Positions 1-64,000 of a stretch of 64,000 bases of DNA are shown one piece after another; the first letter of the stretch is position 1, and each line of letters opens with the position of its first letter. The DNA lies in assembly GCA_901538445.1 (NCBI GenBank), contig LR594586.1:310001-374000 (forward strand). Direction: 5' to 3'. The DNA is from Gemmataceae bacterium (lineage in GTDB: Bacteria; Planctomycetota; Planctomycetia; Gemmatales; Gemmataceae). The notes below the pieces were generated by a model. It saw only the letters and a program-made list of their open reading frames with translations, had not been told where the DNA came from and searched no databases. The translations under genes and the position numbers were made by a program.

Positions 1-1
1 C

Positions 2-571
2 CTGGACGAGATCGACAAGGTGTGCGGGCCGTCGAGCGGCCACGGGCCGGACGTGTCGCGGTCCGGCGTGCAGCGCGACCTGCTCCCGGTGGTCGAGGGC
101 ACCACCGTGAACACCAAGCACGGGCCGGTGAAGACCGACCACATCCTGTTCATCGCCGCCGGCGCGTTCCACACGTCGAAGCCGGCCGACCTGATGCCCG
201 AACTCCAGGGCCGGTTCCCGATCCGCGTCGAACTCACCGACCTGACCCGTCCGGACTTCCTCCGCATCCTCACCGAGCCGAAGCACGCGCTCACGAAGCA
301 GTACGCCGAACTGTTGCGCACCGAGGGGGTGAACCTCGAGTTCACGCAGGACGGGATCGAGACGATCGCCGACATGGCGTTCGACGTCAACCGCACGCAC
401 CAGAACATCGGCGCGCGGCGGCTACACACGATCCTCGAAAAGGTCGTCGAGGAGGTGAGCTACGAGGGCCCGGACCTCGCCGAGAAGCGGGTGGTCGTGG
501 ACGCCGCGTTCGTCCGCGACCGGCTCGGTGCGATCATCCAGCGCGAGGACCTGAGCAAGTTCATCTTGTGA
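2..571 (+). CDS. hslU: ATP-dependent protease ATPase subunit HslU (C-terminal part, cut by window edge)
   Basis: This is the AAA+ unfoldase of the HslUV cytoplasmic protease. Only the last 189 residues are in the window; the gene enters from the left in frame at base 2. The visible part opens with the Walker B sequence LDEIDK, followed by the conserved stretch around [11 protein letters not shown], the segment [20 protein letters not shown], and the sensor-2 region GARRLHT. It ends in SKFIL, which matches the family C-terminus that inserts into HslV to open the protease. The end is intact with a TGA stop. The partner hslV is not in the window and would be expected upstream. Confidence 0.97.
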
Positions 572-628
572 CGCCTGTTCCCCGCACGCGGCACGCAGCG
601 TGCTTGTTGGTGCTGCGGGGGATTACAC

Positions 629-1675
629 ATGGCCCGTGCCCGCACCACCGTTCGCGTCCGGCAGACCGTCACGACCACGGTGACGGTCGAGACCACATTC
701 AAATTCTCGTCGCACGTCCGCGAGTCGTCCGACGCCAAACCCGGCCTCTACCGCGAGCGTTCGGGCGATGGGTTCCGCTACCGCACGGCCCGCGGCGCTC
801 TCGTGACTGATGCCGCGACGCTCGCCCGCATCCGCGCACTCGCAATCCCGCCCGCCTGGGAAAACGTGTGGATCTGTCCCACCGCGACCGGTCACGTCCA
901 GGCGACCGGCCGCGACGCCCGCGGGCGGAAGCAGTACCGCTACCACCCGGCGTTCCGGTCCTCGCAGGAGGGGGAGAAGTTCGGCCGGCTGGCGGCATTC
1001 GGGAAGGTGCTCGGCCGCATCCGCACCCGCGTCGAGGCCGACCTCGGCCGCCCCGGCCTGCCCCGCGAGAAGGTGCTCGCCGCGATGGTCAAGTTGCTCG
1101 ACCGGGCGCACCTCCGCGTCGGCAACGCCGAGTACGCGAAGACCAACAAGTCGTTCGGGCTCAGCACGCTCCAGGACCGCCACGTCTCGTTCGCGGGCGG
1201 TTCGCTGCGGGTCAAGTTCCGCGGGAAGAGCGGCGTGTGGCACGACCGCGCGATCAGCGACCGCCGGCTCGCCCGCGTCGTGCGAGCCTGCCGCGACATC
1301 CCGGGGCAGCACCTGTTCCAGTACCGCGACGCCGAAGGAGTCGCGCACCGCGTCGGCTCTTCCGACGTGAACGCTTACATCCGCAAGGCGTCCGGCGGGG
1401 AGTTCACCGCGAAGGACTTCCGCACCTGGGCCGGCACGGTCGCGGCGCTCGAGCGGCTGATGAGACTCGACCCGCCGGCGACGCAGAAGGAGGCGGCGAG
1501 TGTCGTCGTTACGGTCGTCACGGAAGTGGCAGCCGAACTGGGCAACACCCCGGCGGTGTGCCGCAAGAGCTACATCCACCCGGGCGTGTTCGAGGCGTTT
1601 CTGAACTCCGCCCTGCCTCGCGGCCGGCGCGCGGTGTCGCACGAGAGCTGCGTGCTGAAGGTGCTCGCGGGGTGA
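629..1675 (+). CDS. Type IB DNA topoisomerase, poxvirus/bacterial type
   Basis: The 348-residue protein relaxes supercoils by a 3'-phosphotyrosyl intermediate. The family active-site blocks are visible: the arginine block HLRVGNAEYAK, the lysine block KFRGKSG, the second arginine in AKDFRTWAGT, and the nucleophile tyrosine at about residue 315 in CRKSYIHP. The usual histidine near the tyrosine appears to be replaced in the LGNTPAVCRKSY context, as in many bacterial members. The N-terminal 35 residues are rich in Thr/Val/Arg and not conserved. The ATG follows GGGGGATTACAC, a weak ribosome site. It is transcribed in the same direction as hslU, 57 bases downstream, and ends at a long inverted repeat. 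Confidence 0.93.
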   Translation: MARARTTVRVRQTVTTTVTVETTFKFSSHVRESSDAKPGLYRERSGDGFRYRTARGALVTDAATLARIRALAIPPAWENVWICPTATGHVQATGRDARGRKQYRYHPAFRSSQEGEKFGRLAAFGKVLGRIRTRVEADLGRPGLPREKVLAAMVKLLDRAHLRVGNAEYAKTNKSFGLSTLQDRHVSFAGGSLRVKFRGKSGVWHDRAISDRRLARVVRACRDIPGQHLFQYRDAEGVAHRVGSSDVNAYIRKASGGEFTAKDFRTWAGTVAALERLMRLDPPATQKEAASVVVTVVTEVAAELGNTPAVCRKSYIHPGVFEAFLNSALPRGRRAVSHESCVLKVLAG

Positions 1676-1726
1676 CACCGACGGCCACCCAAAGACCCGC
1701 GCGCCCACATTCATTCCCGGCGAGCA

Positions 1727-1770
1727 GTGTGTGAACACACGGGTTAAGCGAAACCCGTGTGTTCACACAC
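1727..1770. terminator. Perfect inverted repeat between convergent genes
   Basis: Two 19-base arms (1727-1745 and 1752-1770) pair perfectly around a 6-base loop. The core GTGTGAACACAC is itself palindromic. It lies between the convergent topoisomerase and the minus-strand secreted protein, so a bidirectional terminator is likely. There is no T-run on either side. Confidence 0.55.
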
Positions 1771-1790
1771 ATGGCTCGCCCAGCAGTTCA

Positions 1791-2705
1791 TCACTCCTCG
1801 ATCCGCAGTGTGCCGAGGCTCACCACCGCAACGGCCGGAAGGTCTTTCAGTTCCGTGTTCGGCCCGAGGAACTCGGGGAAGCCGGCGCGGGGCTTGCGGC
1901 GACCCGCGAGTGTCAGCTTGGTCTTGCCGTCGCCGCGGAAGTGCTCCGACGCGCCGAGCAACCGTTCGATCAGTTGTCGATAAGCCCAGTCCGAGCCGCC
2001 AACCTCGCGGAGCGCCGCGTAGTCGGTCGTTGCCACGCGCTTCTTTCCCTCGTCCGGGAACCCAAGCAGGAACGACAGCTCCTTCTCCGAGCGCAGTTGC
2101 AGCTTGGTCGGCACGAACCCGCCGCCGTCCGGGCGCACGGCGATCCAGCGGGCCTTGTCCGCGGCCATGCGATCCACCAAACCGAGCACGTTGTTCCATG
2201 TCGTCGGGTACACGCGCTCGGCCCATGCGTCGGCCGCCGCGCCGTCGTGCGCCTCGCATCCCTTCACCTTCTCGGGAAACGTGAACACGACGGCGACCTT
2301 CTCCACGCCCTTCTCGATTTCGAGGATGTCTTCCAGGTCGTAGCCGATGGCCGCGAGGACACCGAGCAGGTCGCGGCCGTAAGCGACCTCGGGGACCGTC
2401 AGAAACACGAACGGCCGCGAGCCGAGCCACCCACCGGCCTTCAGCTTCCCGCCGTCGATGGCGTACTGCTTCGAGAGGATGCGGGCGTACACGCCGCCGC
2501 ACTTCGCCGCCGCGGGGTCGATGGGCTTCTGGTCGGCCGCCAGCAACCGCTCGACGTGCGGCTGCAGGATCGGTGGCACGTCGCGGAGTTCCGCGGGGTA
2601 CAGGAGCTTGCGAACGGGGGCCGCCTTTGCGGGCTCGACGGGGAGTGCGGCGGGTGCGGTGAGCAGGGCAAGGCCCGCAAGCAGGGCGAAATGGCAGCAG
2701 TTCAT
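1791..2705 (-). CDS. Secreted hypothetical protein
   Basis: The protein has 304 residues. It starts with a clear signal peptide (MNCCHFALLAGLALLTAPAA), giving an exported product. The rest has no motif I can name; it includes a CGGVYARILSK segment and a long alternating region GRDLLGVLAAIGYDLEDILE. Although the open frame extends far upstream, the signal peptide fixes the ATG at 2705. It is divergent from the lipoprotein gene at 2898 and convergent with the topoisomerase gene. The function is unknown. Confidence 0.75.
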   Translation of the reverse strand: MNCCHFALLAGLALLTAPAALPVEPAKAAPVRKLLYPAELRDVPPILQPHVERLLAADQKPIDPAAAKCGGVYARILSKQYAIDGGKLKAGGWLGSRPFVFLTVPEVAYGRDLLGVLAAIGYDLEDILEIEKGVEKVAVVFTFPEKVKGCEAHDGAAADAWAERVYPTTWNNVLGLVDRMAADKARWIAVRPDGGGFVPTKLQLRSEKELSFLLGFPDEGKKRVATTDYAALREVGGSDWAYRQLIERLLGASEHFRGDGKTKLTLAGRRKPRAGFPEFLGPNTELKDLPAVAVVSLGTLRIEE

Positions 2706-2897
2706 GTGTGGTTCCCTGCAGTTCAAGCGACCCCAGATCGTACCGGCCCCATCCCAGCTTCTCCAGTTTCCGTGACCGGAATTCTCCCCGCACCTTCGGC
2801 CGGTTCTCCGGATGTGAAGCTGTACCGAATGGCGCAGTCCTGCGAGTTCTGCCGATCTGAACAACAACACGGGTCCGGTCGGTCTGGGGGAAGTGCC

Positions 2898-3638
2898 ATG
2901 AGCGGGCGATACACGGTGATCGGCGGCGTTCTGGGGCTCCTGCTCACCGGGCCGGGGTGCGTGACCTGCTGCACGAGCGGGTGCCGCCCGGCATACGAGG
3001 CCGGGCCGGACTGCGACGCGCTCACCTGCCAGCGGAACCGCGTGTACGTGTTCGCGATGTGCGGGGTGAGCCCGGTCGAGATCGCCGCCACGGACACCTT
3101 CCGCGCGAACCTCAACCAGAAGGGGTTCATCAAGGTAGGAACCGGTCAACCGCTGCACGCCGCGTGGATGGAGAAGGAGATCCGCCGAGTGTGCGAAGAC
3201 GATCCGAACAACCGCATCGTGCTCGTCGGGATCGAGGGCGGGGCCGCGGCGACCGCGAAGCTCGCCGAGAAGCTGAATGCCGCCGGCGCGCCGCTCGCCG
3301 CGGTGGTGTACTTCGACCGCCGAGTCGATCGCACCGGCCCGAGCGGGTGCCGAGTGCTGAGCGTGGCCGGTCACGGCGCGTCGGCCGCGGAGTCCGCCGC
3401 GGGGGTCGCGCAGCTCCTCAACGAGGTCGCCGCGACGACGGGAAGCACGACAACGATCGAAGTGGTGAGCGACTACCCGCACGCCCCCCTGCCCCGGCCG
3501 ACGATCGACCCGGGCACGGACCCGGACTGGGCGTTCCTGTTCGACGGCGGCGTCCCGGCCAAGCTCGGCACCACACCACTCGCCGGCCGCCGGCCGCAAC
3601 AGCCGACCCCGGCGATCGCGACCGCCTCCCACCGGTGA
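2898..3638 (+). CDS. Cysteine-rich lipoprotein-like hypothetical with alpha/beta-hydrolase-like core
   Basis: This 246-residue protein begins MSGRYTVIGGVLGLLLTGPG and then CVTCCTSGC, which fits a lipoprotein signal with several cysteines after the cleavage site. The middle has alternating strands and helices (VYVFAMCGVSPV, NRIVLVGIEGG, AAVVYFDRRV) resembling an alpha/beta fold, but I see no intact nucleophile-elbow motif. The C-terminus is proline-rich. The ATG at 2898 is preferred over upstream starts because it gives the signal sequence and follows GGGGGAAGTGCC. The next gene, truD, starts 21 bases downstream, so they may be cotranscribed. The function is unknown. Confidence 0.75.
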   Translation: MSGRYTVIGGVLGLLLTGPGCVTCCTSGCRPAYEAGPDCDALTCQRNRVYVFAMCGVSPVEIAATDTFRANLNQKGFIKVGTGQPLHAAWMEKEIRRVCEDDPNNRIVLVGIEGGAAATAKLAEKLNAAGAPLAAVVYFDRRVDRTGPSGCRVLSVAGHGASAAESAAGVAQLLNEVAATTGSTTTIEVVSDYPHAPLPRPTIDPGTDPDWAFLFDGGVPAKLGTTPLAGRRPQQPTPAIATASHR

Positions 3639-3659
3639 CGCGGGCGGTATCATGACCGG

Positions 3660-4838
3660 ATGAAGCTCAAGCAGCAGCCCGAGGACTTCCGCGTCGAGGA
3701 ACTGACCGCCGCAGCGGCGGGCGACGCGGGCGAGTTCGCGCTCTACCGGCTCGACAAGACCGGGTGGACGACGCCCGACGCGCTCGCCGCGGTGCGCCGC
3801 CGGTGGAACATCGATTTCCGCCGCCTCAGCTACGGCGGCCTGAAGGACCGGCACGCGGTCACCTCGCAGCACCTCACCATTTTCCGCGGCCCGAAGCGGA
3901 ACCTCACGCACGAGCGGATCGCGGTCACCTACCTCGGCCAGCGCTCCGAGCCGTTCGCCGCCCAGGACATCGCCGCCAACCGGTTCACCATCACCCTCCG
4001 CTCGATGAGTGACACCGAAGTGTCACAAACGGTCGCCGCACTCGCCGAAGTCCAGACGTGCGGCCTGCCGAACTATTTCGACGACCAGCGGTTCGGCTCG
4101 GTCGGCGACCCGCCCACGTTCATCGCGAAGGAGATGGTGCTGGGCCGGTTCGAGGAGGCGCTCAAGCTCGCACTCGCGGCGCCCTACGAATTTGACCGCC
4201 GCGAGGCGAAGCGCGAGAAGGCGACGCTGCGTGCGCACTGGGGCGACTGGCCGGCACTCAAGGCGAAGCTCCCCCGCGGGCACGCCCGCAGCCTCGTCGA
4301 TTACCTCGCGACCCACCCGACCGACTTCAAGGGGGCCGTCGCCCGACTGCGGCCGGACCTCCAGGGGCTGTACCTCTCGGCGTACCAGAGCCACCTTTGG
4401 AACCGGATGCTCGCTGCGTGGTTGACGCGGGTGTTGGGTACCGAGAACCTCGCAGTCGTCGAGCTGAAGCTCGACCGCGTGCCGGTGCCGGTTCGCGTGC
4501 CCGACGACAAGCAAAGCGAGTGGGAATCGCTCGCGCTGCCGCTGCCGAGTTCACGGGTGAAGCCGGTGGCAGGCGCGCTGTGGTCCGAGGTCGCCGAAGA
4601 GGTGCTGAGGGCCGAGGGGCTGACGCTCGCCGAGTTGCGGATCCGGGGGCTCGAAAAGCCGTTCTTCTCGAAGGGCGAGCGGGCCGGGTGCGTGCGGCCC
4701 GCGAACCTGACCCACGCGGCCACGACCGACGAGTTGAACCCCGGGAAGCAAAGGCTCACGCTGACGTTCGACCTGCCCCGCGGCAGCTACGCGACGATGC
4801 TCGTGAAGCGCGTCACTTCTTGTTCACCAACTCCTTGA
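3660..4838 (+). CDS. truD: tRNA pseudouridine(13) synthase TruD
   Basis: TruD isomerises U13 of tRNA-Glu to pseudouridine in the cytoplasm. The 392-residue protein starts with the family sequence KQQPEDFRVEEL and carries the catalytic aspartate (about residue 63) in GGLKDRHAVT. It also has the conserved NYFDDQRFGSVG and LSAYQSHLWN segments, the latter close to the insertion domain. The length is slightly above the E. coli enzyme. Its last 26 bases overlap convergently with the end of the ceramidase-like gene on the other strand. Confidence 0.95.
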   Translation: MKLKQQPEDFRVEELTAAAAGDAGEFALYRLDKTGWTTPDALAAVRRRWNIDFRRLSYGGLKDRHAVTSQHLTIFRGPKRNLTHERIAVTYLGQRSEPFAAQDIAANRFTITLRSMSDTEVSQTVAALAEVQTCGLPNYFDDQRFGSVGDPPTFIAKEMVLGRFEEALKLALAAPYEFDRREAKREKATLRAHWGDWPALKAKLPRGHARSLVDYLATHPTDFKGAVARLRPDLQGLYLSAYQSHLWNRMLAAWLTRVLGTENLAVVELKLDRVPVPVRVPDDKQSEWESLALPLPSSRVKPVAGALWSEVAEEVLRAEGLTLAELRIRGLEKPFFSKGERAGCVRPANLTHAATTDELNPGKQRLTLTFDLPRGSYATMLVKRVTSCSPTP

Positions 4839-6201
4839 AAACGCCGCAGATGATCCCCGCGGCCTCAGGTCCGACGCTGTTCTCCTCGCCGTACTGCGCC
4901 TTCTTCAGCCCGTAGCAGTACGGGGACTTCGCGTCCCACTGCCGCTTCGGGATGAAGTACCCGAGTTCGTCGTTGCCAAGGCCGATCAACATGCGGTGCT
5001 TGCCCTTCAACTGCGGGTACAGGCCCGGTTCGGCCCGCGCGTCGGGGAAGTCGGCCCCGGGGTCCGCCGGATCCTGCACCCCGCCCAGCACGAGTTCCGG
5101 ATAGATCTCGCCGGGGACCACTGCGACTTCAAGGTCGCCGAGCTTCAGGTATCCGATCTCGCTCTTCACCGCGATCGGCTTCGTGATGTCCTTCGTCGGC
5201 ATGAGTTCCTTCGGAGTCGGTGTGCCGTCCCAGGCGTACATCGTGCGGTCGAGCGTGCCGAGTTGCCAGCCGAGGTGGTAGAGCTTGTTCTCGACCGGGA
5301 CGAGGATCGTTTGCGGCCGCACGTCGAACGGCGTGAGCGCGACGGGCGCGGCGGCCTTGAGCGCCTTGTCGGCGAGTTGGCCGACCAGCGTGCCGTACCG
5401 CTCGGCCTTCTCGAACGTGCCGTCGGCGAGTTCCTTTCCGGCGGCGTCCTTGAGCGGCATCTTGAGCGTGGTCATGAGCCCGCCGACCGCACCCGTGAAG
5501 TACACCACCGGGCACCCCTGCGATTCCTTGAGGTGCTTCAACGTGTAGTGGGGGAAGTCCGCGGTCACCTCGGTGTTCTTCGAGTCGAGCACCTCGGGGT
5601 GGCAGTTCCACTGCACAAGCACGCCGACCGCCTTGCCGGTCTTCGGCTCCTCGAAGCGGACCGCGACGAGTTCGTCGAGCTTGACGACGGGCAGGCGGTT
5701 GTCGTGGAGCAGGCTCGCGTCGCTCGCAGTGCCGATCTTCGCGACGGCCGGAACGCGGGCCTTGTCGGCGGCCTTGACCGCGTCAGCGCACCCGGCCTCG
5801 ACGCGCTTCAGGTGCTCGGGATCGACGCCGGTCTTCAGCGGGTTCGGCCCCCACAGCCCGAGCGTGTCCGGGCCCTCGTGGTTGTGCGTCGCCGACACCA
5901 TGACGTACTTGAACCCCGGCAGCGCCTCGCGCACGCGCTCGACGCTGTGCAGGAACAGCCCCACCACGTCCACCGACACGAGCGCGACCTTCGCGTCGCC
6001 GTCGGACAGCACGACCGCCCGCACCATGATCGGGTCGTGGACCTTCTTCGCCTCGCGGCCGTGCCCGAAGCCTGCCATGTACACCGGCTTCTTGCCCAGC
6101 ACCGGCGTGACGTCGGCCTCGCCGAACCCGACCGAGAGGTCGCCGGCCGCAACGGGGAGCGCCGCGACGAGAGCCGCGGCGAGCGAAAGAGAGACCCGCA
6201 T
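4813..6201 (-). CDS. Neutral/alkaline ceramidase-like secreted protein
   Basis: This 462-residue protein has a signal peptide (MRVSLSLAAALVAALPVAAG) and then the N-terminal core of the neutral/alkaline ceramidase superfamily. Recognisable blocks are SVGFGEADVTPVLGKKPVYM, the ATHNHEGPDT metal/catalytic region, VQWNCHPEVLD and GLGNDELGYFIPKRQW. The beta-sandwich C-terminal domain of true ceramidases is missing. Planctomycetes carry many such proteins, and their substrate may not be ceramide. The reaction is hydrolysis of an amide or ester lipid bond by analogy. The 3' end overlaps truD convergently, and a 28-bp-arm inverted repeat lies just upstream. Confidence 0.85.
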   Translation of the reverse strand: MRVSLSLAAALVAALPVAAGDLSVGFGEADVTPVLGKKPVYMAGFGHGREAKKVHDPIMVRAVVLSDGDAKVALVSVDVVGLFLHSVERVREALPGFKYVMVSATHNHEGPDTLGLWGPNPLKTGVDPEHLKRVEAGCADAVKAADKARVPAVAKIGTASDASLLHDNRLPVVKLDELVAVRFEEPKTGKAVGVLVQWNCHPEVLDSKNTEVTADFPHYTLKHLKESQGCPVVYFTGAVGGLMTTLKMPLKDAAGKELADGTFEKAERYGTLVGQLADKALKAAAPVALTPFDVRPQTILVPVENKLYHLGWQLGTLDRTMYAWDGTPTPKELMPTKDITKPIAVKSEIGYLKLGDLEVAVVPGEIYPELVLGGVQDPADPGADFPDARAEPGLYPQLKGKHRMLIGLGNDELGYFIPKRQWDAKSPYCYGLKKAQYGEENSVGPEAAGIICGVFKELVNKK

Positions 6202-6230
6202 GGGGCACCTTGGGACTGGACGTGGAGCCG

Positions 6231-6293
6231 GGCGAACCCTGAGCGCCAGCGAGGGGGTGCGCCTTACCCCCTCGCTGGCGCTCAGGGTTCGCC
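6231..6293. repeat. Inverted repeat with 28-bp perfect arms
   Basis: The arms at 6231-6258 and 6266-6293 are exactly complementary around the 7-base loop GCGCCTT. The repeat sits between the ceramidase-like gene and the isomerase-like gene, both on the minus strand. Read through, it encodes the spurious peptide pattern NPERQRGG, which I recall as common in over-called Gemmata proteins. It may act as a transcript-end hairpin or be a REP-like element. Confidence 0.9.
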
Positions 6294-6316
6294 ACGATTC
6301 GTGGTCGCCGTGCGCC

Positions 6317-7138
6317 TCACCCCGCGGCGCACTCGCGCATGTAGCGGATGCTTTCGCTCGCGATCGTGTCGGGGTCCGGGGAGTAGTCGAACACCTCGAC
6401 CGAAACCCAGCCCGCGTAGTTCACGTCGCGCAGGGCTTTGAAGATCGGCTTGAAGTCGGTGGGGCCGAACCCGGGGCCGCGCTTGTTCGGGTCGTTCGCG
6501 TGGAAGTGGTGGAAGAACTCGGTGTTCGCGCGGATCACGTCGGGCGTCGGCGCGGCCTCGGCCGACATCGCCTTCACGTCCAGGTGCAGCTTCACGAACG
6601 GGTGCGCGAGCCGGCGGCACATCGCCGCCCCTTCGGCCGCGGTGTTCATGAAGTTCGTCTCGGCCGGCGTGAGCGGCTCCAGGCACAGGTACACCTTACG
6701 CTCTTCGAGCGCCTTGAGCGTGTGACCGAGCGTGTCGAGCGCGAAGTCCTCGGCCTGCGCCCGCGTGTACCCCGCGGGGATGTTCCGCTGGAACGGCGAG
6801 CCGAGCACGAGGATGTCGCCGCCCAGGTCGGCAGCCGCGTGCGCCATCTCCGCGAGGTACTCGCCGGTCTTCGTGCGGACCGCGGCGTCCGGCGACGTGA
6901 GCTGGAACCCCTCGGTCTTGGCGAGCAGCCAGTGGAGACCGATGATCTGGACGCCGGCGGCCTCGGCCTGCTTACGGAGTTCGGCGCGGCGCGCGGCGGA
7001 CACGTCGGTGATCCGCGGGGCGAGCGTGAACGGCGCGACTTCGAGGCCGGTGTAGCCGAGTTCGGCGACGCGGGCGCACACCCGCTCGTGGTCCCAGCCC
7101 TCGAACGTCTCGTTGCAGATGGCGTACTTCGTGGTCAT
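6317..7138 (-). CDS. Xylose-isomerase-like TIM barrel protein (sugar phosphate isomerase/epimerase)
   Basis: The 273-residue protein belongs to the AP-endonuclease-2/xylose isomerase-like barrel family. It shows strand-end motifs GLEVAPFTL, IIGLHWLLA, DILVLGSP, the metal-site glutamate in VYLCLEPLTPAETNF, KLHLDVKAM and the late glutamate in GWVSVEVFDYSPDP. Such proteins isomerise or epimerise sugars or hydroxypyruvate-like compounds; the substrate is not visible. Its ATG overlaps the TGA of the upstream protease gene by four bases (ATGA), so the two are probably translationally coupled. Confidence 0.88.
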   Translation of the reverse strand: MTTKYAICNETFEGWDHERVCARVAELGYTGLEVAPFTLAPRITDVSAARRAELRKQAEAAGVQIIGLHWLLAKTEGFQLTSPDAAVRTKTGEYLAEMAHAAADLGGDILVLGSPFQRNIPAGYTRAQAEDFALDTLGHTLKALEERKVYLCLEPLTPAETNFMNTAAEGAAMCRRLAHPFVKLHLDVKAMSAEAAPTPDVIRANTEFFHHFHANDPNKRGPGFGPTDFKPIFKALRDVNYAGWVSVEVFDYSPDPDTIASESIRYMRECAAG

Positions 7139-8640
7139 GGCAGCGTCAGCTCCCGGGGGCGCGGGTTCGGTTCGGTCGAGTCGAGGAGGGTGAGCTTCAC
7201 CTTGTCGCGGCCCTTCGCGGCCGCGTAGAACGCCGCCGGGGTGGTCGCCGGCTTGCCGTCGATGTGCGTCACCATCCAGCGGGCGGGGTTGTCGCCGAGC
7301 GCCTTGAACTTCGCGGCCGCGGGCGTGTTCGGCACCACCTCGCGGACGGTCACCCAGGAATCGACTCCGGCCGGCGCGCCGCGGGTCTGGAGGTCCTCGA
7401 AGTCCACGCGGAGGCCGAACACGGGCTCGGGCCGGACAGACGCGATCGACGGCATGTCGTGCCGGAACTTGGAGAGCGTGACGTCCGCGTCGCGGACCCG
7501 GCCGAACCGCGACAGCGTGACCTTCACCTTCGACCCGGCGAACGCCGACCCGACGTGCGTGAGCAGGTCGTGGAAGTCCTCGACCGGGTTGCCGTTGACG
7601 TGCGTGATGTGGTCCCCGAGCGCGAGCCCGGCCCGTTCGGCCGGCCCGCCCGGCGACAGCGCCCCGACGACGACCCGCGGCCGCGCGCCGTCGTTGAGCG
7701 TGACCCCGAGGAACCCGTACTCGACCTCCTCGCCGCGCCGCAGCACGTCCACGATGCGGCGGAAGCTCGCGGTCGCCGGCACCGCGTACCCGGGGCCGAT
7801 CTCGTTCCCCCACGCGACGGCCGCGGCGTTGGTCAGGCCGATCAACTCGCCGTCGAGGTTCAGCAGCACGCCGCCGGTCATCCCGGCGTTCGGCTTGATG
7901 TCGTACTCCAGAAGGCTCGTGTACTCGGTGGCGCGGCGGGCGACGCCGACCGTGTCGAACTCCTTCGGCTTGTAGCGGGTGTTCGTGACGCTGCCGAACC
8001 CCGCGGTCGCCTGCTGGAGGCCGAACGTCGAGGAGTACGGGTTCGTGAGCAGCACGCACAGCTTGCCGGGGTACACGGTCGCGCCCTTGTCGGCCGGCCG
8101 GCCGACTCGCACGTCGGCGAAAGCGACCGCCTGCAACTTCTGCGGCGGGGCGATGAGTTTGAGGACCGCGAGGTCGGCCCGTGCGTCGGCGGCGTGAATA
8201 TCGGCGTAGGAGCCGGTGCCGCCCGGGAGGAACACGTACACCTTGGTTGCGCCGTCGATGACGTGGTACGGGGTAAGGACGTACCCCTCAGCGTCGATGA
8301 CCACGCCACCGGCGCACCCGTGCTCGGCGATCCCGCGGGCGTCCGACAGGTCGAGCGACAGGCCCAGGCGGGTCCGTTCGGTGGTCGGGTTGGCCCGCAC
8401 GAACTCCTTGAGGTCGAACCCGCCGAGCTTGCCCGGCGCGTCGGGCTTCTCGGGCTTCGGATAGTGCTCGGACCGGGACACGACGACCGTTGCGACGCTC
8501 GGCCCGGCCCGTGCGACCGCGTCCCGCAGCTTCTTCTGCACGGCCGCAATGAGATCGTCGGCCCGCGGTTCGTCGGCCGCACCGACCACCCCCACGCCGA
8601 CGCACGAGGCGAGCACCGCGAGTCCGCAGATCGTTCGCAT
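7135..8640 (-). CDS. HtrA/DegP-like serine protease homologue with two PDZ domains and a Ser-to-Thr active-site change
   Basis: This 501-residue exported protein has a signal peptide (MRTICGLAVLASCVGVGVVG). A trypsin-like domain spans about residues 40-290. The PDZ region covers roughly 300-400 (YGFLGVTLNDG, SPGGPAERAGLALGDHITHV), and a second PDZ-like segment follows. Catalytic His126 (TPYHVIDG) and Asp156 (ARADLAVL) are in place, but the nucleophile motif reads NAGMTGG where the family has GNSGG, putting Thr255 at the serine position. It may be inactive or a weak threonine variant acting as a chaperone or binding protein. The start at 8640 is set by the signal peptide; the upstream frame is repeat sequence. 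It is coupled to the isomerase gene by an ATGA overlap. Confidence 0.85.
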   Translation of the reverse strand: MRTICGLAVLASCVGVGVVGAADEPRADDLIAAVQKKLRDAVARAGPSVATVVVSRSEHYPKPEKPDAPGKLGGFDLKEFVRANPTTERTRLGLSLDLSDARGIAEHGCAGGVVIDAEGYVLTPYHVIDGATKVYVFLPGGTGSYADIHAADARADLAVLKLIAPPQKLQAVAFADVRVGRPADKGATVYPGKLCVLLTNPYSSTFGLQQATAGFGSVTNTRYKPKEFDTVGVARRATEYTSLLEYDIKPNAGMTGGVLLNLDGELIGLTNAAAVAWGNEIGPGYAVPATASFRRIVDVLRRGEEVEYGFLGVTLNDGARPRVVVGALSPGGPAERAGLALGDHITHVNGNPVEDFHDLLTHVGSAFAGSKVKVTLSRFGRVRDADVTLSKFRHDMPSIASVRPEPVFGLRVDFEDLQTRGAPAGVDSWVTVREVVPNTPAAAKFKALGDNPARWMVTHIDGKPATTPAAFYAAAKGRDKVKLTLLDSTEPNPRPRELTLP

Positions 8641-8656
8641 GCGCCGCCCTCCTGAC

Positions 8657-8744
8657 ACGTTTCGCGTTTCACGTTCAACGTTTCGCGTGGGCTCCGGAGC
8701 GAATGGCTTTCCCGCGTTCAACGCGCAACGTTAAACGTGAAACG
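8657..8744. repeat. Palindromic repeat (AACGTTGAACG type) overlapping the hemE 3' end
   Basis: Two related segments (about 8657-8687 and 8712-8744) contain variants of TTCAACGTTTCGCG and its complement AACGTTAAACGTGAAACG, forming an imperfect inverted pair around CTCCGGAGCG. The right segment runs into hemE: its stop TAA (8731-8733) and last codons, for SFHV, lie inside the repeat. Confidence 0.7.
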
Positions 8745-9750
8745 ACTTGGCCGCCCGGATGTACGCTTCGAAGTTCGCCACCGGCGTCTCCTTATCGACG
8801 CCGTGGTTCAGGTTCAGGATGTGCCGGTGGCCGCCGCCGGCCTTCAGGCACGCCCGCACCTCCGCGGCCACCTGCTCGGGCGTGCCCTCGCGCAGCACGT
8901 CCTCGTTCACGTTGCCCTGGAAGACGAGGTGCGGGTACTCGCGGCGCGCGGCGGCGAGGTCGTGGCGGGTGCCCAGGCTGATGACCTCGGCCCCGGTCGC
9001 GCACATGCGGTCGAGGTACGGCCCCTCCTTCACGAACAGCACCCGCGGAACGCCGGTCGCGCCGGCGAACACGGCCGCGTGCTGCGGCTGCGCCCACGCC
9101 TCGTACTCCTCGGGCGTGAGCATCCCGGCCCACGAGTCGAAGAGCTGGTACAGGTCGGCCCCGTCGGCGATCAGCGTGCGGAGGAACCCTACGGTCGCGC
9201 CGGTGAGCTTCTCTAGGAGCCCGTTCCACACCGCGGGGTTCTCGGCCGCGAACCGCCGGGTCGCGTCCACGTCCTTCCCGGTGCCGATGCAGTACGTCGC
9301 GACGGTGAACGGCGCGCCCGCGAACACGATCACCGGCAACTCGCCATTCAGTTCGGCCTTCACGCGAGCGAGCAACTTCCGGATGTGGTCGTAGGTTGCG
9401 GGGGCCGGGTTCGGGTCGAGCCGGGCGAGGTCGGCGAGTGTGCGAACGGGCCGGTCCGGCACCGGCCCGGCACCCGCCTTGAGCTGGAACGGGAGCCCCA
9501 TCGATACGGGCAGCGTGGTGATGTCGTAGAAGAGGATGATCGCGTCCACGCCGAGCCGCCGCGGCGCGAGCGTCCCGCGGGCGGCGCTCTCGACGTCCTC
9601 GGAGAAGGCGTAGAACGGCTTCCCGGCGCGGATCTTGTTGAACTCGGGGTCCCACCGGCCGGCCTGCCGCATGGCCCAGACCGGCGGCCGCTCGACCGGT
9701 TCGCCGCGGGCGGCACGCACGAGGAGGTGGGGGGAGGAGGGTTCGGCCAT
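8731..9750 (-). CDS. hemE: Uroporphyrinogen decarboxylase HemE
   Basis: HemE removes four acetate carboxyls from uroporphyrinogen III to give coproporphyrinogen III in haem synthesis. The 339-residue protein carries the signature PPVWAMRQAGRW near residue 28, the VDAIILFYDITTLP segment with the catalytic-pocket aspartate, GAPFTVATYCIGTG, and the C-terminal NLNHGVDKETP with the invariant histidine. It follows ubiE by 18 bases on the same strand, so the two are likely cotranscribed. Its 3' end lies in a palindromic repeat, suggesting that the terminal residues SFHV were supplied by repeat DNA. Confidence 0.96.
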   Translation of the reverse strand: MAEPSSPHLLVRAARGEPVERPPVWAMRQAGRWDPEFNKIRAGKPFYAFSEDVESAARGTLAPRRLGVDAIILFYDITTLPVSMGLPFQLKAGAGPVPDRPVRTLADLARLDPNPAPATYDHIRKLLARVKAELNGELPVIVFAGAPFTVATYCIGTGKDVDATRRFAAENPAVWNGLLEKLTGATVGFLRTLIADGADLYQLFDSWAGMLTPEEYEAWAQPQHAAVFAGATGVPRVLFVKEGPYLDRMCATGAEVISLGTRHDLAAARREYPHLVFQGNVNEDVLREGTPEQVAAEVRACLKAGGGHRHILNLNHGVDKETPVANFEAYIRAAKSFHV

Positions 9751-9768
9751 GTCGTCTCGGTGCTCGGG

Positions 9769-10548
9769 CTACGTCACCGGCGCGGGGTCGCCCGGCTTTA
9801 CTCCAACATACAAGGTGGCGATGCCGAAGGTGAGCGGTTCGTACCGCACCTCGGCCAGCCCGTGGGCGCGGAACTTCGCGGCGAGGTCCTCGTAGTCCGG
9901 GAACTTCAGCACGCTCTCGGGGAGGTAGCGGTACGCGCTCTCCTTGCTCCGCGACAGCAGTTGGCCGAGCAGCGGGAGGACGTACCGGAAGTACGCCCGG
10001 TAGATGCGGCCGAAGAACCAGTGCCGGGGCTTCGAGAACTCCAGCACCGCGAGCCGCCCGCCGGGCCGCAGCACCCGCACCATCTCGGCCAGCCCGCGGT
10101 CGGTGTCGGTGATGTTCCGCAGGCCGAAGGCGTTGGTCACGAGCTGGAAGCTCTCAGTGCCGAACGGCAGCGATTGCGCGTCGGCCTCGACGAACGTGAC
10201 GCGGCCCGCGGCCCCGGCGGCACGCGCCTTCTCGCCGGCCCGGACAAGCATTTCGGTGCAGAAGTCGGCCCCGACGATCGGCACGGCCCCCCCGGCCGCC
10301 CGGTCGTAGACGAGCGCGAGGTCACCGGTGCCGGTGCAGAGGTCGAGGATCGGCCCGCGGTCGGCCGGTGCCGGCGGGACGAGCTTCGCGGTCCGCTCGC
10401 GCCACCGCTTGTCGATGTTCAGACTCAGGAGGTGGTTCAGGAAGTCGTACCACGGCGCGATCTGGCCGAACATCCGGCGGATGCGCACCTCGCGCTTGTC
10501 GAGCAGGTCTTCGGCCACGGATCGGTTCCCACTCAGGTGGACGCACAC
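9769..10548 (-). CDS. ubiE: Demethylmenaquinone/ubiquinone methyltransferase UbiE/MenG
   Basis: This SAM-dependent C-methyltransferase performs the last ring methylation in menaquinone synthesis. The 259-residue protein shows the family N-terminus VRIRRMFGQIAPWYDFLNH, motif I LDLCTGTGDLAL, and the UbiE signature NAFGLRNITDTDRGL followed by RVLRPGGRLAVLEFS. The open frame begins at a GTG at 10548; an in-frame GTG at 10518 (VAEDLLDK) is an alternative. It is the first gene of a minus-strand group with hemE and is divergent from the LURP-one-like gene. Confidence 0.93.
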   Translation of the reverse strand: MCVHLSGNRSVAEDLLDKREVRIRRMFGQIAPWYDFLNHLLSLNIDKRWRERTAKLVPPAPADRGPILDLCTGTGDLALVYDRAAGGAVPIVGADFCTEMLVRAGEKARAAGAAGRVTFVEADAQSLPFGTESFQLVTNAFGLRNITDTDRGLAEMVRVLRPGGRLAVLEFSKPRHWFFGRIYRAYFRYVLPLLGQLLSRSKESAYRYLPESVLKFPDYEDLAAKFRAHGLAEVRYEPLTFGIATLYVGVKPGDPAPVT

Positions 10549-10607
10549 GGAACAGCCTATATCCCCAACCGTGCCCCGGCCCCGCCGTTAACTCCCCGGA
10601 ACGACAC

Positions 10608-11243
10608 ATGCTCGAGTGCAACCGGTTCGCGATCCAGGAGCACAAGAAGGTGCTGTCGTCGGTGCAGAGCTACGACATCCGCAACGGCGACACGGGCGAC
10701 CTCGTCGGCACCGCGGCGGAGAACATCGGGACCGTCACGCAGCTCCTCCGGTGGGTCGTGAGCAAGCAACTCATGCCCACGACGGTCGAGGTCCGCGAGA
10801 AGCCCGACGACTCGCTCGTGTTCACGCTCCGCCGCGGGTGGTATCTGTTCCGCTCGACGGTCGAGGTGCGGGACTCGCAGGGGCACCTCGTCGGCACGTT
10901 CCGCAGCAAGTTCCTGACGATCAGCGGCGGGTTCCACGTGTACGATAAGGACGGCAACTACTTCGCCCACGTCAAGGGCCGAATGTTCGGGTTCAACTAC
11001 CGGTTCCTGACGGAGGACGGCTCGGTCGAACTCGGGAGCGTCGCGAAGCGGGTCGGCGGCCTCGGCGGGTTGGCCCGGGAGGTGTTCTTTTCGGCCGACA
11101 ACTACTTCCTGGAGGTCGCCCCGGCGCTCGCCGAGCAGCCGATGGCAAAGATGCTGCTCCTCGCCGCGACGCTCGCGGTGGACATCATCTACAAGTCCGA
11201 GAGCAAGGGCGGCTCGAGCCTCGGCGACGTCACGGGGGAGTGA
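10608..11243 (+). CDS. LURP-one-related (Tubby-like fold) protein
   Basis: The 211-residue protein matches the LURP-one-related/scramblase-like beta-barrel family in layout. An N-terminal motif (NRFAIQEHKKVLSSVQSYDI) is followed by repeated strand pairs such as STVEVRDSQGHLVGTFRSKF, FHVYDKDGNYFAHVKGRMFG and YRFLTEDGSVELGSVAKR. It ends with a hydrophobic helix (MAKMLLLAATLAVDIIY). A membrane-lipid-binding role is known for relatives; none can be read directly here. It is monocistronic, divergent from ubiE and convergent with the DUF2891 gene. Confidence 0.75.
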   Translation: MLECNRFAIQEHKKVLSSVQSYDIRNGDTGDLVGTAAENIGTVTQLLRWVVSKQLMPTTVEVREKPDDSLVFTLRRGWYLFRSTVEVRDSQGHLVGTFRSKFLTISGGFHVYDKDGNYFAHVKGRMFGFNYRFLTEDGSVELGSVAKRVGGLGGLAREVFFSADNYFLEVAPALAEQPMAKMLLLAATLAVDIIYKSESKGGSSLGDVTGE

Positions 11244-11287
11244 TCCGTTTGGCGAGCGGGGGCCTGACCTCCCACGTCGCCACAAAA

Positions 11288-12418
11288 TCACGGGGCCGGC
11301 GTCGAGAGCATGTACACCGCGAACGACGCGAGCCAGTGTTCTCCGGCGTAGTCGCCGCTCGCGATGTGCTTCAACCCCGCCTCAGCGTGTTGGGCCGCGG
11401 ACGCCGCGAGCGCCCCGCGTGCCGGGGCGTCTTTCGGCAGTGCCGCCAGCACGCTCCGCATGCACCACGCCCGGCTCAGGTTCAGTCCGTCGAGGTGGAC
11501 GAGTTGCGGGTCGGTGCGGTCCGTCACCGTGGCCGGCTCGAACAGGTTCTTCGGCTCGCCCTTCTCCGCTCCCGGCAGGTACTTCGCGAACCACGCCGCG
11601 AACTCGGCCGGCGGCAGCACCCGGCGCATCAGGTCGGCCTCGCACAAGCTCGGCGAGAGGAAGTCGGCCCCGTCCGGCTCCCACCGTGCCGGGGCGTCGT
11701 GATCTTTGTCGAAGTACGCTACCGCCCGCTCCTCAATGGCCCCGCGGAGCTTTGCGTCACCGACCGTGCGGGCATAGTCGTGCGCGAAGGACAACCCGAA
11801 GGCCGTGTTGGAATGCACCCCGGCCCGGATCGGGTACGTCTGCTTCGGGAAGTGTTCGACATATCGTGTGGCGATCACGTCAGCGAGCGGCTTGAGGTTC
11901 GCGGACCACCTCTTCGCGTCGGGGTCGTCGAAGGTGTGCAGCTCCTCGGCGAGCTTCAGCAGCCAGTTCCAGCCGTAGGGCCGCTCGAACGACTTCGCGT
12001 CGTTCCGAGAGAAGTAGTCGGCCTCCGCCTTGATGTTCGCTCCGGTGAGGTGATCGGCCAGCACCGCCCGGATCTCTTTCGCCTCGGGCAGATCGGGATA
12101 CGCCTTCAGCACGCGAACGAGGAGCCAGTGCCCGTGAACTGACGAGTGCCAGTCGAAGCACCCGAAGAACGCGGGGTGCAGCGCCTTGGGGGTCTTGACG
12201 TCGGCCGCACCGGCGAACACGATCCCGGGCTTGTGCGGGTACTCCTTGCTCGCGCCCTTCAGGGCGAGTTTGGCGAACGCCGAGGCGTGTTCCCGCGTGA
12301 GGGTGTGCGAGGGCTTCGCGCGTGCGGCCGGTGTTTGGGAAGGGGCCGAAGTTTGAGGCTTCACCTGTTCGCACCCTCCGAGCAGAACCGCCACGAGCGG
12401 CAGCGTGTAACGGGGCAT
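11288..12418 (-). CDS. DUF2891 family lipoprotein
   Basis: This 376-residue protein starts MPRYTLPLVAVLLGGCEQ, a lipoprotein signal with lipobox LGGC. It continues with the DUF2891 pattern: HPAFFGCFDWHSSVHGHWLL near residue 80, NWLLKLAEELH, YPIRAGVHSNTAFGLSFAHD and DFLSPSLCEADLMRRVL. These blocks suggest an alpha/alpha-barrel with conserved His, Asp and Trp residues, typical of sugar-active folds, but the reaction of the family is not established. It is transcribed alone, divergent from the cytochrome-domain gene. Confidence 0.88.
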   Translation of the reverse strand: MPRYTLPLVAVLLGGCEQVKPQTSAPSQTPAARAKPSHTLTREHASAFAKLALKGASKEYPHKPGIVFAGAADVKTPKALHPAFFGCFDWHSSVHGHWLLVRVLKAYPDLPEAKEIRAVLADHLTGANIKAEADYFSRNDAKSFERPYGWNWLLKLAEELHTFDDPDAKRWSANLKPLADVIATRYVEHFPKQTYPIRAGVHSNTAFGLSFAHDYARTVGDAKLRGAIEERAVAYFDKDHDAPARWEPDGADFLSPSLCEADLMRRVLPPAEFAAWFAKYLPGAEKGEPKNLFEPATVTDRTDPQLVHLDGLNLSRAWCMRSVLAALPKDAPARGALAASAAQHAEAGLKHIASGDYAGEHWLASFAVYMLSTPAP

Positions 12419-12583
12419 CGGAATCCCTCACGGTTGTCGAGGCGGGCCGTTGTTCGGGGCGGTCTCCCGTGGTAGCGTATTCAGGAACTGATCGGGGGGG
12501 AGTTGCGTCCAAGCCGCATCGGCACGCGCCGCGGGTTCCGCTCTGCTCACCACACGCCGCACGCCCCAACACACGGGTGACAC

Positions 12584-13357
12584 ATGGAATCGGAATCGCT
12601 CGACGAGCCCGTCGCTAACCCGCGGAAGCTCTCGGAAAACGGTCAGATGGCCGCCATCGGCATCTACGGGTTCCTGGTCCTCGTCGGGTTCTTCTTCGGC
12701 ATCGTGACCGGGTACGAGAAGCCCCGGCCGGTCGTCGCGAAGAAGGACGAGACCACGAAGAAGGACGAGCACGTCAAGAAGGACACCTCGGTTGCGCCGA
12801 AGGCCCAACCGCCCAAGACGACCCCGAACCAACCGACCGGCACGGTCCCGAACACGCAGTACACGCCCGAACCGGACCCGAAGCCGAAGGACGACCCGAA
12901 GACCGAGCCGGACCCGAAGCCCGAACCCAAAAAAGACGAGCCGAAGCCCGAGGAACCGAAGCCGGAACCGAAAAAGGTCGATCCCGTGCCCGAGCCGAAG
13001 AAGGAGGAGCCGAAGAAGGAGGAGCCGAAGAAGGAACTGGTCTCAGCCGTGACCTTCAAGGACGTGCTCCCGATCCTGCGCGAGCACTGCGGCAACTGCC
13101 ACGGCGCGGCCGGCAAGGCGAAGGCGGACGTGGACACCACGACCTACGAGAAGCTGATGAAGAGCCCCTCGGGGATCGGCAAGTCGGTCGTCGCCGGCGA
13201 CCTCAAGAAGAGCGGGTTGTGGGTGAGCATCGAAAACCTCGAGATGCCGCCGGACGGGAAGCCGCGGCCGACCCCGAAGCAACTCGAGACTCTCAAAAAC
13301 TGGATCCTCGCGGGTGCGAAGCCGCGCCGCCGAACGGTGCGCAACAAGAAGGCCTGA
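12584..13357 (+). CDS. Membrane-anchored planctomycete cytochrome c domain protein with Pro/Glu/Lys linker
   Basis: The 257-residue protein has one transmembrane helix (about residues 22-45, IGIYGFLVLVGFFFGIVTGY). A low-complexity linker of about 100 residues follows, built from PKPEPKKDEPKPE-type repeats. The C-terminal domain resembles the planctomycete-type cytochrome C, with haem motif CGNCH at residues 169-173. The distal MPPDGKP loop carries the likely methionine ligand. It would hold a haem on the outer face of the membrane. Redox partners are not visible nearby. A hairpin with a T-run follows the gene. Confidence 0.85.
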   Translation: MESESLDEPVANPRKLSENGQMAAIGIYGFLVLVGFFFGIVTGYEKPRPVVAKKDETTKKDEHVKKDTSVAPKAQPPKTTPNQPTGTVPNTQYTPEPDPKPKDDPKTEPDPKPEPKKDEPKPEEPKPEPKKVDPVPEPKKEEPKKEEPKKELVSAVTFKDVLPILREHCGNCHGAAGKAKADVDTTTYEKLMKSPSGIGKSVVAGDLKKSGLWVSIENLEMPPDGKPRPTPKQLETLKNWILAGAKPRRRTVRNKKA

Positions 13358-13377
13358 CCCCAACCGGAACTGACGGA

Positions 13378-13416
13378 GCGAGCGGCGACCCGGTGGGGCA
13401 CCGCTCGCCCCGTTTT
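13378..13416 (+). terminator. Rho-independent terminator after the cytochrome-domain gene
   Basis: GCGAGCGG (13378-13385) pairs with CCGCTCGC (13401-13408) around a 15-base loop, and CCCG plus TTTT follow. Confidence 0.7.
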
Positions 13417-13545
13417 CACCGGGGCCCACGCCTCTCATCGGCCACCGCGAACACGAAGGATTTCGAGGTTCACACTGGTCGGCGTGCCCTCCTCCACTAT
13501 CATAACAGTCTTATTTGTGCCACACGCAATGGGTTGGGTGAACCG

Positions 13546-13875
13546 ATGTACGCGATCGTTGAGGACGGCAGCCGTCAGTACCGGGCCGAGGTTGGTGCGA
13601 AGATTGTGATCGACCACCGCGAAATCGACTTGGGTCAGAAGTTGGAGCTGGGCAAGGTGCTCCTGCTCCAGACCGGTTCGGACACGCTCATCGGCCGCCC
13701 GCTGGTCGAGGGTGCCCGGGTCGTCACGGAAGTCGTCGACTTCCCGAAGACCAAGACCATGACGCAGAAGTTCCGCCGCCGAAAGAACTACCGCCGGCTC
13801 AAGGGTCACACGCAGCCGTACGTGCGGGTGAAAGTGACGCACATCCTGAAGGCCGGTGAGTCGGTTCCGGCGTGA
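13546..13875 (+). CDS. rplU: Large-subunit ribosomal protein bL21
   Basis: The 109-residue protein is bL21 of the 50S subunit. It has the typical start MYAIVEDGSRQYR, the GKVLLLQTGSDTLIGRPLV core, and the RNA-binding tail FRRRKNYRRLKGHTQPYVRVKV. The ATG at 13546 gives the family length. The leader before it is AT-richer than its surroundings, consistent with a strong promoter. In most bacteria rpmA (bL27) follows directly; here the next feature is tRNA-Gln and then unrelated genes, so rpmA must lie elsewhere. Confidence 0.96.
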   Translation: MYAIVEDGSRQYRAEVGAKIVIDHREIDLGQKLELGKVLLLQTGSDTLIGRPLVEGARVVTEVVDFPKTKTMTQKFRRRKNYRRLKGHTQPYVRVKVTHILKAGESVPA

Positions 13876-13966
13876 CCCCTCACTGACATGGTTCACGTTG
13901 ACTCGACCATTCCGGTGAAGTATCAAGAATCCCTGCCGGTTCGCGCTCGGACCGGCGTCCGATCCC

Positions 13967-14037
13967 TACCCGGTAGTGTAACGGTAGCACAAGAGATTTT
14001 GGTTCTCTTTGTCAAGGTTCGAATCCTTGCCGGGTAA
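13967..14037 (+). tRNA. tRNA-Gln (anticodon TTG)
   Basis: The 71-base gene folds into a full cloverleaf. The acceptor stem is TACCCGG/CCGGGTA, the D stem GTG/CAC with a TAACGGTAG loop, and the anticodon stem AGAGA/TCTCT with loop TTTTGGT (anticodon TTG). The variable loop is TTGT, and the T stem CAAGG/CCTTG has loop TTCGAAT. The discriminator is A at 14037, and CCA is not encoded. Its 3' end is repeated imperfectly at 19771-19793. Confidence 0.96.
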
Positions 14038-14044
14038 CTTGCAA

Positions 14045-14083
14045 ATCCCCCATGAATCTCAGCGATTTGTGGGGGATCTTTAT
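14045..14083 (+). terminator. Terminator-like hairpin after tRNA-Gln
   Basis: ATCCCCCA (14045-14052) pairs with TGGGGGAT (14070-14077) across a 17-base loop. The T-rich tail CTTTATTT follows. Confidence 0.65.
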
Positions 14084-14191
14084 TTGTCACGCCATTTGAC
14101 GGTCGCGAATTCCATTCAATTCCCACACGAAGGGTCGGAATCCTTCTTGGATGTGTGGGCTGCGGGCTTCTTCGTGTGGGCGGTGTCCGGG

Positions 14192-14341
14192 CTACTCGCC
14201 TTCGCGTCGGTTGGCTTTTGTGTGGGCTGCGGTTAGCCTCGCGAACACGTCGTCCTTCACTTCCTGTTCGTCCATCACAACGTAATCCAAATGCCAAAGT
14301 CGGTCTGTAAGGGATTTGCACACCTGCCCCTGCGGAATCAT
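14192..14341 (-). CDS. Possible 49-residue orphan or gene fragment
   Basis: From the ATG at 14341 the frame reads MIPQGQVCKSLTDRLWHLDY and continues through DEQEVKDDVFARL to ANRREGE. The residues look protein-like, and codons such as AAA, TCC, CTT, ACA, TTG and GTT are unlike the GC3-rich neighbours. It may be the C-terminal remnant of a larger foreign gene or a small gene; the open frame continues upstream without clear protein character. I do not recognise a family. It lies between the tRNA and the KaiC-like gene. Confidence 0.3.
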   Translation of the reverse strand: MIPQGQVCKSLTDRLWHLDYVVMDEQEVKDDVFARLTAAHTKANRREGE

Positions 14342-14499
14342 GACGCCTAGAATGGCCCGTGCGGAGTCGCGGCGGCACCCGCATCCTATTGTGCACCCGT
14401 CCTGTGTGGGACGGCGGCTTGCACGACCGCCCGTATCGAACTCAGGAAGGACACGCCGGCGTCGCCACAGCTTTGAAGGCGCTGGGTGCATCCGACGAG

Positions 14500-16011
14500 A
14501 TGAACACCTCCCAACCGCAAACCCCGAAAATGGACTCCACCGGCGTCGGGGGCCTCGACCAGGTCCTTGCCGGCGGCCTGCCGAAAAACCGCCTGTACCT
14601 CATCGAAGGGGGGGCGGGTGCCGGCAAGACCACTCTCGCGCTCCAGTTTCTCCTCGAGGGGGTGCGGCTCAAGGAACCGGCGCTGTACGTGGTCACGGCC
14701 GAAGCCCGTGACGAGGTGGAGCAGGCGGCGGCGTCCCACGGGTGGACGTTCGACGGGGTCGAGGTGCTCGAACTCCAAGCCCCGGCCGGCGACGCCGACG
14801 GCGACGAGCAGTACACGGTCTTTCACCCGTCCGAGGTGCAACTCGACGAGGCCACGAAGGTTCTGGTCGAAGCCCTCGATCGGGTGAGGCCGGTCCGGGT
14901 CGTGATCGACTCGATCACGGGCCTGAGGCTGCTCGCCCAGACGCCCGCGCGCTACCGCCAGCAGGTTCTGCTCCTCAAGCGGGCGCTCGCCCGGCACGGC
15001 GCGACCGTGCTGCTGCTCGACGACCTGGCCGAGCACACCCGCGACCTCCAGCTCCGGAGCGTCGTCCACGGCATCATCTCCCTCCACCGGGTGGCCCCGA
15101 GGTACGGTGGCGTCCGGCGGCAACTCGAGGTGGCGAAGCTCCGCGGGGTCGACTACCGGGGTGGGTTCCATGACTTCGCCATCCGCCGCGGCGGGCTCGC
15201 CGTCTTCCCGCGGATCGTCATCGACGAGCACCACCGCGCCTTCACGCCGGACGTCACCCCGTCGGGCCTCCCGGGCCTCGACACCATGCTCGGCGGCGGG
15301 CTCACCCGCGGCACCAGCACCGTCATCATCGGCCCGGCAGGGGTCGGGAAGTCCTCGCTCACCACGCGGTACGCGCTGGCTGCCGCCGAGCGGGGCGAGC
15401 ACGCCGTGGTGTACACCTTCGACGAAACGTACGAGACCTACCTCACCCGCTCGGAGGGCCTCGGGCTGGACGCGCGGAAGCACATCGCGGGCGGCCGGCT
15501 CACCGTCCACCAGATCGACCCCGCCGAGTGGTCGGCCGGCGAGTTCGTTCACAACCTCCGAACGGCGGTGGAGCAGCGGAACACGCGGCTGGTGGTCATC
15601 GACAGCCTGAACGGCTACCTCCACGCCCTGCCGGACAAGGACCTCCTGCTGGTCCAGCTCCACGAACTGCTCACGTACCTGAACCAGCGGGGGGTGTTGA
15701 GCCTCCTCGTGATGGCCCAGCACGGCCTCCTCGGCCCCGCCCTCGAGTCCCCGGCGGACGTGAGCTACCTCGCCGACTCCGTGCTCCTGCTCCGCTACTT
15801 CGAGGCCGCCGGAACCGTGAGGCAGGCCATCTCCGTTTTCAAGAAGCGGACCGGCAGCCACGAGCGCACCATCCGCGAGTTCACGCTCGGGAAGAACCTC
15901 GCAGTCGGCGACGCACTCCACGAGTTCCAAGGGGTACTCACCGGCGTCCCCCATTTCGTGGGCGAACGGAATGCCCTCTCCGGCGAGGGCAACGCCCGTG
16001 ACCGGAAGTGA
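14500..16011 (+). CDS. KaiC-like double RecA-fold ATPase
   Basis: The 503-residue protein contains two KaiC domains. The first has Walker A GGAGAGKTT (residues 37-45), Walker B-like RPVRVVIDSITGLRLL, and KLRGVDYRGGFHDFAIRRGG at its end. The second has Walker A GPAGVGKSS (about 278-286), RLVVIDSLNGYLHALP, and SVFKKRTGSHERTIREFTLG. In the segment matching the phospho-sites of cyanobacterial KaiC it reads DVSYLADSV, keeping a serine but with tyrosine where threonine stands. No kaiA or kaiB is visible. The ATG at 14500 is chosen because the family N-terminus follows; ATG 14530 (MDSTGVGGLD) is possible. It overlaps the downstream hybrid kinase gene by 41 bases, so joint expression and a signalling link are likely. 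Confidence 0.9.
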   Translation: MNTSQPQTPKMDSTGVGGLDQVLAGGLPKNRLYLIEGGAGAGKTTLALQFLLEGVRLKEPALYVVTAEARDEVEQAAASHGWTFDGVEVLELQAPAGDADGDEQYTVFHPSEVQLDEATKVLVEALDRVRPVRVVIDSITGLRLLAQTPARYRQQVLLLKRALARHGATVLLLDDLAEHTRDLQLRSVVHGIISLHRVAPRYGGVRRQLEVAKLRGVDYRGGFHDFAIRRGGLAVFPRIVIDEHHRAFTPDVTPSGLPGLDTMLGGGLTRGTSTVIIGPAGVGKSSLTTRYALAAAERGEHAVVYTFDETYETYLTRSEGLGLDARKHIAGGRLTVHQIDPAEWSAGEFVHNLRTAVEQRNTRLVVIDSLNGYLHALPDKDLLLVQLHELLTYLNQRGVLSLLVMAQHGLLGPALESPADVSYLADSVLLLRYFEAAGTVRQAISVFKKRTGSHERTIREFTLGKNLAVGDALHEFQGVLTGVPHFVGERNALSGEGNARDRK

Positions 16012-19000
16012 CCCGCGCGACGAACGCGTTCTGGTCCTCGCCCCGACCGGGCGGGACGCCCGGCTCCTCGCGGACGAGCTCGGCCGGCACGGGCTCGGTG
16101 CCCGCGTCTGCCCGACCCTGGACGGACTGTGTGCCGAGATCGAGGCCGGCGCGGGCGTTGCCGTGCTCGCCGAGGAAGGTCTCCCGCCGGCCGGGCTCGG
16201 GGGCCTGGTCGCGGCCCTCGGCCGCCAGCCGCCGTGGTCGGACCTGCCCCTCCTCGTTCTCACCGGCAAGGGCACGCCGAGTGCCGGGAGCCTCCGCCGC
16301 TTCGAGGTGCTCGAGCCGGTCGCGAACGTCGCCCAGCTCGAGCGCCCCGTTCACACCCGCACGCTCGTGAGCGCCGTACGGTCCGCCCTCCGGGCCCGCC
16401 GCCGCCAGTACGACGTCCGCGACCACATGGCGGAGCGGGAGCGGCAGTCGGAAGCCTTGAGGGACCGCGAGGCGCGGCTCGAGCTCGCCGTCGACATTGC
16501 CCACATGGGCGTGTTCGAGATCGACCTCGTCACCGACGCCGTCCTGGTGAACGAGCCGGGCCGCGTCATCTACGGGTGGGCGGACGCCCGCACCACCTTC
16601 GCCCGCGTGCAGACCCACTTCCACCCGGCCGACAAAGAACACGTCCTGGAGCAGGTCGGGCGCGCGTTCGACCCGAACGGCCCGGGAACGTTTGAGGTGG
16701 AGCAGCGGATCGTCCGCACCGACCTCGAGGTGCGGTGGGTCCGGGTGCGCGGGCGGGCGGTGTTCGACGGCCGCGGGGCGGACCGGCGGGCGGTCCGGTG
16801 CGTCGGAACCTACCTGGACGTGACCGACCGGAAGGCGGCCGAGGAGCGGTTCCGGCTGATGGCCGACGCCATCCCGCAGATCGTCTGGATCACCGACGCG
16901 GACGGCCGGACCGAGTTCTTCAACCGCCAGTGGGAGGCGTACACCGGGGCCCGGTACGAGCCGTCGACGGCCGCGGGTGTTGCCGCGGCCCACCTGCACC
17001 CGGACGACGGGCCGCCGACGCTCGCCGCGTTTGCAGAGGCGCGACGAACAGGCACCACCTTCCAGGTCGAGCACCGCATCCGGTCGGCGACAGGCGCGTA
17101 CCGGTGGTTCCTGGTCCGGGCCGAGCCCCACCGGGACCCCGGGACCGGTGAGATCCTCCGCTGGTTCGGGACGTCCACCGACATCCACGATGCGAAGACG
17201 GCAGAGGAGCGTGAGCGGGGGCTGTTGGCCGCGGCAGCCGAGGCGAACGCCCAGTTCCGCGCCCTGTTCGAGCAGGCCACCGCCGGCATCGCCCGCACCG
17301 ACGCCACCGGCCGGTTCACCCTGGTCAACCCGCGGTTCTGCGAGATCGTCGGGTACCGTGAGCCCGAGCTGCTCGGGACGCGAATGCAGGACCTCACGCA
17401 CCCCGACGACCTGCCGCAGAACCTCGAACAGTTCGGGCGGCTCGTGGCCGGCGGGCCGGGGTTCGTGATCGAGAAGCGGTACGTCAGGAAGGACGGGGCG
17501 ACCGTGTGGGTGAGCAACTCGGTCACCGCCGTCCGCGACGCCGGCGGGGCCATCGCCTCGGTCGTGGCGGTCACCCTGGACGTGACCGACCGCAAGCGGG
17601 CGGAGGCGGCGCTCCGCCAGAGCGAGGAGCGGCTCACCCTGGCCCAGCGGGCGGCGCGCGTGGGAACTTGGGACTGGAACCTCGTCACCGGCGAGGTGGT
17701 GTGGTCGGAGGGCCTGTACCTGCTCCTCGACCTGGCCCCCGGCGAGATCACCCCGACGGGCGACGCCTGGCGGGGGATCATCCACCCGGACGACCTGCCG
17801 GGGGCGGGCCGGTTGGTGGAGGAGGCGATCCGCACCGGCGGCGACTTATACGCCGAGTACCGCGCCCGGCGGAGGGACGGGTCGTACGTGTGGGTGGCGT
17901 CGAAGGGGCGGGCGTACCTGGCTCCCGACGGCACTCCGACCCGGTTCGTGGGGGTGAACTACGACATCACACAGCGGAAGCGGGTGGAGGACGAACTCGC
18001 GGCGAGCGAGGCCAGGTTCCGGGCGTTCATGGACCACAGCCCGGCCGCAGCCTGGGTGACCGATGACGACGGCACCATCCGGTATCTGAGCGCGACGTAC
18101 CGCCGGCTGTTCCGGCTGCCCGACCGGGATCTCGCCGGGGCGTCCGTGTTCGACGTGTACCCGGCCGACCTCGCCCGGCTGTACGTGGACAACATGCGGC
18201 GGGTGACGGCGACCGGCCGGCCGGTCGAAGCGGTCGAGCCGTGCCCCCGCCCGGACGGCACGACCGGCCAGTTCCTGGTGTACAAGTTCCCGCTCCCGGG
18301 CGACGAGCGGCTGGTCGGCGGGGTGGCCATCGACATCACCGAGCGGCTCCGGGCCGAGGAAGAGTTGCGGGCCGCCGACCGCCGGAAGGACGACTTCCTG
18401 GCCCTCCTCGCACACGAGCTCAGAAACCCTCTGGCACCGGTCAGAAACGGCCTCCAGGTGATCCGCCTGTCGCCGGACCGGGCCGCCCGCGAGCGGGCGC
18501 AGGCGATCATGGACCGGCAACTCGCCCACATGGTGCGGCTGATCGACGACCTGCTCGACGTGTCCCGGATCAGTCGCAACAAAATGGACCTCCGCCGCGA
18601 CCGGCTGCTCCTGTCCGACGTGGTGTCGAGCGCCGCCGAGACGGTACGGCCGGCGATCGATGCCGCGAGCCACGAGCTGACCGTGTCCCTTCCGGACGAG
18701 CCCGTGTACCTCGACGCGGACCTGACGCGGCTCGCCCAGGTGTTCGGGAACATCCTGACGAACGCCGCCAAGTACACCCCCCCGGGCGGGCGGATCCGGC
18801 TCGCGGCGGTCACGCGGGGTGACTGGGCGGAGGTGACCGTCTCGGACAACGGGATCGGCATCCCGGCCGAGTCGCTCCCCACCATCTTCGACATGTTCGC
18901 GCAGGTCGACCGCTCCATCGAGCGGTCGGCCGGGGGCTTGGGGATCGGCCTCGCGCTCGTCCGCGGCCTGGTCGAGATGCACGGCGGGAGCGTCACCGCC

Positions 19001-19474
19001 TCGAGTGACGGGCCGGGCCGGGGGTCCACGTTCACTGTCCGGCTGCCGATCCTCCGATCGAGCCGAACGGTCGCGGCACCCGCCCTGAATGGGAAGGCGG
19101 CCATCGACGGCTCCGGTCGTCGCGTACTGGTCGTGGACGACAACGTCGACTCGGCCGAGTCGATGGCCGAGATGCTCCGGCTCCTCGGGTACACCGTGGC
19201 CGTCGCGCACGACGGAGTGCAGGCCGTCGAGGCGGCCGAGCGCGTCCGACCGGACGTGGTGCTGATGGACGTCGGCATGCCCCACATGAACGGGCTCGAC
19301 GCCACCCGGGCGATCCGCAAGCGGCCGTGGGGACGAGAGCCGATCATCGTGGCCCTGACCGGGTGGGGGCAGGAGGGCGATCGGAACCGCTCACGGGAGG
19401 CCGGCTGCAACGGCCACCTTGTGAAGCCGGTCAGCCTGCCGGACCTACAGAACCTGCTCGGGGAGTTGGCGTAG
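15971..19474 (+). CDS. Hybrid sensor histidine kinase: pseudo-receiver, five PAS, HisKA-HATPase, receiver
   Basis: This 1167-residue soluble kinase has, in order, an N-terminal receiver-like domain lacking the phospho-Asp (about residues 18-145), and PAS domains near 170-290, 293-415, 427-550, 556-675 and 680-800. HisKA follows with phospho-His815 in LLAHELRNPL, then an ATPase with NILTNAAKYTPPGG, VSDNGIGI and GGLGIGLAL. A C-terminal receiver has Asp1100 in VVLMDVGMP and a lysine in VKPVS. It autophosphorylates and passes phosphate to its own receiver. No transmembrane helix is seen, so cytosolic signals are sensed. The start overlaps the KaiC-like gene; an in-frame GTG at 15998 after GAGGG is an alternative that shortens the overlap to 14 bases. 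No separate output regulator follows. Confidence 0.93.
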   Translation: MPSPARATPVTGSDPRDERVLVLAPTGRDARLLADELGRHGLGARVCPTLDGLCAEIEAGAGVAVLAEEGLPPAGLGGLVAALGRQPPWSDLPLLVLTGKGTPSAGSLRRFEVLEPVANVAQLERPVHTRTLVSAVRSALRARRRQYDVRDHMAERERQSEALRDREARLELAVDIAHMGVFEIDLVTDAVLVNEPGRVIYGWADARTTFARVQTHFHPADKEHVLEQVGRAFDPNGPGTFEVEQRIVRTDLEVRWVRVRGRAVFDGRGADRRAVRCVGTYLDVTDRKAAEERFRLMADAIPQIVWITDADGRTEFFNRQWEAYTGARYEPSTAAGVAAAHLHPDDGPPTLAAFAEARRTGTTFQVEHRIRSATGAYRWFLVRAEPHRDPGTGEILRWFGTSTDIHDAKTAEERERGLLAAAAEANAQFRALFEQATAGIARTDATGRFTLVNPRFCEIVGYREPELLGTRMQDLTHPDDLPQNLEQFGRLVAGGPGFVIEKRYVRKDGATVWVSNSVTAVRDAGGAIASVVAVTLDVTDRKRAEAALRQSEERLTLAQRAARVGTWDWNLVTGEVVWSEGLYLLLDLAPGEITPTGDAWRGIIHPDDLPGAGRLVEEAIRTGGDLYAEYRARRRDGSYVWVASKGRAYLAPDGTPTRFVGVNYDITQRKRVEDELAASEARFRAFMDHSPAAAWVTDDDGTIRYLSATYRRLFRLPDRDLAGASVFDVYPADLARLYVDNMRRVTATGRPVEAVEPCPRPDGTTGQFLVYKFPLPGDERLVGGVAIDITERLRAEEELRAADRRKDDFLALLAHELRNPLAPVRNGLQVIRLSPDRAARERAQAIMDRQLAHMVRLIDDLLDVSRISRNKMDLRRDRLLLSDVVSSAAETVRPAIDAASHELTVSLPDEPVYLDADLTRLAQVFGNILTNAAKYTPPGGRIRLAAVTRGDWAEVTVSDNGIGIPAESLPTIFDMFAQVDRSIERSAGGLGIGLALVRGLVEMHGGSVTASSDGPGRGSTFTVRLPILRSSRTVAAPALNGKAAIDGSGRRVLVVDDNVDSAESMAEMLRLLGYTVAVAHDGVQAVEAAERVRPDVVLMDVGMPHMNGLDATRAIRKRPWGREPIIVALTGWGQEGDRNRSREAGCNGHLVKPVSLPDLQNLLGELA

Positions 19475-19859
19475 GGTTGGGGCGCGGGGGCCGCTCCTCC
19501 GTCCTTGGAGCCGCGCGCCGGTCAGCCTGGACCAGAACGCCCCGACGACGAGTCTGCTGGCGCGGAGCGGGGCACCCTGGGCCGGCCGGGGGTGGGAAAC
19601 CATTGGGACACGATTCACCGAAAACGGCTCTGATACGCCCAACGATGAGCAGGGGTCCAGACTTGTTACCGTGGCAAGTAGGCCAGAAACATATCAACTT
19701 ACTGATAAGTCCACGTCGGTTTGCGATGCTGAATATCGATATTTAAATCCTTACCGTTCTCCATCTCCACGTTCCAATCCTCGCCGGGTAACTCTCCCCT
19801 CTCACCGCAAGACCTGTTTACCGCTTCCATCACGCCCCGAAACCGCCCGACCTCGCGTC
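19475..19859. other. Gap after the hybrid kinase with tRNA-like sequence and AT-rich stretch
   Basis: This region of about 385 bases has no supported gene. From about 19640 it becomes AT-rich and includes the 12-base palindrome AATATCGATATT (19732-19743). A minus-strand reading (19699-19795) looks like a protein C-terminus (EDWNVEMENGKDLNIDIQ, ending TWTYQ), possibly a remnant. A match to the tRNA-Gln 3' end lies at 19771-19793. Confidence 0.5.
19771..19793 (+). repeat. Imperfect direct repeat of the tRNA-Gln 3' end (possible decayed att site)
   Basis: The 23 bases match 14017-14039 (T arm through acceptor end plus two bases) at 21 positions, including an unbroken run GCCGGGTAACT. The rest of a tRNA is not present. 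The spacing of 5754 bases encloses exactly the KaiC-like and hybrid kinase genes. No integrase gene was found, so the attachment-site reading is an inference. Confidence 0.45.
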
Positions 19860-20771
19860 TCATGTCACGAGTCTGGTTGTCCAGCCGCCGAGCAGGATCG
19901 CGGCCTTGCGCCACTTCGGAACCCGCACCCGGCCCGACAGCACGTCGTAGTCGCGCCTCTCGATCTCCGTCAGAAGGCCGCGGTACGTCCCGCACATCAC
20001 GCGGAAGATCGCCCGACCCTCGGGTGTGAGCAGCGCTTCCAGCGGCTCGGCCCGCCGGTAATACTCCCACGCTCGGGCGGCCTGGAACCGCATCATCTCG
20101 CGGAACGCACCGCTCCTCGCATTCCACGTGCCGGGTTCACACCCGAAGCGCGCCAACTCGTCGAGGGGCAGGTACACCCGGCCGTTGGCGGCGTCCTCGG
20201 CGAGGTCGCGGAGGATGTTGGTGAGTTGGAACGCAATCCCCGCGGCTTCGGCCGGTGCGAGAGTCTGCTCGAACGTGGCACCGGAGCGGAGGCCCCAGAC
20301 GCGGACGCAGGCGAGTCCGACGGCAGACGCCACGCGGTAGCAATACGGGTACAACTCGGCAAACGCCGCGAACCGCACCGGCTCGAGGTCTCCCTCGACG
20401 CCGTCGATCACGTCGTCGAGGAATCTCACCGGGACGCCGTAGCGTTGGACCGTGGCCGCGAGGGCGGGGAACACGGGGTGCGTGAAGCGACCCTGAAGTG
20501 ACGCGGCGAGGCCGCTGCGCCAGGCGGCGAGGTTCGCTCGCTTCGCGGCGACGGGGGCGGGTTCGTCGGCGAGGTCGTCGGTGATCCGCATGAAGGCGTA
20601 GAGCGCGTCCATCGCCCGGCGCTTGGCCGGGGGCAGGAGGCGGAACGCGAGCGGGAACGAACTGTTCGCACGGGCGGTGACGGCGCGGCACACCGCGAAC
20701 GACCTCTCGCGGCCGCCCGCGGCGAGCGGCGCGCGCCCGGGGTGAACGGCGGTCGCGGCGGGGCCGGTCAC
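19860..20771 (-). CDS. Squalene/phytoene synthase family protein
   Basis: The 303-residue enzyme belongs to the head-to-head prenyl synthases that join two prenyl diphosphates. The first aspartate motif is in ALYAFMRITDDLADE, and the second is NILRDLAEDAANGRVYLP, both with the metal-binding spacing. GAAFEQ-type and YCYRVASAVGL segments are typical. It could make presqualene diphosphate/squalene (HpnD-like) or phytoene; sequence alone does not decide. The GTG start overlaps the TGA of the upstream adaptor gene (GTGA at 20768-20771), so it is translationally coupled to the exporter genes, implying a lipid-related operon. Confidence 0.9.
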   Translation of the reverse strand: MTGPAATAVHPGRAPLAAGGRERSFAVCRAVTARANSSFPLAFRLLPPAKRRAMDALYAFMRITDDLADEPAPVAAKRANLAAWRSGLAASLQGRFTHPVFPALAATVQRYGVPVRFLDDVIDGVEGDLEPVRFAAFAELYPYCYRVASAVGLACVRVWGLRSGATFEQTLAPAEAAGIAFQLTNILRDLAEDAANGRVYLPLDELARFGCEPGTWNARSGAFREMMRFQAARAWEYYRRAEPLEALLTPEGRAIFRVMCGTYRGLLTEIERRDYDVLSGRVRVPKWRKAAILLGGWTTRLVT

Positions 20772-21901
20772 TGGCCGAGGTTCACGCGGACCCGCTGGCC
20801 GACGCGGAGCGGCGGCTTGCCGGCCGGGGCCGGGTCGCTGACCTCAACGACCGCCTCGAGGACGCGGGTGTCGCTGGGGATCAGCCCCTCGGTCCGCTTC
20901 GGGAGGAACGTGCCGCCGACCCGTTTCACGACGCCCTTGTACGTGAGCTTCGGGTCCGCGTTGTCGTAGATGGTGACCTCGCGGCCGATGAGTTCGTTAG
21001 ACACGCGGTGCGCGAAGTCGGCCTCGATCTCGGCCCGCACGACCCGCGCCCCCGCCGGGATGAGCCACAGGGCCGGGTCGCGGGTGCTGATGCCGATGGT
21101 CGCCCCGGGGCTGATCTTCACCTGCTCGACGGTCCCGGCGGTCCGGGCCTTTATGGTGCAGAGGTCGATGGCCGCCTGGGCCTTGTCCACCTCGGCCTCG
21201 GCCTGCATCACCCCGGCCTCCGCCTGCTTCACGTGGACCTGGGGGTCCGCGGCCTTGAGCGCCGCGAGTTCGGCCCCCTTGATGGCGTGCTCGTTCTTGG
21301 CGACGAGCCAGTCGACGTTCGCCTTGTAAAGGTCCGCGTTGCTGCCGAGCCGGGCCGGCCACTCGCCCTCGGGGATCTTCTCGGCCTTGTAGTTCTTCTC
21401 CAGGTTCCCCTTGATGAGGTTGTACAGGTCGCCCTGCGACTTCATCTTGTCGCCGGCGGCCTCGACCACCTGCTTGAGCACGTCCACCTTCTTGCCGTGC
21501 TGCTGGGCCCCCTCCCGGGCCTCGGCGACCTTCGTCTGCTGCACGGCGACGGCGGCGTTGGCCCGCTCCAGGTCGCGCTTCAGGATGGTCGTGTCGAAGG
21601 CGTACAGCTTGTCGCCGGCCTTCACGTCCTGGCCGTCCTTGACGAACACCTCGGAGACGACGCCCGACTGCAGCACGGTCGGCAGCCCGTAGGTGACCGG
21701 GGGCGGGTCGCTGTCCACGGTGCCCATGGTGATCGGGCCGCCGGCCCTCGTGCCGGCGGGTGCGGCCGGGTTGGCCGACTTCGGCTCCGCGGACGGCTGC
21801 GTGCCGTTGTTGGCGAGCGCCCCCGCCCCGACGAGCGTGCCCACGAGCAGGACCACGCCCAGGACGAACGCCACCGGCTGTAAGCGTCGAAGCCATTTCA
21901 T
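20768..21901 (-). CDS. Periplasmic adaptor subunit of an ABC exporter (HlyD/DevB-like)
   Basis: This 377-residue protein has an N-terminal membrane anchor (PVAFVLGVVLLVGTLVGAGA). A biotinyl-lipoyl half-motif follows (GVVSEVFVKDGQDVKAGDKL), then a long coiled-coil hairpin of about 150 residues (roughly 105-255), the second lipoyl half (ARTAGTVEQVKISPGATIG) and a beta-barrel region. This is the membrane fusion protein layout of DevB/HlyD. It would bridge the inner-membrane permease DevC-like protein to an outer-membrane channel, which is not encoded nearby. It lies downstream of the ATPase across a repeat-filled gap and overlaps the squalene/phytoene synthase gene by four bases. Confidence 0.88.
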   Translation of the reverse strand: MKWLRRLQPVAFVLGVVLLVGTLVGAGALANNGTQPSAEPKSANPAAPAGTRAGGPITMGTVDSDPPPVTYGLPTVLQSGVVSEVFVKDGQDVKAGDKLYAFDTTILKRDLERANAAVAVQQTKVAEAREGAQQHGKKVDVLKQVVEAAGDKMKSQGDLYNLIKGNLEKNYKAEKIPEGEWPARLGSNADLYKANVDWLVAKNEHAIKGAELAALKAADPQVHVKQAEAGVMQAEAEVDKAQAAIDLCTIKARTAGTVEQVKISPGATIGISTRDPALWLIPAGARVVRAEIEADFAHRVSNELIGREVTIYDNADPKLTYKGVVKRVGGTFLPKRTEGLIPSDTRVLEAVVEVSDPAPAGKPPLRVGQRVRVNLGQ

Positions 21902-21958
21902 GGCGGGCTCCCTTCAAGTCAGGGGCGGGGGGCCTTGCGGCCACCGGTGCTTGTCTTC

Positions 21959-22088
21959 GCCCTCTCCCCTTGCGGGAGAGGGCAGCGAGGCTCTGCGAGC
22001 GGGTGGGGAGTGAAGCCCAGCAAGTCGTTCCGCTCACCCCTCACCCGGCCGCGAAGCGCGGCCACCCTCTCCTTCAAGGCGAGAGGGC
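21959..22088. repeat. REP-like palindromic repeat array (CCCTCTCCC...GGGAGAGGG)
   Basis: The segment GCCCTCTCCCCTTGC/GGGAGAGGGC forms a hairpin at 21959-21983. A second unit at about 22036-22088 carries CACCCGGCCGCGAAGCGCGG and CACCCTCTCC/GAGAGGGC. Similar units recur at 22909-23045. They separate the exporter ATPase and adaptor genes. Confidence 0.85.
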
Positions 22089-22104
22089 ACGAAACCGGTC
22101 CGCG

Positions 22105-22839
22105 TCAGTGCTTGTGGTCCAGTGACCGCCGTTCCAGGTGGCCGTCTTCCAGGTGGTAGTACACGTCCACGAACGGGAGCAGCCGGTGGTCGTGCGACAC
22201 GACCAGGATCGACGCCCGGCGCTCGTGGGCCGCGTCCCGCAGCAACTCGATCACCTTCTGACCGTTCTCCCAGTCGAGGGCGCTGGTCGGCTCGTCGGCG
22301 AACACGAAGTTCGGGTTCTTTACCAGGGCGCGGGCGATGGCCACCCGCTGCTTCTCCCCGCCGGATAGTTGCGCCGGCTTCTTGTGCTTGTTCTTCTCGA
22401 GGCCGAGCTTGTCCAGCATCTCGTCGGCCCGGTGCCGGGCCTCGCCGCTGCCGAGGCTCCCGCCCCACTTCAGCACGATTTCGAGCTGCTGCCGGGCCGT
22501 GAGCGCCGGGAACAGGTTGTACCCCTGGAACACGAACCCGGTGTGCCGGCGGCGGTACTCCTCGCGCTCCTTCGGGGTGAGGTGCCACACCTCGCGGAGC
22601 CGGCCGTCGTCCTCGGCCAGCACCTGCCCGCTGTCTGGCTCCAGGAGCCCCGAGAGAACCGCGAGCAGGGTCGATTTGCCCGACCCGCTCGGCCCCATCA
22701 GGAGCACCAGCTCGCCGGGGTGCAGGTCGATCGACACGTTGTGCAGCGTCGTCCGCCGGGTCGCACCGTCCCCGTAGGTCTTGACGAGGTTGACCCCTCG
22801 GAGTGACGGCGCAGTCTTCGTGGCGGTCGCGGGCATCAC
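22105..22839 (-). CDS. ABC transporter ATP-binding protein (DevA/LolD/MacB-type)
   Basis: The 244-residue ATPase has Walker A GPSGSGKST (about residue 50), Q-loop FVFQGYNLFPALTA, signature LSGGEKQRVAIARAL, Walker B NFVFADEPTSALDWE and the H-loop VVSHDHRLLPF. The Q-loop with NLFPALTA and the single short domain place it in the group that powers FtsX-type permeases (DevA, LolD, MacB). It acts with the permease encoded upstream and the adaptor encoded downstream, all on the minus strand. The gaps on each side are 200-300 bases and hold REP-like repeats, which could change expression ratios. Confidence 0.92.
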   Translation of the reverse strand: MMPATATKTAPSLRGVNLVKTYGDGATRRTTLHNVSIDLHPGELVLLMGPSGSGKSTLLAVLSGLLEPDSGQVLAEDDGRLREVWHLTPKEREEYRRRHTGFVFQGYNLFPALTARQQLEIVLKWGGSLGSGEARHRADEMLDKLGLEKNKHKKPAQLSGGEKQRVAIARALVKNPNFVFADEPTSALDWENGQKVIELLRDAAHERRASILVVSHDHRLLPFVDVYYHLEDGHLERRSLDHKH

Positions 22840-23140
22840 AAAAAACTCGGAACGCGGAATTCGGAATCAGGACGCCGCCACCTCGACACCTCTGACCGCC
22901 TCGCTTCTGCCCTCTCCCCTCCGCGGGAGAGGGTGGCCGCGCTTCGCGGCCGGGTGAGGGGGGCGAGCCCTAACCCCTCAAGTGCCTATTCCCCTCACCC
23001 GCCGCTCGAAGACTCGCGGCACCCTCTCCCGCAAGGGGAGAGGGCAAAACCAAGCCAACCGAACCCGGGCTCAGCGACCCGCGGTGCAGCGGCGTTCGTT
23101 CCGCACTCCGCACTCCGCACCCCGCGTTCCGCACTCCACG
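22840..23140. other. Intergenic region made almost entirely of repeats
   Basis: Between the exporter permease and ATPase genes there is no ORF of its own. The ATPase end carries an ACTCGGAACGCGGAATTCGG element (22847-22866). REP-like units follow at 22909-23045, and a TTCCGCACTCCGCACTCCGC element lies at 23099-23137, next to the permease 3' end. Confidence 0.75.
22909..23045. repeat. Inverted pair of REP-like units
   Basis: The unit at 22909-22965 (CCCTCTCCCC...GGGAGAGGGTGGCCG...GGGTGAGGG) and the unit at 22991-23045 (CCCTCACCCG...CACCCTCTCC...GGGAGAGGGC) are in opposite orientation, so they can pair over more than 100 bases. They match the units at 21959-22088. Confidence 0.8.
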
Positions 23141-24268
23141 CTATCTCAAGAGGTTCATCGGCTCGATCAGCTTGACGGACCGCAGCGCGAGCGTGCCCGC
23201 GATCAGCGCCATGCCGACCGTGATGGTCGCCGTGCCGGCGAGTATCTCCCACCGCATGTCCACATCGGTGTTGAACTGCATGGCGAGCGCCCGGAGGCCG
23301 AGGCACACCGGGTACGCGATCGCAATGCCGATGATCCCGACCCAGAACGACTGGGTGATGACCATGAGCGAGATCCGCCACCGCGGGATGCCCAGCGCGA
23401 GCAGGATGGCGAACTCCTTCGCGTTCGCGGCGGTCGCGGAGTACAGCGTCTGGGCCGTGATGACCGCCCCCACGATGAGCCCGAGCAGCGCCGCGTACCC
23501 GATCGCGAGCCCGGCCTTCGTGCGGGTGAGCCAGTACATCCGGGACCGGTACGAGAAGTCCTCGGCGGTGTACGCGACCATGTCGTTGGGGTACTGCGCC
23601 CGGAGTTCGTCCGCGACCTGCTTCGCGCGGGCCGGCGACTCGCACCGGGCCAGGAGGTACGTGACGTGGTCGGGCGGGAGCATCGGGCCCATCAGTTGGC
23701 GGGCGGTGTGCAGCGAGCAGAACACCCACGGGGCCGCGAGGCTCTTGAGCCCCTTCACCGTGCCGACGAGGTGGACCCGCTTGCCGTTGATCTTCGGCTC
23801 GCCGTCGGTGCCGTTGAGGGCGAGCCGCTTCACGTCCGACTCGTCCACGATGATCGCGTACGGCATCGTGAGGGCCTCGCGCTGCTCCTTAGTGAGGAGC
23901 GTGGCCGCGCCGGACGTGCCGTCGTCGAGGAGGCTGCCGAGGAGGAAGCACAGCTCGGTGCCGCCGGTCGGCTTGAAGAAGTTCGCGAAGTTCGAGATGT
24001 ACTGCTCGGGCATCTTCACCCCGTCCATGCCCGCGACCCGGGTCATGTACGAGTTCGGGATCGGCTTCCCGAGGTCCACGCTCGACACCGCGGTGGACCC
24101 GATCCACAGGTCGGCGGTCGTGTTGTCGATCGGGATCGAGGTGATCTTGAACAGCCCGAGGAGCAGCCCGCACTGCAGCGCGATGAGCACCGCCGAGAAC
24201 GTGACCGCGAGCACGCCCGAGGCGTACCGGGTGCGTTCGTGCCAGAGGGTTTGGAGAGCGTAGGACAT
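23141..24268 (-). CDS. ABC transporter permease (DevC-like, FtsX/MacB fold)
   Basis: The 375-residue permease has an N-terminal transmembrane helix (VLAVTFSAVLIALQCGLLLG), a large extracytoplasmic domain of about 220 residues (roughly 45-265), and three C-terminal helices (AALLGLIVGAVITAQTLYSA, then VGIIGIAIAYPVC, then ATITVGMALIAGTLAL). The segment AKEFAILLALGIPRWRI is the coupling-helix signature of FtsX-type permeases. With DevA- and DevB-like partners it should drive ATP-powered export across the envelope; in cyanobacteria such exporters move glycolipids. It follows the asparagine synthase gene after a 114-base repeat-containing gap. Confidence 0.9.
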   Translation of the reverse strand: MSYALQTLWHERTRYASGVLAVTFSAVLIALQCGLLLGLFKITSIPIDNTTADLWIGSTAVSSVDLGKPIPNSYMTRVAGMDGVKMPEQYISNFANFFKPTGGTELCFLLGSLLDDGTSGAATLLTKEQREALTMPYAIIVDESDVKRLALNGTDGEPKINGKRVHLVGTVKGLKSLAAPWVFCSLHTARQLMGPMLPPDHVTYLLARCESPARAKQVADELRAQYPNDMVAYTAEDFSYRSRMYWLTRTKAGLAIGYAALLGLIVGAVITAQTLYSATAANAKEFAILLALGIPRWRISLMVITQSFWVGIIGIAIAYPVCLGLRALAMQFNTDVDMRWEILAGTATITVGMALIAGTLALRSVKLIEPMNLLR

Positions 24269-24272
24269 CGCA

Positions 24273-24393
24273 GTGGTTAGTGGGCAGTGGGCAGTGGGCA
24301 GTTAAAACCCGGGGTCATTCTCAGCTCCGACCAAGTTCCTGGAGCGATCGCGGCAGGGTGCGGTCCGTCCACTGCCCACTTTTCACTGTCCAA
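24273..24393. repeat. GGCAGTGG-type tandem/inverted repeat
   Basis: AGTGGGCAGTGGGCAGTGGG at 24281-24300 is answered by CCACTGCCCAC...CACTGTCCAAC near 24368-24393 on the other side. The same element type occurs at 46436-46542 before purU. Confidence 0.75.
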
Positions 24394-26368
24394 CTTGAGG
24401 CAACGAGCACAGGCCGCCGCCGAGGTACAGGTGGTGCCACAGTTGCGTCGCGGTCACGGCGGTGAGGCCCATTTCCAGGCTCGTGCGGCCGAGCCCGCGG
24501 CCGGGCTTCGACAGTTGCTCGCGGGCCCTCGCGACGGCTGCGGCGTCGAAGTAACCGGCTCTCGCGATCGACTCGGGCGAGAGCACCTGATCGATCCAGC
24601 CGCCCTCGGGCGCTCCCCCGGGGTTCGCGCTCGACCACGTGTCCATCGGGGCGCGGAACATCTTCTTCTTGCGCCACGCCACCTCGTTCGGCAGCCACCG
24701 CTCCGCCACCATCCGCTCGACGAACTTGTCCTTCATCACCCCGCGGAGCTTCCACCGCGGGTGCAGGCCGGCCATGTAAGAGACGACGTCCTCGTCGAGG
24801 AACGCGTACCGGCCCTCGACCGAGCTGTGCATCCCGATCCGGTCGCCCTTGCTCGCGAGCAGGTGCCCGGGGAGCATGATCCGGGCCCCGAAGTACATCT
24901 GGCGGTGGAACGGGTGCCACCGGTTCAGGTCCGGCGAGAGTTCGAGGTCGTCGAGCGCCGGCCGGCCCAGGATGGTATCACGGGCGGCCCCGGCGAAGAA
25001 CCGCAATTTGTTCGTGCTCATGACGCCGTACAGGTCGGTCCACCCGTTGTGGCCGCCCATGTCGCGCTGCGTGCGGCGGTACGCCGAGTACGGGAACGAC
25101 GGCGTTCCCGACGCCGCGAGGAACACCTTCCGCAGCGCGTACCCGAGCGGGACGCCGGGGATCTTGTCGGCCCAGCCCGCGAGCTTGTTGATCTTGAACC
25201 ACGAGTACCCGCCGAGCCACTCGTCGGCCCCTTCCCCGGTCAGCACCACCTTGTACCCGTGCTGGTGGACCGACCGGGCCAGGTGCAGGAGCCCCAGGCA
25301 CGACGTGTCGATCACCGGGAACTCGGCGGCCCGGATCAGTTCCGGGTAGCCGGTGCGGAGCGTGTCGTGGCCGCAATCGACGACGACCGGGGCGCACCCG
25401 AGGTGCTTCGCGGTCTGGAGCGCCTCGGACGCCTCGTCGAGCCCCTTCGACTTCACCGACACCGTGAACGTCGGGATCGGCCGACCGAGCGCCTTGTTCG
25501 CCATCGCGACGATGAGGCTCGAATCGACGCCGCCGCTCAGGTACGACACGACCGGCACGTCGGCCCGGAGCCGCCGCTGTACGGCCTGGAACAAGACCTG
25601 CTCGAAGCCATCTACGACCTTCTTTTCGTCGGCCCCGTAGTCCTCGTGCCCGCGGTCCGGGTAAGTCACCTGCCAGTACGTCTTCTGGGTGGTCGCCTGC
25701 TCGGCGGTCGTCTCGGAGCCGAGCTTGAAGTGGAGGTAGCGGCCGGGGGCGAGGCACTTCACGCCGGCGAACACGGTCGTCGGGCCGGGCATCGCAAAGA
25801 ACGAGAAAACGTGGTTCAGCCCCTGGAAGTCGGCCTTGCGCTCGACCATGCCAGAAGCGAACAGCGCCTTCATTTCCGACGCGAACAGGAGCCACGTCGT
25901 GCCGTCGCGCTTCACGACCGTGTAGAAGAGTGGGCAGATCCCGGCGCGGTCGCGGGCGATGACGACCTCGTTCGTGCGGCTGTCCCAGATGCAGTACGCG
26001 AACTGCCCGCGGACGTGCTCGAACATCTTCTCGCGGTACTCCTCCCACAGGTGCGGGAGCAGTTCGGTGTCGGTGTGCGTGCGGAAGACGTGGCCCTTCG
26101 CTTCGAGCTGCGGCTTCTTCTCGGGGTAGTCGTATAGCTCGCCGTTGAAGACGGTCCAGACGGTGCGGTCTTCGTTCGAGATCGGTTGCTTGCCGTCGGC
26201 GAGGCCGACGATCGAGAGCCGCCTGTTGGCGAGGTGCAGACCGGGGCGTTCGAGGAAGCCGTCTTCGTCTGGACCACGGTGGTAGATGGCCTGCGCCATC
26301 GCGGGCACCACACCAACCGGCGCTTCCCGCTGGCCGCTCAGGTCGAACATCCCCGCGATTCCGCACAT
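24383..26368 (-). CDS. asnB: Glutamine-hydrolysing asparagine synthase family protein
   Basis: The 661-residue protein begins MCGIAGMF, so the catalytic Cys2 is exposed after Met removal. The class II glutamine amidotransferase domain (residues 1-210) has YHRGPDEDG and NGELYD. The synthetase domain has the pyrophosphate-loop SYLSGGVDSSLIVAMA (about residue 265) and the helices of the Asn_synthase family. It amidates aspartate or another carboxylate; homologues within gene clusters often modify other substrates. Its position upstream of a Dev-like exporter and a prenyl synthase suggests it may act on an exported lipid or peptide, which is inference. The length is slightly above typical AsnB. 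Confidence 0.92.
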   Translation of the reverse strand: MCGIAGMFDLSGQREAPVGVVPAMAQAIYHRGPDEDGFLERPGLHLANRRLSIVGLADGKQPISNEDRTVWTVFNGELYDYPEKKPQLEAKGHVFRTHTDTELLPHLWEEYREKMFEHVRGQFAYCIWDSRTNEVVIARDRAGICPLFYTVVKRDGTTWLLFASEMKALFASGMVERKADFQGLNHVFSFFAMPGPTTVFAGVKCLAPGRYLHFKLGSETTAEQATTQKTYWQVTYPDRGHEDYGADEKKVVDGFEQVLFQAVQRRLRADVPVVSYLSGGVDSSLIVAMANKALGRPIPTFTVSVKSKGLDEASEALQTAKHLGCAPVVVDCGHDTLRTGYPELIRAAEFPVIDTSCLGLLHLARSVHQHGYKVVLTGEGADEWLGGYSWFKINKLAGWADKIPGVPLGYALRKVFLAASGTPSFPYSAYRRTQRDMGGHNGWTDLYGVMSTNKLRFFAGAARDTILGRPALDDLELSPDLNRWHPFHRQMYFGARIMLPGHLLASKGDRIGMHSSVEGRYAFLDEDVVSYMAGLHPRWKLRGVMKDKFVERMVAERWLPNEVAWRKKKMFRAPMDTWSSANPGGAPEGGWIDQVLSPESIARAGYFDAAAVARAREQLSKPGRGLGRTSLEMGLTAVTATQLWHHLYLGGGLCSLPQVGQ

Positions 26369-26404
26369 TCTCGACGACCGTTGGTTATTGGTATTAGGCT
26401 GGTG

Positions 26405-26743
26405 TTAGATGTTTGCTGATTGTGGGTCGCGATGCCAAACGGAGACTGTCGGACCATCTGGTGGCAACTGCTCCACTACTTGAAACCACTCCTCAGCCAA
26501 CCCCGGCAGATGCGTACTCATCTGAGCAACCACGTCTGCGAAACCGGGTATCCCATCAGTCAGGTCCGCGTGGCCCCAGTCGAAAATCAGTTCGAGAACC
26601 GTGATCGCCGGTGTTGCCGCATCAACCTTCGAGACAGTCAGCCCACGCACTGCGGCCCACTCGTGAACGTGCAACTGACCGTTTCCGAAGTCCCAATAGA
26701 TCCCCTTGCTGTCTGAGTAAACGCGAATTAGTTCACCCGCCAT
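26405..26743 (-). CDS. Small hypothetical protein
   Basis: The 112-residue protein has no family I recognise. It starts MAGELIRVYSDSKGIYWDFG and includes an acidic, aromatic C-terminal half (EWFQVVEQLPPDGPTVSVWH). No signal peptide or membrane segment is visible. Codon use is less GC-biased than in the flanking genes, and the region around it is AT-richer, which fits acquired DNA. It lies between the SDR and asparagine synthase genes, same strand, with an 18-base gap to the SDR stop. Confidence 0.6.
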   Translation of the reverse strand: MAGELIRVYSDSKGIYWDFGNGQLHVHEWAAVRGLTVSKVDAATPAITVLELIFDWGHADLTDGIPGFADVVAQMSTHLPGLAEEWFQVVEQLPPDGPTVSVWHRDPQSANI

Positions 26744-26761
26744 CGCATCCCCTAAACGCCG

Positions 26762-27595
26762 TCAAGTGCTGTGTCGCCTCGCGTAGTTCCACACCTTGCG
26801 CTGCATGAAGAACCGCACGCCGCGGGGGAACATCCGGCGGCCGAACCACACCCACCACGACGCGGTGCCGCACGCCTTCTCGGCCCGGTTCGTTTCCAGA
26901 CTGCGGACTACGGAAGCGGCTACTTCCTCGGGCGGTTGCGCGCCGTCGAAGTCGAGGTAGATCTTCCCATCGTTCCGCACCATGTGCCGGTTCAGATCGT
27001 CGCTGCGGACCACCCCCGGCAGCACGAGTAGCACGTCGATACCGTAGCGGGCAAACTCGCCGCGGAGCGCCTCCGTCAGCCCGACGAAGGCGTGCTTGCT
27101 CGCGCAGTGCTCGGACATCGACGGGATGCCCCACCGGCCGCAGATGCTCGCGACGTTCACGATCGCCGGCCGCCACCCGTTTTCGCCCGCCAGCCCGCTC
27201 TTCAAGAGGTGCGGGTGGCACGCGCGGATCATCTCGGCCTGGGCGAAGAAGTTCACCTCCATCGACCGCCGCACGACCGCTTCCGTCGAGGTCGAGAACT
27301 CGCCGAAGCTGCCGACGCCGGCGCAGTTCACCAGCACGTCGAGAGCACCGAACCTCCCGACCACGTCTGCGACGAGCTTCTCGCGGTCCGCGGGGCTCGT
27401 CAGGTCGGCCGGGAATCCCTCGGCCTCGGCCCCGTTCGCTCGGCACTGGCCGACGATCTTCGCCAGCTCATCGACCGAGCGCGACGTGAGGGCGAGTCTT
27501 GCGCCGCGCTTGGCGAGCCGCTCGGCGGTGCGCCGGCCGATGCCCCGCGAGGCCCCGGTGACCAGCACAACCCGACCACGCAGTTCGCGACGCAT
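26762..27595 (-). CDS. Short-chain dehydrogenase/reductase with His in place of the catalytic Tyr
   Basis: This protein of about 277 residues has the classical SDR cofactor motif VTGASRGIGRR (near residue 12), the NCAGVG structural motif and the catalytic Ser in IVNVASICGRWG. The usual YxxxK reads HCASK, so histidine takes the tyrosine position (residue 166 counting from the upstream GTG at 27604). The lysine and serine are kept. Activity may be altered or lost. The C-terminus carries an extra basic/aromatic tail (WWVWFGRRMFPRGVRFFMQR), suggesting membrane association. The start at ATG 27595 suits the AAAGG site; 27601 and GTG 27604 are also in frame. Confidence 0.88.
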   Translation of the reverse strand: MRRELRGRVVLVTGASRGIGRRTAERLAKRGARLALTSRSVDELAKIVGQCRANGAEAEGFPADLTSPADREKLVADVVGRFGALDVLVNCAGVGSFGEFSTSTEAVVRRSMEVNFFAQAEMIRACHPHLLKSGLAGENGWRPAIVNVASICGRWGIPSMSEHCASKHAFVGLTEALRGEFARYGIDVLLVLPGVVRSDDLNRHMVRNDGKIYLDFDGAQPPEEVAASVVRSLETNRAEKACGTASWWVWFGRRMFPRGVRFFMQRKVWNYARRHST

Positions 27596-27808
27596 CACCA
27601 TCACCTTTCATCGGTCCGGGGGCGACCGCGGAACCACCCCGCCGGGGAATTTTATGCCCGGGGGTCCGCTTTACCAGCATCGACCCCGTTGCAATCGGTC
27701 GTAATTTCTTGCGGGATAGGAGAATCGGCACTCTTTCGCCGCCCCCGCAACGGTTCCTATAACACCCCCGTGCGGGCGACGCGCCTGCGCCTCACAGCAG
27801 GAGTCGAA

Positions 27809-28435
27809 ATGGGTTACGACTACGTCATCGGGGCGGCCCTCGGGGCCGCGGTCGCGGTGTTCCTGTTCGGGTTCGCGATCGTCGTGCGGTCCGGGAACCT
27901 GGCCGGGGCGTTCGAGGGCATGGCCATCGCCGGCCGTGCCCGGCGCGACGCCGCGTTCAAGGCGAAGCTCGACGCCATCATGGCCGGCGGCGACGTGAAG
28001 CCGACCGCACCCGTCGCGCCGCCCAAGCCGACGGCCCCGCCGCCCCCGCCGAAACCGAGCGGCGCGCCCCTGCGCATGCTCGCCCTTCTCCAGGCCGAGG
28101 CCCGGCTGCTCGACTTCCTCATGGAAGACATCAGTGGCGCGCAGGACGCCCAGATCGGCCAGGCCGTCCGCGAGATCCACAAGAAGGCGCAGGGCGCGAT
28201 CAAGCGGCACGCGGTCATCGAGCCGGTGCTCCCCGGCGACGAGGGCGACACCACGACCGTGCCGAAGGGGTTCGACCCGAGCGCGATCCGCGTCGTCGGA
28301 AACGTGGCCGGGAGCCCGCCGTTCACCGGCGCGATCAACCACCCGGGCTGGCGCGTGAAGGAGTTGAAGCTCGCCCCGCCGCCCGAAGGTGCCGACGAGT
28401 TCGTGCTGCAACCGGCCGAGGTGCAGATCGGTTAA
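27809..28435 (+). CDS. DUF2760 family membrane-anchored protein
   Basis: The 208-residue protein has one N-terminal transmembrane helix (YVIGAALGAAVAVFLFGFAI). A proline-rich linker (about residues 70-88) precedes the DUF2760 core with LALLQAEARLLDFLMEDIS, DAQIGQAVREIHKKA and IEPVLPGDEG. It ends in a beta-rich part (FTGAINHPGWRVKELKL). The family is widespread and uncharacterised; in other bacteria it is often near chaperone genes, but none are seen here. The ATG is preceded by CAGCAGGAG. The gene ends before a strong bidirectional hairpin. Confidence 0.88.
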   Translation: MGYDYVIGAALGAAVAVFLFGFAIVVRSGNLAGAFEGMAIAGRARRDAAFKAKLDAIMAGGDVKPTAPVAPPKPTAPPPPPKPSGAPLRMLALLQAEARLLDFLMEDISGAQDAQIGQAVREIHKKAQGAIKRHAVIEPVLPGDEGDTTTVPKGFDPSAIRVVGNVAGSPPFTGAINHPGWRVKELKLAPPPEGADEFVLQPAEVQIG

Positions 28436-28523
28436 CGCTAGCCTCAGGCACCAGAGGACAGAACCTCAAAAGTCAGCACAGCAGAAATCCGACGCCCCGT
28501 TGCTCTGGTCTGTCCTCTGGTCC

Positions 28524-28569
28524 GAAACGAAGCGACCCCCAACAACCGTTGGGGGTCGCTTCGTTTCGC
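28524..28569. terminator. Bidirectional terminator hairpin, 21-bp perfect arms
   Basis: Arms 28524-28544 and 28549-28569 are exactly complementary around the loop AACC. The hairpin lies between the convergent DUF2760 and ArsR genes. Both stems end in AAACG/CGTTT, giving a short T-containing tail on either strand. Confidence 0.8.
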
Positions 28570-28580
28570 ATTACGAGAAC

Positions 28581-28889
28581 TCAAACGAGCGGAATCGTGG
28601 TCCGCACGCCGAGCGGGTGCGTGAGTTCGAGTTCGGTCGCGGTCGCGCTGGCCCCGAGGAGGCTGTACCGCATGAACCGGCCGTCGCGGTCGCACTTCAC
28701 CAGGCCGGCGGCCCGCATCACCCCGAGGTGGTGCGAGACGTTCACCACCTCCGACTTGCAGGCCTTCGCCAGTTCCGTGACGGTCTTCTCCCCGATCGCG
28801 AGGGTGCGGATAATGGTCAGGCGGGTCGGCTCGCCGATCGCTGCGAGCCAATCGGACTCGGACCGGAGTTCTTCGACGGATCGTTTCAT
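28581..28889 (-). CDS. ArsR-family winged-helix transcription regulator
   Basis: The 102-residue protein is a dimeric DNA-binding repressor of the ArsR/SmtB type. The winged helix is visible as EPTRLTIIRTLAIGEKTV, then ELAKACKSEVVNVSHHLGVM (recognition helix), then GLVKCDRDGRFMRYSL (wing). Only one cysteine (ACKSE) is in the recognition region, and no obvious metal-binding CxC motif exists, so the inducer is unclear. It lies downstream of the DUF1501 gene on the same strand, 180 bases away, and is probably transcribed from its own promoter. The start is fixed at ATG 28889. Confidence 0.92.
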   Translation of the reverse strand: MKRSVEELRSESDWLAAIGEPTRLTIIRTLAIGEKTVTELAKACKSEVVNVSHHLGVMRAAGLVKCDRDGRFMRYSLLGASATATELELTHPLGVRTTIPLV

Positions 28890-29068
28890 GGGTCGCGTGG
28901 AGTGGAGGGGTTGGGGCGGTGGGCGTAAGTCCAACACTTCTATCTTAGCACGCCGAACAATGCTGGGCAGAATAATCGAGTAGAACTTGCGGACGTCGGG
29001 AAAAGCCCCGACGTGCGACGACCCGGGGGGTGCCCCGGGTCGGTTCGTGGACCGCACTCGCCCTTCCG

Positions 29069-30421
29069 TCACTCGCTCCGGCCGTCGAACAGTGGGGTGA
29101 TGACGCGCCCGCGGTTGAGCTGCACCGGGCGGTTCAGCCGGTCGCGGACCTCGGCCGTCGGGTCCACGCCCAGCACCGAGTACACCGTCGCGCCCATGTC
29201 GTCCGGCGAGTACGGCGTCGTAACCGGGTAGCCGCCCGACTTGTCGCTGCGGCCGATCACCTGCCCCGGTCGGACCCCGGCCCCGGCGAACAGCCCGCAG
29301 AAGCACGCGGCCCAGTGGTCGCGGCCGGCGTTCTTGTTGTCCACCTTCGGCGTGCGGCCGAACTCGCCGAGCACCATCACGAGCGTGTCGTCGAGCATCC
29401 CGCGGTCGCCGAGGTCGTCGATGAGCGCCGCCACGCCGCGGTCGGTGGGCGGGAGCAGTTCGTCCTTCATCCGCTTGAAGTTGTTCCCGTGCGTGTCCCA
29501 GTTCTGCACGCGGCCCATGTTCGCCTGCACCACCGGCACGCCGGCCTCGACGAGCCGGCGGGCCAAGAGGATCGACTGGCCGAAGGCGTGCCGGCCGTAC
29601 TTGTCGCGGACCGCCGCGGGCTCGCGGTCGATCTCGAACGCCCGTGCGACCGCCCCCGAGGTCAGCACCGAGACGGCCTGGTGCTGCTGGTCGCTGAGCT
29701 TCTTCGTCTCGGCGCTCTCGGAGAGCCAGCGCTGCTGGGCGTTGACCGCGTCGAGGAGCGCGACGCGGTCCTTGAGTTGGTCGACGTCCATGCCCGCGGC
29801 CGGGCGGAGGTTGTCGATGCGGAAGTCGGGCTTGTTCGGGTCGCTGGTCACCTGCATCGGGTCGTGCTTCGGCCCGAGGAACCCCGCGTACTGCCCCGGC
29901 CACAGGAGCGGCCCCTCCTGGAGGTACGTCGGCAGGTTGACGCCGCCCGGCGTGCCCTCGGGCGGCTTGTGGAAGTAGCTCCGGCCGGCGGCGTAGTTCG
30001 GGAAGTCGTCGCGGCTGGCGACCTTGTCGAAGAACGCGCCGGGCTGCTGGTGCCCGGTGAGGACGTGGTGCGTGGCAACGAGGTGGTTGTTCTCGCGGTG
30101 CGCCAGTGACCGCACGACGGCGAACTTGTCGCTGCGGGCCGCGAGCTTCGGCATCGCCTCACACGCGAGCAACCCCGGGGTCTTGGTCTGGATCGCGCCG
30201 AGTTCGCCGCGGATCTCGGCCGGCGCGTCGGGTTTCGGATCCCACGTTTCCAGGTGGCTCGCCGCGCCCGTCAGGAACACGATGATGAGCGACTTCGGCT
30301 TCTTACGCGGCGCTGCGGCAGTGGCGGCGTTCGCGAGCCCGAGCCCGAGCAGCCCGGAGTAGCCGACCTGGAGCAACTCGCGGCGGGTGACGCCGATCGT
30401 GTGCCGGTGTGGAGCGGTCAT
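29069..30421 (-). CDS. DUF1501 (sulfatase-like) exported protein
   Basis: The 450-residue protein is of the DUF1501 family, abundant in planctomycetes and structurally related to alkaline phosphatase/sulfatase folds. It starts with a twin-arginine-like signal (GVTRRELLQVGYSGLLGLGL). Conserved blocks include KSLIIVFLTGAASHLETWDP, SLAHRENNHLVATHHVLTGH, NMGRVQNWDTHGNNF and MVLGEFGRTPKVDNKNAGRD. The RR motif fits Tat export, and a tatC gene is in this window. The enzymatic role is not established. It is downstream of the DUF1559 gene on the same strand, 155 bases apart with a hairpin between. Confidence 0.93.
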   Translation of the reverse strand: MTAPHRHTIGVTRRELLQVGYSGLLGLGLANAATAAAPRKKPKSLIIVFLTGAASHLETWDPKPDAPAEIRGELGAIQTKTPGLLACEAMPKLAARSDKFAVVRSLAHRENNHLVATHHVLTGHQQPGAFFDKVASRDDFPNYAAGRSYFHKPPEGTPGGVNLPTYLQEGPLLWPGQYAGFLGPKHDPMQVTSDPNKPDFRIDNLRPAAGMDVDQLKDRVALLDAVNAQQRWLSESAETKKLSDQQHQAVSVLTSGAVARAFEIDREPAAVRDKYGRHAFGQSILLARRLVEAGVPVVQANMGRVQNWDTHGNNFKRMKDELLPPTDRGVAALIDDLGDRGMLDDTLVMVLGEFGRTPKVDNKNAGRDHWAACFCGLFAGAGVRPGQVIGRSDKSGGYPVTTPYSPDDMGATVYSVLGVDPTAEVRDRLNRPVQLNRGRVITPLFDGRSE

Positions 30422-30520
30422 GGCAGCATGGTCCTCGGAACGAGGAGTGGCGGGGGAAGCCTGGCGGGTACTGACATTAGAGCCGGGAACCGCGACACGG
30501 GCAACGGGAAACGCAACGAA

Positions 30521-30550
30521 ACGGGCCACGGGGTTGCCCCCGTGGCCCGT
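30521..30550 (-). terminator. Hairpin after the DUF1559 gene
   Basis: ACGGGCCACGGGG (30521-30533) pairs with CCCCGTGGCCCGT (30538-30550) around TTGC. It lies 26 bases beyond the DUF1559 stop. Confidence 0.6.
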
Positions 30551-30576
30551 GTGCGTTCGCGTTGTGCGGAATGAGG

Positions 30577-31560
30577 TCACTCGGCCGAGAGGGTCTCGCC
30601 GCCGTTGCGGGTGACGACCGAGATCAGCGCCCGGATGTCGGTGTTCTGGCGGAGGAACCGCACCGACCCGTCGCAGAACAGGGCGTTCACGCCGCCCGTG
30701 TGGAACCCGTAGATGTGGCCCGTGCCGTCGGTGTTGTAGTACGGGTGCGGGTACGTGGCCCCGAGGTCCTCGCCGTTGGTCACGTTGATCGCACTGGTGC
30801 CCGGGAAGGTCGTGCCGCTCGCGTCCGACCCGCGGAGGATGAACAGCTCCGAGGCCGGGCGGCACCACCCGCCGCCGTTGATCCGCGACGACGCGGACGC
30901 CGTCACCACGAGCTTCCCGTTGCGGTAGATGTTCGGGCGGCCGGCCGACTCGGTCAGGTGCAGGGTGTTCGACAGCCCGTCCGTGAACGCGTTGAAGTTC
31001 AGCTTGGTCGTCTTCGAGATCGCCCCGTTGCTCGCGTTCCCGGACCCGGGCATCGCCGGGGAGACCAGGCTGGTGAGGGCCGGGTCCACGCCGTAGAAGC
31101 CCGAGTAGTCACCGTTGGCCACGATCGGCGACCAGGGCGTGGCAGTGTCCGGCGCACCGTCGATGATCGTCCCGTTCGGGGCCGACGGGCACTCGAACCC
31201 CTTCAGCCGGGTTCCAAACACGGTCGGCTGGGCGTGCCAGTTCGTGGTGAGGCTCACCTGGGAGAACAGCGGCCCCTGCTCCATGTACGGGAGCAGGTAC
31301 GTGGCCCAGCGGACCCGGACGGTGCTCGTGGCGTCCGGGCGGATGTTGCTCGGCAGGCCGCCGTTCGGGTCATGGTAGTTGTGCAGCGCGAGCCCGAGTT
31401 GCTTGAGGTTGTTCTGGCACTGGGCGCGGGCCGCGGCCTCGCGGACCTTCTGCACGGCCGGCAGCAGGAGCCCGATCAGGACCGCGATGATCGCGATCAC
31501 GACGAGCAGTTCGATCAGCGTGAACCCGCGGCGGGTGCGGGCGAGGAGAAACCGGGTCAT
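30577..31560 (-). CDS. DUF1559 protein with type IV pilin-like N-terminal methylation motif
   Basis: This 327-residue secreted protein begins with RRGFTLIELLVVIAIIAVL, the prepilin cleavage/methylation site and hydrophobic helix. It continues with the DUF1559 pattern LLPAVQKVREAAARAQCQNN, LGLALHNYHD and the C-terminal HxGG segment FHTGGVNALFCDGSVRFL. Such major-pseudopilin-like proteins occur in dozens of copies per planctomycete genome and are probably surface or fibre components processed by a prepilin peptidase. The gene lies 50 bases after the small lipoprotein gene (same strand), a pairing common in these genomes. Confidence 0.96.
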   Translation of the reverse strand: MTRFLLARTRRGFTLIELLVVIAIIAVLIGLLLPAVQKVREAAARAQCQNNLKQLGLALHNYHDPNGGLPSNIRPDATSTVRVRWATYLLPYMEQGPLFSQVSLTTNWHAQPTVFGTRLKGFECPSAPNGTIIDGAPDTATPWSPIVANGDYSGFYGVDPALTSLVSPAMPGSGNASNGAISKTTKLNFNAFTDGLSNTLHLTESAGRPNIYRNGKLVVTASASSRINGGGWCRPASELFILRGSDASGTTFPGTSAINVTNGEDLGATYPHPYYNTDGTGHIYGFHTGGVNALFCDGSVRFLRQNTDIRALISVVTRNGGETLSAE

Positions 31561-31610
31561 TACTTGGGCTCCGTGTATCGGGTGTGTTTGGGGTGGGGGG
31601 TCGGGGACGG

Positions 31611-32051
31611 TCACTTCAACTCGATCGTCGCGAGGTCGGTCGGTGCGGTCTGCACCTGGGCCTTCAGGCCCGACGTTTCCGGCTTGCCGAACTTGGCGGC
31701 GAGAAAGTTCACGGGGGGGCCGTCCGGGTCGCCCCGCTTCACCGGCGAGAGCCACCACTCCACGGTCACGGCGTAGTCGCCGGCCGCCGCGCCGTCGCCG
31801 GCGGACACGCTGGTGAGCTTGAACGTGCCGTCCGGGCCGACCGTCGCTCGCGGCTTGACCGTGTCCGGGGCCGCGCCGACCGGGTGGAACACCACCGTCG
31901 CGTGCTCGGCCGGCTTCCCGTTGATGAGCACCTTGCCGGTCACCGGGTACAGCGGCGTTTCTTTCTTGCCGCAGCCCGCGGCAACGGTGGCCAGGGTCGC
32001 GGTGAGGAGCGCGAGCCCGAGCCGAGTTCGGAGAGATCCTGTGAGGGTCAT
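31611..32051 (-). CDS. Small lipoprotein with carboxypeptidase-regulatory-like beta domain
   Basis: The 146-residue protein has a lipoprotein signal (LALLTATLATVAAGC, lipobox VAAGC or AAGC). The beta-sandwich-like sequence YPVTGKVLINGKPAEHATVV ... RATVGPDGTFKLTSVSAGDG ... GDYAVTVEWW is the usual layout of planctomycete carboxypeptidase-regulatory-like/transthyretin-like proteins. It is probably anchored on the outer side of a membrane. It sits directly upstream of DUF1559 in the same transcription direction, and a 49-codon gene precedes it. Confidence 0.85.
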   Translation of the reverse strand: MTLTGSLRTRLGLALLTATLATVAAGCGKKETPLYPVTGKVLINGKPAEHATVVFHPVGAAPDTVKPRATVGPDGTFKLTSVSAGDGAAAGDYAVTVEWWLSPVKRGDPDGPPVNFLAAKFGKPETSGLKAQVQTAPTDLATIELK

Positions 32052-32128
32052 GGGCCTATTGGGGTTTGGTGTGTGCGAGGGTCGGCGTCTGATCGAACAT
32101 CCACCAGGGGCGGGGCACGTCGGCGGGG

Positions 32129-32278
32129 TCACGCGCCTTGACAAAGACACCCCTGCGGGACCGCTCGCGGCCCCTCGACGAGCATCGACTCGTCGTCCGG
32201 CGAAGCGATCACCCCGTACTCGGCACCAGGCACGCGCCCGGCCAGGAGCTGGAAGTAGCGATCAAACAAGCCACTCAT
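32129..32278 (-). CDS. Small 49-residue protein with strong ribosome binding site
   Basis: The frame from ATG 32278 reads MSGLFDRYFQLLAGRVPGAE, then YGVIASPDDESMLVEGPRA, and ends PQGCLCQGA with TGA at 32129. An almost ideal Shine-Dalgarno GGAGGTGA stands seven bases before the ATG, which is unusual in this window and is the main support. A C-x-C pair near the end could bind metal. I recognise no family. It is 77 bases upstream of the lipoprotein gene on the same strand and could be the first gene of that transcript. Confidence 0.5.
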   Translation of the reverse strand: MSGLFDRYFQLLAGRVPGAEYGVIASPDDESMLVEGPRAVPQGCLCQGA

Positions 32279-32295
32279 TGCCGTCACCTCCGATG

Positions 32296-32356
32296 CACGA
32301 CTAACATCATCGTTGAAGTCGTGTTGAAGAGGATATCGGCAGTTTCACGACTTTGC
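32296..32356 (-). promoter_or_regulatory. Promoter-like sequence and inverted repeat before the 49-codon gene
   Basis: On the minus strand TTGCAA and TATCCT are 17 bases apart (four of six consensus matches each). Downstream of them, CACGACT (32317-32323 complement) and AGTCGTG (32296-32302 complement) form an inverted repeat between the possible -10 and the ribosome site. A third AGTCGTG copy overlaps the start of the spacer. This could be an operator or leader hairpin. Confidence 0.4.
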
Positions 32357-32403
32357 AAGTAGAGAAACTCGTGTTTACCACAGACTTGTCGCAAAATGAA
32401 ATC

Positions 32404-32428
32404 AGCACGCTGCTTATGGCAGCGTGCT
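32404..32428 (-). terminator. Terminator after the CysA-like gene
   Basis: AGCACGCTGC and GCAGCGTGCT pair over 10 bases around a 5-base loop. On the minus strand GATTTCATTTTGC follows, giving a T-rich tail 27-50 bases past the stop. Confidence 0.7.
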
Positions 32429-32454
32429 TATGTGTTATCGCAGGAATTCTGCGG

Positions 32455-33522
32455 TCAGATTGCGTAGTCGCCGTCGAAAATCTTCCCCGACTTGGGCGTG
32501 ACGTACACCATTTCAGTCGGCTTCAGAGTGAGCAAACGGTAGCGGTCGGGAGTCACGTCCACGGTGATGACGAGGCCGAAGTCCTCGGCCATCAACCGCA
32601 CCTTCACGACCGACCCCGCCGGATTGATGTGCAGCACCTTCGCGATCATGCAGTTGCCGCCCTCGGCGGTGCGGGAGATGTCCAGTTCGTGCGGGCGGAT
32701 GTAGGCGTCGATCTTGCCGCTGTCGTTCGTGCTGAACAACTTCGTCGGCAGTTCGACCGTGCCCGAGTTCCCGAGCAGCGCCTTGCCGCCCTCGACGCGG
32801 ACGGGGAGCTTGTTCACGTTGCCGAGGAAGTCCATGACGAACGCCGTGGCCGGGTGCTCGAACACCTCGATCGGAGTGCCGACCTGCTCCACCTTCCCCT
32901 TGTTCATGACAACGACCTGATCGGCGACCTCGAACGCCTCCTCCTGGTCGTGCGTCACGAAGATGCTGGTGACGTGGAACTCGTCGTGGAACCGGCGGAG
33001 CCACGAGCGGAGTTCGGCCCGGACCTTCGCATCGAGCGCGCCGAACGGCTCGTCGAGCAACAGCACCTCGGGGTCGGGCGCGAGGGCTCGCACGAGCGCG
33101 ATCCGCTGCCGCTGCCCGCCCGAGAGTTCGCCCGGGAAGTGCTTCGCCTTCTCTTCAAGCCGCACGAGCCGCAGCAGTTCCATGACGCGGTGCTGAACCT
33201 TGTCCTCGGCGGCCTTGCGGACGCGCAGGCCGAACGCGACGTTCTCGAACACCGTCATGTGCTTGAACAGCGCGTAGTGCTGGAACACGAACCCGACCTT
33301 GCGGTCCTTCGCCGAGTGGCGGGTGACGTCGTCGTCCTTGAACAGCACGCTCCCCGTGTCGGGTTCCTCGAGCCCCGCGATGATGCGGAGCAGCGTCGTC
33401 TTCCCGGACCCGGACGGCCCGAGCAGCGCGACGAGTTGCCCGGCCGGGCACTCGACCGAGACGTTGTCGAGGGCCACGAAGTCCCCGAATCGCTTGGAGA
33501 CGTTTTGTGCGGTAATTGACAT
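32455..33522 (-). CDS. cysA: Sulfate/molybdate-type ABC transporter ATPase (CysA-like)
   Basis: The 355-residue ATPase shows Walker [17 protein letters not shown] (about residue 35), Q-loop [20 protein letters not shown], signature [16 protein letters not shown], Walker [18 protein letters not shown] and H-loop [14 protein letters not shown]. The C-terminal third (from about 245) is a TOBE-like regulatory domain with [10 protein letters not shown], typical of CysA. Permease and binding-protein genes are not adjacent, so it works with components encoded elsewhere or the assignment to sulfate is only approximate. It is divergent from the FGE gene. Confidence 0.88.
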
Positions 33523-33680
33523 GGTGCGGGGCCGGGGGACAGCGATGCGGTGTTAGATTCGTGGCGGGCCGCGGTTCCGAACCCGCGGCAATGCTTTATC
33601 ATTATTCCGGTCAAGTTGGTAGGGGAAGTCGCCGCCGCCCGTTGTGCGGGGCCGACATTGTCACCTCAGCGAGCGACTCG

Positions 33681-34805
33681 ATGTCGAAGAAGTCACGCGC
33701 CCGACAACAGCTCGCGCAAGCGACCGCGGCGGACACCGCACCGGCGGCTCACGCGCCGCGCGGTTCCTGGAAGTGGCTCGGCCTCCTCGCGCTGGGTGTG
33801 GTCGTGGGCGGCGGCGCGTACCTGCTCCTGAACCCGGGCGGGCCGCGCGGCCCGCGACCGCCGGGGATGGTGTGGATTCCCGGCGGCACGTTCACAATGG
33901 GGACGAAGGACGCCAACCCGCACTTCTTCGACGCCCGTCCCGAGCACGACGTTGAGATCGACGGCTTCTGGATGGACGAGACGGAGGTCACGAACGCGCA
34001 GTTCGAGGAATTCGTGAAGGCGACCGGCTACGTCACGGTGGCCGAGCAGAAGCCGACGAAGGAACAGATCATGGCGAACCTCCAGCCGGGGGTGCCGCCG
34101 CCGCCCGACGACAAGCTGGTCCCGGCGTCGCTCGTGTTCCGCCAGCCCGACGACCCGATCCCGTGGGCCGACGAAATGAACTGGTGGGAGTGGCTCCCGG
34201 GGGCGAACTGGCGGCACCCCGAGGGGCCGGGCAGCGGCATCGCCGACCGCATGAACCACCCGGTCGTTCACGTGTGCTGGAAGGACGCCGATGCGTACTG
34301 CAAATGGGCCGGGAAGCGGCTCCCGACCGAGGCCGAGTGGGAGCGAGCGGCCCGTGGAGGGCTGGTCGGCAAGACCTACGCCTGGGGCGACGAACTCCCC
34401 GGCGACGGCGGCACCTGGCGGTGCAACATCTGGCAGGGGCCGTCGCCGAAAATTAACACGAAGGCCGACGGGCACGTCCGCACCGCCCCGGTGAAGTCGT
34501 ACCCGCCGAACGGGTACGGGCTGTACGACGTGGCGGGGAACGTGTGGGAGTGGTGCAGCGACTGGTACGCACCGGACTACTACCTCAACGCGCCGCTCAA
34601 GAACCCGCAGGGGCCGGCCGGGAGCTTCGACCCGCGGGTGCGGGAGAACGAGAACCCGTACGCGCCCAAGCGGGTGATGCGGGGCGGGTCGTTCCTGTGC
34701 AGCGACGGGTTCTGCTCGCGGTACAAGCCCTACGGCCGCGGCCAGGGCGACGACGACACCGGCCAGTCGCACGTCGGGTTCCGCTGCGCCAAGGACGCGA
34801 AGTGA
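33681..34805 (+). CDS. Formylglycine-generating enzyme (SUMF1-type), membrane-anchored
   Basis: FGE converts a cysteine of sulfatases to formylglycine. The 374-residue protein has an N-terminal membrane helix (WLGLLALGVVVGGGAYLLL) and then the FGE fold: GMVWIPGGTFTMGT, DGFWMDETEVTNAQFEEFV, HPVVHVCWKDADAYCKWAGK, RLPTEAEWERAARGG, NVWEWCSDWY and HVGFRC. The catalytic cysteine pair is retained as C340 and C345 (FLCSDGFCSRYK), with the same C-x4-C spacing as the human enzyme, so true formylglycine synthesis is plausible rather than a mere fold relative. No sulfatase lies adjacent, but planctomycetes encode many. Confidence 0.93.
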   Translation: MSKKSRARQQLAQATAADTAPAAHAPRGSWKWLGLLALGVVVGGGAYLLLNPGGPRGPRPPGMVWIPGGTFTMGTKDANPHFFDARPEHDVEIDGFWMDETEVTNAQFEEFVKATGYVTVAEQKPTKEQIMANLQPGVPPPPDDKLVPASLVFRQPDDPIPWADEMNWWEWLPGANWRHPEGPGSGIADRMNHPVVHVCWKDADAYCKWAGKRLPTEAEWERAARGGLVGKTYAWGDELPGDGGTWRCNIWQGPSPKINTKADGHVRTAPVKSYPPNGYGLYDVAGNVWEWCSDWYAPDYYLNAPLKNPQGPAGSFDPRVRENENPYAPKRVMRGGSFLCSDGFCSRYKPYGRGQGDDDTGQSHVGFRCAKDAK

Positions 34806-34834
34806 CGTGAGCCGAGCGCCGCGAACCCCACCCT

Positions 34835-34866
34835 CCTCGTCACATCCGCTCCGCGGTGTGACGAGG
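34835..34866 (+). terminator. Hairpin after the FGE gene
   Basis: CCTCGTCACA (34835-34844) pairs with TGTGACGAGG (34857-34866) around a 12-base loop; GGAAAA follows. There is no T-run, so termination is only likely. Confidence 0.45.
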
Positions 34867-34895
34867 GGAAAACTCATCAGGCTTGAGGTGACGAC

Positions 34896-35630
34896 ATGTT
34901 CATCAAGTTCGTCCAACCGCCAGCGCTGCTTGAAACGAAGTGGCAGGAGTTGTTGCAGGACGAAGGGTATCTTCAATGGGAGTTCGAGGAGGAGCGCCTG
35001 CTGTTGAAGTTCAGCGACGGCACCGAGTTGGAGGGGAGCTGGTCAATCACAGACGGAATCTTGCGGGTTCGGGTGCCACACAAGCAGAGAACGGTAGTTT
35101 ACGCGGCTGCTTATTCGGACGATGTCGTAAAGCACGGAAATCGGGTGCTCGAATTGCAGGATGAGACCACGATTTCATCAACGCCGCCAGTCACACGAAC
35201 GCTGACTTGGTTCGGCAGCGCCGGGTACTCAGCATCTGGAGCAGGCAGTCGCGAATGGTACTACTACTGGAACCTCCTTGTTCCCGAAACCGGCCAGGCA
35301 ACCACGGTTCAGGGTGAAATACTTCGAGTCACGCACCGCATGGCCGCGATGTACGGCAACAGCTTGGGTGGCAATTGGCTTGAACACCCAGAAACCTACG
35401 GAGCTTACGCGGACACGATCGTCACAGTTCTTTGTGATGGAACGTTGGCCCCAGAAGCGACCGCTTGGGTGCGCCACACGATAAATCATCTGCGGCGATG
35501 TTGCACGGAACGAGGCACCGATTTGATCAGTGCTTGGGAAGTCGATCGTCTTCCCGATGTCGCGTTGGATTGGTGCCGACTACACCCGGAGCCCATCCCA
35601 CGACCGCACGACGACCGGATGGCATTCTGA
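34896..35630 (+). CDS. Hypothetical protein, low-GC gene
   Basis: This 244-residue protein has no family I recognise. It begins MFIKFVQPPALLETKWQELL and is rich in Trp, Glu and beta-like segments (LQWEFEEERLLLKFSDGTEL, then GSWSITDGILRVRV). There is no signal peptide. Codon use is clearly less GC-biased than in the flanking ribH and FGE genes, which suggests acquisition. It stands alone, 90 bases after FGE, convergent with ribH. Immunity-type and SMI1-like proteins have a similar character, but no motif supports that here. Confidence 0.65.
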   Translation: MFIKFVQPPALLETKWQELLQDEGYLQWEFEEERLLLKFSDGTELEGSWSITDGILRVRVPHKQRTVVYAAAYSDDVVKHGNRVLELQDETTISSTPPVTRTLTWFGSAGYSASGAGSREWYYYWNLLVPETGQATTVQGEILRVTHRMAAMYGNSLGGNWLEHPETYGAYADTIVTVLCDGTLAPEATAWVRHTINHLRRCCTERGTDLISAWEVDRLPDVALDWCRLHPEPIPRPHDDRMAF

Positions 35631-35648
35631 TTGTCCCGCTCGCGGCGC

Positions 35649-36113
35649 TCAGCCGGGCAGCTTCTTCATCAGGTTCACCATCTCGACGGCGCACACGGCG
35701 GCCTCGAACCCCTTGTTGCCGGCCTTCGCGCCGGCCCGGTGGACCGCTTGCTCCAGCGTGTCGCACGTCAGCACCCCGAAGATCACCGGGATGCCGGCCG
35801 CCAGCCCGGCGTTCGCGATCCCGCTCGTCGCCGAGCCCGCGACGTGGTCGTAGTGGTCGGTATCGCCGCGGATCACGCACCCGAGGCAGATCACCGCCGC
35901 GTACTTCCCCGACTTGCCCAGCTTCTGCGCCACGACAGGGATCTCGAACGACCCGGGCACCTTCACGATGTCGATGCGGTCCTCGGCGACGCCGTGCCGC
36001 TTCAGCGCGTCGAGCGCGCCGACCGTGAGTTGCTCCACGATGACCGCGTTGAACCGAGCCGCCACCAGCGCGAACCGCCCGGCCGGGGAGGAGAAGTCGC
36101 CTTCGTAGATCAT
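35649..36113 (-). CDS. ribH: 6,7-dimethyl-8-ribityllumazine synthase
   Basis: RibH condenses 5-amino-6-ribitylamino-uracil with a four-carbon phosphate to form the riboflavin precursor lumazine. The 154-residue protein shows the family blocks FALVAARFNAVIVEQL, VPGSFEIPVVAQKL, the catalytic region CLGCVIRGDTDHYDHVA, IPVIFGVLTCDTLEQA and the C-terminal NKGFEAAVCAVEMVNL. The length is typical for icosahedral capsid-forming subunits. It is a single gene; other rib genes are not in the window. Confidence 0.96.
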   Translation of the reverse strand: MIYEGDFSSPAGRFALVAARFNAVIVEQLTVGALDALKRHGVAEDRIDIVKVPGSFEIPVVAQKLGKSGKYAAVICLGCVIRGDTDHYDHVAGSATSGIANAGLAAGIPVIFGVLTCDTLEQAVHRAGAKAGNKGFEAAVCAVEMVNLMKKLPG

Positions 36114-36243
36114 GGGCCGCCGCCTCGGAGTTTGATGTGGGGGTGTTGTACGCGGTGGGACTTCGAGGAGCAGACCCGAACCGCTCTCGACACGCCCCCG
36201 CGGCGCGGCTATGTCGCGGCCTCACGCTCGGAGGAGTCCCGGT

Positions 36244-36948
36244 ATGCCGAACCTCGCCGTCCGGATCGCGGCCTGCGCTTGCGTCGCCCAGACCGGGTGC
36301 GTCACCGGCGACCTGGCGGTGCAGCGGAGCCTGTCCCCGGAGCCGAATAGCCCCAACTCGGCAAAGGTGAAGACGCCCGGGAACCCGAAGATCCCGATGG
36401 CGCACCTCGAAACGAGCCGCCGCGTCGAGCAACTCGGCAAGCAGATTCTCACGCAGAACCCGTTCACGGGTCTTGAGCCGGCGTTCGCGACGGCCGGCGT
36501 GCCCGAGACGGTGCTGTTCCACCGCGGCACCGAGATGATCGTCGTCAGCGAGGGGCTCGTGAAGAAGTGCAAGAGCGACGCGGAACTCGCCGCGGTACTC
36601 TGCACCGAACTGGGCCTGATGGTCGCCGAGAAGCAAGCGCTGCGGCGGGCCAAGAACGAGCCGATCCCGGAGTCGGCGCTGCCCGGCGGCGCGTCGCCGG
36701 CGAGCGGATCGCCGTCCGACCCGGGGCTCCAGGCGGAACTCGCGTTCCGCGAGCGCGGCAAGCCGCGCGGCCCGCGGGTCAGCGAGACCGAGACCGCCGC
36801 GAAGCTCTCGCGCGAGTTGCTCCGCGGGGCCGGGTTCGACCCGGCCGAGTTCGACCGCGTCGAGCCGCTCGTGCGCCAGTCGGACCGCGGCACGGCCCTC
36901 CGCAAGCAGATGAGCGACTCCGCCCCGCCGCCGAAGTGGGACCACTAA
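36244..36948 (+). CDS. Lipoprotein, degenerate M48-peptidase-like
   Basis: This 234-residue protein starts MPNLAVRIAACACVAQTGC, a lipoprotein signal. The central region VSEGLVKKCKSDAELAAVLC followed by TELGLMVAEKQALR has the layout of M48 metallopeptidases (LxxExELAAVLAHELGH), but the HExxH zinc motif reads TELGL, so both histidines are lost. It is therefore unlikely to be an active protease. The rest is charged and low in complexity. The ATG at 36244 is chosen because GGAGGAG precedes it and a signal peptide follows. The gene stands alone between divergent ribH and an inverted repeat. Confidence 0.7.
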   Translation: MPNLAVRIAACACVAQTGCVTGDLAVQRSLSPEPNSPNSAKVKTPGNPKIPMAHLETSRRVEQLGKQILTQNPFTGLEPAFATAGVPETVLFHRGTEMIVVSEGLVKKCKSDAELAAVLCTELGLMVAEKQALRRAKNEPIPESALPGGASPASGSPSDPGLQAELAFRERGKPRGPRVSETETAAKLSRELLRGAGFDPAEFDRVEPLVRQSDRGTALRKQMSDSAPPPKWDH

Positions 36949-36976
36949 TTCCAAGTTCGATTGATCGGTGGGTGTT

Positions 36977-37048
36977 CTGTAGCCGGCCTCTGTGAGGCCG
37001 GGCCTCGGGGAATCCCTCAAGCACCGGCCTCACAGAGGCCGGCTACAG
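36977..37048. repeat. Inverted repeat with 25-bp perfect arms
   Basis: Arms at 36977-37001 and 37024-37048 (core AGCCGGCCTCTGTGAGGCCG) are exactly complementary around a 22-base spacer. It lies downstream of the M48-like lipoprotein gene. No T-run follows. Confidence 0.9.
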
Positions 37049-37133
37049 GAATACATCAACCACACTTGGTATGACCGCCTGAAACCACCTCGCCTCGGTG
37101 CCGTCATCCTCGGGAACAATCCCCGACGCTCCG

Positions 37134-37853
37134 ATGACGCGCACGCCCCCTTCCCCTCTTGTCATGTGGTGCCTCGGGACTGCGGTCGGTGCGGCGTACC
37201 TGTGGCCGCTCGCGGGCGCTGTGGCGCGGCTCCTCGTCGGGCGCTTTCCCGACCCGAGCGACGCGGGCGACCTCCAGCTTGCGCTCCTCGGCGCGCTGTT
37301 CGGCTCGGCCGTGGGCACGGTAGCCGCTCCGCTGCTGTTGCGCCCGCGCCTCGCTGCAACGCTTTTCTGGGTGCCGGCCCTTGGGGTGTCCGGCGCGGTC
37401 GGCAGTGCTGCGATCGGCTTCGTGGCGCGGGCCGCGGGCGACAGTGTACCGGGGCTGCTGAGTTCCTCGCTCGGGTTCGGACTCGGCGGCGCGCTTGCGG
37501 GCCTGGCGGGGTTCGTCTGGGCTCACCGGCACCTCCGAACCACGTCAACAGACGTCGCGGTCGACATTCCCGAAGTTCCCCCGAAACCCGCAACCGTAGC
37601 CGCGACGACCGTTGCATCACGCGGGCGCATCGGATGGGTCGGGCTGGTCCGCCTCGTTCCGCTAACGGCGACGGCGGGGTGCTCGATGGCGTTCGCGGTG
37701 CGGGTGGGCGTATCGGACGAGGTTTCGGGCGTGCTGATTGGTGTGGTCGGCCTCTCAGTGACGCTGACGATGTGCGACCACGAGGAGCGGTTACGGCGCT
37801 TGGAGGCCGGCCACACGAGCGGCCGGCCCGGACCAAGCGACCTCACTCGGTGA
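37134..37853 (+). CDS. Hypothetical multi-helix membrane protein
   Basis: The protein of about 239 residues contains several hydrophobic segments: MWCLGTAVGAAYLWPLAGAV, then LALLGALFGSAVGTVAAPLL, then ATLFWVPALGVSGAVGSAAI, then LGFGLGGALAGLAGFVWA, plus two C-terminal helices (LVPLTATAGCSMAFAV and VLIGVVGLSVTLTM). It is thus an inner-membrane protein of six or so helices with a central soluble linker. I recognise no family. The ATG at 37134 is one choice; an in-frame ATG at 37098 would add 12 residues. Its end overlaps the convergent gene by 11 bases. Confidence 0.65.
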   Translation: MTRTPPSPLVMWCLGTAVGAAYLWPLAGAVARLLVGRFPDPSDAGDLQLALLGALFGSAVGTVAAPLLLRPRLAATLFWVPALGVSGAVGSAAIGFVARAAGDSVPGLLSSSLGFGLGGALAGLAGFVWAHRHLRTTSTDVAVDIPEVPPKPATVAATTVASRGRIGWVGLVRLVPLTATAGCSMAFAVRVGVSDEVSGVLIGVVGLSVTLTMCDHEERLRRLEAGHTSGRPGPSDLTR

Positions 37854-38364
37854 TCTTGAACGAGTCGAGGAAGGCGTCGGCGTCCTTACCGCCAACGAAG
37901 TCCTTGGTGCCGATCACCATGACCTGATAGAGCCGCTTGCCCGCGAGGTAGATTCGGGCACGGAGGAGCCCGTCCTTCTGCGGCAGCGACGCGGAGAACT
38001 CGCGCCCCGGGTACTTCTTGTCGAGCGTCACGTCCTTCGAGTCGATGAGCTTGCCCTTCACGTTCCCGATCGCGCCGTCGCGCGCGCCGTCGAGCCGCTT
38101 CTGGGTCATCTCGGCCGTCTCGCCGTCGGGGATCGGCAGGTCGGCGATGCCGACGACGTACCCGCCCTCCTTCGCGCCCGCGACGTGCATCGTGAACTTG
38201 ATGCCGTTGGTGGTCTGCGACTTCTCGTCGGGCTTCGCGGGGAACTTCGCCTTGAACTTCCCCTCCTTCGAGGTGTACGGCTCCGCGTCCTGGCCGGCCG
38301 GTGCGGCGGGTGCTCCAAGTGCGATGAGGAGGGCGAACAGTGCGGCGCGTGCGGTGGTGAACAC
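37843..38364 (-). CDS. Secreted hypothetical protein
   Basis: The protein of 173 residues (GTG start at 38364) has a signal peptide (FTTARAALFALLIALGAPAA). The mature part begins with YTSKEGKFKAKFPAKPDEKS. Further segments are KFTMHVAGAKEGGYVVGIAD and LYQVMVIGTKDFVGGKDADA, ending in FLDSFKITE. This pattern, with a KFPxxP start and an F-L-x-S-F end, is common in small secreted planctomycete proteins whose role is not known to me. The open frame extends upstream, but the signal peptide favours the GTG. It is convergent with the membrane protein gene and 73 bases downstream of the metallo-beta-lactamase gene. Confidence 0.75.
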   Translation of the reverse strand: MFTTARAALFALLIALGAPAAPAGQDAEPYTSKEGKFKAKFPAKPDEKSQTTNGIKFTMHVAGAKEGGYVVGIADLPIPDGETAEMTQKRLDGARDGAIGNVKGKLIDSKDVTLDKKYPGREFSASLPQKDGLLRARIYLAGKRLYQVMVIGTKDFVGGKDADAFLDSFKITE

Positions 38365-38436
38365 AGGTGGGTCCCGTGGGGGTGAGTGGGCGGCTCCGTT
38401 ATACCCCCACGTGGCCACCCGGACCACCGGCTCCGC

Positions 38437-40347
38437 TCACTTCCCACCGACCTCGACCACGAAGTACGGATCGGCGAAGTCGGTGCCGGTCCTATCGAGG
38501 GAGCGGGCCGCGAAGACGTGCAGCCCGGGTGCGAGGTCGGCCGGGAGTTTCAGCTTCACGGCTTTGGTCTGCTTCGCTCCCGCAGGGAACGTCACCGTCT
38601 GATCGGGGAATAGCCCGCGGCCCTGGAGCACGACCGTCGCGCCCGGGTCGTCGCGGCCCGACTCCGAGAGCGTCACCTGGAGCGTGACCTCGTCGCCCGG
38701 CTTCGCCCGCGTCAGCACCGGCTCGACGCTCACGCGGTGCGGGGTCCAGTCGCGGAGGTGGTCGCCACTTACGGAGAGCGCGTCGCACGCCTTCCCCGCG
38801 GCCTCGCCCCACTTCACTCGGCGGGCGTAGTCCTCCTTACTGAACACATACGGTCCGCCGTGCTCGGCGAGAATCCACTCGGGGGCGAGGTCGAGCACCT
38901 TCGCCGCGCTCGTACCGTAGGCCGCCGGCGAACTGCGGTTCAGCCCCATCCACCCGCCGGTGCCGCTGAACTGGTCCTGGTGGAAGAAGTTGTCGGCGGT
39001 GAACACGCACCGCTTCCCGTCGATGGTAGCCTCGATCCCGCTCGTGAACCACGACTGCCCCGGCAGGTGGTGGAACTTGAACGTGTACCCGCCCCACGTC
39101 GCCGATTCGCCGTCCTTCAGTTCCTTGGTGAACGCGATCGGCCGCTCGTCGAGGAACGGGGCACGCAGCCGGAACGGCTCCTTGAGCGGCGCGGCGACGA
39201 GGTCGAGCGACCACACCTCGCGCGGCTCTCCGGTCTTCAGAACGTGGACGCCGTCGAAGTGGTCGTAGTGGGCGTGGCTGAACGCGACCAACTCGACCGC
39301 CCCGAGTTTCTCGTCCTTCTGGAGTTTCGCCACCTGATCGGCCGACCGCTGGCCCCACGGGTCGAGGACGAAGATGCCGGTGCCCGTGGACGACTTCACG
39401 ACGTAAGTGTTCCCAGTGATCCACACGTGGTCCGACACCTTCGACCACGGCTTGTCGCCGCCGCTCGCGATCTGCTCCTTGGGGACCAGGAACTCGTACT
39501 TCGGCGGGTTCCCGAGCCGGTCCTTGCTGAACCGCTCGAAGCTCTTCTGGAACCCGGCCTCGTCCACGAGTTTCGCGGTCGCTTCGAGCGTCTCTGGGGC
39601 GTCCTTCGACAGCACCGGCCCGTGCGCCGGGCACAGGTGCGCGAACTTCAACTTGGCCATCCTCCGGAGCGACTCGGCCGCCGGCTTCAGGCCCGCATCG
39701 GTCCAGTGGTCCCAGTCGGTCGTGTACGGGGTCCACAGCTTCCCAGGCGCGCAGAGCGCATCGCCGCAGAACAGGAACGCCGCCCGTTTCGCGTCTCCCG
39801 GCTCGCACAGGTACGCGTGGTGGTCCCTGGAATGACCCTGCGTCGGGACCGGCGTGACCGTCCAGTTCCCGAACGCGACCGGGGTCTTCTCGTCGAGCGA
39901 GCAGTCGATGCCCTCGATGCCGACGGGTAGCACGAAGTACGCAGTGCGCGAGTTCCGCAGCGGGACCGAGTCCTTCCAGAACTTCGCCACGCCCCCAGGG
40001 GTGAGCCAGTCGGCCGACACCTTCGGGGCGCGCACCGCAACGCCGTTCTTGCGGTACGCGGAGGCGAACGCGACCGTGTCGCGGTGATGGTGCGTGAGCA
40101 GCACGACCTCGACCGACTTCGCTCCGAGTTCCGCAACTGCCTCCGGCGGCGCGGCCGCGTCGATGAGCAGCGCCTTGCCGCCCGACACGAGGGCGTATGA
40201 GTGCGGCGACGCCTTGGTGCGGAACACGCCGGGTTCGAGTTGCTCCCAGGACGGGGGTCCGGCGGGCTTCGTGTCACCGGCCGCGAGCCAGGCGGCGAGT
40301 GCAACGGCGGTGGCGGACAGCAGGGCGAGCGCGAGACGTGCGAGCAT
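38437..40347 (-). CDS. Exported protein with two metallo-beta-lactamase domains
   Basis: The 636-residue protein has a signal peptide (MLARLALALLSATAVALAAW) and two MBL-fold domains. The first (about residues 35-265) has VVLLTHHHRDTVAFAS, where the family HxHxDH reads HHHRDT, so one metal ligand is missing. The second (about 295-545) has the full motif AFSHAHYDHFDGVHVL plus GQSWFTSGIEATIDGKRCVF and WILAEHGGPYVF. A C-terminal Ig-like domain (RAKPGDEVTLQVTLSESG) follows. The substrate is unknown; one intact metal centre suggests hydrolase activity. It is divergent from the phosphatase gene. Confidence 0.85.
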   Translation of the reverse strand: MLARLALALLSATAVALAAWLAAGDTKPAGPPSWEQLEPGVFRTKASPHSYALVSGGKALLIDAAAPPEAVAELGAKSVEVVLLTHHHRDTVAFASAYRKNGVAVRAPKVSADWLTPGGVAKFWKDSVPLRNSRTAYFVLPVGIEGIDCSLDEKTPVAFGNWTVTPVPTQGHSRDHHAYLCEPGDAKRAAFLFCGDALCAPGKLWTPYTTDWDHWTDAGLKPAAESLRRMAKLKFAHLCPAHGPVLSKDAPETLEATAKLVDEAGFQKSFERFSKDRLGNPPKYEFLVPKEQIASGGDKPWSKVSDHVWITGNTYVVKSSTGTGIFVLDPWGQRSADQVAKLQKDEKLGAVELVAFSHAHYDHFDGVHVLKTGEPREVWSLDLVAAPLKEPFRLRAPFLDERPIAFTKELKDGESATWGGYTFKFHHLPGQSWFTSGIEATIDGKRCVFTADNFFHQDQFSGTGGWMGLNRSSPAAYGTSAAKVLDLAPEWILAEHGGPYVFSKEDYARRVKWGEAAGKACDALSVSGDHLRDWTPHRVSVEPVLTRAKPGDEVTLQVTLSESGRDDPGATVVLQGRGLFPDQTVTFPAGAKQTKAVKLKLPADLAPGLHVFAARSLDRTGTDFADPYFVVEVGGK

Positions 40348-40526
40348 GGCGGGTTCCTCCGCCCGCATCGTCCCACATTTGAGGTGCGGGTCAAGCAAGC
40401 GACCGGGTCGGGGGAACGTAAAAAATCGGTGCGGCCGGTTGCGTTGGGCGGCGATCGTGGGTCTACTGAGGGCACCTGTCAGGCGGCCCCAACGGATTGC
40501 CCACGTTCACGCCGCGGAGGATGCCC

Positions 40527-41825
40527 ATGGCCGTGGCACCCGACTTCTTCGAGACCGAACCCCGGAACTGGCGCGCCCGGCTCGCGGCCAGCGTCGAGGT
40601 CATGCGCGAGCTGAGCCGGTATTCCGACCCGCAGGAGATGTACGCCGTCTTCGCCCGCCGGATGGCACAACTGTTCCCGGTCAGCCGGCAGCTCACCGTG
40701 TCGCGCCGCGGGCTGGACGCGCCGCAGTTCCGCGTGACCCGGTACAACCTGTGGCGCGACCCGGTGAACCCGTGGAAGGACTGGCAGCGGCTGCCGGTCC
40801 ACGAGGGCGGGTTGCTCGCAGAGCTGGTGTACGCCGACCAGCCCCGGGTGCTGGAGGACGTGGCCCTCGACCGCGACGACCCGGCCCTGGCGTACCTCGA
40901 AGGCCAGCGGTCGGTCCTCGCCCTACCGCACTTTGACCAGGGGATCGCGCACAACGTGGTGATCCTGGCCCGCGAGGAGCCGGACGCCTTCCCCCGCGAC
41001 CGCATCGCCGACCTCGTGCTGCTGAGCAACCTGTTCGGCCGGGCGACGCAGACGCTCGTGCTGTCACAGGCCGTCAAGGAGGCCTACGAGGCGGTCGATT
41101 ACGAACTGCGCACGGTCGCCGACATTCAGAAGTCGCTGCTGCCGCCGTCGGTCCCCCGTGTCCCGGGGCTGGACGTCGCGGTCCACTACCAGACAGCCAA
41201 GCGGGCCGGCGGCGACTACTACGACTTCTTCCCGCTGCCCGACGGCAAGCTCGGCGTCCTGGTCGCCGACGCGAGCGGGCACGGCGCGCCGGCGGCGGTG
41301 CTGATGGCGATCGCGCACAGCATTGCGCACACGTTGCCCGACCCTCCGGTCCGCCCGGCGGCACTGCTGACGCACCTCAACGCTCACATGACGAAGCGGT
41401 ACACGCGGCAGACCGGGAACTTCATGACGGCGTTCTACGCGGTGTTCGACCCCGCCGCCGGGACGCTCTCCTACGCGAGCGCGGGGCACAACCCGCCGCG
41501 CCTCGTGCGGGCCGCCGACGGGTCGCGGGTGATCCTGAACCGGGCGCAGTCGCTGCCGCTCGGCATCAAGCCGGACGAGCGGTACCCCGAACAGGTGGTG
41601 CCGCTGCACGCCGGGGACCGGGTCGTGTTCTTCACCGACGGCGTCATCGAGGCGGTGAACGCCGAGGGGGACGTGTTCGGCCCGGACCGCCTGGACGCGA
41701 CGACCGACGAGCCGGCCGCTTCGGCCGAGGAGCTGCTGCGGGCGGTCCTCCGCGGGTTCAACCGGTTCACCGAGGGGGTGCCGGTCGCCGACGACCGGAC
41801 GCTTGTCGTGGTCTGCCGGAGCTGA
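40527..41825 (+). CDS. SpoIIE-type PP2C serine phosphatase with N-terminal GAF-like domain
   Basis: This 432-residue cytoplasmic protein has an N-terminal GAF-like region (about residues 20-190) and a PP2C phosphatase domain with DIQKSLLPPSVPRVPGLDVA, KRAGGDYYDFFPLPDGKLGV, LVADASGHGAPAAVLMA and YASAGHNPPRLV, then VFFTDGVIEAVN. The metal-binding aspartates are in place. Such RsbU/SpoIIE-like enzymes dephosphorylate anti-sigma-factor antagonists. No such partner is adjacent. The ATG at 40527 is preferred because GGAGG ends six bases before it; an ATG at 40521 overlaps that spacer. Confidence 0.93.
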   Translation: MAVAPDFFETEPRNWRARLAASVEVMRELSRYSDPQEMYAVFARRMAQLFPVSRQLTVSRRGLDAPQFRVTRYNLWRDPVNPWKDWQRLPVHEGGLLAELVYADQPRVLEDVALDRDDPALAYLEGQRSVLALPHFDQGIAHNVVILAREEPDAFPRDRIADLVLLSNLFGRATQTLVLSQAVKEAYEAVDYELRTVADIQKSLLPPSVPRVPGLDVAVHYQTAKRAGGDYYDFFPLPDGKLGVLVADASGHGAPAAVLMAIAHSIAHTLPDPPVRPAALLTHLNAHMTKRYTRQTGNFMTAFYAVFDPAAGTLSYASAGHNPPRLVRAADGSRVILNRAQSLPLGIKPDERYPEQVVPLHAGDRVVFFTDGVIEAVNAEGDVFGPDRLDATTDEPAASAEELLRAVLRGFNRFTEGVPVADDRTLVVVCRS

Positions 41826-41984
41826 CGCGCAGTCGCAGGGAGCCGGGGCGGGTTAAAACACCGGACGCGCACACTGCGTTCTGGTGTTTGCCAAAAGACG
41901 AGTTAAGATACATCCTTCCGGCGTACCGTCCTCGACCCACCGGCCCACCGCGGATCACGGGCCTGGCCCCAACTCCCCACCCCG

Positions 41985-43802
41985 ATGTCATCGCAAACAC
42001 AGACGTTTCCGTGCCCCTTCTGCGGCCGCCGAATGGGCGTCGGGATCGAGCTCCTCGGCAAGCACGTTCGGTGCCCGCACTGCAAGCAGGTCGTTCTGGC
42101 CCCCGCAACTCCGGGTGGCGCCGCGGGCGGGCCTGCCGCCGCACCGCCCCAACCCCAGGCCGCGCCCCAGCCGGTGCCCGCCGCCCCCCCGCCCCCGCAG
42201 TTGTCCCCGCCGGTCGTCCCGGTGCTGCCGCCGATGCCCGAGCCGATGTTCAACATCATGCCCAAGGAGGCGGCCGATAGCATCCTGAGCGAGCCCGACG
42301 AGTCGGACGACGAGGTGTTCGGCTCGCAGGGGTTCAACCGGATGCCGGTCCCGCGGCTCCCGGACCTCAACCCCGGCCCGTCGCCCTACGGCCCCGCCCC
42401 GGGGTACGGCCCCCCGGCCTCCCCCTACGGCGCGCCGCAACCGTACTCGCCGCCCCCGCCGCCGCCCCAGCCCGCACCGGTCCACGTCCCGCAGCCGTAC
42501 GTGCCCGCCCCGGCCGCGGCCCAGAACGGGGACCCGTTTTCGTTCGACCCTTCCGGCCACTCGGCACCCGCACCGCAGCCCGTGGTGGTGCCGGCACCCG
42601 TCCACGTGCCGGTGCCCGCGGCCGCACAAGGTCCGCAAGGGCTCCAGGCGACGGCCCTCGACGTGAACCCGTTCGGCGGGTTCGACGGCCCGCCCGCGCC
42701 GCCGCAGCCCCCGCAGCACGTCCGGCCGGCGGTGGTCGCGGCACCCCTCCCGGCACCGGTGCCCGCGCCGGCCCCGAGTAACCCGTGGGCGGGGGTCGAA
42801 TCGCAGGGCGCGCAACCGTTCCAGCCGGCCCCGGCCCCGCAGCCGTACCCCGCACCCGCGCACCAGCAGTACCCGTCGCCGGCCCCGCAACCGTACCCGG
42901 CCCCGGCGGCCGCGGCGCCGTTCCCCGCACCCGCCCCCGCGAGCAGCTCGCAGAACCCGGCCCGTCAGGACGAGGACCGGGACGCGCCCAAGGCCCAACC
43001 CCGGGCCCAGCGCGGCAGGGCGGGGGCCGCGCCGGCGGCCGGCGGCATCCCGAAACCGGTCGTCTACGGCCTCGCCGGGTACGCGGTACTGGCGACGCTC
43101 CTCGCACTCTACGGGCTGTTTTTCAAGGGCGGCGAGGCCCCGCCCGAGCACCCGCTCTCGACGATCCCCGACAGCTTCGGCGAGTTCGACCCGGCCCAGC
43201 GGAAGAAGGTGAGCCTGTACCGGTTCAAGGTGGACGGGCCGCTGCCGCCCAGCCAGGTCGCGTCGCTCGACGGAACGATCAACGTCGGCGGTCTGGAGAT
43301 TCAGCCCGTTCGGGTCGAGCGGCGGACCCTCGAACTGTTCACCGACACGAAGGGCCAGAAGGTGCCCAGTGGCCGCACCGACTCGACGCTCGTTCTGCAC
43401 CTGAAGGTGAAGAACAACTCCGACATGGCGTTCTGCCCCCTCGACCCGGCGTTCAGCCGGAAGCCGACCGCGGCCGCCGACGTGCCGCCGACGCGGCTCG
43501 TGGTCGGGACCAAGGAGTTCGCCGGCGGGCCGATCGTGTGGCCCTCGAGCAAGGCCGGGAGCCGGATGTACGAGCGGGAGCAGGAGAAGGACGCGGAGCC
43601 GCTGAAGCCCGGGGAGACGCGCGAGTACAGCGTGTGCGCGCCGGTCAAGTTGGACCTCATGAACGCCATCAAGAAGGACGGCGACCGGGTCGTGTGGCGG
43701 GTCCAGGTGCGCCGCACGCCCGTCGAGTACAACGGGAAGAGCGTCCCGGTCACGGCGATCGTCGGCGTCGAGTTCAGCCGGGCCGACATCCAGAACTTCT
43801 GA
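41985..43802 (+). CDS. Zinc-ribbon, proline-rich, single-span membrane protein
   Basis: This 605-residue protein starts with a zinc ribbon (C10-C13 in FPCPFCGRRM, C30-C33 in VRCPHCKQVV). A long linker rich in Pro, Ala and Gln follows, of about 300 residues with tandem PAPQPYPAPA-type units. It has one membrane helix (about residues 355-378, VYGLAGYAVLATLLALYGLF) and a C-terminal domain of about 200 residues with GTINVGGLEIQPVRVERRTL and VVWRVQVRRTPVEYNGKSVP. Similar zinc-ribbon proteins are frequent in Gemmata-type genomes and uncharacterised. It ends at a textbook terminator. Confidence 0.8.
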   Translation: MSSQTQTFPCPFCGRRMGVGIELLGKHVRCPHCKQVVLAPATPGGAAGGPAAAPPQPQAAPQPVPAAPPPPQLSPPVVPVLPPMPEPMFNIMPKEAADSILSEPDESDDEVFGSQGFNRMPVPRLPDLNPGPSPYGPAPGYGPPASPYGAPQPYSPPPPPPQPAPVHVPQPYVPAPAAAQNGDPFSFDPSGHSAPAPQPVVVPAPVHVPVPAAAQGPQGLQATALDVNPFGGFDGPPAPPQPPQHVRPAVVAAPLPAPVPAPAPSNPWAGVESQGAQPFQPAPAPQPYPAPAHQQYPSPAPQPYPAPAAAAPFPAPAPASSSQNPARQDEDRDAPKAQPRAQRGRAGAAPAAGGIPKPVVYGLAGYAVLATLLALYGLFFKGGEAPPEHPLSTIPDSFGEFDPAQRKKVSLYRFKVDGPLPPSQVASLDGTINVGGLEIQPVRVERRTLELFTDTKGQKVPSGRTDSTLVLHLKVKNNSDMAFCPLDPAFSRKPTAAADVPPTRLVVGTKEFAGGPIVWPSSKAGSRMYEREQEKDAEPLKPGETREYSVCAPVKLDLMNAIKKDGDRVVWRVQVRRTPVEYNGKSVPVTAIVGVEFSRADIQNF

Positions 43803-43820
43803 TCCCGGAGCGGTGTGGAC

Positions 43821-43858
43821 CGCGGGCGGCCGCCACTTGGCGGCCGCCCGCGTTTTTT
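43821..43858 (+). terminator. Strong intrinsic terminator
   Basis: The 14-base arms at 43821-43834 and 43839-43852 pair perfectly around ACTT. TTTTTT follows immediately. Confidence 0.95.
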
Positions 43859-43925
43859 GTACCCGGTCGGCCCGACCCGGCCGCGGCGTGTTGTGGTACA
43901 TTGACCACTCACCCGAGGCCCCGCC

Positions 43926-46433
43926 ATGACCCCGGCCGACCAGCGCTCCGAACTCGCGTCGCACTACCTCGACCAGCTCCCGTACCCGCCGTACCCGGTG
44001 CAGGAGGAGGCGCTGCTCGCGTGGTTCACGGCCGAGCAGGGGGTGCTCGTGTGCGCGCCGACCGGCACCGGGAAGACGCTCATCGCCCAGGCGGCGCTGT
44101 ACGAGGCGCTGCGCACGAACACGGTCGCGTACTACACCACGCCGCTCATCGCGCTGACCGAGCAGAAGTTCGCCGAGATGCAGGTGCAGGCCGTGCGGTG
44201 GGGGTTCAAGGCCGAGGACGTCGGGCTCGTGACCGGGAACCGCAAGGTGAACCCGAACGCCCGCGTCCTCATCGTCGTCGCCGAGATCCTGCTGAACCGG
44301 CTGCTCCACGCCGACGGGTACGACTTCTCGCACGTCTCCGCCGTCGTCATGGACGAGTTCCACAGCTTCGCCGACCCCGAGCGGGGCATCGTCTGGGAGC
44401 TGTCGCTGAACATGCTCCCGAAGCACGTCCGACTGCTCCTGCTGTCGGCGACGGTCGGCAACTCGGTCGAGTTCATCAGTTGGCTCGACCGGGTCCACGG
44501 GCGGAAGCTCGAGCTCGTCGAGGGCCGCGAGCGGAAGATCCCGCTCACGTACCGCTGGGTGCCCGACCAGTTCCTCAACGAACTCCTCGTGGACATCGCG
44601 AAGGGCGACGACGCGACCCGCAAGACGCCGGCGCTGGTGTTCGCGTTCAACCGCGACGAGTGCTGGAGCGTGGCCGAGCAGCTCAAGGGGCTCGACCTGA
44701 TGAACCCGGCCCAGAAGGCGGCGCTGAACAAGGAGTGCGACGCGCTCGACTGGCCGCTGGGCGTCGGGCCGAAGCTCAAGCAGATGCTCCGCCGCGGCGT
44801 CGGGGTCCACCACGCGGGGCTGCTGCCGAAGTACCGCCGGGTCGTCGAGGAGCTGTTCGAGAAGAAGCTGCTCTCCGTCGCGCTCTGCACGGAGACGCTC
44901 GCGGCCGGGATCAATCTCCCGGCCCGCTCGGTGGTGGTGACGAGTCTCGTGAAGGGGCCGTTCGGAAAAGAGAAGCTGATCGACCCGAGTTCGGCCCACC
45001 AGATCTTCGGCCGCGCCGGCCGCCCTCAGTTCGACACGGAAGGGTTCGTGTTCGCCTACCCGCACGAGGACGACGTCCGCATCAACCGCTGGAAGCAGCA
45101 GTACGACCAGATCCCCGAGAACACGAAAGACCCGGGACTGCTGAAGGCGAAGAAGGCGCTCCTGAAGAAGAAGCCGGCGCGGAACTCGCAGAAAAAGTAC
45201 TGGACCGAGACCGACTTCGAGCGGCTCCAGAACGCGGCCCCCGCTCGGCTGTACAGCAAGGGGCCGCTCCCGTGGCGGCTGCTCGCGTACCTGCTCAAGG
45301 TGTCGCCGGACGTCGAGAAGATCCGCAGCGTGGTCCGCAAGCGGCTCCTCGACCAGCCGCGGATCGAGGCCGGGCTGAAGCAACTGAACCGGATGCTCAC
45401 GACGCTGCACAACAAGGGGTTCGTGGTCCTCGACCCGCCGCCGCCGGAACAGGAGTCGGGAGTCGGGAAGCAGGAGTCGAGTGTCGGTCGGCAGGAGATT
45501 GTGAAACCGGAGCCGACGCGGGGATTGATCTTCGACATGACGCCGACAGGCCCCGGCGAGCCGGGAGGGTCAGCGACCGGAGGAAAGCTCACTCCGGTCG
45601 CTGACCCTCCCGGCTCGCCGAGCACACCCGCGCGCCCGGAGTACGTTCCGCTCACCGCCACGCCGACCGAGGCGCTCGACAAGCTGCTCGTGTTCCGGGC
45701 GTGCCACCCGCTGTACGGCGCGTACCTCGTCGATCTCATGGCGACCGCCAGCCGCGAGGAGCGGCTCCAGCTTCTTGAGAGCGTGCTCGAACTCCCGCGG
45801 CCGCTGCTCAAGTTCGTTCGCGTGCCGTGGGACCTCAGCCCCGGGCCGCTCCAGACCGAGAAGCTCGACCCGGAACTCGTCGCGAAGGGGCTCATCACCG
45901 CAAAGCCGCCGAAGGTCGAGGGCGAGGAGGAGGACGACGAGGAGTTCGTGCCGTGGGACGAGCGGCCGCCGCTGCTCGCCGAGAAGGCCCGGATGCTGTT
46001 CGACTCGCAGTACCCCGAGGTGTCCGACTTCAACACGACCGCCGTGTGGGCCGCCGGCGAGGTGCTGAACTACGGCAACTTCAACACGTTCGTCACCACC
46101 AAGGATCTGACCAAGCAGGAGGGGCTCATCTTCCGGCACATGCTCCGGTTGATCCTGCTCACCGAGGAGTTCGAGCAGCTCACGCCGCCGGGCGTCGAGG
46201 GCGCGGTGTGGAAGGCCGACCTGAAGGAGATCGCCGACAAGCTCACCGACATCTGCCGCGCCGTGGACCCGACCAGCACCGAGGAAGCGATCAAGAAGGC
46301 GCACGCGGCCGACGTGGTGGAAGGGGAAGAGCACGCGAAGGCGGTGACCGCGACCGCCCCCGATCAACCCGCGTCGCCGGCCGGCCTGACCTCCGACGAG
46401 GAGGACGCCTTCGGGGCGGGACTGATCGAGTGA
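43926..46433 (+). CDS. Ski2-like DEAD/DEAH-box helicase
   Basis: The 835-residue protein has helicase motif I CAPTGTGKTLIAQAAL (about residue 45), motif II MDEFHSF (DEFH), motif III LLLSATVGNS, and the C-terminal RecA domain with VGVHHAGLLPKYRRVVEELF, TETLAAGINLPARSVV and HQIFGRAGRPQFD. These are typical of Ski2/Mtr4/Hel308-type helicases acting on RNA or DNA. A linker from about residue 510 to 570 contains a low-complexity ESGVGKQESSVGRQ segment and an in-frame inverted repeat. An uncharacterised acidic C-terminal region (about 590-835) follows, with EEDDEEFVPWDERPP. It is the first gene after a terminator. Confidence 0.93.
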   Translation: MTPADQRSELASHYLDQLPYPPYPVQEEALLAWFTAEQGVLVCAPTGTGKTLIAQAALYEALRTNTVAYYTTPLIALTEQKFAEMQVQAVRWGFKAEDVGLVTGNRKVNPNARVLIVVAEILLNRLLHADGYDFSHVSAVVMDEFHSFADPERGIVWELSLNMLPKHVRLLLLSATVGNSVEFISWLDRVHGRKLELVEGRERKIPLTYRWVPDQFLNELLVDIAKGDDATRKTPALVFAFNRDECWSVAEQLKGLDLMNPAQKAALNKECDALDWPLGVGPKLKQMLRRGVGVHHAGLLPKYRRVVEELFEKKLLSVALCTETLAAGINLPARSVVVTSLVKGPFGKEKLIDPSSAHQIFGRAGRPQFDTEGFVFAYPHEDDVRINRWKQQYDQIPENTKDPGLLKAKKALLKKKPARNSQKKYWTETDFERLQNAAPARLYSKGPLPWRLLAYLLKVSPDVEKIRSVVRKRLLDQPRIEAGLKQLNRMLTTLHNKGFVVLDPPPPEQESGVGKQESSVGRQEIVKPEPTRGLIFDMTPTGPGEPGGSATGGKLTPVADPPGSPSTPARPEYVPLTATPTEALDKLLVFRACHPLYGAYLVDLMATASREERLQLLESVLELPRPLLKFVRVPWDLSPGPLQTEKLDPELVAKGLITAKPPKVEGEEEDDEEFVPWDERPPLLAEKARMLFDSQYPEVSDFNTTAVWAAGEVLNYGNFNTFVTTKDLTKQEGLIFRHMLRLILLTEEFEQLTPPGVEGAVWKADLKEIADKLTDICRAVDPTSTEEAIKKAHAADVVEGEEHAKAVTATAPDQPASPAGLTSDEEDAFGAGLIE
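45554..45620. repeat. Inverted repeat with 29-bp perfect arms inside the helicase gene
   Basis: Arms 45554-45582 and 45592-45620 (core GCCGGGAGGGTCAGCGACCG) are exactly complementary around the loop GAAAGCTCA. The repeat is read in frame as GEPGGSATGG...PVADPPGSP, at about residues 543-565, in the linker after the helicase core. Confidence 0.92.
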
Positions 46434-46435
46434 GT

Positions 46436-46542
46436 GGGCAGTGGACAGTAGGCAGTGGGCAGTAAAGAGCAGAAAGAAAGGAAGGGCCGCGGCCCGCGTC
46501 CTAAACTGCTGACTGTCCACTGTCCACTGACCACTGTCCACT
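46436..46542. repeat. CAGTGGACAGT-type repeat before purU
   Basis: GGCAGTGGACAGTAGGCAGT near 46438-46457 is answered by ACTGTCCACTGTCCACTGAC near 46514-46533, making an imperfect inverted pair over about 100 bases. It fills the gap between the helicase and purU genes. Compare 24273-24393. Confidence 0.75.
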
Positions 46543-46548
46543 ACTCCG

Positions 46549-47403
46549 ATGAAGAACTCCGCCGTCCTGCTCATCACCTGTCCCGACCGCAAGGGCATCG
46601 TCGCCGCGGTCGCGGAGTTCCTGTACAAGCACGACGCGAACATCCTCCACGCGGACCAGCACCAGGACGCGGAGCGGAGCCTTTTCCTGATGCGCGTTGA
46701 ATGGTCGCTCGACGGGTTCGCGCTCGACCTCGCTGAGTTTCCCCGGCGGTTCGCGCCGCTCGCCGACCGGTTCGAGATGCGGTGGCGGCTCGAGCGCTCC
46801 GACCACCCGCTCCGCGTCGCGCTGTTCGTCTCGAAGTACGACCACTGCCTCATGGACCTGCTCTACCGGCACAAGACCGGCGAGCTACTCTGCGACATCC
46901 CGCTCATCGTGGCGAACCACTCCGACGCTGAGAAGTGGGGCAAGTTCTACGACGTACCGTTCCACCACATCCCCGTTTCGAGCGGTAACAAGGAGGCCGC
47001 CGAGAAGGCGCAACTCGACCTGCTCGCGGCCGAGAAGATCGACCTCGTCGTCATGGCCCGGTACATGCAGATCCTCTCGAAGGAGTTCGTGACCCGGTAC
47101 CCGCAACGGGTCATCAACGTCCACCACTCGTTCCTCCCGGCGTTCATGGGCGCGAAGCCGTACCACCGGGCGTTCGAGCGGGGCGTGAAGCTCATCGGCG
47201 CGACGAGCCACTACGCCACCGAGGACCTCGACGAGGGGCCGATCATCGAGCAGGACGTGGTCCGGATCTCGCACCGCGACGGGCTCGAAGACCTGCTCGA
47301 AAAGGGCCGCGACCTCGAAAAGGTCGTGCTCTCGCGTGCCGTGCGGTGGCACATCGACCACCGCATCCTCGTCTACGACCGCAAGACCGTGGTGTTCGAC
47401 TGA
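46549..47403 (+). CDS. purU: Formyltetrahydrofolate deformylase PurU
   Basis: PurU hydrolyses 10-formyl-THF to formate and THF, balancing the one-carbon pool and supplying formate for purines. The 284-residue protein has an N-terminal ACT-type regulatory domain (LITCPDRKGIVAAVAEFLYK) and a hydrolase domain related to GAR transformylase. That domain includes VALFVSKYDHCLMDLLYRHK, the PFHHIPVSSGNKEAAE segment, ARYMQILSKEFV, INVHHSFLPAFMGAKPYHRA and ATSHYATEDLDEGPIIEQDV with the catalytic Asn/His/Asp set. It lies upstream of the PhyH-like gene with a 24-base gap, so they are probably cotranscribed. Confidence 0.96.
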   Translation: MKNSAVLLITCPDRKGIVAAVAEFLYKHDANILHADQHQDAERSLFLMRVEWSLDGFALDLAEFPRRFAPLADRFEMRWRLERSDHPLRVALFVSKYDHCLMDLLYRHKTGELLCDIPLIVANHSDAEKWGKFYDVPFHHIPVSSGNKEAAEKAQLDLLAAEKIDLVVMARYMQILSKEFVTRYPQRVINVHHSFLPAFMGAKPYHRAFERGVKLIGATSHYATEDLDEGPIIEQDVVRISHRDGLEDLLEKGRDLEKVVLSRAVRWHIDHRILVYDRKTVVFD

Positions 47404-47427
47404 CGCGGCGTGGTGTAGAGGGACCGC

Positions 47428-48162
47428 ATGACCGACTGGCGCACCCAACTCGAAGTCGACGGCTTCACGCTCCTTCCCGGCGTGCTGTCCCCGGCCGAGG
47501 TCGCTGCGGCACTGGCCGAGTGGGACGCCGTCAGTGCCGCGAACGCGAGCGACCCGGCGATCCTCGTGAACGACGGCCCCGCCTACGGGGCGCGGAACCT
47601 GCTCCAGATGTGGCCGTCCGTGATCGCACTGGCGCGCCTCCCAGCGCGGTGCGGACCGCTGCTCGACGCACTCGGCCCGACGGCGGGCGTGGTGCGGGGG
47701 CTGTTCTTCGACAAGCCGCCGGGCCACACCTGGGCGCTGCCGTGGCACAAGGACTACAGCATCGCCGTCGCCGAGCACCGCGGCGGTTCGGTGCTCACCA
47801 AGCCGACCACAAAGGCCGGCGTTCCGCACGTCCTGGCGTCACCGGAATTGATCCGCTCGATGCTCACGGCCCGAATCCACCTCGACGACGCGACCGTCGA
47901 GAACGGTGCGCTTCGCGTAATTCCCGGGTCGCACGCGCACTACGAGATGGGCCGCGACGAACCCCGTGACCCCGTGACCGTGTGCTGCCGGGCCGGTGAC
48001 GTACTTCTCATGCGACCGCTACTCACCCACTCCAGCGGGCACAGCGCGCCGGGCGCGAACCGGCACCGCCGCATCGTCCACCTGGAGTGCGCGCCGTCCC
48101 CCGCCCTGCCCGGCGGTTACGAGTGGCACACGTTCTGCCCGATCGGAGACTCTCCATGCTGA
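47428..48162 (+). CDS. Phytanoyl-CoA dioxygenase (PhyH) family protein
   Basis: This 244-residue Fe(II)/2-oxoglutarate-dependent oxygenase begins DGFTLLPGVLSPAEV, the usual PhyH N-terminal motif. The HxD metal pair is in LPWHKDYSIAVAE, and the distal ligand is probably the histidine in LLMRPLLTHSSG. An arginine in RHRRIVHLECAP would bind 2-oxoglutarate. VENGALRVIPGSHAH is the conserved loop. The substrate is unknown. It overlaps the following peptidase gene by seven bases and follows purU, so these genes form one transcript. Confidence 0.9.
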   Translation: MTDWRTQLEVDGFTLLPGVLSPAEVAAALAEWDAVSAANASDPAILVNDGPAYGARNLLQMWPSVIALARLPARCGPLLDALGPTAGVVRGLFFDKPPGHTWALPWHKDYSIAVAEHRGGSVLTKPTTKAGVPHVLASPELIRSMLTARIHLDDATVENGALRVIPGSHAHYEMGRDEPRDPVTVCCRAGDVLLMRPLLTHSSGHSAPGANRHRRIVHLECAPSPALPGGYEWHTFCPIGDSPC

Positions 48163-49229
48163 CCGCCGAAGGGTGCCGCTCGCGCCGGCAGCGCCTGCTC
48201 GACCAGTTGAAGCCGACGCACCTGCTGGTGCTAGCCGACCCAGTGCATCTGCGGTACTTCGCGAACTTCTACGTCGAGCCGTTCAGCCTCGCGGCCGACT
48301 TCGGCGGGTTCCTGGTGCTGCGGCCCGACGGGCACGCGCACCTCTACCACGACGCGCGGCTGCCCGACTCGGTGCGGCTCGCGCACGCCGCCGAGCGCAC
48401 GCCGGTGACGTGGTACACCGGCCAGGAGCCCGGCCGCGGCCCGCGACAACTGCTCCTGCGCTCGGTCCTCGAATCGCACGCCGGTCGAGTTCACGACTCG
48501 CTCGCTGACCCGCTCGCGCCGCGAATCTTCGACGTCACGACCGACATGCGGCGACGCAAAGACCCGGACGAAATCGCGCTGTTGAGGAAGTGCATGCGGG
48601 CGACCGAGGCTGGGCACGCCTGGGCGCGAGAGAATATCCGCGCGGGGATGACGGAACTCGATCTGTACGCCGGGGTGTGTGCCGCGTGCCAGCGCGACCT
48701 CGGCCACTGGGCGGTGGTGTACGGCGACTTCGTCGCGAGCACCGGCGGCCGGCGCGTTGGCCCGCCAACTTCACGCGTGCTCAGGAACGGCGAGACGTTC
48801 ATCCTAGACTTCTCGGTGATCGTGCAAGGCTACCGCAGCGACTTCACAAATACCCTGGTCGTCGGCGGCGAACCGAGCGCCGAGCAATCGCGGCTTTTCA
48901 ATCTGTGTCAGGATGCGCTGGCGGCCGGGGAACGGGAGTTGAAGGCCGGGGCGAAGTGCCAGACGGTGTACGACTCGGTGCGAGAAGTGTTCGCCGCCGC
49001 CGGATTACCCGACGCACTCGTTTCACACGCCGGGCACGGCCTCGGGGCAATGCACCCCGAAGCGCCGTTCATCGTGCGGCACTCCACGGAAACGCTCGTC
49101 GAAGGAGATGTGGTCACGCTCGAACCGGGGCTGAACGTCGGCGACGTCGGCATCCGCATCGAGCACAATTACCTCGTCAACGCCGCCGGCTTCGAGCGGC
49201 TCAGCAACCACACGATCGCGCTGGTGTAA
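48156..49229 (+). CDS. M24-family Xaa-Pro aminopeptidase-like protein
   Basis: This 357-residue protein has an N-terminal creatinase-like domain (HLRYFANFYVEPFSLAADFG) and a pita-bread M24 catalytic domain. Metal ligands are in ETFILDFSVIVQGYRSDFTN (two Asp), VSHAGHGLGAMHPEAPFI (His), and DVVTLEPGLNVGDVGIRIEH (two Glu). All five ligands seem to be present, so it should be an active di-metal aminopeptidase or prolidase. It starts seven bases before the end of the PhyH-like gene, suggesting coupling. A long inverted repeat follows at its 3' end. Confidence 0.92.
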   Translation: MLTAEGCRSRRQRLLDQLKPTHLLVLADPVHLRYFANFYVEPFSLAADFGGFLVLRPDGHAHLYHDARLPDSVRLAHAAERTPVTWYTGQEPGRGPRQLLLRSVLESHAGRVHDSLADPLAPRIFDVTTDMRRRKDPDEIALLRKCMRATEAGHAWARENIRAGMTELDLYAGVCAACQRDLGHWAVVYGDFVASTGGRRVGPPTSRVLRNGETFILDFSVIVQGYRSDFTNTLVVGGEPSAEQSRLFNLCQDALAAGERELKAGAKCQTVYDSVREVFAAAGLPDALVSHAGHGLGAMHPEAPFIVRHSTETLVEGDVVTLEPGLNVGDVGIRIEHNYLVNAAGFERLSNHTIALV

Positions 49230-49233
49230 ATCT

Positions 49234-49303
49234 CCTGGGACCGCGGGCGTCCCGCCCGCTCTTTGCCTCGCCAAGCAGCGGGCGGGACGCCCGCGGTCCC
49301 AGG
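49234..49303. repeat. Inverted repeat with 27-bp perfect arms between convergent genes
   Basis: Arms 49234-49260 and 49277-49303 (core GGGACCGCGGGCGTCCCGCC) are exactly complementary around 16 bases. It lies between the convergent M24 and DUF1080 genes and may serve as a two-way terminator. It is unrelated in sequence to the other long palindromes in the window. Confidence 0.92.
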
Positions 49304-49319
49304 GAAGACCCCACGCTGC

Positions 49320-49988
49320 CTACTTCAGCTTCTTGATCGCGATGTCCTTGAAGTGGACCTCTGCGCCCTCGGATTGCAGGGCGATACGGCCCTTTGCGAA
49401 GCTACAGTTCTTCCCCTCGTTCACCTTCACGCCGTTGACGGCGAACACGATGTCGCCGCCCGTGCAGGTGATCTCGCACTCGTTCCACTCGCCGATCGGC
49501 TTCTCGACCGGCTCCTTCGGCTCGATGCGCAGGTAGCGGCGCTCGAGCTTCGGGTCGTGCCGCGACTTCTCGACTTCGAGCTTCGTGTCCGGCGGGAGGT
49601 TGAGCAAGAAGTCGCCGGCGCGGCCGGTAAGCAACTGCGCTTCGATCGACGTCGGCCAGTACTTCTCGTCCTGAACGTGGAGCAGCACGCCGGTGTTCCC
49701 GCCCTTCCCCTCGGCCGGGAACCGCCACTTCAGCCTCAGCACGTAGTCACCGTAGTCCTTCGCCGTCACCATGCAGCCGTTCGGCTTCCCGGTGCAGCGG
49801 ACCAGGCCGTCGGCCACCGACCACGTCAACTTCGGGTCGGCCTTGTTGCCGTCCTTGTCCGGCTTCACGATGTAGGTCCACCCGTCGAGCGACTTGCCGT
49901 CGAACAGCGGTACGAACTCGGCGTCGGCAGCGGGGAGGGCGGCCGCGAGGGCGGTTCCGATCGCAACGGAGAGCAGGCTCGCCCGCAT
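49320..49988 (-). CDS. DUF1080 (3-keto-disaccharide hydrolase-like) secreted protein
   Basis: The 222-residue protein has a signal peptide (LLSVAIGTALAAALPAADA) and one DUF1080 domain starting FVPLFDGKSLDGWTYI. It continues with DYVLRLKWRFPAEGKGGNTG, VLLHVQDEKYWPTSIEAQLL and GRIALQSEGAEVHFKDIAIK. The fold is a concanavalin-like beta-sandwich; family members are linked to 3-keto-glycoside hydrolysis or carbohydrate binding. Planctomycetes have many copies. It is divergent from tyrA with 57 bases between. Confidence 0.95.
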   Translation of the reverse strand: MRASLLSVAIGTALAAALPAADAEFVPLFDGKSLDGWTYIVKPDKDGNKADPKLTWSVADGLVRCTGKPNGCMVTAKDYGDYVLRLKWRFPAEGKGGNTGVLLHVQDEKYWPTSIEAQLLTGRAGDFLLNLPPDTKLEVEKSRHDPKLERRYLRIEPKEPVEKPIGEWNECEITCTGGDIVFAVNGVKVNEGKNCSFAKGRIALQSEGAEVHFKDIAIKKLK

Positions 49989-50045
49989 GGCGGTTCTCGG
50001 TGGGGTGCCGGTCGAAGAACGACGTGGGATCGTTATAATCCCCGC

Positions 50046-50882
50046 ATGCCATTCGAGCAGGTCACGGTCGTCGGGGTCGGGTTGATCGGCGGGTCGGTCG
50101 GGCTCGCCTCGCGCGCCCGCGGGCTGGCGGCGCGCGTCGTCGGCGTCGGCCGCGACCCGAAGACCCTCGCGCGGGCCGTCGAGCTCGGCGCGATCGACTC
50201 GTTCTCGACCGACCTCGCTGCTGGTGTGCGGGACGCCGACCTCGTGGTCGTTTGCACCCCGGTCGATCGCATCGCCGGCATGATCCTCGCCGCCGCCCCG
50301 CACGTTAACCCCGGAACGGTCTTCACCGACGCCGGGAGCACGAAGCAGAACATCCTCTGCGGACTCGCGGGGAAGATGCCGGACAACTGCCCCTACGTCC
50401 CGGCGCACCCGATCGCCGGGGCCGAAAAGGCCGGCGTCGAACACGCCCGTGCCGACCTGTTTCAGGACCGCGTGGCGATCGTGACGCCGCCGCTCGGGTC
50501 GGACTCCGGGGCACTCGTTCGCGTCGAAGCGTTCTGGGAGGCACTCGGATCGAAGGTCGTGCGCATGTCCCCCGAGGAGCACGACCGCGTACTCGCCTCG
50601 ACGAGCCACCTGCCACACGCCGTCGCGTCGGGGGTCGCCGCGGCCACGCCGGTCGATTACCTGCCGCTGTCGGCCGGCGGGTTCCGCGACGTGACCCGGA
50701 TCGCCGCCGGCGACCCCGGCCTGTGGGCCGCGATCTTCCAGGCGAACCGCGACCCGGTGCTCTCCTCCCTCCGCGTCTTCAACCAACACATGCTCGAGTT
50801 CCAGCGACTCCTCGAGGCCGGCGACGGGGCCGGTCTCGTGCGGTGGCTGGCCGATGCGAAGCAGGTGCGCGATGCTCTTTGA
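50046..50882 (+). CDS. tyrA: Prephenate dehydrogenase
   Basis: TyrA oxidatively decarboxylates prephenate to 4-hydroxyphenylpyruvate in tyrosine synthesis. The 278-residue protein has the NAD(P) Rossmann motif VTVVGVGLIGGSVGLAS at the N-terminus, ADLVVVCTPVDRIAG, TVFTDAGSTKQNI, the conserved histidine in YVPAHPIAGAEKAG, and TSHLPHAVASGVA. It lacks chorismate mutase and ACT domains, so it is a short monofunctional form. Its end overlaps the purL start by 11 bases, linking aromatic and purine synthesis genes in one transcript. Confidence 0.94.
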   Translation: MPFEQVTVVGVGLIGGSVGLASRARGLAARVVGVGRDPKTLARAVELGAIDSFSTDLAAGVRDADLVVVCTPVDRIAGMILAAAPHVNPGTVFTDAGSTKQNILCGLAGKMPDNCPYVPAHPIAGAEKAGVEHARADLFQDRVAIVTPPLGSDSGALVRVEAFWEALGSKVVRMSPEEHDRVLASTSHLPHAVASGVAAATPVDYLPLSAGGFRDVTRIAAGDPGLWAAIFQANRDPVLSSLRVFNQHMLEFQRLLEAGDGAGLVRWLADAKQVRDAL

Positions 50883-53745
50883 AGTCGAGATCCGGCCGCT
50901 GGGGCGCGACGGGGAGCGCGAGCGGGTGTGCGACGAGTTCGACCTCCTGACCCACGCACAGCGGGGCGGTGACCTCGTCGCCGCGTCGGCCCGCGGGTTC
51001 CTCCTCGAAGGCGACCTCTCCGACGAGCAGGTCGAGCAGTTCACCCGCGACGTGCTGATCGACCCGCTCGTCGAGACCGGCACCGTCGCGCCCGCCGGCA
51101 CGCGCGGCGAGCAGTCGTACACCGTGCTCCTCAAGCCGGGGGTGATGGACCCCGTCGCGCAAACGGTGCTCGACTCGGCATTGATGCTCGGCCTCCCGGT
51201 CGCCGCGGTCCGCACGTTCCGCCGGTACTTCGGCCAACACGACATCCCGTCGCAGGACCGCGACACGCTGTTCCGCCGGGTGCTCGCCAACGACGCGATC
51301 GAGCGCGTCGTCACCGGCCCGGTGAAGGCCGACCACCTCGGCTTCGGCACCGCGTACCAGTTCAAACTCGTTACCGTGCCGATCCGCGACCTCGACGACG
51401 CGGCGCTGGTGAAACTCAGCAAGGACGGCATGCTCGCGCTCACGCTCGACGAAATGAAGGTGGTGCAGGCCCACTTCCGCGAGCTGGGCCGCGAGCCGAC
51501 CGACTGCGAACTCGAGTCCGTCGCGCAGACGTGGTCCGAGCACTGCTCACACAAGACCCTCAAGGGCACCATCACGCTGCACGACAAGGCGACCGGCGAG
51601 ACGCGGACGTACAAGAACCTCCTCAAGGAGACCGTGTTCGCGGCGACGCAAGAGATCCGCCAGCGGCTCGGGGCCGACGACTGGTGCGTGAGCGTGTTCG
51701 CCGACAACGCCGGGGTGGTGAAGTTCGACGACGAGAACCACCTGTGCTTCAAGGTCGAGACGCACAACCACCCGTCGGCGATCGAGCCCTACGGCGGCGC
51801 GAACACCGGCCTCGGCGGCGTGGTCCGCGACCTGCTCGGCACCGGGCTCGCCGCGAAGCCGGTGTGTAACACCGACGTGTTCTGCTTCGCCCCGCCCGAC
51901 TTCCCGCCCGAGCAACTCCCGCAGGGCGTGCTGCACCCGCGGCGCGTGATGCAGGGGGTCGTCGCCGGGGTGCGCGACTACGGCAACCGCATGGGCATCC
52001 CGACGGTCAACGGGGCGGTCATGTTCGACGAGCGCTACCTCGCGAACCCCCTGGTGTTCTGCGGCACCGTCGGCATCATCCCGGCCGACAAGGCGTTCAA
52101 GCAGGTGATGCCGGGCGACCTGATCGTCGCGGTCGGCGGCCGCACGGGCCGCGACGGCATCCACGGGGCGACGTTCTCCAGCCTCGAACTCACCCACGAG
52201 TCGGAGACGGTGAGCGGCGGGGCCGTGCAGATCGGCAACGCCATCACCGAGAAGAAGGTGCAGGACGTCATCCTGCAAGCGCGCGACCGCGGCCTGTTCA
52301 CCGCGATCACCGACTGCGGGGCCGGCGGCTTCAGTTCGGCCGTCGGCGAGATGGGGGCCGAACTCGGCGCGACCCTCGACCTCGCCACCGCCCCGCTGAA
52401 GTACGAGGGGCTCAGTTACACAGAAATCTGGATCAGCGAGTCGCAGGAGCGGATGGTGCTGTCGGTGCCGCCGGCGAAGTGGCCCGAGTTGCAGGCGCTG
52501 TGCGAGTCGGAAGACGTGGAAGCCGTCGCGCTCGGCACGTTCGACCCGACCGGCCGCCTCAAACTCACCTACGGTGAGCACGTGGTCGCCGACCTCGACA
52601 TGCACTTCCTGCACGACGGTCGGCCGAATCAGGTGCGGAGCGCGGAGTGGGCACCTCAAGCCCCCGGACCGCGGTCCGGGGGCTTGCAATCCCCCGCGCC
52701 CCACGACGCGCTCCTGCGCATCCTGAGTACCTACTCCGTGGCCTCGAAGGAGTGGGTGATCCGGCAGTACGACCACGAGGTCCAGGGCGGGAGCGTCGTG
52801 AAGCCGCTCGTCGGCGTGAAGAACGACGGCCCGTCGGACGCCGCGGTCATCATGCCGGTGCTGGGTTCGTGGACCGGGGCCGCGGTCGGGTGCGGCGTCA
52901 ACCCGCTGTACGACGACCCGTACTGGATGGGCGCGGCCGCGATCGACGAGGCTGTGCGGAACGTCGTCGCGGTCGGGGCCGACCCGACGCGCACCGCCAT
53001 CCTCGACAACTTCTGCTGGGGCAACGTCAACGACCCAGCCGTTCTCGGCGCGCTGGTGCGGACGGCCGAGGCGTGCCGCGACGTCGCACTTGCGTTCGGC
53101 ACCCCGTTCGTCAGCGGCAAGGACAGCCTGAACAACACCTACGCCGGCAAGAACGGCGAGCGGATCAACATCCCGCACACGCTGCTCGTCTCGGCGCTCG
53201 GCCGCGTACCAGACGTTCGCAAGTGCGTGACGATGGACCTGAAGGAATCGGGTAACTCGCTGTACCTCGTCGGCGAGACGAAGGACGAGATGTCCGGCTC
53301 GCACCTGCACCGCGTCACCGGACGAACCGGCGGTGAGGTGCCGAAGGTCGATCTGGAACTCGCCCCGAAAGTCTTCGCCGCGGTCCACGCCGCGATCACC
53401 GGCGGGTTCGTGCGGGCGTGCCACGACCTCAGTGAAGGCGGTCTCGCGGTCGCCCTCGCCGAGATGGCGTTCGCCGGCAACATTGGTGCGGACGTCACCA
53501 CCCTCCCCGGCTCGCTTCCCGACGAGGTGAAGCTGTTCAGCGAGTCCTGCACGCGGTTCGTGGTCGAGGTGAAGCCCGAACACGCGGCCGCGTTCGAGGC
53601 GTGCTTCGTCGTCCTTCCGCTCGCGAAGATCGGAACGACCGTCGCCGAGCCGCGGCTGCGGATCGCCGGGGCCGGGGGCGAGTGGCTCGTGTGGGCGAAG
53701 CTCGCCGACCTGAAGGAGGCCTGGCAGAAGCCGCTGCGGTGGTGA
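50872..53745 (+). CDS. purL: Phosphoribosylformylglycinamidine synthase, PurL without glutaminase domain
   Basis: PurL makes FGAM from FGAR, ATP and ammonia in purine synthesis. The 957-residue protein has an N-terminal PurS-like region (about residues 1-180), the linker SVAQTWSEHCSHKTL, and two AIRS-type halves with VKFDDENHLCFKVETHNHPS, GDLIVAVGGRTGRDGIHGAT and, in the second half, AFGTPFVSGKDSLNN. No C-terminal glutaminase follows, so a separate PurQ is needed. In the linker between halves (about residues 595-605) a 30-base palindrome is read in frame as APQAPGPRSGGLQSPAP. The ATG at 50872 is chosen because MLFEVEI opens the PurS-like fold; it overlaps tyrA. Confidence 0.95.
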   Translation: MLFEVEIRPLGRDGERERVCDEFDLLTHAQRGGDLVAASARGFLLEGDLSDEQVEQFTRDVLIDPLVETGTVAPAGTRGEQSYTVLLKPGVMDPVAQTVLDSALMLGLPVAAVRTFRRYFGQHDIPSQDRDTLFRRVLANDAIERVVTGPVKADHLGFGTAYQFKLVTVPIRDLDDAALVKLSKDGMLALTLDEMKVVQAHFRELGREPTDCELESVAQTWSEHCSHKTLKGTITLHDKATGETRTYKNLLKETVFAATQEIRQRLGADDWCVSVFADNAGVVKFDDENHLCFKVETHNHPSAIEPYGGANTGLGGVVRDLLGTGLAAKPVCNTDVFCFAPPDFPPEQLPQGVLHPRRVMQGVVAGVRDYGNRMGIPTVNGAVMFDERYLANPLVFCGTVGIIPADKAFKQVMPGDLIVAVGGRTGRDGIHGATFSSLELTHESETVSGGAVQIGNAITEKKVQDVILQARDRGLFTAITDCGAGGFSSAVGEMGAELGATLDLATAPLKYEGLSYTEIWISESQERMVLSVPPAKWPELQALCESEDVEAVALGTFDPTGRLKLTYGEHVVADLDMHFLHDGRPNQVRSAEWAPQAPGPRSGGLQSPAPHDALLRILSTYSVASKEWVIRQYDHEVQGGSVVKPLVGVKNDGPSDAAVIMPVLGSWTGAAVGCGVNPLYDDPYWMGAAAIDEAVRNVVAVGADPTRTAILDNFCWGNVNDPAVLGALVRTAEACRDVALAFGTPFVSGKDSLNNTYAGKNGERINIPHTLLVSALGRVPDVRKCVTMDLKESGNSLYLVGETKDEMSGSHLHRVTGRTGGEVPKVDLELAPKVFAAVHAAITGGFVRACHDLSEGGLAVALAEMAFAGNIGADVTTLPGSLPDEVKLFSESCTRFVVEVKPEHAAAFEACFVVLPLAKIGTTVAEPRLRIAGAGGEWLVWAKLADLKEAWQKPLRW
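52657..52686. repeat. 30-base perfect palindrome inside purL
   Basis: The arms 52657-52671 and 52672-52686 (core GCCCCCGGACCG/CGGTCCGGGGGC) are exactly complementary with no loop. It is read in frame in the linker between the two synthetase halves of PurL. Confidence 0.92.
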
Positions 53746-53831
53746 TTCGGCCGCGAGCTGTATTTTCGCGCGCGGGGAGCGAATAATGGAGCTGGCGGGG
53801 GCTCGCCCCGCCGGCCACCGGAGTTCCCGAT

Positions 53832-56381
53832 ATGTCGCGTCTTCTGCTCCCCGTCGGGTTCGCCGCGTGCCTCGGTCTCGTCGTCGGGCTCCCGGCGACC
53901 GTCGCGGCCGCCCCGCCCCGGGCCGAAGAGGAACTGGTCGAGAAGGTCCGCAAGTCGATCGACTCCGGCGTCCGGTATCTCAAGAAGCAGCAGAACCCCC
54001 AGGGGAACTGGGAGGGGCTGGTCATCGGCTTCCTGGCCGACATGGAGGGCGGCAGCACCGCACTCGTCACTCTGGCCCTCCTGAACTGCGGCGTGCCGTC
54101 GGACGACCCCTCGCTGAAGCGGGCGATCGACTACCTCCGCAAGGTTTCCGAGACCCCGAAGAAGACCTATGTGGTCGCGCTGTGCAACCTCGTGTTCGCC
54201 GAGGTCCGCGACCCCAAGGACCGCCCGCTCGTCCAGAAGAACGCCGACTGGCTCGTCCGGAGCGGGCTGGGCTGGAAGCCGGACGCCGACGGGCGCGTCA
54301 CCGGCGAGCTGAACGGGTGGAGCTACCCGCAGAACCAGATCGCCGACAACTCGAACACGCAGTACGCGCTGCTCGGGCTGTACGCCGCGAAGCAGGCCGG
54401 TGCGAAGCTGCACGAGAGCGTGTGGGCCGGGGTCCAGAAGTACTACGCCGGGAGCCAGATCCCGGTGTCGGGGACGACCGGCGCGTGGCCGTACTACAAC
54501 GCCCGCGACGCCGGGGGCCGGGCCGCGGACACGCCGAGCATCAGCATGACCGTCGCGGGCGTGTGCGGGCTCCTCATCGCCCGCATGGGCCTCGACTCGA
54601 ACGAGCACGGCCTCGACCCGCGGACCGGGGTCGCCAAGAACTGCGGGGTGTACAGCGAGAACACGGCGCTCGTGAAGGGGATGAACTGGGTCGCCGCGAA
54701 CTTCACCTTCGACTCGCCGAAATCGATGTACTACAACGTGTACGGCATCGAGCGGCTCGGCCGGCTCTCGGGCCAGCGGTTCATCGGCTCGCACGACTGG
54801 TACCGCGAGGGGTGCGAGAAGCTCATCGCGATCCAGCAGCGGTCGGGCGACGGCTCGTTCAGCGGCGGCAAGCAGGTGGACGCCACGGCCCACCTGTCCA
54901 CGGCGTTCTCGCTCCTGTTCCTCTCGAAGGGCCGCACCCCGGTCCTCGTCAGCAAGTTCGCCTGGGGCACGCTCCAGACCGGCGGCACCGCGGAGCAGTC
55001 GGAGCCCGGGTTCCCGGCCCCGCCCGGGAGCGCGAACTGGAACCGCAAGCACAACGACACCCGCCACGTCGTCGAGTTCTGTAGCCGCGAGCTGTTCAAC
55101 GGCACCCCGCTGTCGTGGCAGGTGTACGACGCCCGCCGCCGGGCGTTCGACAACGAGGGCGCGGCCGGCAAGACCAACGACGAGAAGATCCTCGAAGAGG
55201 TCGGGCTGCTGCTCCAGTCCCCGGTGCTATACCTGAACGGCCACGGGCCGCTCGTCCTCACCCCGGCCCAGGAGAAGATCCTCGAAACGTACATCGAGGA
55301 GGGCGGGTTCATCGTCGCCGAGGCGTGCTGCGGGGACGAGGCGTTCGCCGCGTCGTTCCGCAAGCTCATCGACAAGCTGTTCCAGACGAAGCTCCAGAGG
55401 ATGTCGCCCGATCACGCGATCCTCAAGATGTTCCCCGGCGTGCTCCCGACCGACTTTCCGGAACTCGAGGTGCTGAACCGCGGGTGCCGCACGGTCGCGG
55501 TGTTCAGCCCGGTCCCGCTCGCGGGGTACTGGGAGGAATCGAAGTACATGCCGAAGGACTCGAAGAACCCGGCGAACCGCGGCGAGAAGGCGTTCTGCCT
55601 GATCCGCAACATCGTCGCCTACGCGACCGGCATGGAGCTCCCGAAGCCGAAGCTGTCGAAGCAGGTGATCGTCCGCGGCGTCGAGACGGGCGTGACCCGC
55701 AGCCACTTCAAGGCGGTGCAACTCAAGATCGAGGGCGACCCCGAGCCGGCCCCGGGCGCGCTCAAGAACCTGATGAGCTACCTCCGCGACAACGCCCGGC
55801 TCGAAGTCGCACTCAACAGCGTCGTGCTCCCGGCCTCCGACGACCAACTGTTCAACTTCAAGTTCATGTACCTGCACGGGCGGAAGCTGAAGACCGAACA
55901 GGGCGGGCTCGTGTTCCAGCCGGACGCGATCGAGGCGATCCAGTCGAACCTCAACTCGGGCGGGCTGCTGTTCGCGGACGCGGCGTGCGGCGGGTTCGAG
56001 CAGTGGAAGGCGTTCGACAAGTCGTTCCGCGAGCTGTGTGCGAAGCTGTACCCCAACAAGAAGCTCGAGCTGATCCCCGAGAAGGGGCCGGACGGCAAGG
56101 AAGACCCACTCTACCGCGTCGCCCGCGAGGCCGGGATCGACCTGAAGCACCTCCGGTGCCGCCGCGAACTGCCCGACGGCAAGGGCGGGGAGCCGGAACT
56201 CCGCGCGTACCCGGCGCACCTGGAGGGCATCAAGGTCGATGGCCGCTGGGTGGTGGTCTACAGCAAGTACGACGTGGGGTGCGCCATTGAGGGGCACAAG
56301 TCGGCCGACTGCCTCGGGTACGACAAGGACAGTGCGCTCAAGATCGCCGGTGCCGTCGTGCTGTACTCGCTCAAGCGGTAG
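53832..56381 (+). CDS. Squalene-cyclase-like repeat protein fused to DUF4159
   Basis: The 849-residue secreted protein has a signal peptide (LLPVGFAACLGLVVGLPATV). An alpha-toroid domain of prenyltransferase/squalene-oxidase repeats follows (about residues 35-375): GVRYLKKQQNPQGNWE, ALVTLALLNCGVPSDDPSLK, QYALLGLYAAKQAG and GAWPYYNARDAGG. A DUF4159-type domain (about 400-849) has PVLYLNGHGPLVLTPAQEKI, GGFIVAEACCGDEAFAASFR and VYSKYDVGCAIEGH. The catalytic DxDD of true squalene cyclases is not seen, so the toroid may bind rather than cyclise. The ATG at 53832 follows GGAGTTCCCGAT. It stands alone after purL. Confidence 0.88.
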   Translation: MSRLLLPVGFAACLGLVVGLPATVAAAPPRAEEELVEKVRKSIDSGVRYLKKQQNPQGNWEGLVIGFLADMEGGSTALVTLALLNCGVPSDDPSLKRAIDYLRKVSETPKKTYVVALCNLVFAEVRDPKDRPLVQKNADWLVRSGLGWKPDADGRVTGELNGWSYPQNQIADNSNTQYALLGLYAAKQAGAKLHESVWAGVQKYYAGSQIPVSGTTGAWPYYNARDAGGRAADTPSISMTVAGVCGLLIARMGLDSNEHGLDPRTGVAKNCGVYSENTALVKGMNWVAANFTFDSPKSMYYNVYGIERLGRLSGQRFIGSHDWYREGCEKLIAIQQRSGDGSFSGGKQVDATAHLSTAFSLLFLSKGRTPVLVSKFAWGTLQTGGTAEQSEPGFPAPPGSANWNRKHNDTRHVVEFCSRELFNGTPLSWQVYDARRRAFDNEGAAGKTNDEKILEEVGLLLQSPVLYLNGHGPLVLTPAQEKILETYIEEGGFIVAEACCGDEAFAASFRKLIDKLFQTKLQRMSPDHAILKMFPGVLPTDFPELEVLNRGCRTVAVFSPVPLAGYWEESKYMPKDSKNPANRGEKAFCLIRNIVAYATGMELPKPKLSKQVIVRGVETGVTRSHFKAVQLKIEGDPEPAPGALKNLMSYLRDNARLEVALNSVVLPASDDQLFNFKFMYLHGRKLKTEQGGLVFQPDAIEAIQSNLNSGGLLFADAACGGFEQWKAFDKSFRELCAKLYPNKKLELIPEKGPDGKEDPLYRVAREAGIDLKHLRCRRELPDGKGGEPELRAYPAHLEGIKVDGRWVVVYSKYDVGCAIEGHKSADCLGYDKDSALKIAGAVVLYSLKR

Positions 56382-56459
56382 AGTTTCGAGCCACGGGGTT
56401 GACCCGTGGTGTTCTGTGTTGCGACGCACCACGGGGGCAAGGCCGGTGGCTCGATGGCC

Positions 56460-56681
56460 TTACCGCCCGATGGGGCTGGGGCGGTCGATGTAGGCGTAGG
56501 GGCCGACGGCCCACTCGTCCTCGGTGATCGCGAGCCGGGCGCGGCCGCGCTTCTCCTGCTCCTCGATCGTGTACCCGGGGGCGTCGGCCCGGTCCATCTG
56601 CCGCACGGCGAGCGGCCCGGCGAACCGCGTACACGCGGCGCACGACATCACCAGCAGACCGACGATCACAACCCGGCGCAT
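56460..56681 (-). CDS. Small lipoprotein
   Basis: The 73-residue protein has a lipoprotein signal (MRRVVIVGLLVMSCAAC). The mature part, RFAGPLAVRQMDRADAPGYT followed by IEEQEKRGRARLAITEDEWA, ends PYAYIDRPSPIGR. I do not recognise a family, though short outer-membrane lipoproteins of this kind are frequent in planctomycetes. The frame extends upstream through sequence without protein character, so the ATG at 56681 with the signal peptide is preferred. It is convergent with the DUF4159 gene. Confidence 0.6.
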   Translation of the reverse strand: MRRVVIVGLLVMSCAACTRFAGPLAVRQMDRADAPGYTIEEQEKRGRARLAITEDEWAVGPYAYIDRPSPIGR

Positions 56682-56958
56682 CGCAGACTCCTTCGCATCG
56701 GCCGGAACCCGTCCGGGGTCATTATTCGCTGCTCCCGGCCGGCCCCGCGGGGATTCCGCAAGTGGCCGACCGGACGGGCTGCCGGCCCCGTGGCGCATCC
56801 GGTACAGCCTGCCCACTCGCCCACCGAACCCCGTCTTGAGCGGCGGCGGCCGGTTCCCTAAGATGACACCGACCTTCCGCACCTACTCAGTTTCTCGCCA
56901 ACCGTTCGGGCACCTCCGCTCCGGGGTTGGGTAACACCCTACCGCGGGGTCCGTCCAC

Positions 56959-58140
56959 ATGGCCGCGACCAGTCGACCCACGAAAAACAAGTACGGCGAG
57001 TACCCGGACGACATCTTCAAAGACACGAGGATGTCGTTCGGAGAGCACATCGAAGAACTCCGCGTGCGGATGTTCAACGCGATCAAGTGGCTGTGTTTCT
57101 TCCTGGTCATCGGGTTCGTCCTCGACGGGGTCGGCGAGTCGATGAAGGACCCGCGGATCGGCGTCGGCAAGCCGATGCTCAAGGTCATCACCGAGCCGGT
57201 CGAGACTCAGGTCCGCGACTTCTACAACCGCCGGATCGAGAAACTCGCGCTCGAGAAGCTGACCACGCAGTCCACCGCGAGCCCCGAGGAAATCGCGGCT
57301 ATAAAGGAGAAGCTCCAGAAGAACAACTACAACTTGAGCGCCCTCGACAGCGCCGAGCGGGTGGTCCTGCGGCTCGTCCCGGAGGCCATGCCGGTCACCC
57401 TGCCGACCCGGCCCCTCGCCGAGGCGCTCGGGGTGAACCCGGCCCAGGTCAAGCAGGAGGAGGTGACCCTCGACGCCCAGGTGATCCCCGCGCGACTGAC
57501 CTACCTGTCCGTGAAGGGCGACGCGATCCTCGAGAACCGCCAGTACCTCGGGACGCTGAGCGTGCAGGAGGGGTTCGTCGTGTACTTCAAGGTGTCGATC
57601 CTGTGCAGCATCGTGCTCGCGAGCCCGTTCCTCCTGTACCAGTTCTGGGCGTTCGTCGGGGCCGGTCTGTACCCGCACGAGAAGCAGCACGTCTACAGCA
57701 TGTTCGGCCCGAGCCTGGTGCTGTTCCTCGCGGGCGTGGTGCTGTGCCAGTTCATCGTCCTGCCGGGGGCCGTCAAGGCGCTGCTCGGGTTCAACGAGTG
57801 GCTCGGCCTGGACCCGGAGATCCGGCTCCGCGAGTGGCTCGGCCTGGCCCTCCTCCTGCCGCTGGTGTTCGGCGTCTCGTTCCAGACCCCGCTGCTGATG
57901 GTGTTCCTCAACCGCATCGGCATCTTCACGGCCGCGGACTACCTCTCGAAGTGGCGGCAGGCGTTCATGGTCATGGCCGTGTTCGCGGCGCTGATCACCC
58001 CGACCCCGGACGTCATCACCATGCTGTACATGTTCGTGCCGATGTTCGGCCTGTACCTGCTCGGCGTCGCGGTGTGCCACTACTTCCCGGCGTCGCACGA
58101 GGCCCTCGAGGAGGCCGAGGCCGAGGAAGTCGCCGTCTGA
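56959..58140 (+). CDS. tatC: Twin-arginine translocase subunit TatC with enlarged first periplasmic loop
   Basis: TatC recognises twin-arginine signals of folded proteins in the inner membrane. The 393-residue protein keeps the family N-terminus MSFGEHIEELRVRMFN, helix 1 (WLCFFLVIGFVL), the TatC core VYFKVSILCSIVLASPFLLY, then QFWAFVGAGLYPHEK with the signal-binding glutamate, FGVSFQTPLLMVFLNRIG, SKWRQAFMVMAVFAALITPT and the last helices. It is about 140 residues longer than E. coli TatC because the loop between helices 1 and 2 (about residues 55-203) is expanded. No tatA/B gene is adjacent. The DUF1501 protein in this window carries an RR signal. Confidence 0.94.
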   Translation: MAATSRPTKNKYGEYPDDIFKDTRMSFGEHIEELRVRMFNAIKWLCFFLVIGFVLDGVGESMKDPRIGVGKPMLKVITEPVETQVRDFYNRRIEKLALEKLTTQSTASPEEIAAIKEKLQKNNYNLSALDSAERVVLRLVPEAMPVTLPTRPLAEALGVNPAQVKQEEVTLDAQVIPARLTYLSVKGDAILENRQYLGTLSVQEGFVVYFKVSILCSIVLASPFLLYQFWAFVGAGLYPHEKQHVYSMFGPSLVLFLAGVVLCQFIVLPGAVKALLGFNEWLGLDPEIRLREWLGLALLLPLVFGVSFQTPLLMVFLNRIGIFTAADYLSKWRQAFMVMAVFAALITPTPDVITMLYMFVPMFGLYLLGVAVCHYFPASHEALEEAEAEEVAV

Positions 58141-58146
58141 CAAGAA

Positions 58147-58233
58147 GTGCGGAGTGCGGAACGCGGAGCGGGGGGTAAATGACCTGACGCGATCTGCTCG
58201 CTCCTCCGTTCCGCACTCCGCGTTCCGCACCCC
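58147..58233. repeat. GGAGTGCGGAACGCGG-type inverted repeat after tatC
   Basis: GTGCGGAGTGCGGAACGCGG (58148-58167) is answered by TCCGCGTTCCGCAC (58217-58230) and CCGTTCCGCACTCCG (58206-58220). It fills the gap before the CobA-HemD gene. Elements of the same type occur near 22847 and 23099-23137. Confidence 0.75.
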
Positions 58234-58235
58234 GA

Positions 58236-59792
58236 ATGCTTATGACCGACCCGTCGCAGCCGCTGGTGTTCTTGGTGGGAGCGGGGCCGGGGAGCCCCGG
58301 GCTCCTCACCCTCCGCGCCGCCGAGGTGCTGGCCCGCGCCGACCTCGTGCTCTACGACCAGCTCGTGCCCGAGCGGCTGCTGGAGTTCGCGTCCCCGGCC
58401 GCCCGGACGATGTGCGTCCGAGAACTGCCCGGGCAGCACCCGGACAAGTACCCCCACATCCACTCGCTGCTGATCGAGACGGCCCGAGCGGGGAAGACCG
58501 TGGTGCGGCTGAAGGGCGGCGACCCCCTCATCTTCGGCCGCGGCGGCGAGGAGGCGGAGGCGCTGCGGACCGCCGGCATCGCCTACGAGATCGTGCCCGG
58601 GGTCACCGCCGCGATCGCCGCCGGCGCGTACCTCGAGATCCCGCTCACGCACCGCGAGCACGCCAGCGCCATCGCCCTCGTCACCGGCCACGAGGTGCCG
58701 AACAAGCCGGGCACCCGCATCGACTGGAGGGCCCTCTCCGCGTTCCCCGGCACGCTCGCGATCTACATGGGGATCGCCCGGCTCCCGATCATCGTCTCGG
58801 AACTGCTCAAGCACGGGAAGGACCCGAAGACCCCGGCCGCCATCGTCGAGCGGGCGTCGTCGGGCGAGCAGCGGTCCGTGTACGCGACCCTCGACGGGAT
58901 CGAGGACGCGCGCCGCCACGGCGGCCTCGAGGCCCCCGGCCTCATCCTCGTCGGCGACGCGATCGCCCGCCGGGCGGCGGCCCCCTGGTTCGAGTCGCGG
59001 CCCCTGTTCGGCCGCCGCGTCCTCGTCACCCGGCCGCGGCACCAGGCGCTCGGGATGGTGCAGAAGCTGGAGCACCTCGGGGCGGTCGTGTCGCGGCTCA
59101 GCGCCGTGGACATCCGCGAGCCGGCCGACCTCAGCGGGATCGACGCGGCCGTCAGTCAACTCCGGCGCGGCGAATGGGACTGGCTCGTGTTCACGAGCGC
59201 CAACGGGGTCCACGCCCTGCTCCGCCGCGTCGATGCGTTCGGGCTCGACGTCCGGGTACTCGGCCGGGTGAGGATCGCGACCATCGGCCCGAAGACCGCG
59301 GCCGCGCTGCGGGAGTACCGGGTGCGGGCCGACGTGGTCCCCGACGCGACGTTCTCGTCCGAGGGGCTCGCGGCGGCGCTCGGCCCGCACGTCGGCGGGC
59401 AGCGGGTGCTGCTTGCGCGTGCGAACCGCGGTCGCGACCTGTTGCGGCAGGAGCTGGCAAAGGTCGCCGCTGCGGTGGAACAGGTCACCGTCTACGACCA
59501 GGTGGACGCAATCGCGCCGGAAGGTGCGGTGCTGGACGCCCTGCGCCGCGGCGAGATCCGGTACGTCACGCTGCCGAGTTCCAACATCGCCCGCGGGGTG
59601 CTGGGCGCGTTCGACGAGACGATCCGCGGCCGGGTGGCCCGCGGGGAGATTCACCTGGTCGCGATCAGTCCGGAAACGGGTAAGGCGGTCCGCGAACTGG
59701 GGTATCCCGTTGCGGCCGAAGCGGACGTGTTCACCGAAGACGGGCTGATCGACGCGGTCGTGCGGCTGGCGCGGGCCGAGCCGGTCACTTGA
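58236..59792 (+). CDS. cobA: Fused uroporphyrinogen-III methyltransferase and uroporphyrinogen-III synthase (CobA-HemD)
   Basis: The 518-residue fusion joins two tetrapyrrole enzymes. The N-terminal half (residues 1-255) is the SUMT methyltransferase making precorrin-2: VFLVGAGPGSPGLLTLRA, VLYDQLVP, VVRLKGGDPLIFGRGGEEAE, YEIVPGVTAAIAAGAY and VTGHEVP. The C-terminal half (about 260-515) is HemD-like: GRRVLVTRPRHQALGMVQKL, WLVFTSANGVHALLRR, IATIGPKTAAALREY and YVTLPSSNIARGV. It makes uroporphyrinogen III and sends it towards sirohaem/cobalamin, competing with HemE. A second ATG (58242) is possible. The 3' end overlaps the small membrane protein gene by eight bases. Confidence 0.95.
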   Translation: MLMTDPSQPLVFLVGAGPGSPGLLTLRAAEVLARADLVLYDQLVPERLLEFASPAARTMCVRELPGQHPDKYPHIHSLLIETARAGKTVVRLKGGDPLIFGRGGEEAEALRTAGIAYEIVPGVTAAIAAGAYLEIPLTHREHASAIALVTGHEVPNKPGTRIDWRALSAFPGTLAIYMGIARLPIIVSELLKHGKDPKTPAAIVERASSGEQRSVYATLDGIEDARRHGGLEAPGLILVGDAIARRAAAPWFESRPLFGRRVLVTRPRHQALGMVQKLEHLGAVVSRLSAVDIREPADLSGIDAAVSQLRRGEWDWLVFTSANGVHALLRRVDAFGLDVRVLGRVRIATIGPKTAAALREYRVRADVVPDATFSSEGLAAALGPHVGGQRVLLARANRGRDLLRQELAKVAAAVEQVTVYDQVDAIAPEGAVLDALRRGEIRYVTLPSSNIARGVLGAFDETIRGRVARGEIHLVAISPETGKAVRELGYPVAAEADVFTEDGLIDAVVRLARAEPVT

Positions 59793-59994
59793 GGTCCCGC
59801 GAGGCGTTGAACGCGAGGTACGCGACGATCGCCGAGGCGAGGAACCCGAGGACATCGACGAACGTGAACGGGTTGCCGTCCTTCGCGTCGATGACCTTGG
59901 GCGCGAACGGCACCCCGACGATGAGATCGAGTAGGAACAGGATCATCATCAGGATCGCAACGGCGAGCGACCCGTAACAGAGAGCTTTGTCCAT
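59785..59994 (-). CDS. Small two-helix membrane protein
   Basis: The 69-residue protein has two hydrophobic helices: LAVAILMMILFLLDLIVGVP (about residues 10-29) and FVDVLGFLASAIVAYLAFNA (about 44-63). The loop is polar (KVIDAKDGNP), and the C-terminus ends SRDLK. No family is recognised. The start at ATG 59994 is chosen over the longer frame because AGGTCGGGCG lies just upstream and the first helix follows closely. It is convergent with the CobA-HemD gene. Confidence 0.7.
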   Translation of the reverse strand: MDKALCYGSLAVAILMMILFLLDLIVGVPFAPKVIDAKDGNPFTFVDVLGFLASAIVAYLAFNASRDLK

Positions 59995-60332
59995 CGCCCG
60001 ACCTTTCACAGCCTCGCGGCAGAAGCGGACATGCACCGGACCCCGGCCCGTCACGTGTTGGCCGTCAGGATAGGGTGAGCCGCCGGTTACGGACACGGGC
60101 AGGCGTCAAGTGTTGGGCAATTCTACAACGGCGCATCCCGCACGCAACAGCGGACTTTGACCCGCGGCCCCCGTTGCCCCCGCCGCACCCCGAGCGAACC
60201 CTACAACCCGCGTCGCCCGTCCCCCGGCGCGGCCGGCCCGGTTTCCGCACCGTTCCCGCGGTCCCGCCGTTTACAACGCCCCCCGCCGCTCACTACCCTG
60301 ACTGGATACCCGCCGTACCCGAGGAACCGCAC
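59995..60332. other. Intergenic region before the UxaA-like gene
   Basis: There are about 340 bases between the divergent small membrane protein gene and the dehydratase gene. Promoters for both are expected here, but I see no clear -35/-10 pair, hairpin or repeat. Open frames in it are unsupported. Confidence 0.4.
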
Positions 60333-61901
60333 GTGGCCACCCCGCTCTCCGAGTTCGCCGTTCACCTCCGCCCGCAGGACAACATCGCCGTCTGCCGCAA
60401 GCCCATCCCGACCGGGGCCGACATCTCCTTCGACGGCGGCACCATCCACGCCCCGGCCGCGATCCGCATGGGCCACAAGGTCGCGGTGCGGCCGATCGCC
60501 GCCGGCGAGCCGATCCTGAAGTACGGGCAGGTGATCGGGTTCGCGGCCCGGGACGTGAACCCGGGCGAGCACATCCACGTCCACAACGTGAAGCTCGGCG
60601 CGTTCGAGCGGGACTACGCTTTCGCGAGCCAGGTGCCGGCCCCGATGCCGCCGCCGGCCGAGCAGCGCACGTTCATGGGGTACGACCGCGGGGCCGGCCG
60701 ACCGGACCACCTCCGCTACGGCACCCGCAACTACCTCGCGATCATCAGCACGGTGAACTGCTCGGCGAGCACCAGCAAGTACATCGCCGAGAGGGTGCGG
60801 GCGGCCGGCATCCTCGACCAGTTCCCGAACGTGGACGGCGTCGTCGCCATCGTCCACCGCCAGGGGTGCGGGATGCAGTACGACGGCCCGGACCACCTGC
60901 AACTCGACCGCACCCTGGCCGGGTTCGCCCGGCACGCCAACATCGGGGCGTACATCCTCGTCGGCCTCGGGTGCGAGATCGTCCAGGCCACGCACCTTAT
61001 CGACAACGAGCGCCTCAACCTCGTGCAACTCAACGGGGCCAAGGGAGCGCCGGTCGCGCTCTCGATCCAGGAGTGCGGCGGCATCGGCAAGACGGTCGAG
61101 GCCGGCGTGAAGGCCGTCGCCGAGATGCTGCCGCGGGTGAACGACGTGAAGCGCACGGCGATCCCGGCGAAGCACATCATCCTGGGCACGAACTGCGGCG
61201 GGTCGGACGGCAACAGCGGCGTCACCGCGAACCCGGCCCTCGGCGTGGCGAGCGACCTCATCGTGCAGCAGGGCGGGACGAGCATCCTGGGCGAGACGCC
61301 CGAAATCTACGGGGCCGAGCACATCCTGACGCGCCGGGCCGTGTCGCAGGAGGTCGGCGAGAAGCTCGTGGCCCGCATCAAGTGGTGGGAGAAGTACACG
61401 AGCATGTTCGGGGCGGAGATCAACAACAACCCGTCGCCGGGGAACAAGGAGGGCGGGCTCACGACGATCTACGAGAAGTCGCTGGGCGCGATCGCGAAGG
61501 CCGGCAGCACGGCGATGGTGGACGTGTACCAGTACGCCGAGCCGGTGACCGCGAAGGGGTTCGTCGTCATGGACACGCCGGGGTACGACCCGGTGAGCAT
61601 GACCGGCATCGTCGCCGGCGGCGCGAACGTGTGCGTGTTCACGACCGGCCGCGGGAGCGTGTTCGGGTGCAAGCCGGCCCCGAGCATCAAGGTGGCGACC
61701 AACTCGCCGCTGTACAACCACATGATCGGGGACATGGACATCAACGCCGGCCGCGTGCTCGAGGGCGCGACGGTGGCCGAGGTGGGCAGGGAGATCTTCG
61801 AGAAGATCCTGGCGACCGCGAGCGGCGAGAAGACCAAGAGCGAGATCAACGGCGTGGGCGAGGAGGAGTTCGCCCCGTGGTCGATCGGCCCGACCCTGTA
61901 A
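60333..61901 (+). CDS. uxaA: UxaA/GarD family dehydratase (altronate-type)
   Basis: The 522-residue protein belongs to the altronate/galactarate dehydratases, which remove water from sugar acids using iron. It has an N-terminal SAF domain (about residues 10-95: LRPQDNIAVCRKPIPTGADI, KYGQVIGFAARDVNPGEHIH) and the large catalytic domain. That domain has SAST-type STVNCSASTSKYIAER, VVAIVHRQGCGMQYDG, ILVGLGCEI, HIILGTNCGGSDGNSGVTAN and ANVCVFTTGRGSVFGCKPAP. Cysteines in the CGM and NCGGSD motifs may hold the iron. Altronate is the best guess; galactarate is possible. The GTG start follows GAGGAACCGCAC. The toxin-antitoxin pair begins 17 bases after. Confidence 0.9.
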   Translation: MATPLSEFAVHLRPQDNIAVCRKPIPTGADISFDGGTIHAPAAIRMGHKVAVRPIAAGEPILKYGQVIGFAARDVNPGEHIHVHNVKLGAFERDYAFASQVPAPMPPPAEQRTFMGYDRGAGRPDHLRYGTRNYLAIISTVNCSASTSKYIAERVRAAGILDQFPNVDGVVAIVHRQGCGMQYDGPDHLQLDRTLAGFARHANIGAYILVGLGCEIVQATHLIDNERLNLVQLNGAKGAPVALSIQECGGIGKTVEAGVKAVAEMLPRVNDVKRTAIPAKHIILGTNCGGSDGNSGVTANPALGVASDLIVQQGGTSILGETPEIYGAEHILTRRAVSQEVGEKLVARIKWWEKYTSMFGAEINNNPSPGNKEGGLTTIYEKSLGAIAKAGSTAMVDVYQYAEPVTAKGFVVMDTPGYDPVSMTGIVAGGANVCVFTTGRGSVFGCKPAPSIKVATNSPLYNHMIGDMDINAGRVLEGATVAEVGREIFEKILATASGEKTKSEINGVGEEEFAPWSIGPTL

Positions 61902-61918
61902 CCCGTGGGAGGCGTGCC

Positions 61919-62161
61919 ATGAGCGAGGCCGCGGCGAAGTTGCTGGAGCAGGTGCTCGCGCTCCCGGAAGAGGAGCGCGCGTTCATCGTCGACCGCCTCA
62001 CCGAGACGCTCGGCGACGACGGTCTCGAACACGACCCCGCGTTCGAGGCCGAGTTGAACCGCCGGCTGCGTGAGGTGGAAGAGCACCCCGAGCGGTTGAT
62101 CGACGGCGAGCAGGTGTTTCGCGAGGCACGGGAGCGGTTGCAGAAGAGGCGTCAGCCGTGA
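61919..62161 (+). CDS. Antitoxin (addiction module component family)
   Basis: The 80-residue acidic protein matches the short addiction-module component type (TIGR02574-like): AAKLLEQVLALPEEERAFIV, DRLTETLGDD, then EAELNRRLREVEEHPERLID and GEQVFREARERL. Its GTG-TGA junction with the next gene overlaps by four bases, the usual coupled antitoxin-toxin order. The product would neutralise the ParE/RelE-like toxin and probably autorepress. GTGGGAGGCGTGCC precedes the ATG. The pair stands directly after the uxaA-like gene. Confidence 0.85.
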   Translation: MSEAAAKLLEQVLALPEEERAFIVDRLTETLGDDGLEHDPAFEAELNRRLREVEEHPERLIDGEQVFREARERLQKRRQP

Positions 62162-62466
62162 CGCACCGTTTCCTGCCACAAGCGCGAGCCGAATTTGACC
62201 GGGCTGTTGACTGGTACGACGCCCAGCAACCGCCGATGGGGGACGACTTCATCAACGAAGTCTACGCGACCGTTCAGAGAATGGTCGGCGGCCCACAGGC
62301 CTTTCCGCGAGCGAATCGGCCCCCTGCCGGGCGGGAGGTTTGCGTCGCGAAGGTCCATCGATTCGAGTACCTCGTGTACTATGAGGTGACCGCGACGGAA
62401 CTGCTCATTCTTTGCGTCACCCACGGCAAGCGTGGGCGGCACCCGTGGCGGCAGCGGCTCCCGTGA
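62158..62466 (+). CDS. RelE/ParE-family toxin
   Basis: The 102-residue protein has the RelE/ParE fold pattern: RFLPQARAEFDRAVDWYDAQ, GDDFINEVYATVQRMVGGPQ, ANRPPAGREVCVAKVHRFEY and LVYYEVTATELLILCVTHGK. The family acts on ribosome-bound mRNA or on gyrase; the ParE type is more likely given the N-terminal helix hairpin. It begins at a GTG that overlaps the antitoxin stop. The length is typical, and no residue loss is obvious, so the toxin may be active. Confidence 0.88.
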   Translation: MTHRFLPQARAEFDRAVDWYDAQQPPMGDDFINEVYATVQRMVGGPQAFPRANRPPAGREVCVAKVHRFEYLVYYEVTATELLILCVTHGKRGRHPWRQRLP

Positions 62467-62484
62467 GTGTTCGGAGGGCTTGAC

Positions 62485-63108
62485 GTGTCCACCGGCCACT
62501 CCGATGCACCGTCGGTCCCCGTGTGCTCGGCGATCGCGCCGAACCCGGAGGTGGCCCACTTCGATCCGGCGTGGCGCACCTCCACGGTCGGAGCCATCGC
62601 GAAGGGCATCGCCGCCGAAGGCACGTTCGACGCGATGCCGATCCTCGCCGACGCTCTCCAGGACGCCGGCTGCGACAACACGCTTCTGCTCGACCACTGC
62701 CGGCACGCCACGGGGCACACCGCGGCTTGCTGGGCACTGCACCTGATTCGATCGCCACAGGTCGCGCCCGCCCCGGCCCAGCAACCCGCGGAGCCGATAA
62801 AGATCACTGAGGCAGCAAGGTTCATCATCGGTGCCCCGGCCTTCACGGGCCGATGGGATTGGTTCTTTGTCACCGGCCTGATCCACATGTTGACGAGCAG
62901 CGTGGGAATGCCATTGGGACAGGTTGGGTGCTGGTTATTGGAATGGCGTGGCCCCGTGGCTTCGTTAACCTGTGGTCTTTTCGCGACCGCCTGTCTGACA
63001 CTCTCGATGTTAACCTTTCTCTCGTACCTCACGCTGGGTGAGCAGCGACCCTCCACGCGCGAGTTGTTGAGGGCACGACGGGCCGAACGTCAACGAAGTC
63101 CCCGTTGA
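62485..63108 (+). CDS. Planctomycete motif protein with C-terminal membrane helices
   Basis: The 207-residue protein (GTG start after GGAGGG) has an N-terminal segment with HFDPAWRTSTVGAIAKGIAA then FDAMPILADALQDAGCDN and a DHCR tail. I recall this motif (WRT...MPILADALQDAGCDN...LxHCR) from many planctomycete proteins, where it often sits at the C-terminus. Here it is followed by helices such as VTGLIHMLTSSVGMPLGQVG and FATACLTLSMLTFLSYLTLG, then a basic tail. Towards its 3' end base composition becomes AT-richer. The function is unknown. An upstream GTG at 62467 is an alternative start. Confidence 0.65.
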   Translation: MSTGHSDAPSVPVCSAIAPNPEVAHFDPAWRTSTVGAIAKGIAAEGTFDAMPILADALQDAGCDNTLLLDHCRHATGHTAACWALHLIRSPQVAPAPAQQPAEPIKITEAARFIIGAPAFTGRWDWFFVTGLIHMLTSSVGMPLGQVGCWLLEWRGPVASLTCGLFATACLTLSMLTFLSYLTLGEQRPSTRELLRARRAERQRSPR

Positions 63109-63189
63109 AGTAGCGTGAAAGAGTGTCGAAATCCCTGACCTTTCTTCGCTCGTCTGACAGATAAACTACGTAGCCCTGGGGCTCCTCCG

Positions 63190-63627
63190 ATGCGGCGTCT
63201 CGCGTGGGCCGGGCCGTTCGCGCTTCTCGCCGCCGTGGTCGCCCTTACACCCGCACAACGGGCCGCGGCACAGTTCCGCGAGGCGGGGCAGCAGGCCGCT
63301 CAGCCGGTCGCGCCGCCGGTCGGGTACGCTCCGCTGCCGTTGTTCCGGGCCACCCAGGTCCGGACCTGCCGCTCGGACAGGAACACGTGCTCGGCCACGT
63401 CCGCCGCCGTCTCCCCGAGCAGGGCCAAGCGAACGGCGTCTCGCCGACGGGCAACCTTCGCCCGGGCCTCGGAGCCGATGAGTTCGGCGAGGTTAAAGTG
63501 CGGGTCGGGAGTGCGCACGACCGACCAGCGATCTTGGTGTAACGTTCGCGCAACCGGGCGAGACACCCCGGCGGGGGTGAGGTACAGTATCCGAGCGTGG
63601 CTGCCCACGTCAGGAGGACCCCCATGA
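63190..63627 (+). pseudogene. Truncated secreted-protein gene running into a transposase remnant
   Basis: The frame starts with a good signal peptide (MRRLAWAGPFALLAAVVALT) and a Gln/Pro-rich start (REAGQQAAQPVAPPVGYAPL) up to about base 63340. From there the sequence is the antisense of an IS630-like transposase N-terminus, and the plus-strand residues lose protein character (Arg/Ser/Thr/Ala-rich). The original gene is probably cut by this insertion or recombination. The apparent stop overlaps the next ATG. Confidence 0.5.
63300..63527 (-). pseudogene. IS630-type transposase N-terminal fragment
   Basis: On the minus strand the frame reads FNLAELIGSEARAKVARRRD, then AVRLALLGETAADVAEHVFL and SERQVRTWVAR. 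This is the helix-turn-helix N-terminus of IS630-family transposases (ARR...L..G.t..evA..l.ls.rtV..Wv.r). The DDE catalytic part is absent, and the frame ends at 63300, so it is a remnant of a mobile element. No terminal inverted repeats were found around it. Confidence 0.6.
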
Positions 63628-64000
63628 CCGCCCGCCGCACCGGTGCCGCCTCGGTCGCCGCACTTCTCGCCGTCGCTTTTGTCACCCTGGGGACCGACGC
63701 CTTGCTCGGGATCGACGCGGCCTCCGACGACGTGCGCCGGCACGAGGCCGAAGCCGCGCACTTCGAGGCCCAGCGGGTCCGCATGATTCGTGAGAGCGAG
63801 GCGTCGGGTCGGGTCGCCGCACGGGTCGCCGCCGGGGACCTCACCCTCGTCGGGGCGGTGGACGAGCTCGAACCGGTCCTCCGCGAGCGGCCGGGGTTCG
63901 ACTGCGCGTGGCTCGAGGACCCGCCCCCGACGTTCCGGCACCGCGTCGCCCGGTGCGTCCTGGTCCGCGTGGCCGCCGAACTGGAAAACGAACCGGGCCG
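63624..64000 (+). CDS. Hypothetical exported or membrane protein (cut by window edge)
   Basis: The start ATG at 63624 follows AGGAGGACCCCC. The visible 125 residues have an N-terminal hydrophobic segment (AALLAVAFVTLGTDALLG) and then charged helices: SDDVRRHEAEAAHFEAQRVR, then VAARVAAGDLTLVGAVDELE and FDCAWLEDPPPTFRHRVARC. This resembles the small planctomycete proteins with an R-x-VAGxLTLxEA motif that I recall near sigma-factor genes, but that is tentative. It runs off the right edge. Confidence 0.65.
   Translation, partial: MTARRTGAASVAALLAVAFVTLGTDALLGIDAASDDVRRHEAEAAHFEAQRVRMIRESEASGRVAARVAAGDLTLVGAVDELEPVLRERPGFDCAWLEDPPPTFRHRVARCVLVRVAAELENEPG

Follow-up and report, generated by a model that had tools for sequence, protein, structure and literature searches.

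Among bacterial +1 frameshifts, the classic example is the release factor 2 (RF2) site. The +1 sites of yeast Ty1, EST3 and ABP140 (CUU AGG C, CUU AGU U) are eukaryotic and lie outside leader ORFs, unlike the locus described here, and to our knowledge they do not include a Shine-Dalgarno (SD)-like stimulator. The mycobacterial leader ORFs of Canestrari (2020) are said, by the title of that work, to be leaderless and poly-cysteine. In the excerpted text of PMC12421855, the prfB motif consists of CTTT three nucleotides past an SD-like block, and the premature stop is recognizable by RF2 in 100% of the surveyed genomes. The available portion of a 2016 review (PMC5009743) describes leader-ORF frameshifting on ermCL with telithromycin, treats frameshifting on pheL as incidental, and reports one yeast comparison in which a sense codon was a poorer partner than a stop; it also states that starvation ("hungry codon") frameshifting could give starvation-specific trans-frame proteins, of which "no examples are known." The main text of PMC3711429 has "planctomycet" once, in a table row, and does not contain "Gemmata". 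Searching the open-access literature, we found no bacterial case of +1 frameshifting that involves a sense codon, starvation or cysteine; by that literature, the sense-codon RF2-type leader signal described below is provisionally new.

We analyzed a window of 64,000 nucleotides, the whole stretch of DNA presented above, from a 7.86 Mb Gemmataceae genome (G000). It contains a 49-codon frame, ORF1, that is probably a leader gene subject to programmed +1 frameshifting of the prfB kind, in which the Cys codon UGU would occupy the A site. The genes around it are as follows.

32455..33522, minus strand: cysA, sulfate ABC transporter ATPase (TIGR00968, 385.8 bits, over the cut-off)
32404..32428, no strand assigned: hairpin terminator-like site between cysA and ORF1
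32129..32278 (ATG at 32278), minus strand: ORF1, putative leader peptide gene of 49 codons, with homologues in 13 other genomes and an N-terminus under purifying selection
31611..32051, minus strand: lipoprotein-like gene without an SD, with a signal-like N-terminus (Pfam matches weak, all below cut-off)
30577..31560, minus strand: DUF1559 / H-X9-DG prepilin-like protein gene (PF07596, PF07963, TIGR04294)

ORF1 is the first gene of a lipoprotein/DUF1559 operon, and a co-oriented DUF1559 gene lies downstream in 13 of the 14 loci, which agrees with the proposal in the earlier note that the frame regulates or belongs to this transcript; a regulatory role is likely. Directly upstream is cysA in 11/14 loci (the exceptions being G005, G011 and G006), its end ~146-285 nt from ORF1. 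Homologues, the window's own genome included, were found in 12 of 59 genomes, in 12 of the 19 of the genus, in 14 of the 95 of the family and in 14 of the 397 of the class, which confines ORF1 to two sister genera among 185 in the class (2/6 sister-genus genomes positive); the class-wide search scored at most 17 candidates per genome, and distant copies may be missed. Other sister-genus matches (E 0.05 to 1) lay within frames of at least 160 aa and were dropped.

Among the 12 own-genus sequences, ORF1 columns 2-28 have a mean pN of 0.15 and pS of 0.60 (pN/pS ~0.25), and the linker after column 28 has a pN of 0.51 and pS of 0.54; the N-terminus is therefore selected as protein and the linker hardly at all. 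Disruption of the frame in close relatives, which the earlier note had named as fatal to its proposal, was not seen. This selection pattern is what would be seen across the N-terminal columns if ORF1 encoded an ordinary small protein that ends in a cysteine tail and shared a transcript with the lipoprotein and DUF1559 genes; however, the linker has no visible amino-acid constraint, the C-x-C ending is not retained while the nucleotides of the ending are fixed at silent positions, and structure prediction is poor (an AlphaFold2 model with two short helices, mean pLDDT 61). ORF1 also has no family match in Pfam, NCBIfam, PHROGs or Rfam, and we regard the small-protein reading as decidedly unlikely.

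The leader of ORF1 carries four elements.

32353..32358, minus strand: -35 hexamer TTGCAA (TTGNNN in 12/12 own-genus leaders)
32330..32335, minus strand: -10 hexamer TATCCT, preceded by GCCGA and 17 nt from the -35 (TANNNT at 17-nt spacing in 17/17 leaders)
32296..32323, minus strand: 5' leader hairpin CACGACT...AGTCGTG (arms 32323-32317 and 32302-32296), with covariation
32284..32291, minus strand: Shine-Dalgarno sequence GGAGGTGA, with SD-like sequence also before ORF1 in relatives

The TTGCAA/TATCCT pair had been picked out as promoter-like at its 17-nt spacing, and it is conserved in relatives as T(T/G)GNNN-17-TANNNT in 16 of 17 leaders (the first hexamer of G115 is TAGACG). A strict sigma-70 scan reported no promoter at the ORF1 leader; by our own count the pair has 8 of 12 matches, and the scan threshold is 9. 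The inverted repeat noted earlier is present, but it sits between the -10 and the SD rather than between the hexamers. It starts a few nucleotides past the -10 and would therefore be expected at the 5' end of the mRNA. Across 14 leaders, 72.7% of the cells of an 11-pair structure are paired, versus 63.3% in shuffles and at most 48.1% in slid versions, a control in which the structure is favored by having been defined on the window's own sequence; changes on both sides occur in 8 of its 11 pairs. The outer 7-bp stem is paired in 84.9% of cells over 17 leaders (78.8% shuffled, at most 42.9% slid), with both-side changes in 4/7 pairs, a number reached by 17 of 500 shuffles; its further pair types were reached by 63 of 500. 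These compensatory changes make a hairpin close to the mRNA 5' end a more plausible reading of the repeat than a protein operator. The hairpin is weaker in some genomes, with 3/7 pairs broken in G013, G010 and G008 and only three pairs left in G014. Leader hairpin and promoter are also kept without ORF1 at loci L144, L146 and L147: in sister-genus genomes where no ORF1 turned up, the lipoprotein gene of G111 and G113 directly follows this promoter and hairpin and an SD, and the DUF1559 gene of G112 follows the promoter and hairpin.

The SD does lie near the ATG as first described, but not at seven bases: counted to the start codon, the distance is 5 nt from the end of GGAGGTGA and 8 nt from the end of its GGAGG core. 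Strong SDs are indeed scarce in this neighborhood: of the window's 41 gene-like ORFs, 5 have GGAGG ahead of a possible start, and no such site precedes the start of cysA or of the lipoprotein gene. Its presence in 14 genomes of two sister genera, the conserved promoter, the covarying hairpin and the SD make it very probable that ORF1 is translated as a small gene under its own promoter and SD, as the earlier note had proposed. A search with the promoter pattern ACTTGNNNAGT...CCGATA revealed no regulon: at 0-1 mismatch it matches ORF1 in 9 genomes and one other place (G005), and at 2 mismatches, which are needed at ORF1 of G002 and G014 and do not reach G016, the total of 52 is not above the control of 66.

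The evidence for frameshifting is concentrated at the end of ORF1 and in the sequence that follows.

32150..32153, minus strand: GGGG, an SD-like block within ORF1 that ends 3 nt ahead of the shift codon (G at -7/-6 kept; GGRG in 9/14)
32141..32146, minus strand: candidate shift site CTT TGT (CUU in the P site, Cys codon UGU in the A site), in 14/14 genomes and set against a cysA control
32056..32142, minus strand: +1-frame extension of 28 codons, VKARDPAD...KPQ and then TAG, forming a C-rich, G-poor spacer

The last shared codons of ORF1, CTT TGT, are invariant at the nucleotide level in all 14 genomes. Both are uncommon: in 101 gene-like ORFs around 11 ORF1 loci, a set picked by a GC3 rule and uncurated, CTT makes up 195 of 3341 Leu codons (5.8%) and TGT 63 of 355 Cys codons (17.7%), and across the 14 ORF1s CTT is found at just one of 74 other Leu codons. 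As a control we used cysA from 13 of the 14 ORF1 genomes (it was not found at the G006 locus): none of 29 invariant Leu columns and neither of 2 invariant Cys columns keeps one codon, and the 21 of 215 invariant degenerate columns that do include none ending in T. These counts and the cysA control together indicate that the invariance of CTT TGT is not due to codon usage. Only one other degenerate invariant residue within ORF1 keeps one codon among the 12 own-genus sequences (F10, TTC, which does not end in T). Ahead of CTT, G is found at -7 in 13/14, at -6 in 14/14 and at -4 in 10/14, with a purine at -5 in 13/14; positions -7 and -6 span two codons whose residues change, the codon ending at -7 encoding Q, R, A, P or M. 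The full GGRG is seen in 9/14, with GGGT in G010, GGAT in G008, GGTG in G014, and GGGC and AGGC in the sister genus (G114, G115). A weak terminator-like hairpin of 5 pairs (window 32149-32161, minus strand) ends on this SD-like block and could mask it.

Conservation of this kind, at the level of nucleotides, would also be expected of a small RNA or protein binding site made up of CTTTGT and the GG block, for which the frame is irrelevant. Across 19 genomes the 13-nt core signal GGRGTGYCTTTGT has 15 occurrences, of which 9 lie at ORF1, including the only one in the window's genome; a reversed control pattern occurs 5 times. The phase of the signal is nevertheless fixed, codon plus codon and always 3 nt past a block that contains GG, which is also how prfB is arranged in these genomes, and a binding site leaves the open +1 frame (see below) unexplained; we consider it quite unlikely. 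The C-x-C ending had been singled out as a motif of the protein, a reading that the comparison does not sustain: its first Cys is lost in 3/14 (replaced by W in G014 and by R in G114 and G115), yet CTTTGT never changes, a pattern that favors a signal for ribosomal shifting over a metal or redox motif. For the same loss we rejected a RiPP precursor and a metal-binding or disulfide C-x-C; among the neighboring ORFs, inspected by eye, and seven query proteins that were traced, no recurring maturation enzyme was seen near ORF1. The codon after UGU is the stop UGA in 10/14, and the stop is the fourth codon in the other 4. Selenocysteine insertion or stop readthrough was also rejected, the inner TGA being merely the end of ORF1 and UGA not being adjacent in G000, G005, G009 and G014.

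Set beside the RF2 site of prfB (AGGGGG-UAU-CUU-UGA), ORF1 has the SD-like block, the 3-nt spacer, the CUU-U slip sequence and an open +1 frame, and a slow A site is proposed here too. It differs in that the A site holds the sense Cys codon UGU in 14/14 rather than the RF2 stop UGA, and in that the site lies within a leader ORF whose +1 frame reaches or enters another gene. The two genera also have prfB itself in the frameshifted form: among 22 genomes searched, one of which (G003) yielded a fragment set outside the count, CTTTGA followed by a +1 frame of more than 250 codons is present in 21/21 loci read (L116-L136), with a short first frame MN[PA]DLRRRT...RDSL* and the SD-like CGRGAC in all 21.

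In 13 of 13 loci the +1 frame either enters the next gene or stays open until at most 12 nt before it, as the -1 frame does in 8 of 13; the starts of the next genes were picked by us from the sequence, and the operon-less G014, where the +1 frame ends 44 nt before the next chosen ATG, is outside the 13. The +1 frame enters the next gene in frame in five (DUF1559 in G007, G002 and G016; lipoprotein in G009 and G011), overlaps its start in six (by 4 nt in G013, G010 and G008, by 14 in G006, and by 34 in G115 and G114), and ends short of it in two (12 nt in G005, and 4 nt in G000, the window, between the +1-frame stop and the lipoprotein ATG). The 0 frame ends 46-77 nt short of the next start in the same 13 loci. 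Because the shuffle probability of this openness is 0.014 (product over 10 lineages), openness alone argues only modestly for a shift. GC at the three +1 codon positions is 0.687/0.537/0.660, lowest at position 2 as in coding DNA (p 2e-4, phylogeny ignored); position 3 is not above position 1, an excess that ORF1 does show (0.706/0.498/0.745). Of the variable columns in the +1 frame, 8 of 17 in the trio G013/G010/G008 and 5 of 10 in the sister pair fall at third positions, a plurality or half only. Internal initiation in the +1 frame was rejected, as no ATG, GTG or TTG precedes the site in that frame in 10/14 (one is present in G005, G007, G014 and G002). A -1 frameshift was likewise rejected: in G013, G008, G115 and G114 the -1 frame ends 43-67 nt short of the next start, and in G007 it ends 14 nt short.

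The spacer itself is unusual in composition. C exceeds G in 13/13 spacers, in the top 5% of own-locus windows in 7/13, and a Fisher combination over 10 lineages gives 1.6e-7, although these windows are not independent. The spacer extended by 40 nt of the next gene is less folded than mononucleotide shuffles in 12/13 (folding z positive), and a stimulatory 3' RNA structure was rejected on that result. In being C-rich and little structured, the spacer is like a Rho loading site; it may thus be exposed by ribosomes that terminate in frame 0 and covered by shifted ones. Such a spacer would also suit a cysteine attenuator without any frameshift, in which a stall at UGY-CUU-UGU alters spacer folding or Rho exposure and the CLC ending is a regulatory Cys codon pair, the more so as Cys codons end a leader ORF beside cysA and U-ending codons are rare. 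We think this unlikely: no alternative stem or U-run was seen in the 13 spacers, the first Cys of the pair is the one missing in 3/14, and attenuation leaves both the invariant rare CTT and the GG fixed 6-7 nt before it unexplained.

We return to the frameshift reading and propose the following course of events. The transcript would start at or near the hairpin, and ribosomes would load on the SD and arrive at CUU (codon 37-48) just past the SD-like block. When Cys-tRNA is plentiful, UGU would be decoded and translation would stop, leaving bare the C-rich, little-structured spacer of 46-77 nt. When UGU is slow, peptidyl-tRNA-Leu would slip from CUU to UUU, pulled by the hybrid of the SD-like block with the anti-SD, and the shifted ribosome would translate in the +1 frame as far as the lipoprotein or DUF1559 start. 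The output may be the delivery of shifted ribosomes to the next start, or the shielding of the spacer from Rho; the common element would be a ribosome arriving at the start of the next gene, not a fusion protein. In several genomes some SD-like sequence precedes the next start itself (for example GGAG in G007, G002 and G016), and coupling is thus not required in those. The signal, its spacing, its conservation at the nucleotide level, the open +1 frame and the gene order are read directly from the sequence, and from them we infer the slipping itself, cysteine as its driver, and an output by translational coupling or Rho protection.

That cysteine supply controls the shift is a tentative proposal. 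UGU never varies, not even in genomes that have lost the other Cys codon, and sulfate permease genes scored over the cut-off in 14/14 ORF1 genomes versus 7/11 without ORF1; together with the adjacency of cysA, these observations favor a cysteine link but are suggestive only. Against it, the first Cys codon is dispensable and 3/14 loci have no nearby cysA; UGU could instead be a constitutively slow codon. When cysA was sought in 11 genomes of the two genera that lack ORF1, six were positive at E <= 1e-100 (G001, G004, G111, G112, G113, G116), and it was not found in G003, G012, G015, G017 and G018, three of which are 65-92% complete; the 1.5 kb past cysA in G001, G004 and G116 hold other ORFs. 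The sulfate permease genes precede cysA in G013, G010, G008, G002 and G007, and two lie far from it in the window's genome (G000:C3:999949-1001599).

Two described leader systems come nearest to such a control. As in ermCL, ribosomes off the leader frame would enter the spacer and turn on the next gene; there, however, the trigger is an antibiotic and the output is RNA unfolding, and an SD-like/CUUU signal is not described in the available portion of PMC5009743. As in the mycobacterial poly-Cys leaders, which are cysteine-responsive according to the excerpted text of PMC9094748, a short ORF with Cys codons stands ahead of an operon. Unlike leaders that are, by their title, poly-Cys and leaderless, ORF1 is SD-led and has one invariant Cys codon and a shift signal; tandem Cys codons in a leaderless ORF were not found. 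Possibly, then, ORF1 is a natural bacterial sensor in which a +1 frameshift at a sense codon of an RF2-type signal reports cysteine starvation and gates the operon for surface proteins that lies next to a sulfate permease. If this is true, the physics of the RF2 site would have been reused as an amino-acid sensor, giving a working "hungry codon" frameshift switch with surface-protein output set by the cysteine level.

The G014 locus (L010) differs from the others. The lipoprotein and DUF1559 genes are missing downstream, ORF1 stays, the hairpin and the SD-like block are weakened, and CTTTGT is kept; ORF1 looks here as if it were decaying, and the retention of CTTTGT without the operon counts against the frameshift reading. 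Divergent from cysA in the window (33516-34805, plus strand) is a gene that we take, from its GMVWIPGGTFTMG motif, to encode a formylglycine-generating-enzyme-like protein, and relatives of it lie within a few kb in 6 of the 14 loci.

Follow-up and report, generated by a model that had tools for sequence, protein, structure and literature searches.

How does a long palindrome come to lie in frame within a helicase gene? The locus stands in a 64,000-nt stretch (the window) of a Gemmataceae genome of 7.86 Mb, where the initial annotation had placed an inverted repeat with 29-bp arms inside the helicase coding region and had read both arms in frame. Both claims proved exact: the arms are complementary at 29 of 29 positions (100%), are separated by 9 nt and are translated from the plus-strand ORF as GEPGGSATGGKLTPVADPPGSPS (Table 1). 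The 20-mer core of the palindrome is matched twice in the window, against 0.04 matches expected from shuffling, and the RNA of 45540-45634, which spans it, is predicted to fold at -79.4 kcal/mol (z = -11.1). An Rfam scan of the window returned tRNA only and no known RNA family at the palindrome, which rules out such a family as its identity.

Table 1. Features of the helicase gene in the window (positions are those of the window) and carriers of each repeat family among homologous linkers (L numbers)
Feature	Position or carriers	Strand	Basis
Ski2-like DExH helicase gene, 835 aa, host of the palindrome	43926..46433	+	ORF, Pfam, PDB profiles, Foldseek, homologues
Hypervariable linker, predicted disordered, about residues 505-577	45440..45658	+	AlphaFold; length variation in 94 homologues
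Degenerate heptamer tandem block, unit GGAGTCG, read as ESGVGKQESSVGRQ	45452..45487	+	Tandem Repeats Finder
Palindrome, left arm; family A core begins at 45555, GGCGAGCC...	45554..45582	+	Repeat search; genome-wide family
Palindrome, loop of 9 nt	45583..45591	+	Repeat search and inspected copies
Palindrome, right arm; private variant GAGCCGGGAGGGT	45592..45620	+	Repeat search; genome-wide variant count
Family A linkers	Window species, L049 (different positions)		Pattern match
Family B linkers	L036, L045, L052, L086, L135		Pattern match; L135 by eye
Family C linkers	L038-L044, L079, L080, L129		Pattern match
Family D linker	L074		Pattern match
Family E linker	L114		Pattern match
Family F linker	L093		Pattern match
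Family G linkers	L106, L118		Pattern match
Heptamer-bearing linkers	Window, L036, L082, L136		Pattern match

The host gene encodes DEAD and Helicase_C domains (Pfam), matches Ski2 and Mtr4/Dob1 in a PDB profile search (E down to 4e-69) and finds its best Foldseek matches in Ski2 and Mtr4, so that profiles, Pfam and Foldseek agree on a DExH RecA pair with the Ski2/Mtr4/Hel308 fold. Full-length homologues occur throughout the planctomycetes, the nearest named ones including that of Gemmata sp. IIL30, for which reason we assign the genome to a Gemmata. In an AlphaFold model built on 33 homologues the helicase has a mean pLDDT of 80, and residues 510-568 have values near 30, all below 50; the linker is thus predicted to be a disordered loop. 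It is modelled between two strands (500-503 and 577-580) downstream of a helix pair, a setting that we interpret as a winged-helix wing. The arch of Ski2 and of Mtr4 is inserted in their winged-helix domain. Because the linker is predicted to lie in the wing, the model suggests that it may occupy the place where these two proteins bear the arch.

The palindrome is not confined to the helicase gene. A search of the whole genome found 58 forward and 60 reverse matches to its arms and none to a reversed-pattern control, corresponding to about 60 copies of a repeat that we call family A and that is patchy within the genus (arm matches per genome range from 0 to about 230). Among 39 copies inspected with a codon-usage test on 1.5-kb flanks, 36 are intergenic and three lie in frame in genes, namely those for the helicase, MutM/Fpg (L193) and pyruvate carboxylase (L194). 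The first arm is read in another frame in the latter two than in the helicase, giving two reading frames among the intragenic copies. Since these copies use different frames, the encoded peptide is not conserved. The MutM/Fpg copy lies in an ORF at 1311-2324 on the plus strand of L193, near the N-terminal part of this DNA repair enzyme.

A major question is whether the helicase linker was itself built by repeat insertions, as the initial annotation had supposed. Related genomes and GTDB species genomes searched by tblastn yielded 105 loci and, delimited by the conserved flanks, 94 distinct linkers of 22-124 aa. The linkers of distant homologues are not alike; their repeats differ from lineage to lineage, which both supports the supposition and extends it beyond the window. 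At a minimum arm length of 14 bp, inverted repeats are present in 16 of the 94 linkers, and their arms mostly measure 25-49 bp. Inverted repeats might also arise from GC-rich Gly/Pro codons with no mobile element involved, in keeping with the high GC content and the low-complexity peptide; this reading is rejected by the shuffled linkers, in which 0.26 inverted repeats are expected in the whole set, and by the number of genomic copies of the same sequence against a control of zero, and we give it practically no chance.

The linkers hold at least six unrelated palindrome families along with a heptamer repeat, the family labels being fuzzy patterns of which some single matches are weak. Pattern searches made for families B, C, D, E and F and the heptamer show each to be multicopy in genomes that carry it (controls 0); further inverted repeats lie in the linkers of L090, L099, L101 and L111. 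On a tree of the helicase core, computed with the linker excluded, the inverted-repeat state changes at least 13 times. One clade unites the window species with family A, L036 with family B at the same site, between FDMTP and PARPEYVP, and L037 with no palindrome. The best cases of successive insertion are L038, L079 and L101, each with two or three elements within a single linker. Linkers with repeats are not significantly longer than those without over all 94 (p = 0.22); a difference (p = 0.0004) appears in a Gemmataceae subset that was picked ad hoc by eye and is hence weak. Only two of the 94 linkers (L052 and L129) are out of frame; both bear a palindrome and have a length that is not a multiple of three, as fits blind insertion followed by selection, an assembly error at the hairpins being possible. 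These two loci are either broken helicase genes or assembly errors. The arms stand 49-94 nt apart in L042, L043, L044 and L114, and in L042-L044 they flank what appears to be native linker, not a short loop.

Successive insertion is less firmly backed for the low-complexity block upstream of the palindrome, which had also been taken for repeat DNA. The block is real: Tandem Repeats Finder reports a period of 7 with 5.1 copies at 45452-45487, albeit with a weak score of 37, and a 21-nt super-period at 45446-45487. The heptamer recurs elsewhere, with 6 matches in the window's genome, 20 in the genome of L082 and 29 in that of L136 (reversed-pattern control 0). Immediately after the helicase stop codon, at 46433-46542, stand heptamer arrays in inverted orientation (AGTGGGC x 4.4 and ACTGTCC x 4.4).

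A second linker shows a similar pattern. The inter-domain linker of pyruvate carboxylase carries family A in frame in the window's genome (L194:1544-1610), D-like palindromes in L217 and L225 of the same genus and a tandem repeat in L216, and it is plain in others. Its total length is steady at 108-138 nt, and in this gene the element takes the place of native linker and does not simply add length.

The family A element is 64-74 bp long and consists of two monomers of about 28 nt (GGCGAGC-N5-GCGTNAGC-N8) in head-to-head orientation, with a loop of 8-18 nt between them; the arm consensus over the 39 copies is GGCGAGCCGGGAGCGTSAGCGACCGGAG. In our reading, each arm would fold into a small GTNA-loop hairpin, and two such arms make up the element as a head-to-head dimer. 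Families A, B and D, which come from different helicase linkers, share GGCGARC-N5-GCGTNAGC-N8 or 9, and because of this common architecture they may be branches of one superfamily; families C, E, F and G lack it. Neither arm end of the family A consensus (39 copies) bears a GTAG or CGTC tag. None of the four Y1_Tnp loci has a family A, B or D element within 1.5 kb, so mobilisation by a resident Y1 transposase is unsupported. Inspecting the 12-nt flanks by eye revealed no target-site duplication at the 39 family A copies, for which there is no clean empty site to compare with; no precise empty site was seen in the helicase either, the closest relatives diverging over the whole linker.

If an insertion machinery preferred the linker, for instance through a DNA motif in its Pro-rich codons, the repeated insertions would be explained, including those that put family A and family B at one and the same site in two closely related genomes. 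However, we saw no flanking motif common to the 39 family A copies, the pyruvate carboxylase linker is filled in a similar way, and the rate is that of the background. The density of inverted repeats is 0.915/kb in the linkers versus 0.0195/kb outside the linker in those genes (binomial p = 8e-15), and the same detector gives 0.907/kb between genes versus 0.037/kb within genes in the window, the intergenic value being derived from a single 64-kb window with an in-house gene caller. Therefore, the linker carries palindromes at about the intergenic rate. With this rate and without a common flank motif, a targeted site is unlikely.

Once inserted, the arms appear to change together. Excluding one polymorphic site, we counted five paired private arm changes in the 39 family A copies, versus 0.23 expected, and no position that had changed in both arms without matching; at the polymorphic site itself, the arms match in 36 of the 39. 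The only two occurrences of the helicase copy variant GAGCCGGGAGGGT in the genome are those in the arms of that copy itself, and the arm variant of L042 is likewise limited to its own two arms, all other copies in that genome being 3 mismatches away. Arm identity might instead reflect recent elements or replacement by other genomic copies, as could be expected where close relatives hold different families in the same linker; yet the helicase variant is found nowhere else in its genome, and a search within 3 mismatches recovered the L042 variant from its own arms only, which makes this origin doubtful. Since both variants are confined to their own arms, we favor template switching at the hairpin as the process that probably keeps the arms identical. 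Template switching between the arms of inverted repeats has been described in the coding DNA of yeast (PMC8604942) and also in connection with RNA hairpins (PMC8794818); those systems resemble ours in their homogenised arms and in paired substitutions inside genes, and differ in that here the repeats are inserted elements in bacteria and the process is inferred rather than observed. A paired private change is present in all three intragenic family A copies versus one of the 36 intergenic ones, a post hoc and unexplained observation.

Could the hairpin instead be selected in the mRNA, slowing the ribosome at a domain boundary or regulating the message, with various palindromes recruited to this end? 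It would be very stable (-79 kcal/mol), its complementarity is kept by paired changes, one in each of the three intragenic copies, and palindromes recur in one place. However, 78 of the 94 linkers have no long inverted repeat, the position of the palindrome inside the linker varies, and intergenic copies show the same arm co-variation. In the 62 linkers that hold no repeat of any type, the mRNA is nearly devoid of structure (mean z -0.40), so selection for a hairpin in the message is unsupported as a general rule, and we consider such a role very unlikely.

We conclude, with a probability of about 0.86, that selfish REP-like palindromes insert anywhere, that the helicase loop tolerates them if the frame survives and that their arms are homogenised. 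The palindrome in the helicase gene is one copy of a dispersed palindromic repeat, and many REP-like families would have spread through planctomycete genomes in a transposition-like manner, settling mainly between genes. The disordered helicase loop would accept almost any open-frame peptide, so that insertions keeping the frame survive, presumably as neutral changes; palindromes and heptamer repeats would gradually accumulate in it, roughly as fast as between genes and sometimes displacing its native sequence, and arm identity would be kept after insertion, with template switching at the hairpin as the DNA replicates being the most likely cause. The helicase loop thus admits stray DNA nearly as readily as intergenic space does, and one orthologous loop in 94 species, with at least six unrelated families at an intergenic-like density, amounts to a natural experiment, run many times over, on selfish palindromes in coding sequence. 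It offers a direct view of disordered linkers being built from repeat DNA, and the private arm variants can serve as a test of template switching. More tentatively, and with less than even odds, tolerant planctomycete linkers such as the helicase wing and the pyruvate carboxylase inter-domain linker may be landing pads where many palindrome families insert continually, push out native sequence and have their arms homogenised through template switching, which might make repeat DNA a main source of linker sequence in the phylum, its hairpins possibly having a role in the message.

In-frame palindromes are already known. To go by the summary in a review (PMC10969869), Rickettsia palindromic elements (RPE; Ogata et al., 2000) lie in frame in unrelated protein genes; like the elements described here (in the helicase, MutM and pyruvate carboxylase), they form several families per genome and are tolerated by the host protein. 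According to that summary, RPE are about 150 bp long with a conserved peptide, whereas family A measures less than half of that and is read in different frames, and here several families enter the same linker across a phylum. Intragenic GTAG/CGTC REPs, including some in DNA repair genes and RNA helicases, have also been reported, with REPs at about the same recB site in two Xanthomonas species (Di Nocera et al., 2013, PMC3733652). Family A resembles these REPs as a short stem-loop in a head-to-head dimer that is mostly intergenic (36/39) and sometimes intragenic, but lacks a terminal tag of either kind and a linked Y1 transposase, and that work does not describe a single linker occupied by many families throughout a phylum. 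Nematomorpha mitochondria have perfect long inverted repeats in translated genes (PMC6649704), long palindromes in coding DNA as in the helicase, although both arms there encode conserved protein and here only a disordered linker. We found nothing in the open-access literature on REPs in Gemmata or on REPs in disordered linkers, and within that literature the repeated invasion of a single linker by unrelated families throughout a phylum appears to be new.

The window also holds palindromes outside the helicase gene. Family D is multicopy in this genome too, and an intergenic D-like palindrome with perfect 28-nt arms lies at 6231-6293. Further intergenic perfect inverted repeats, belonging to other families, are found at 1727-1770, 28523-28568, 36977-37048 and 49234-49303.
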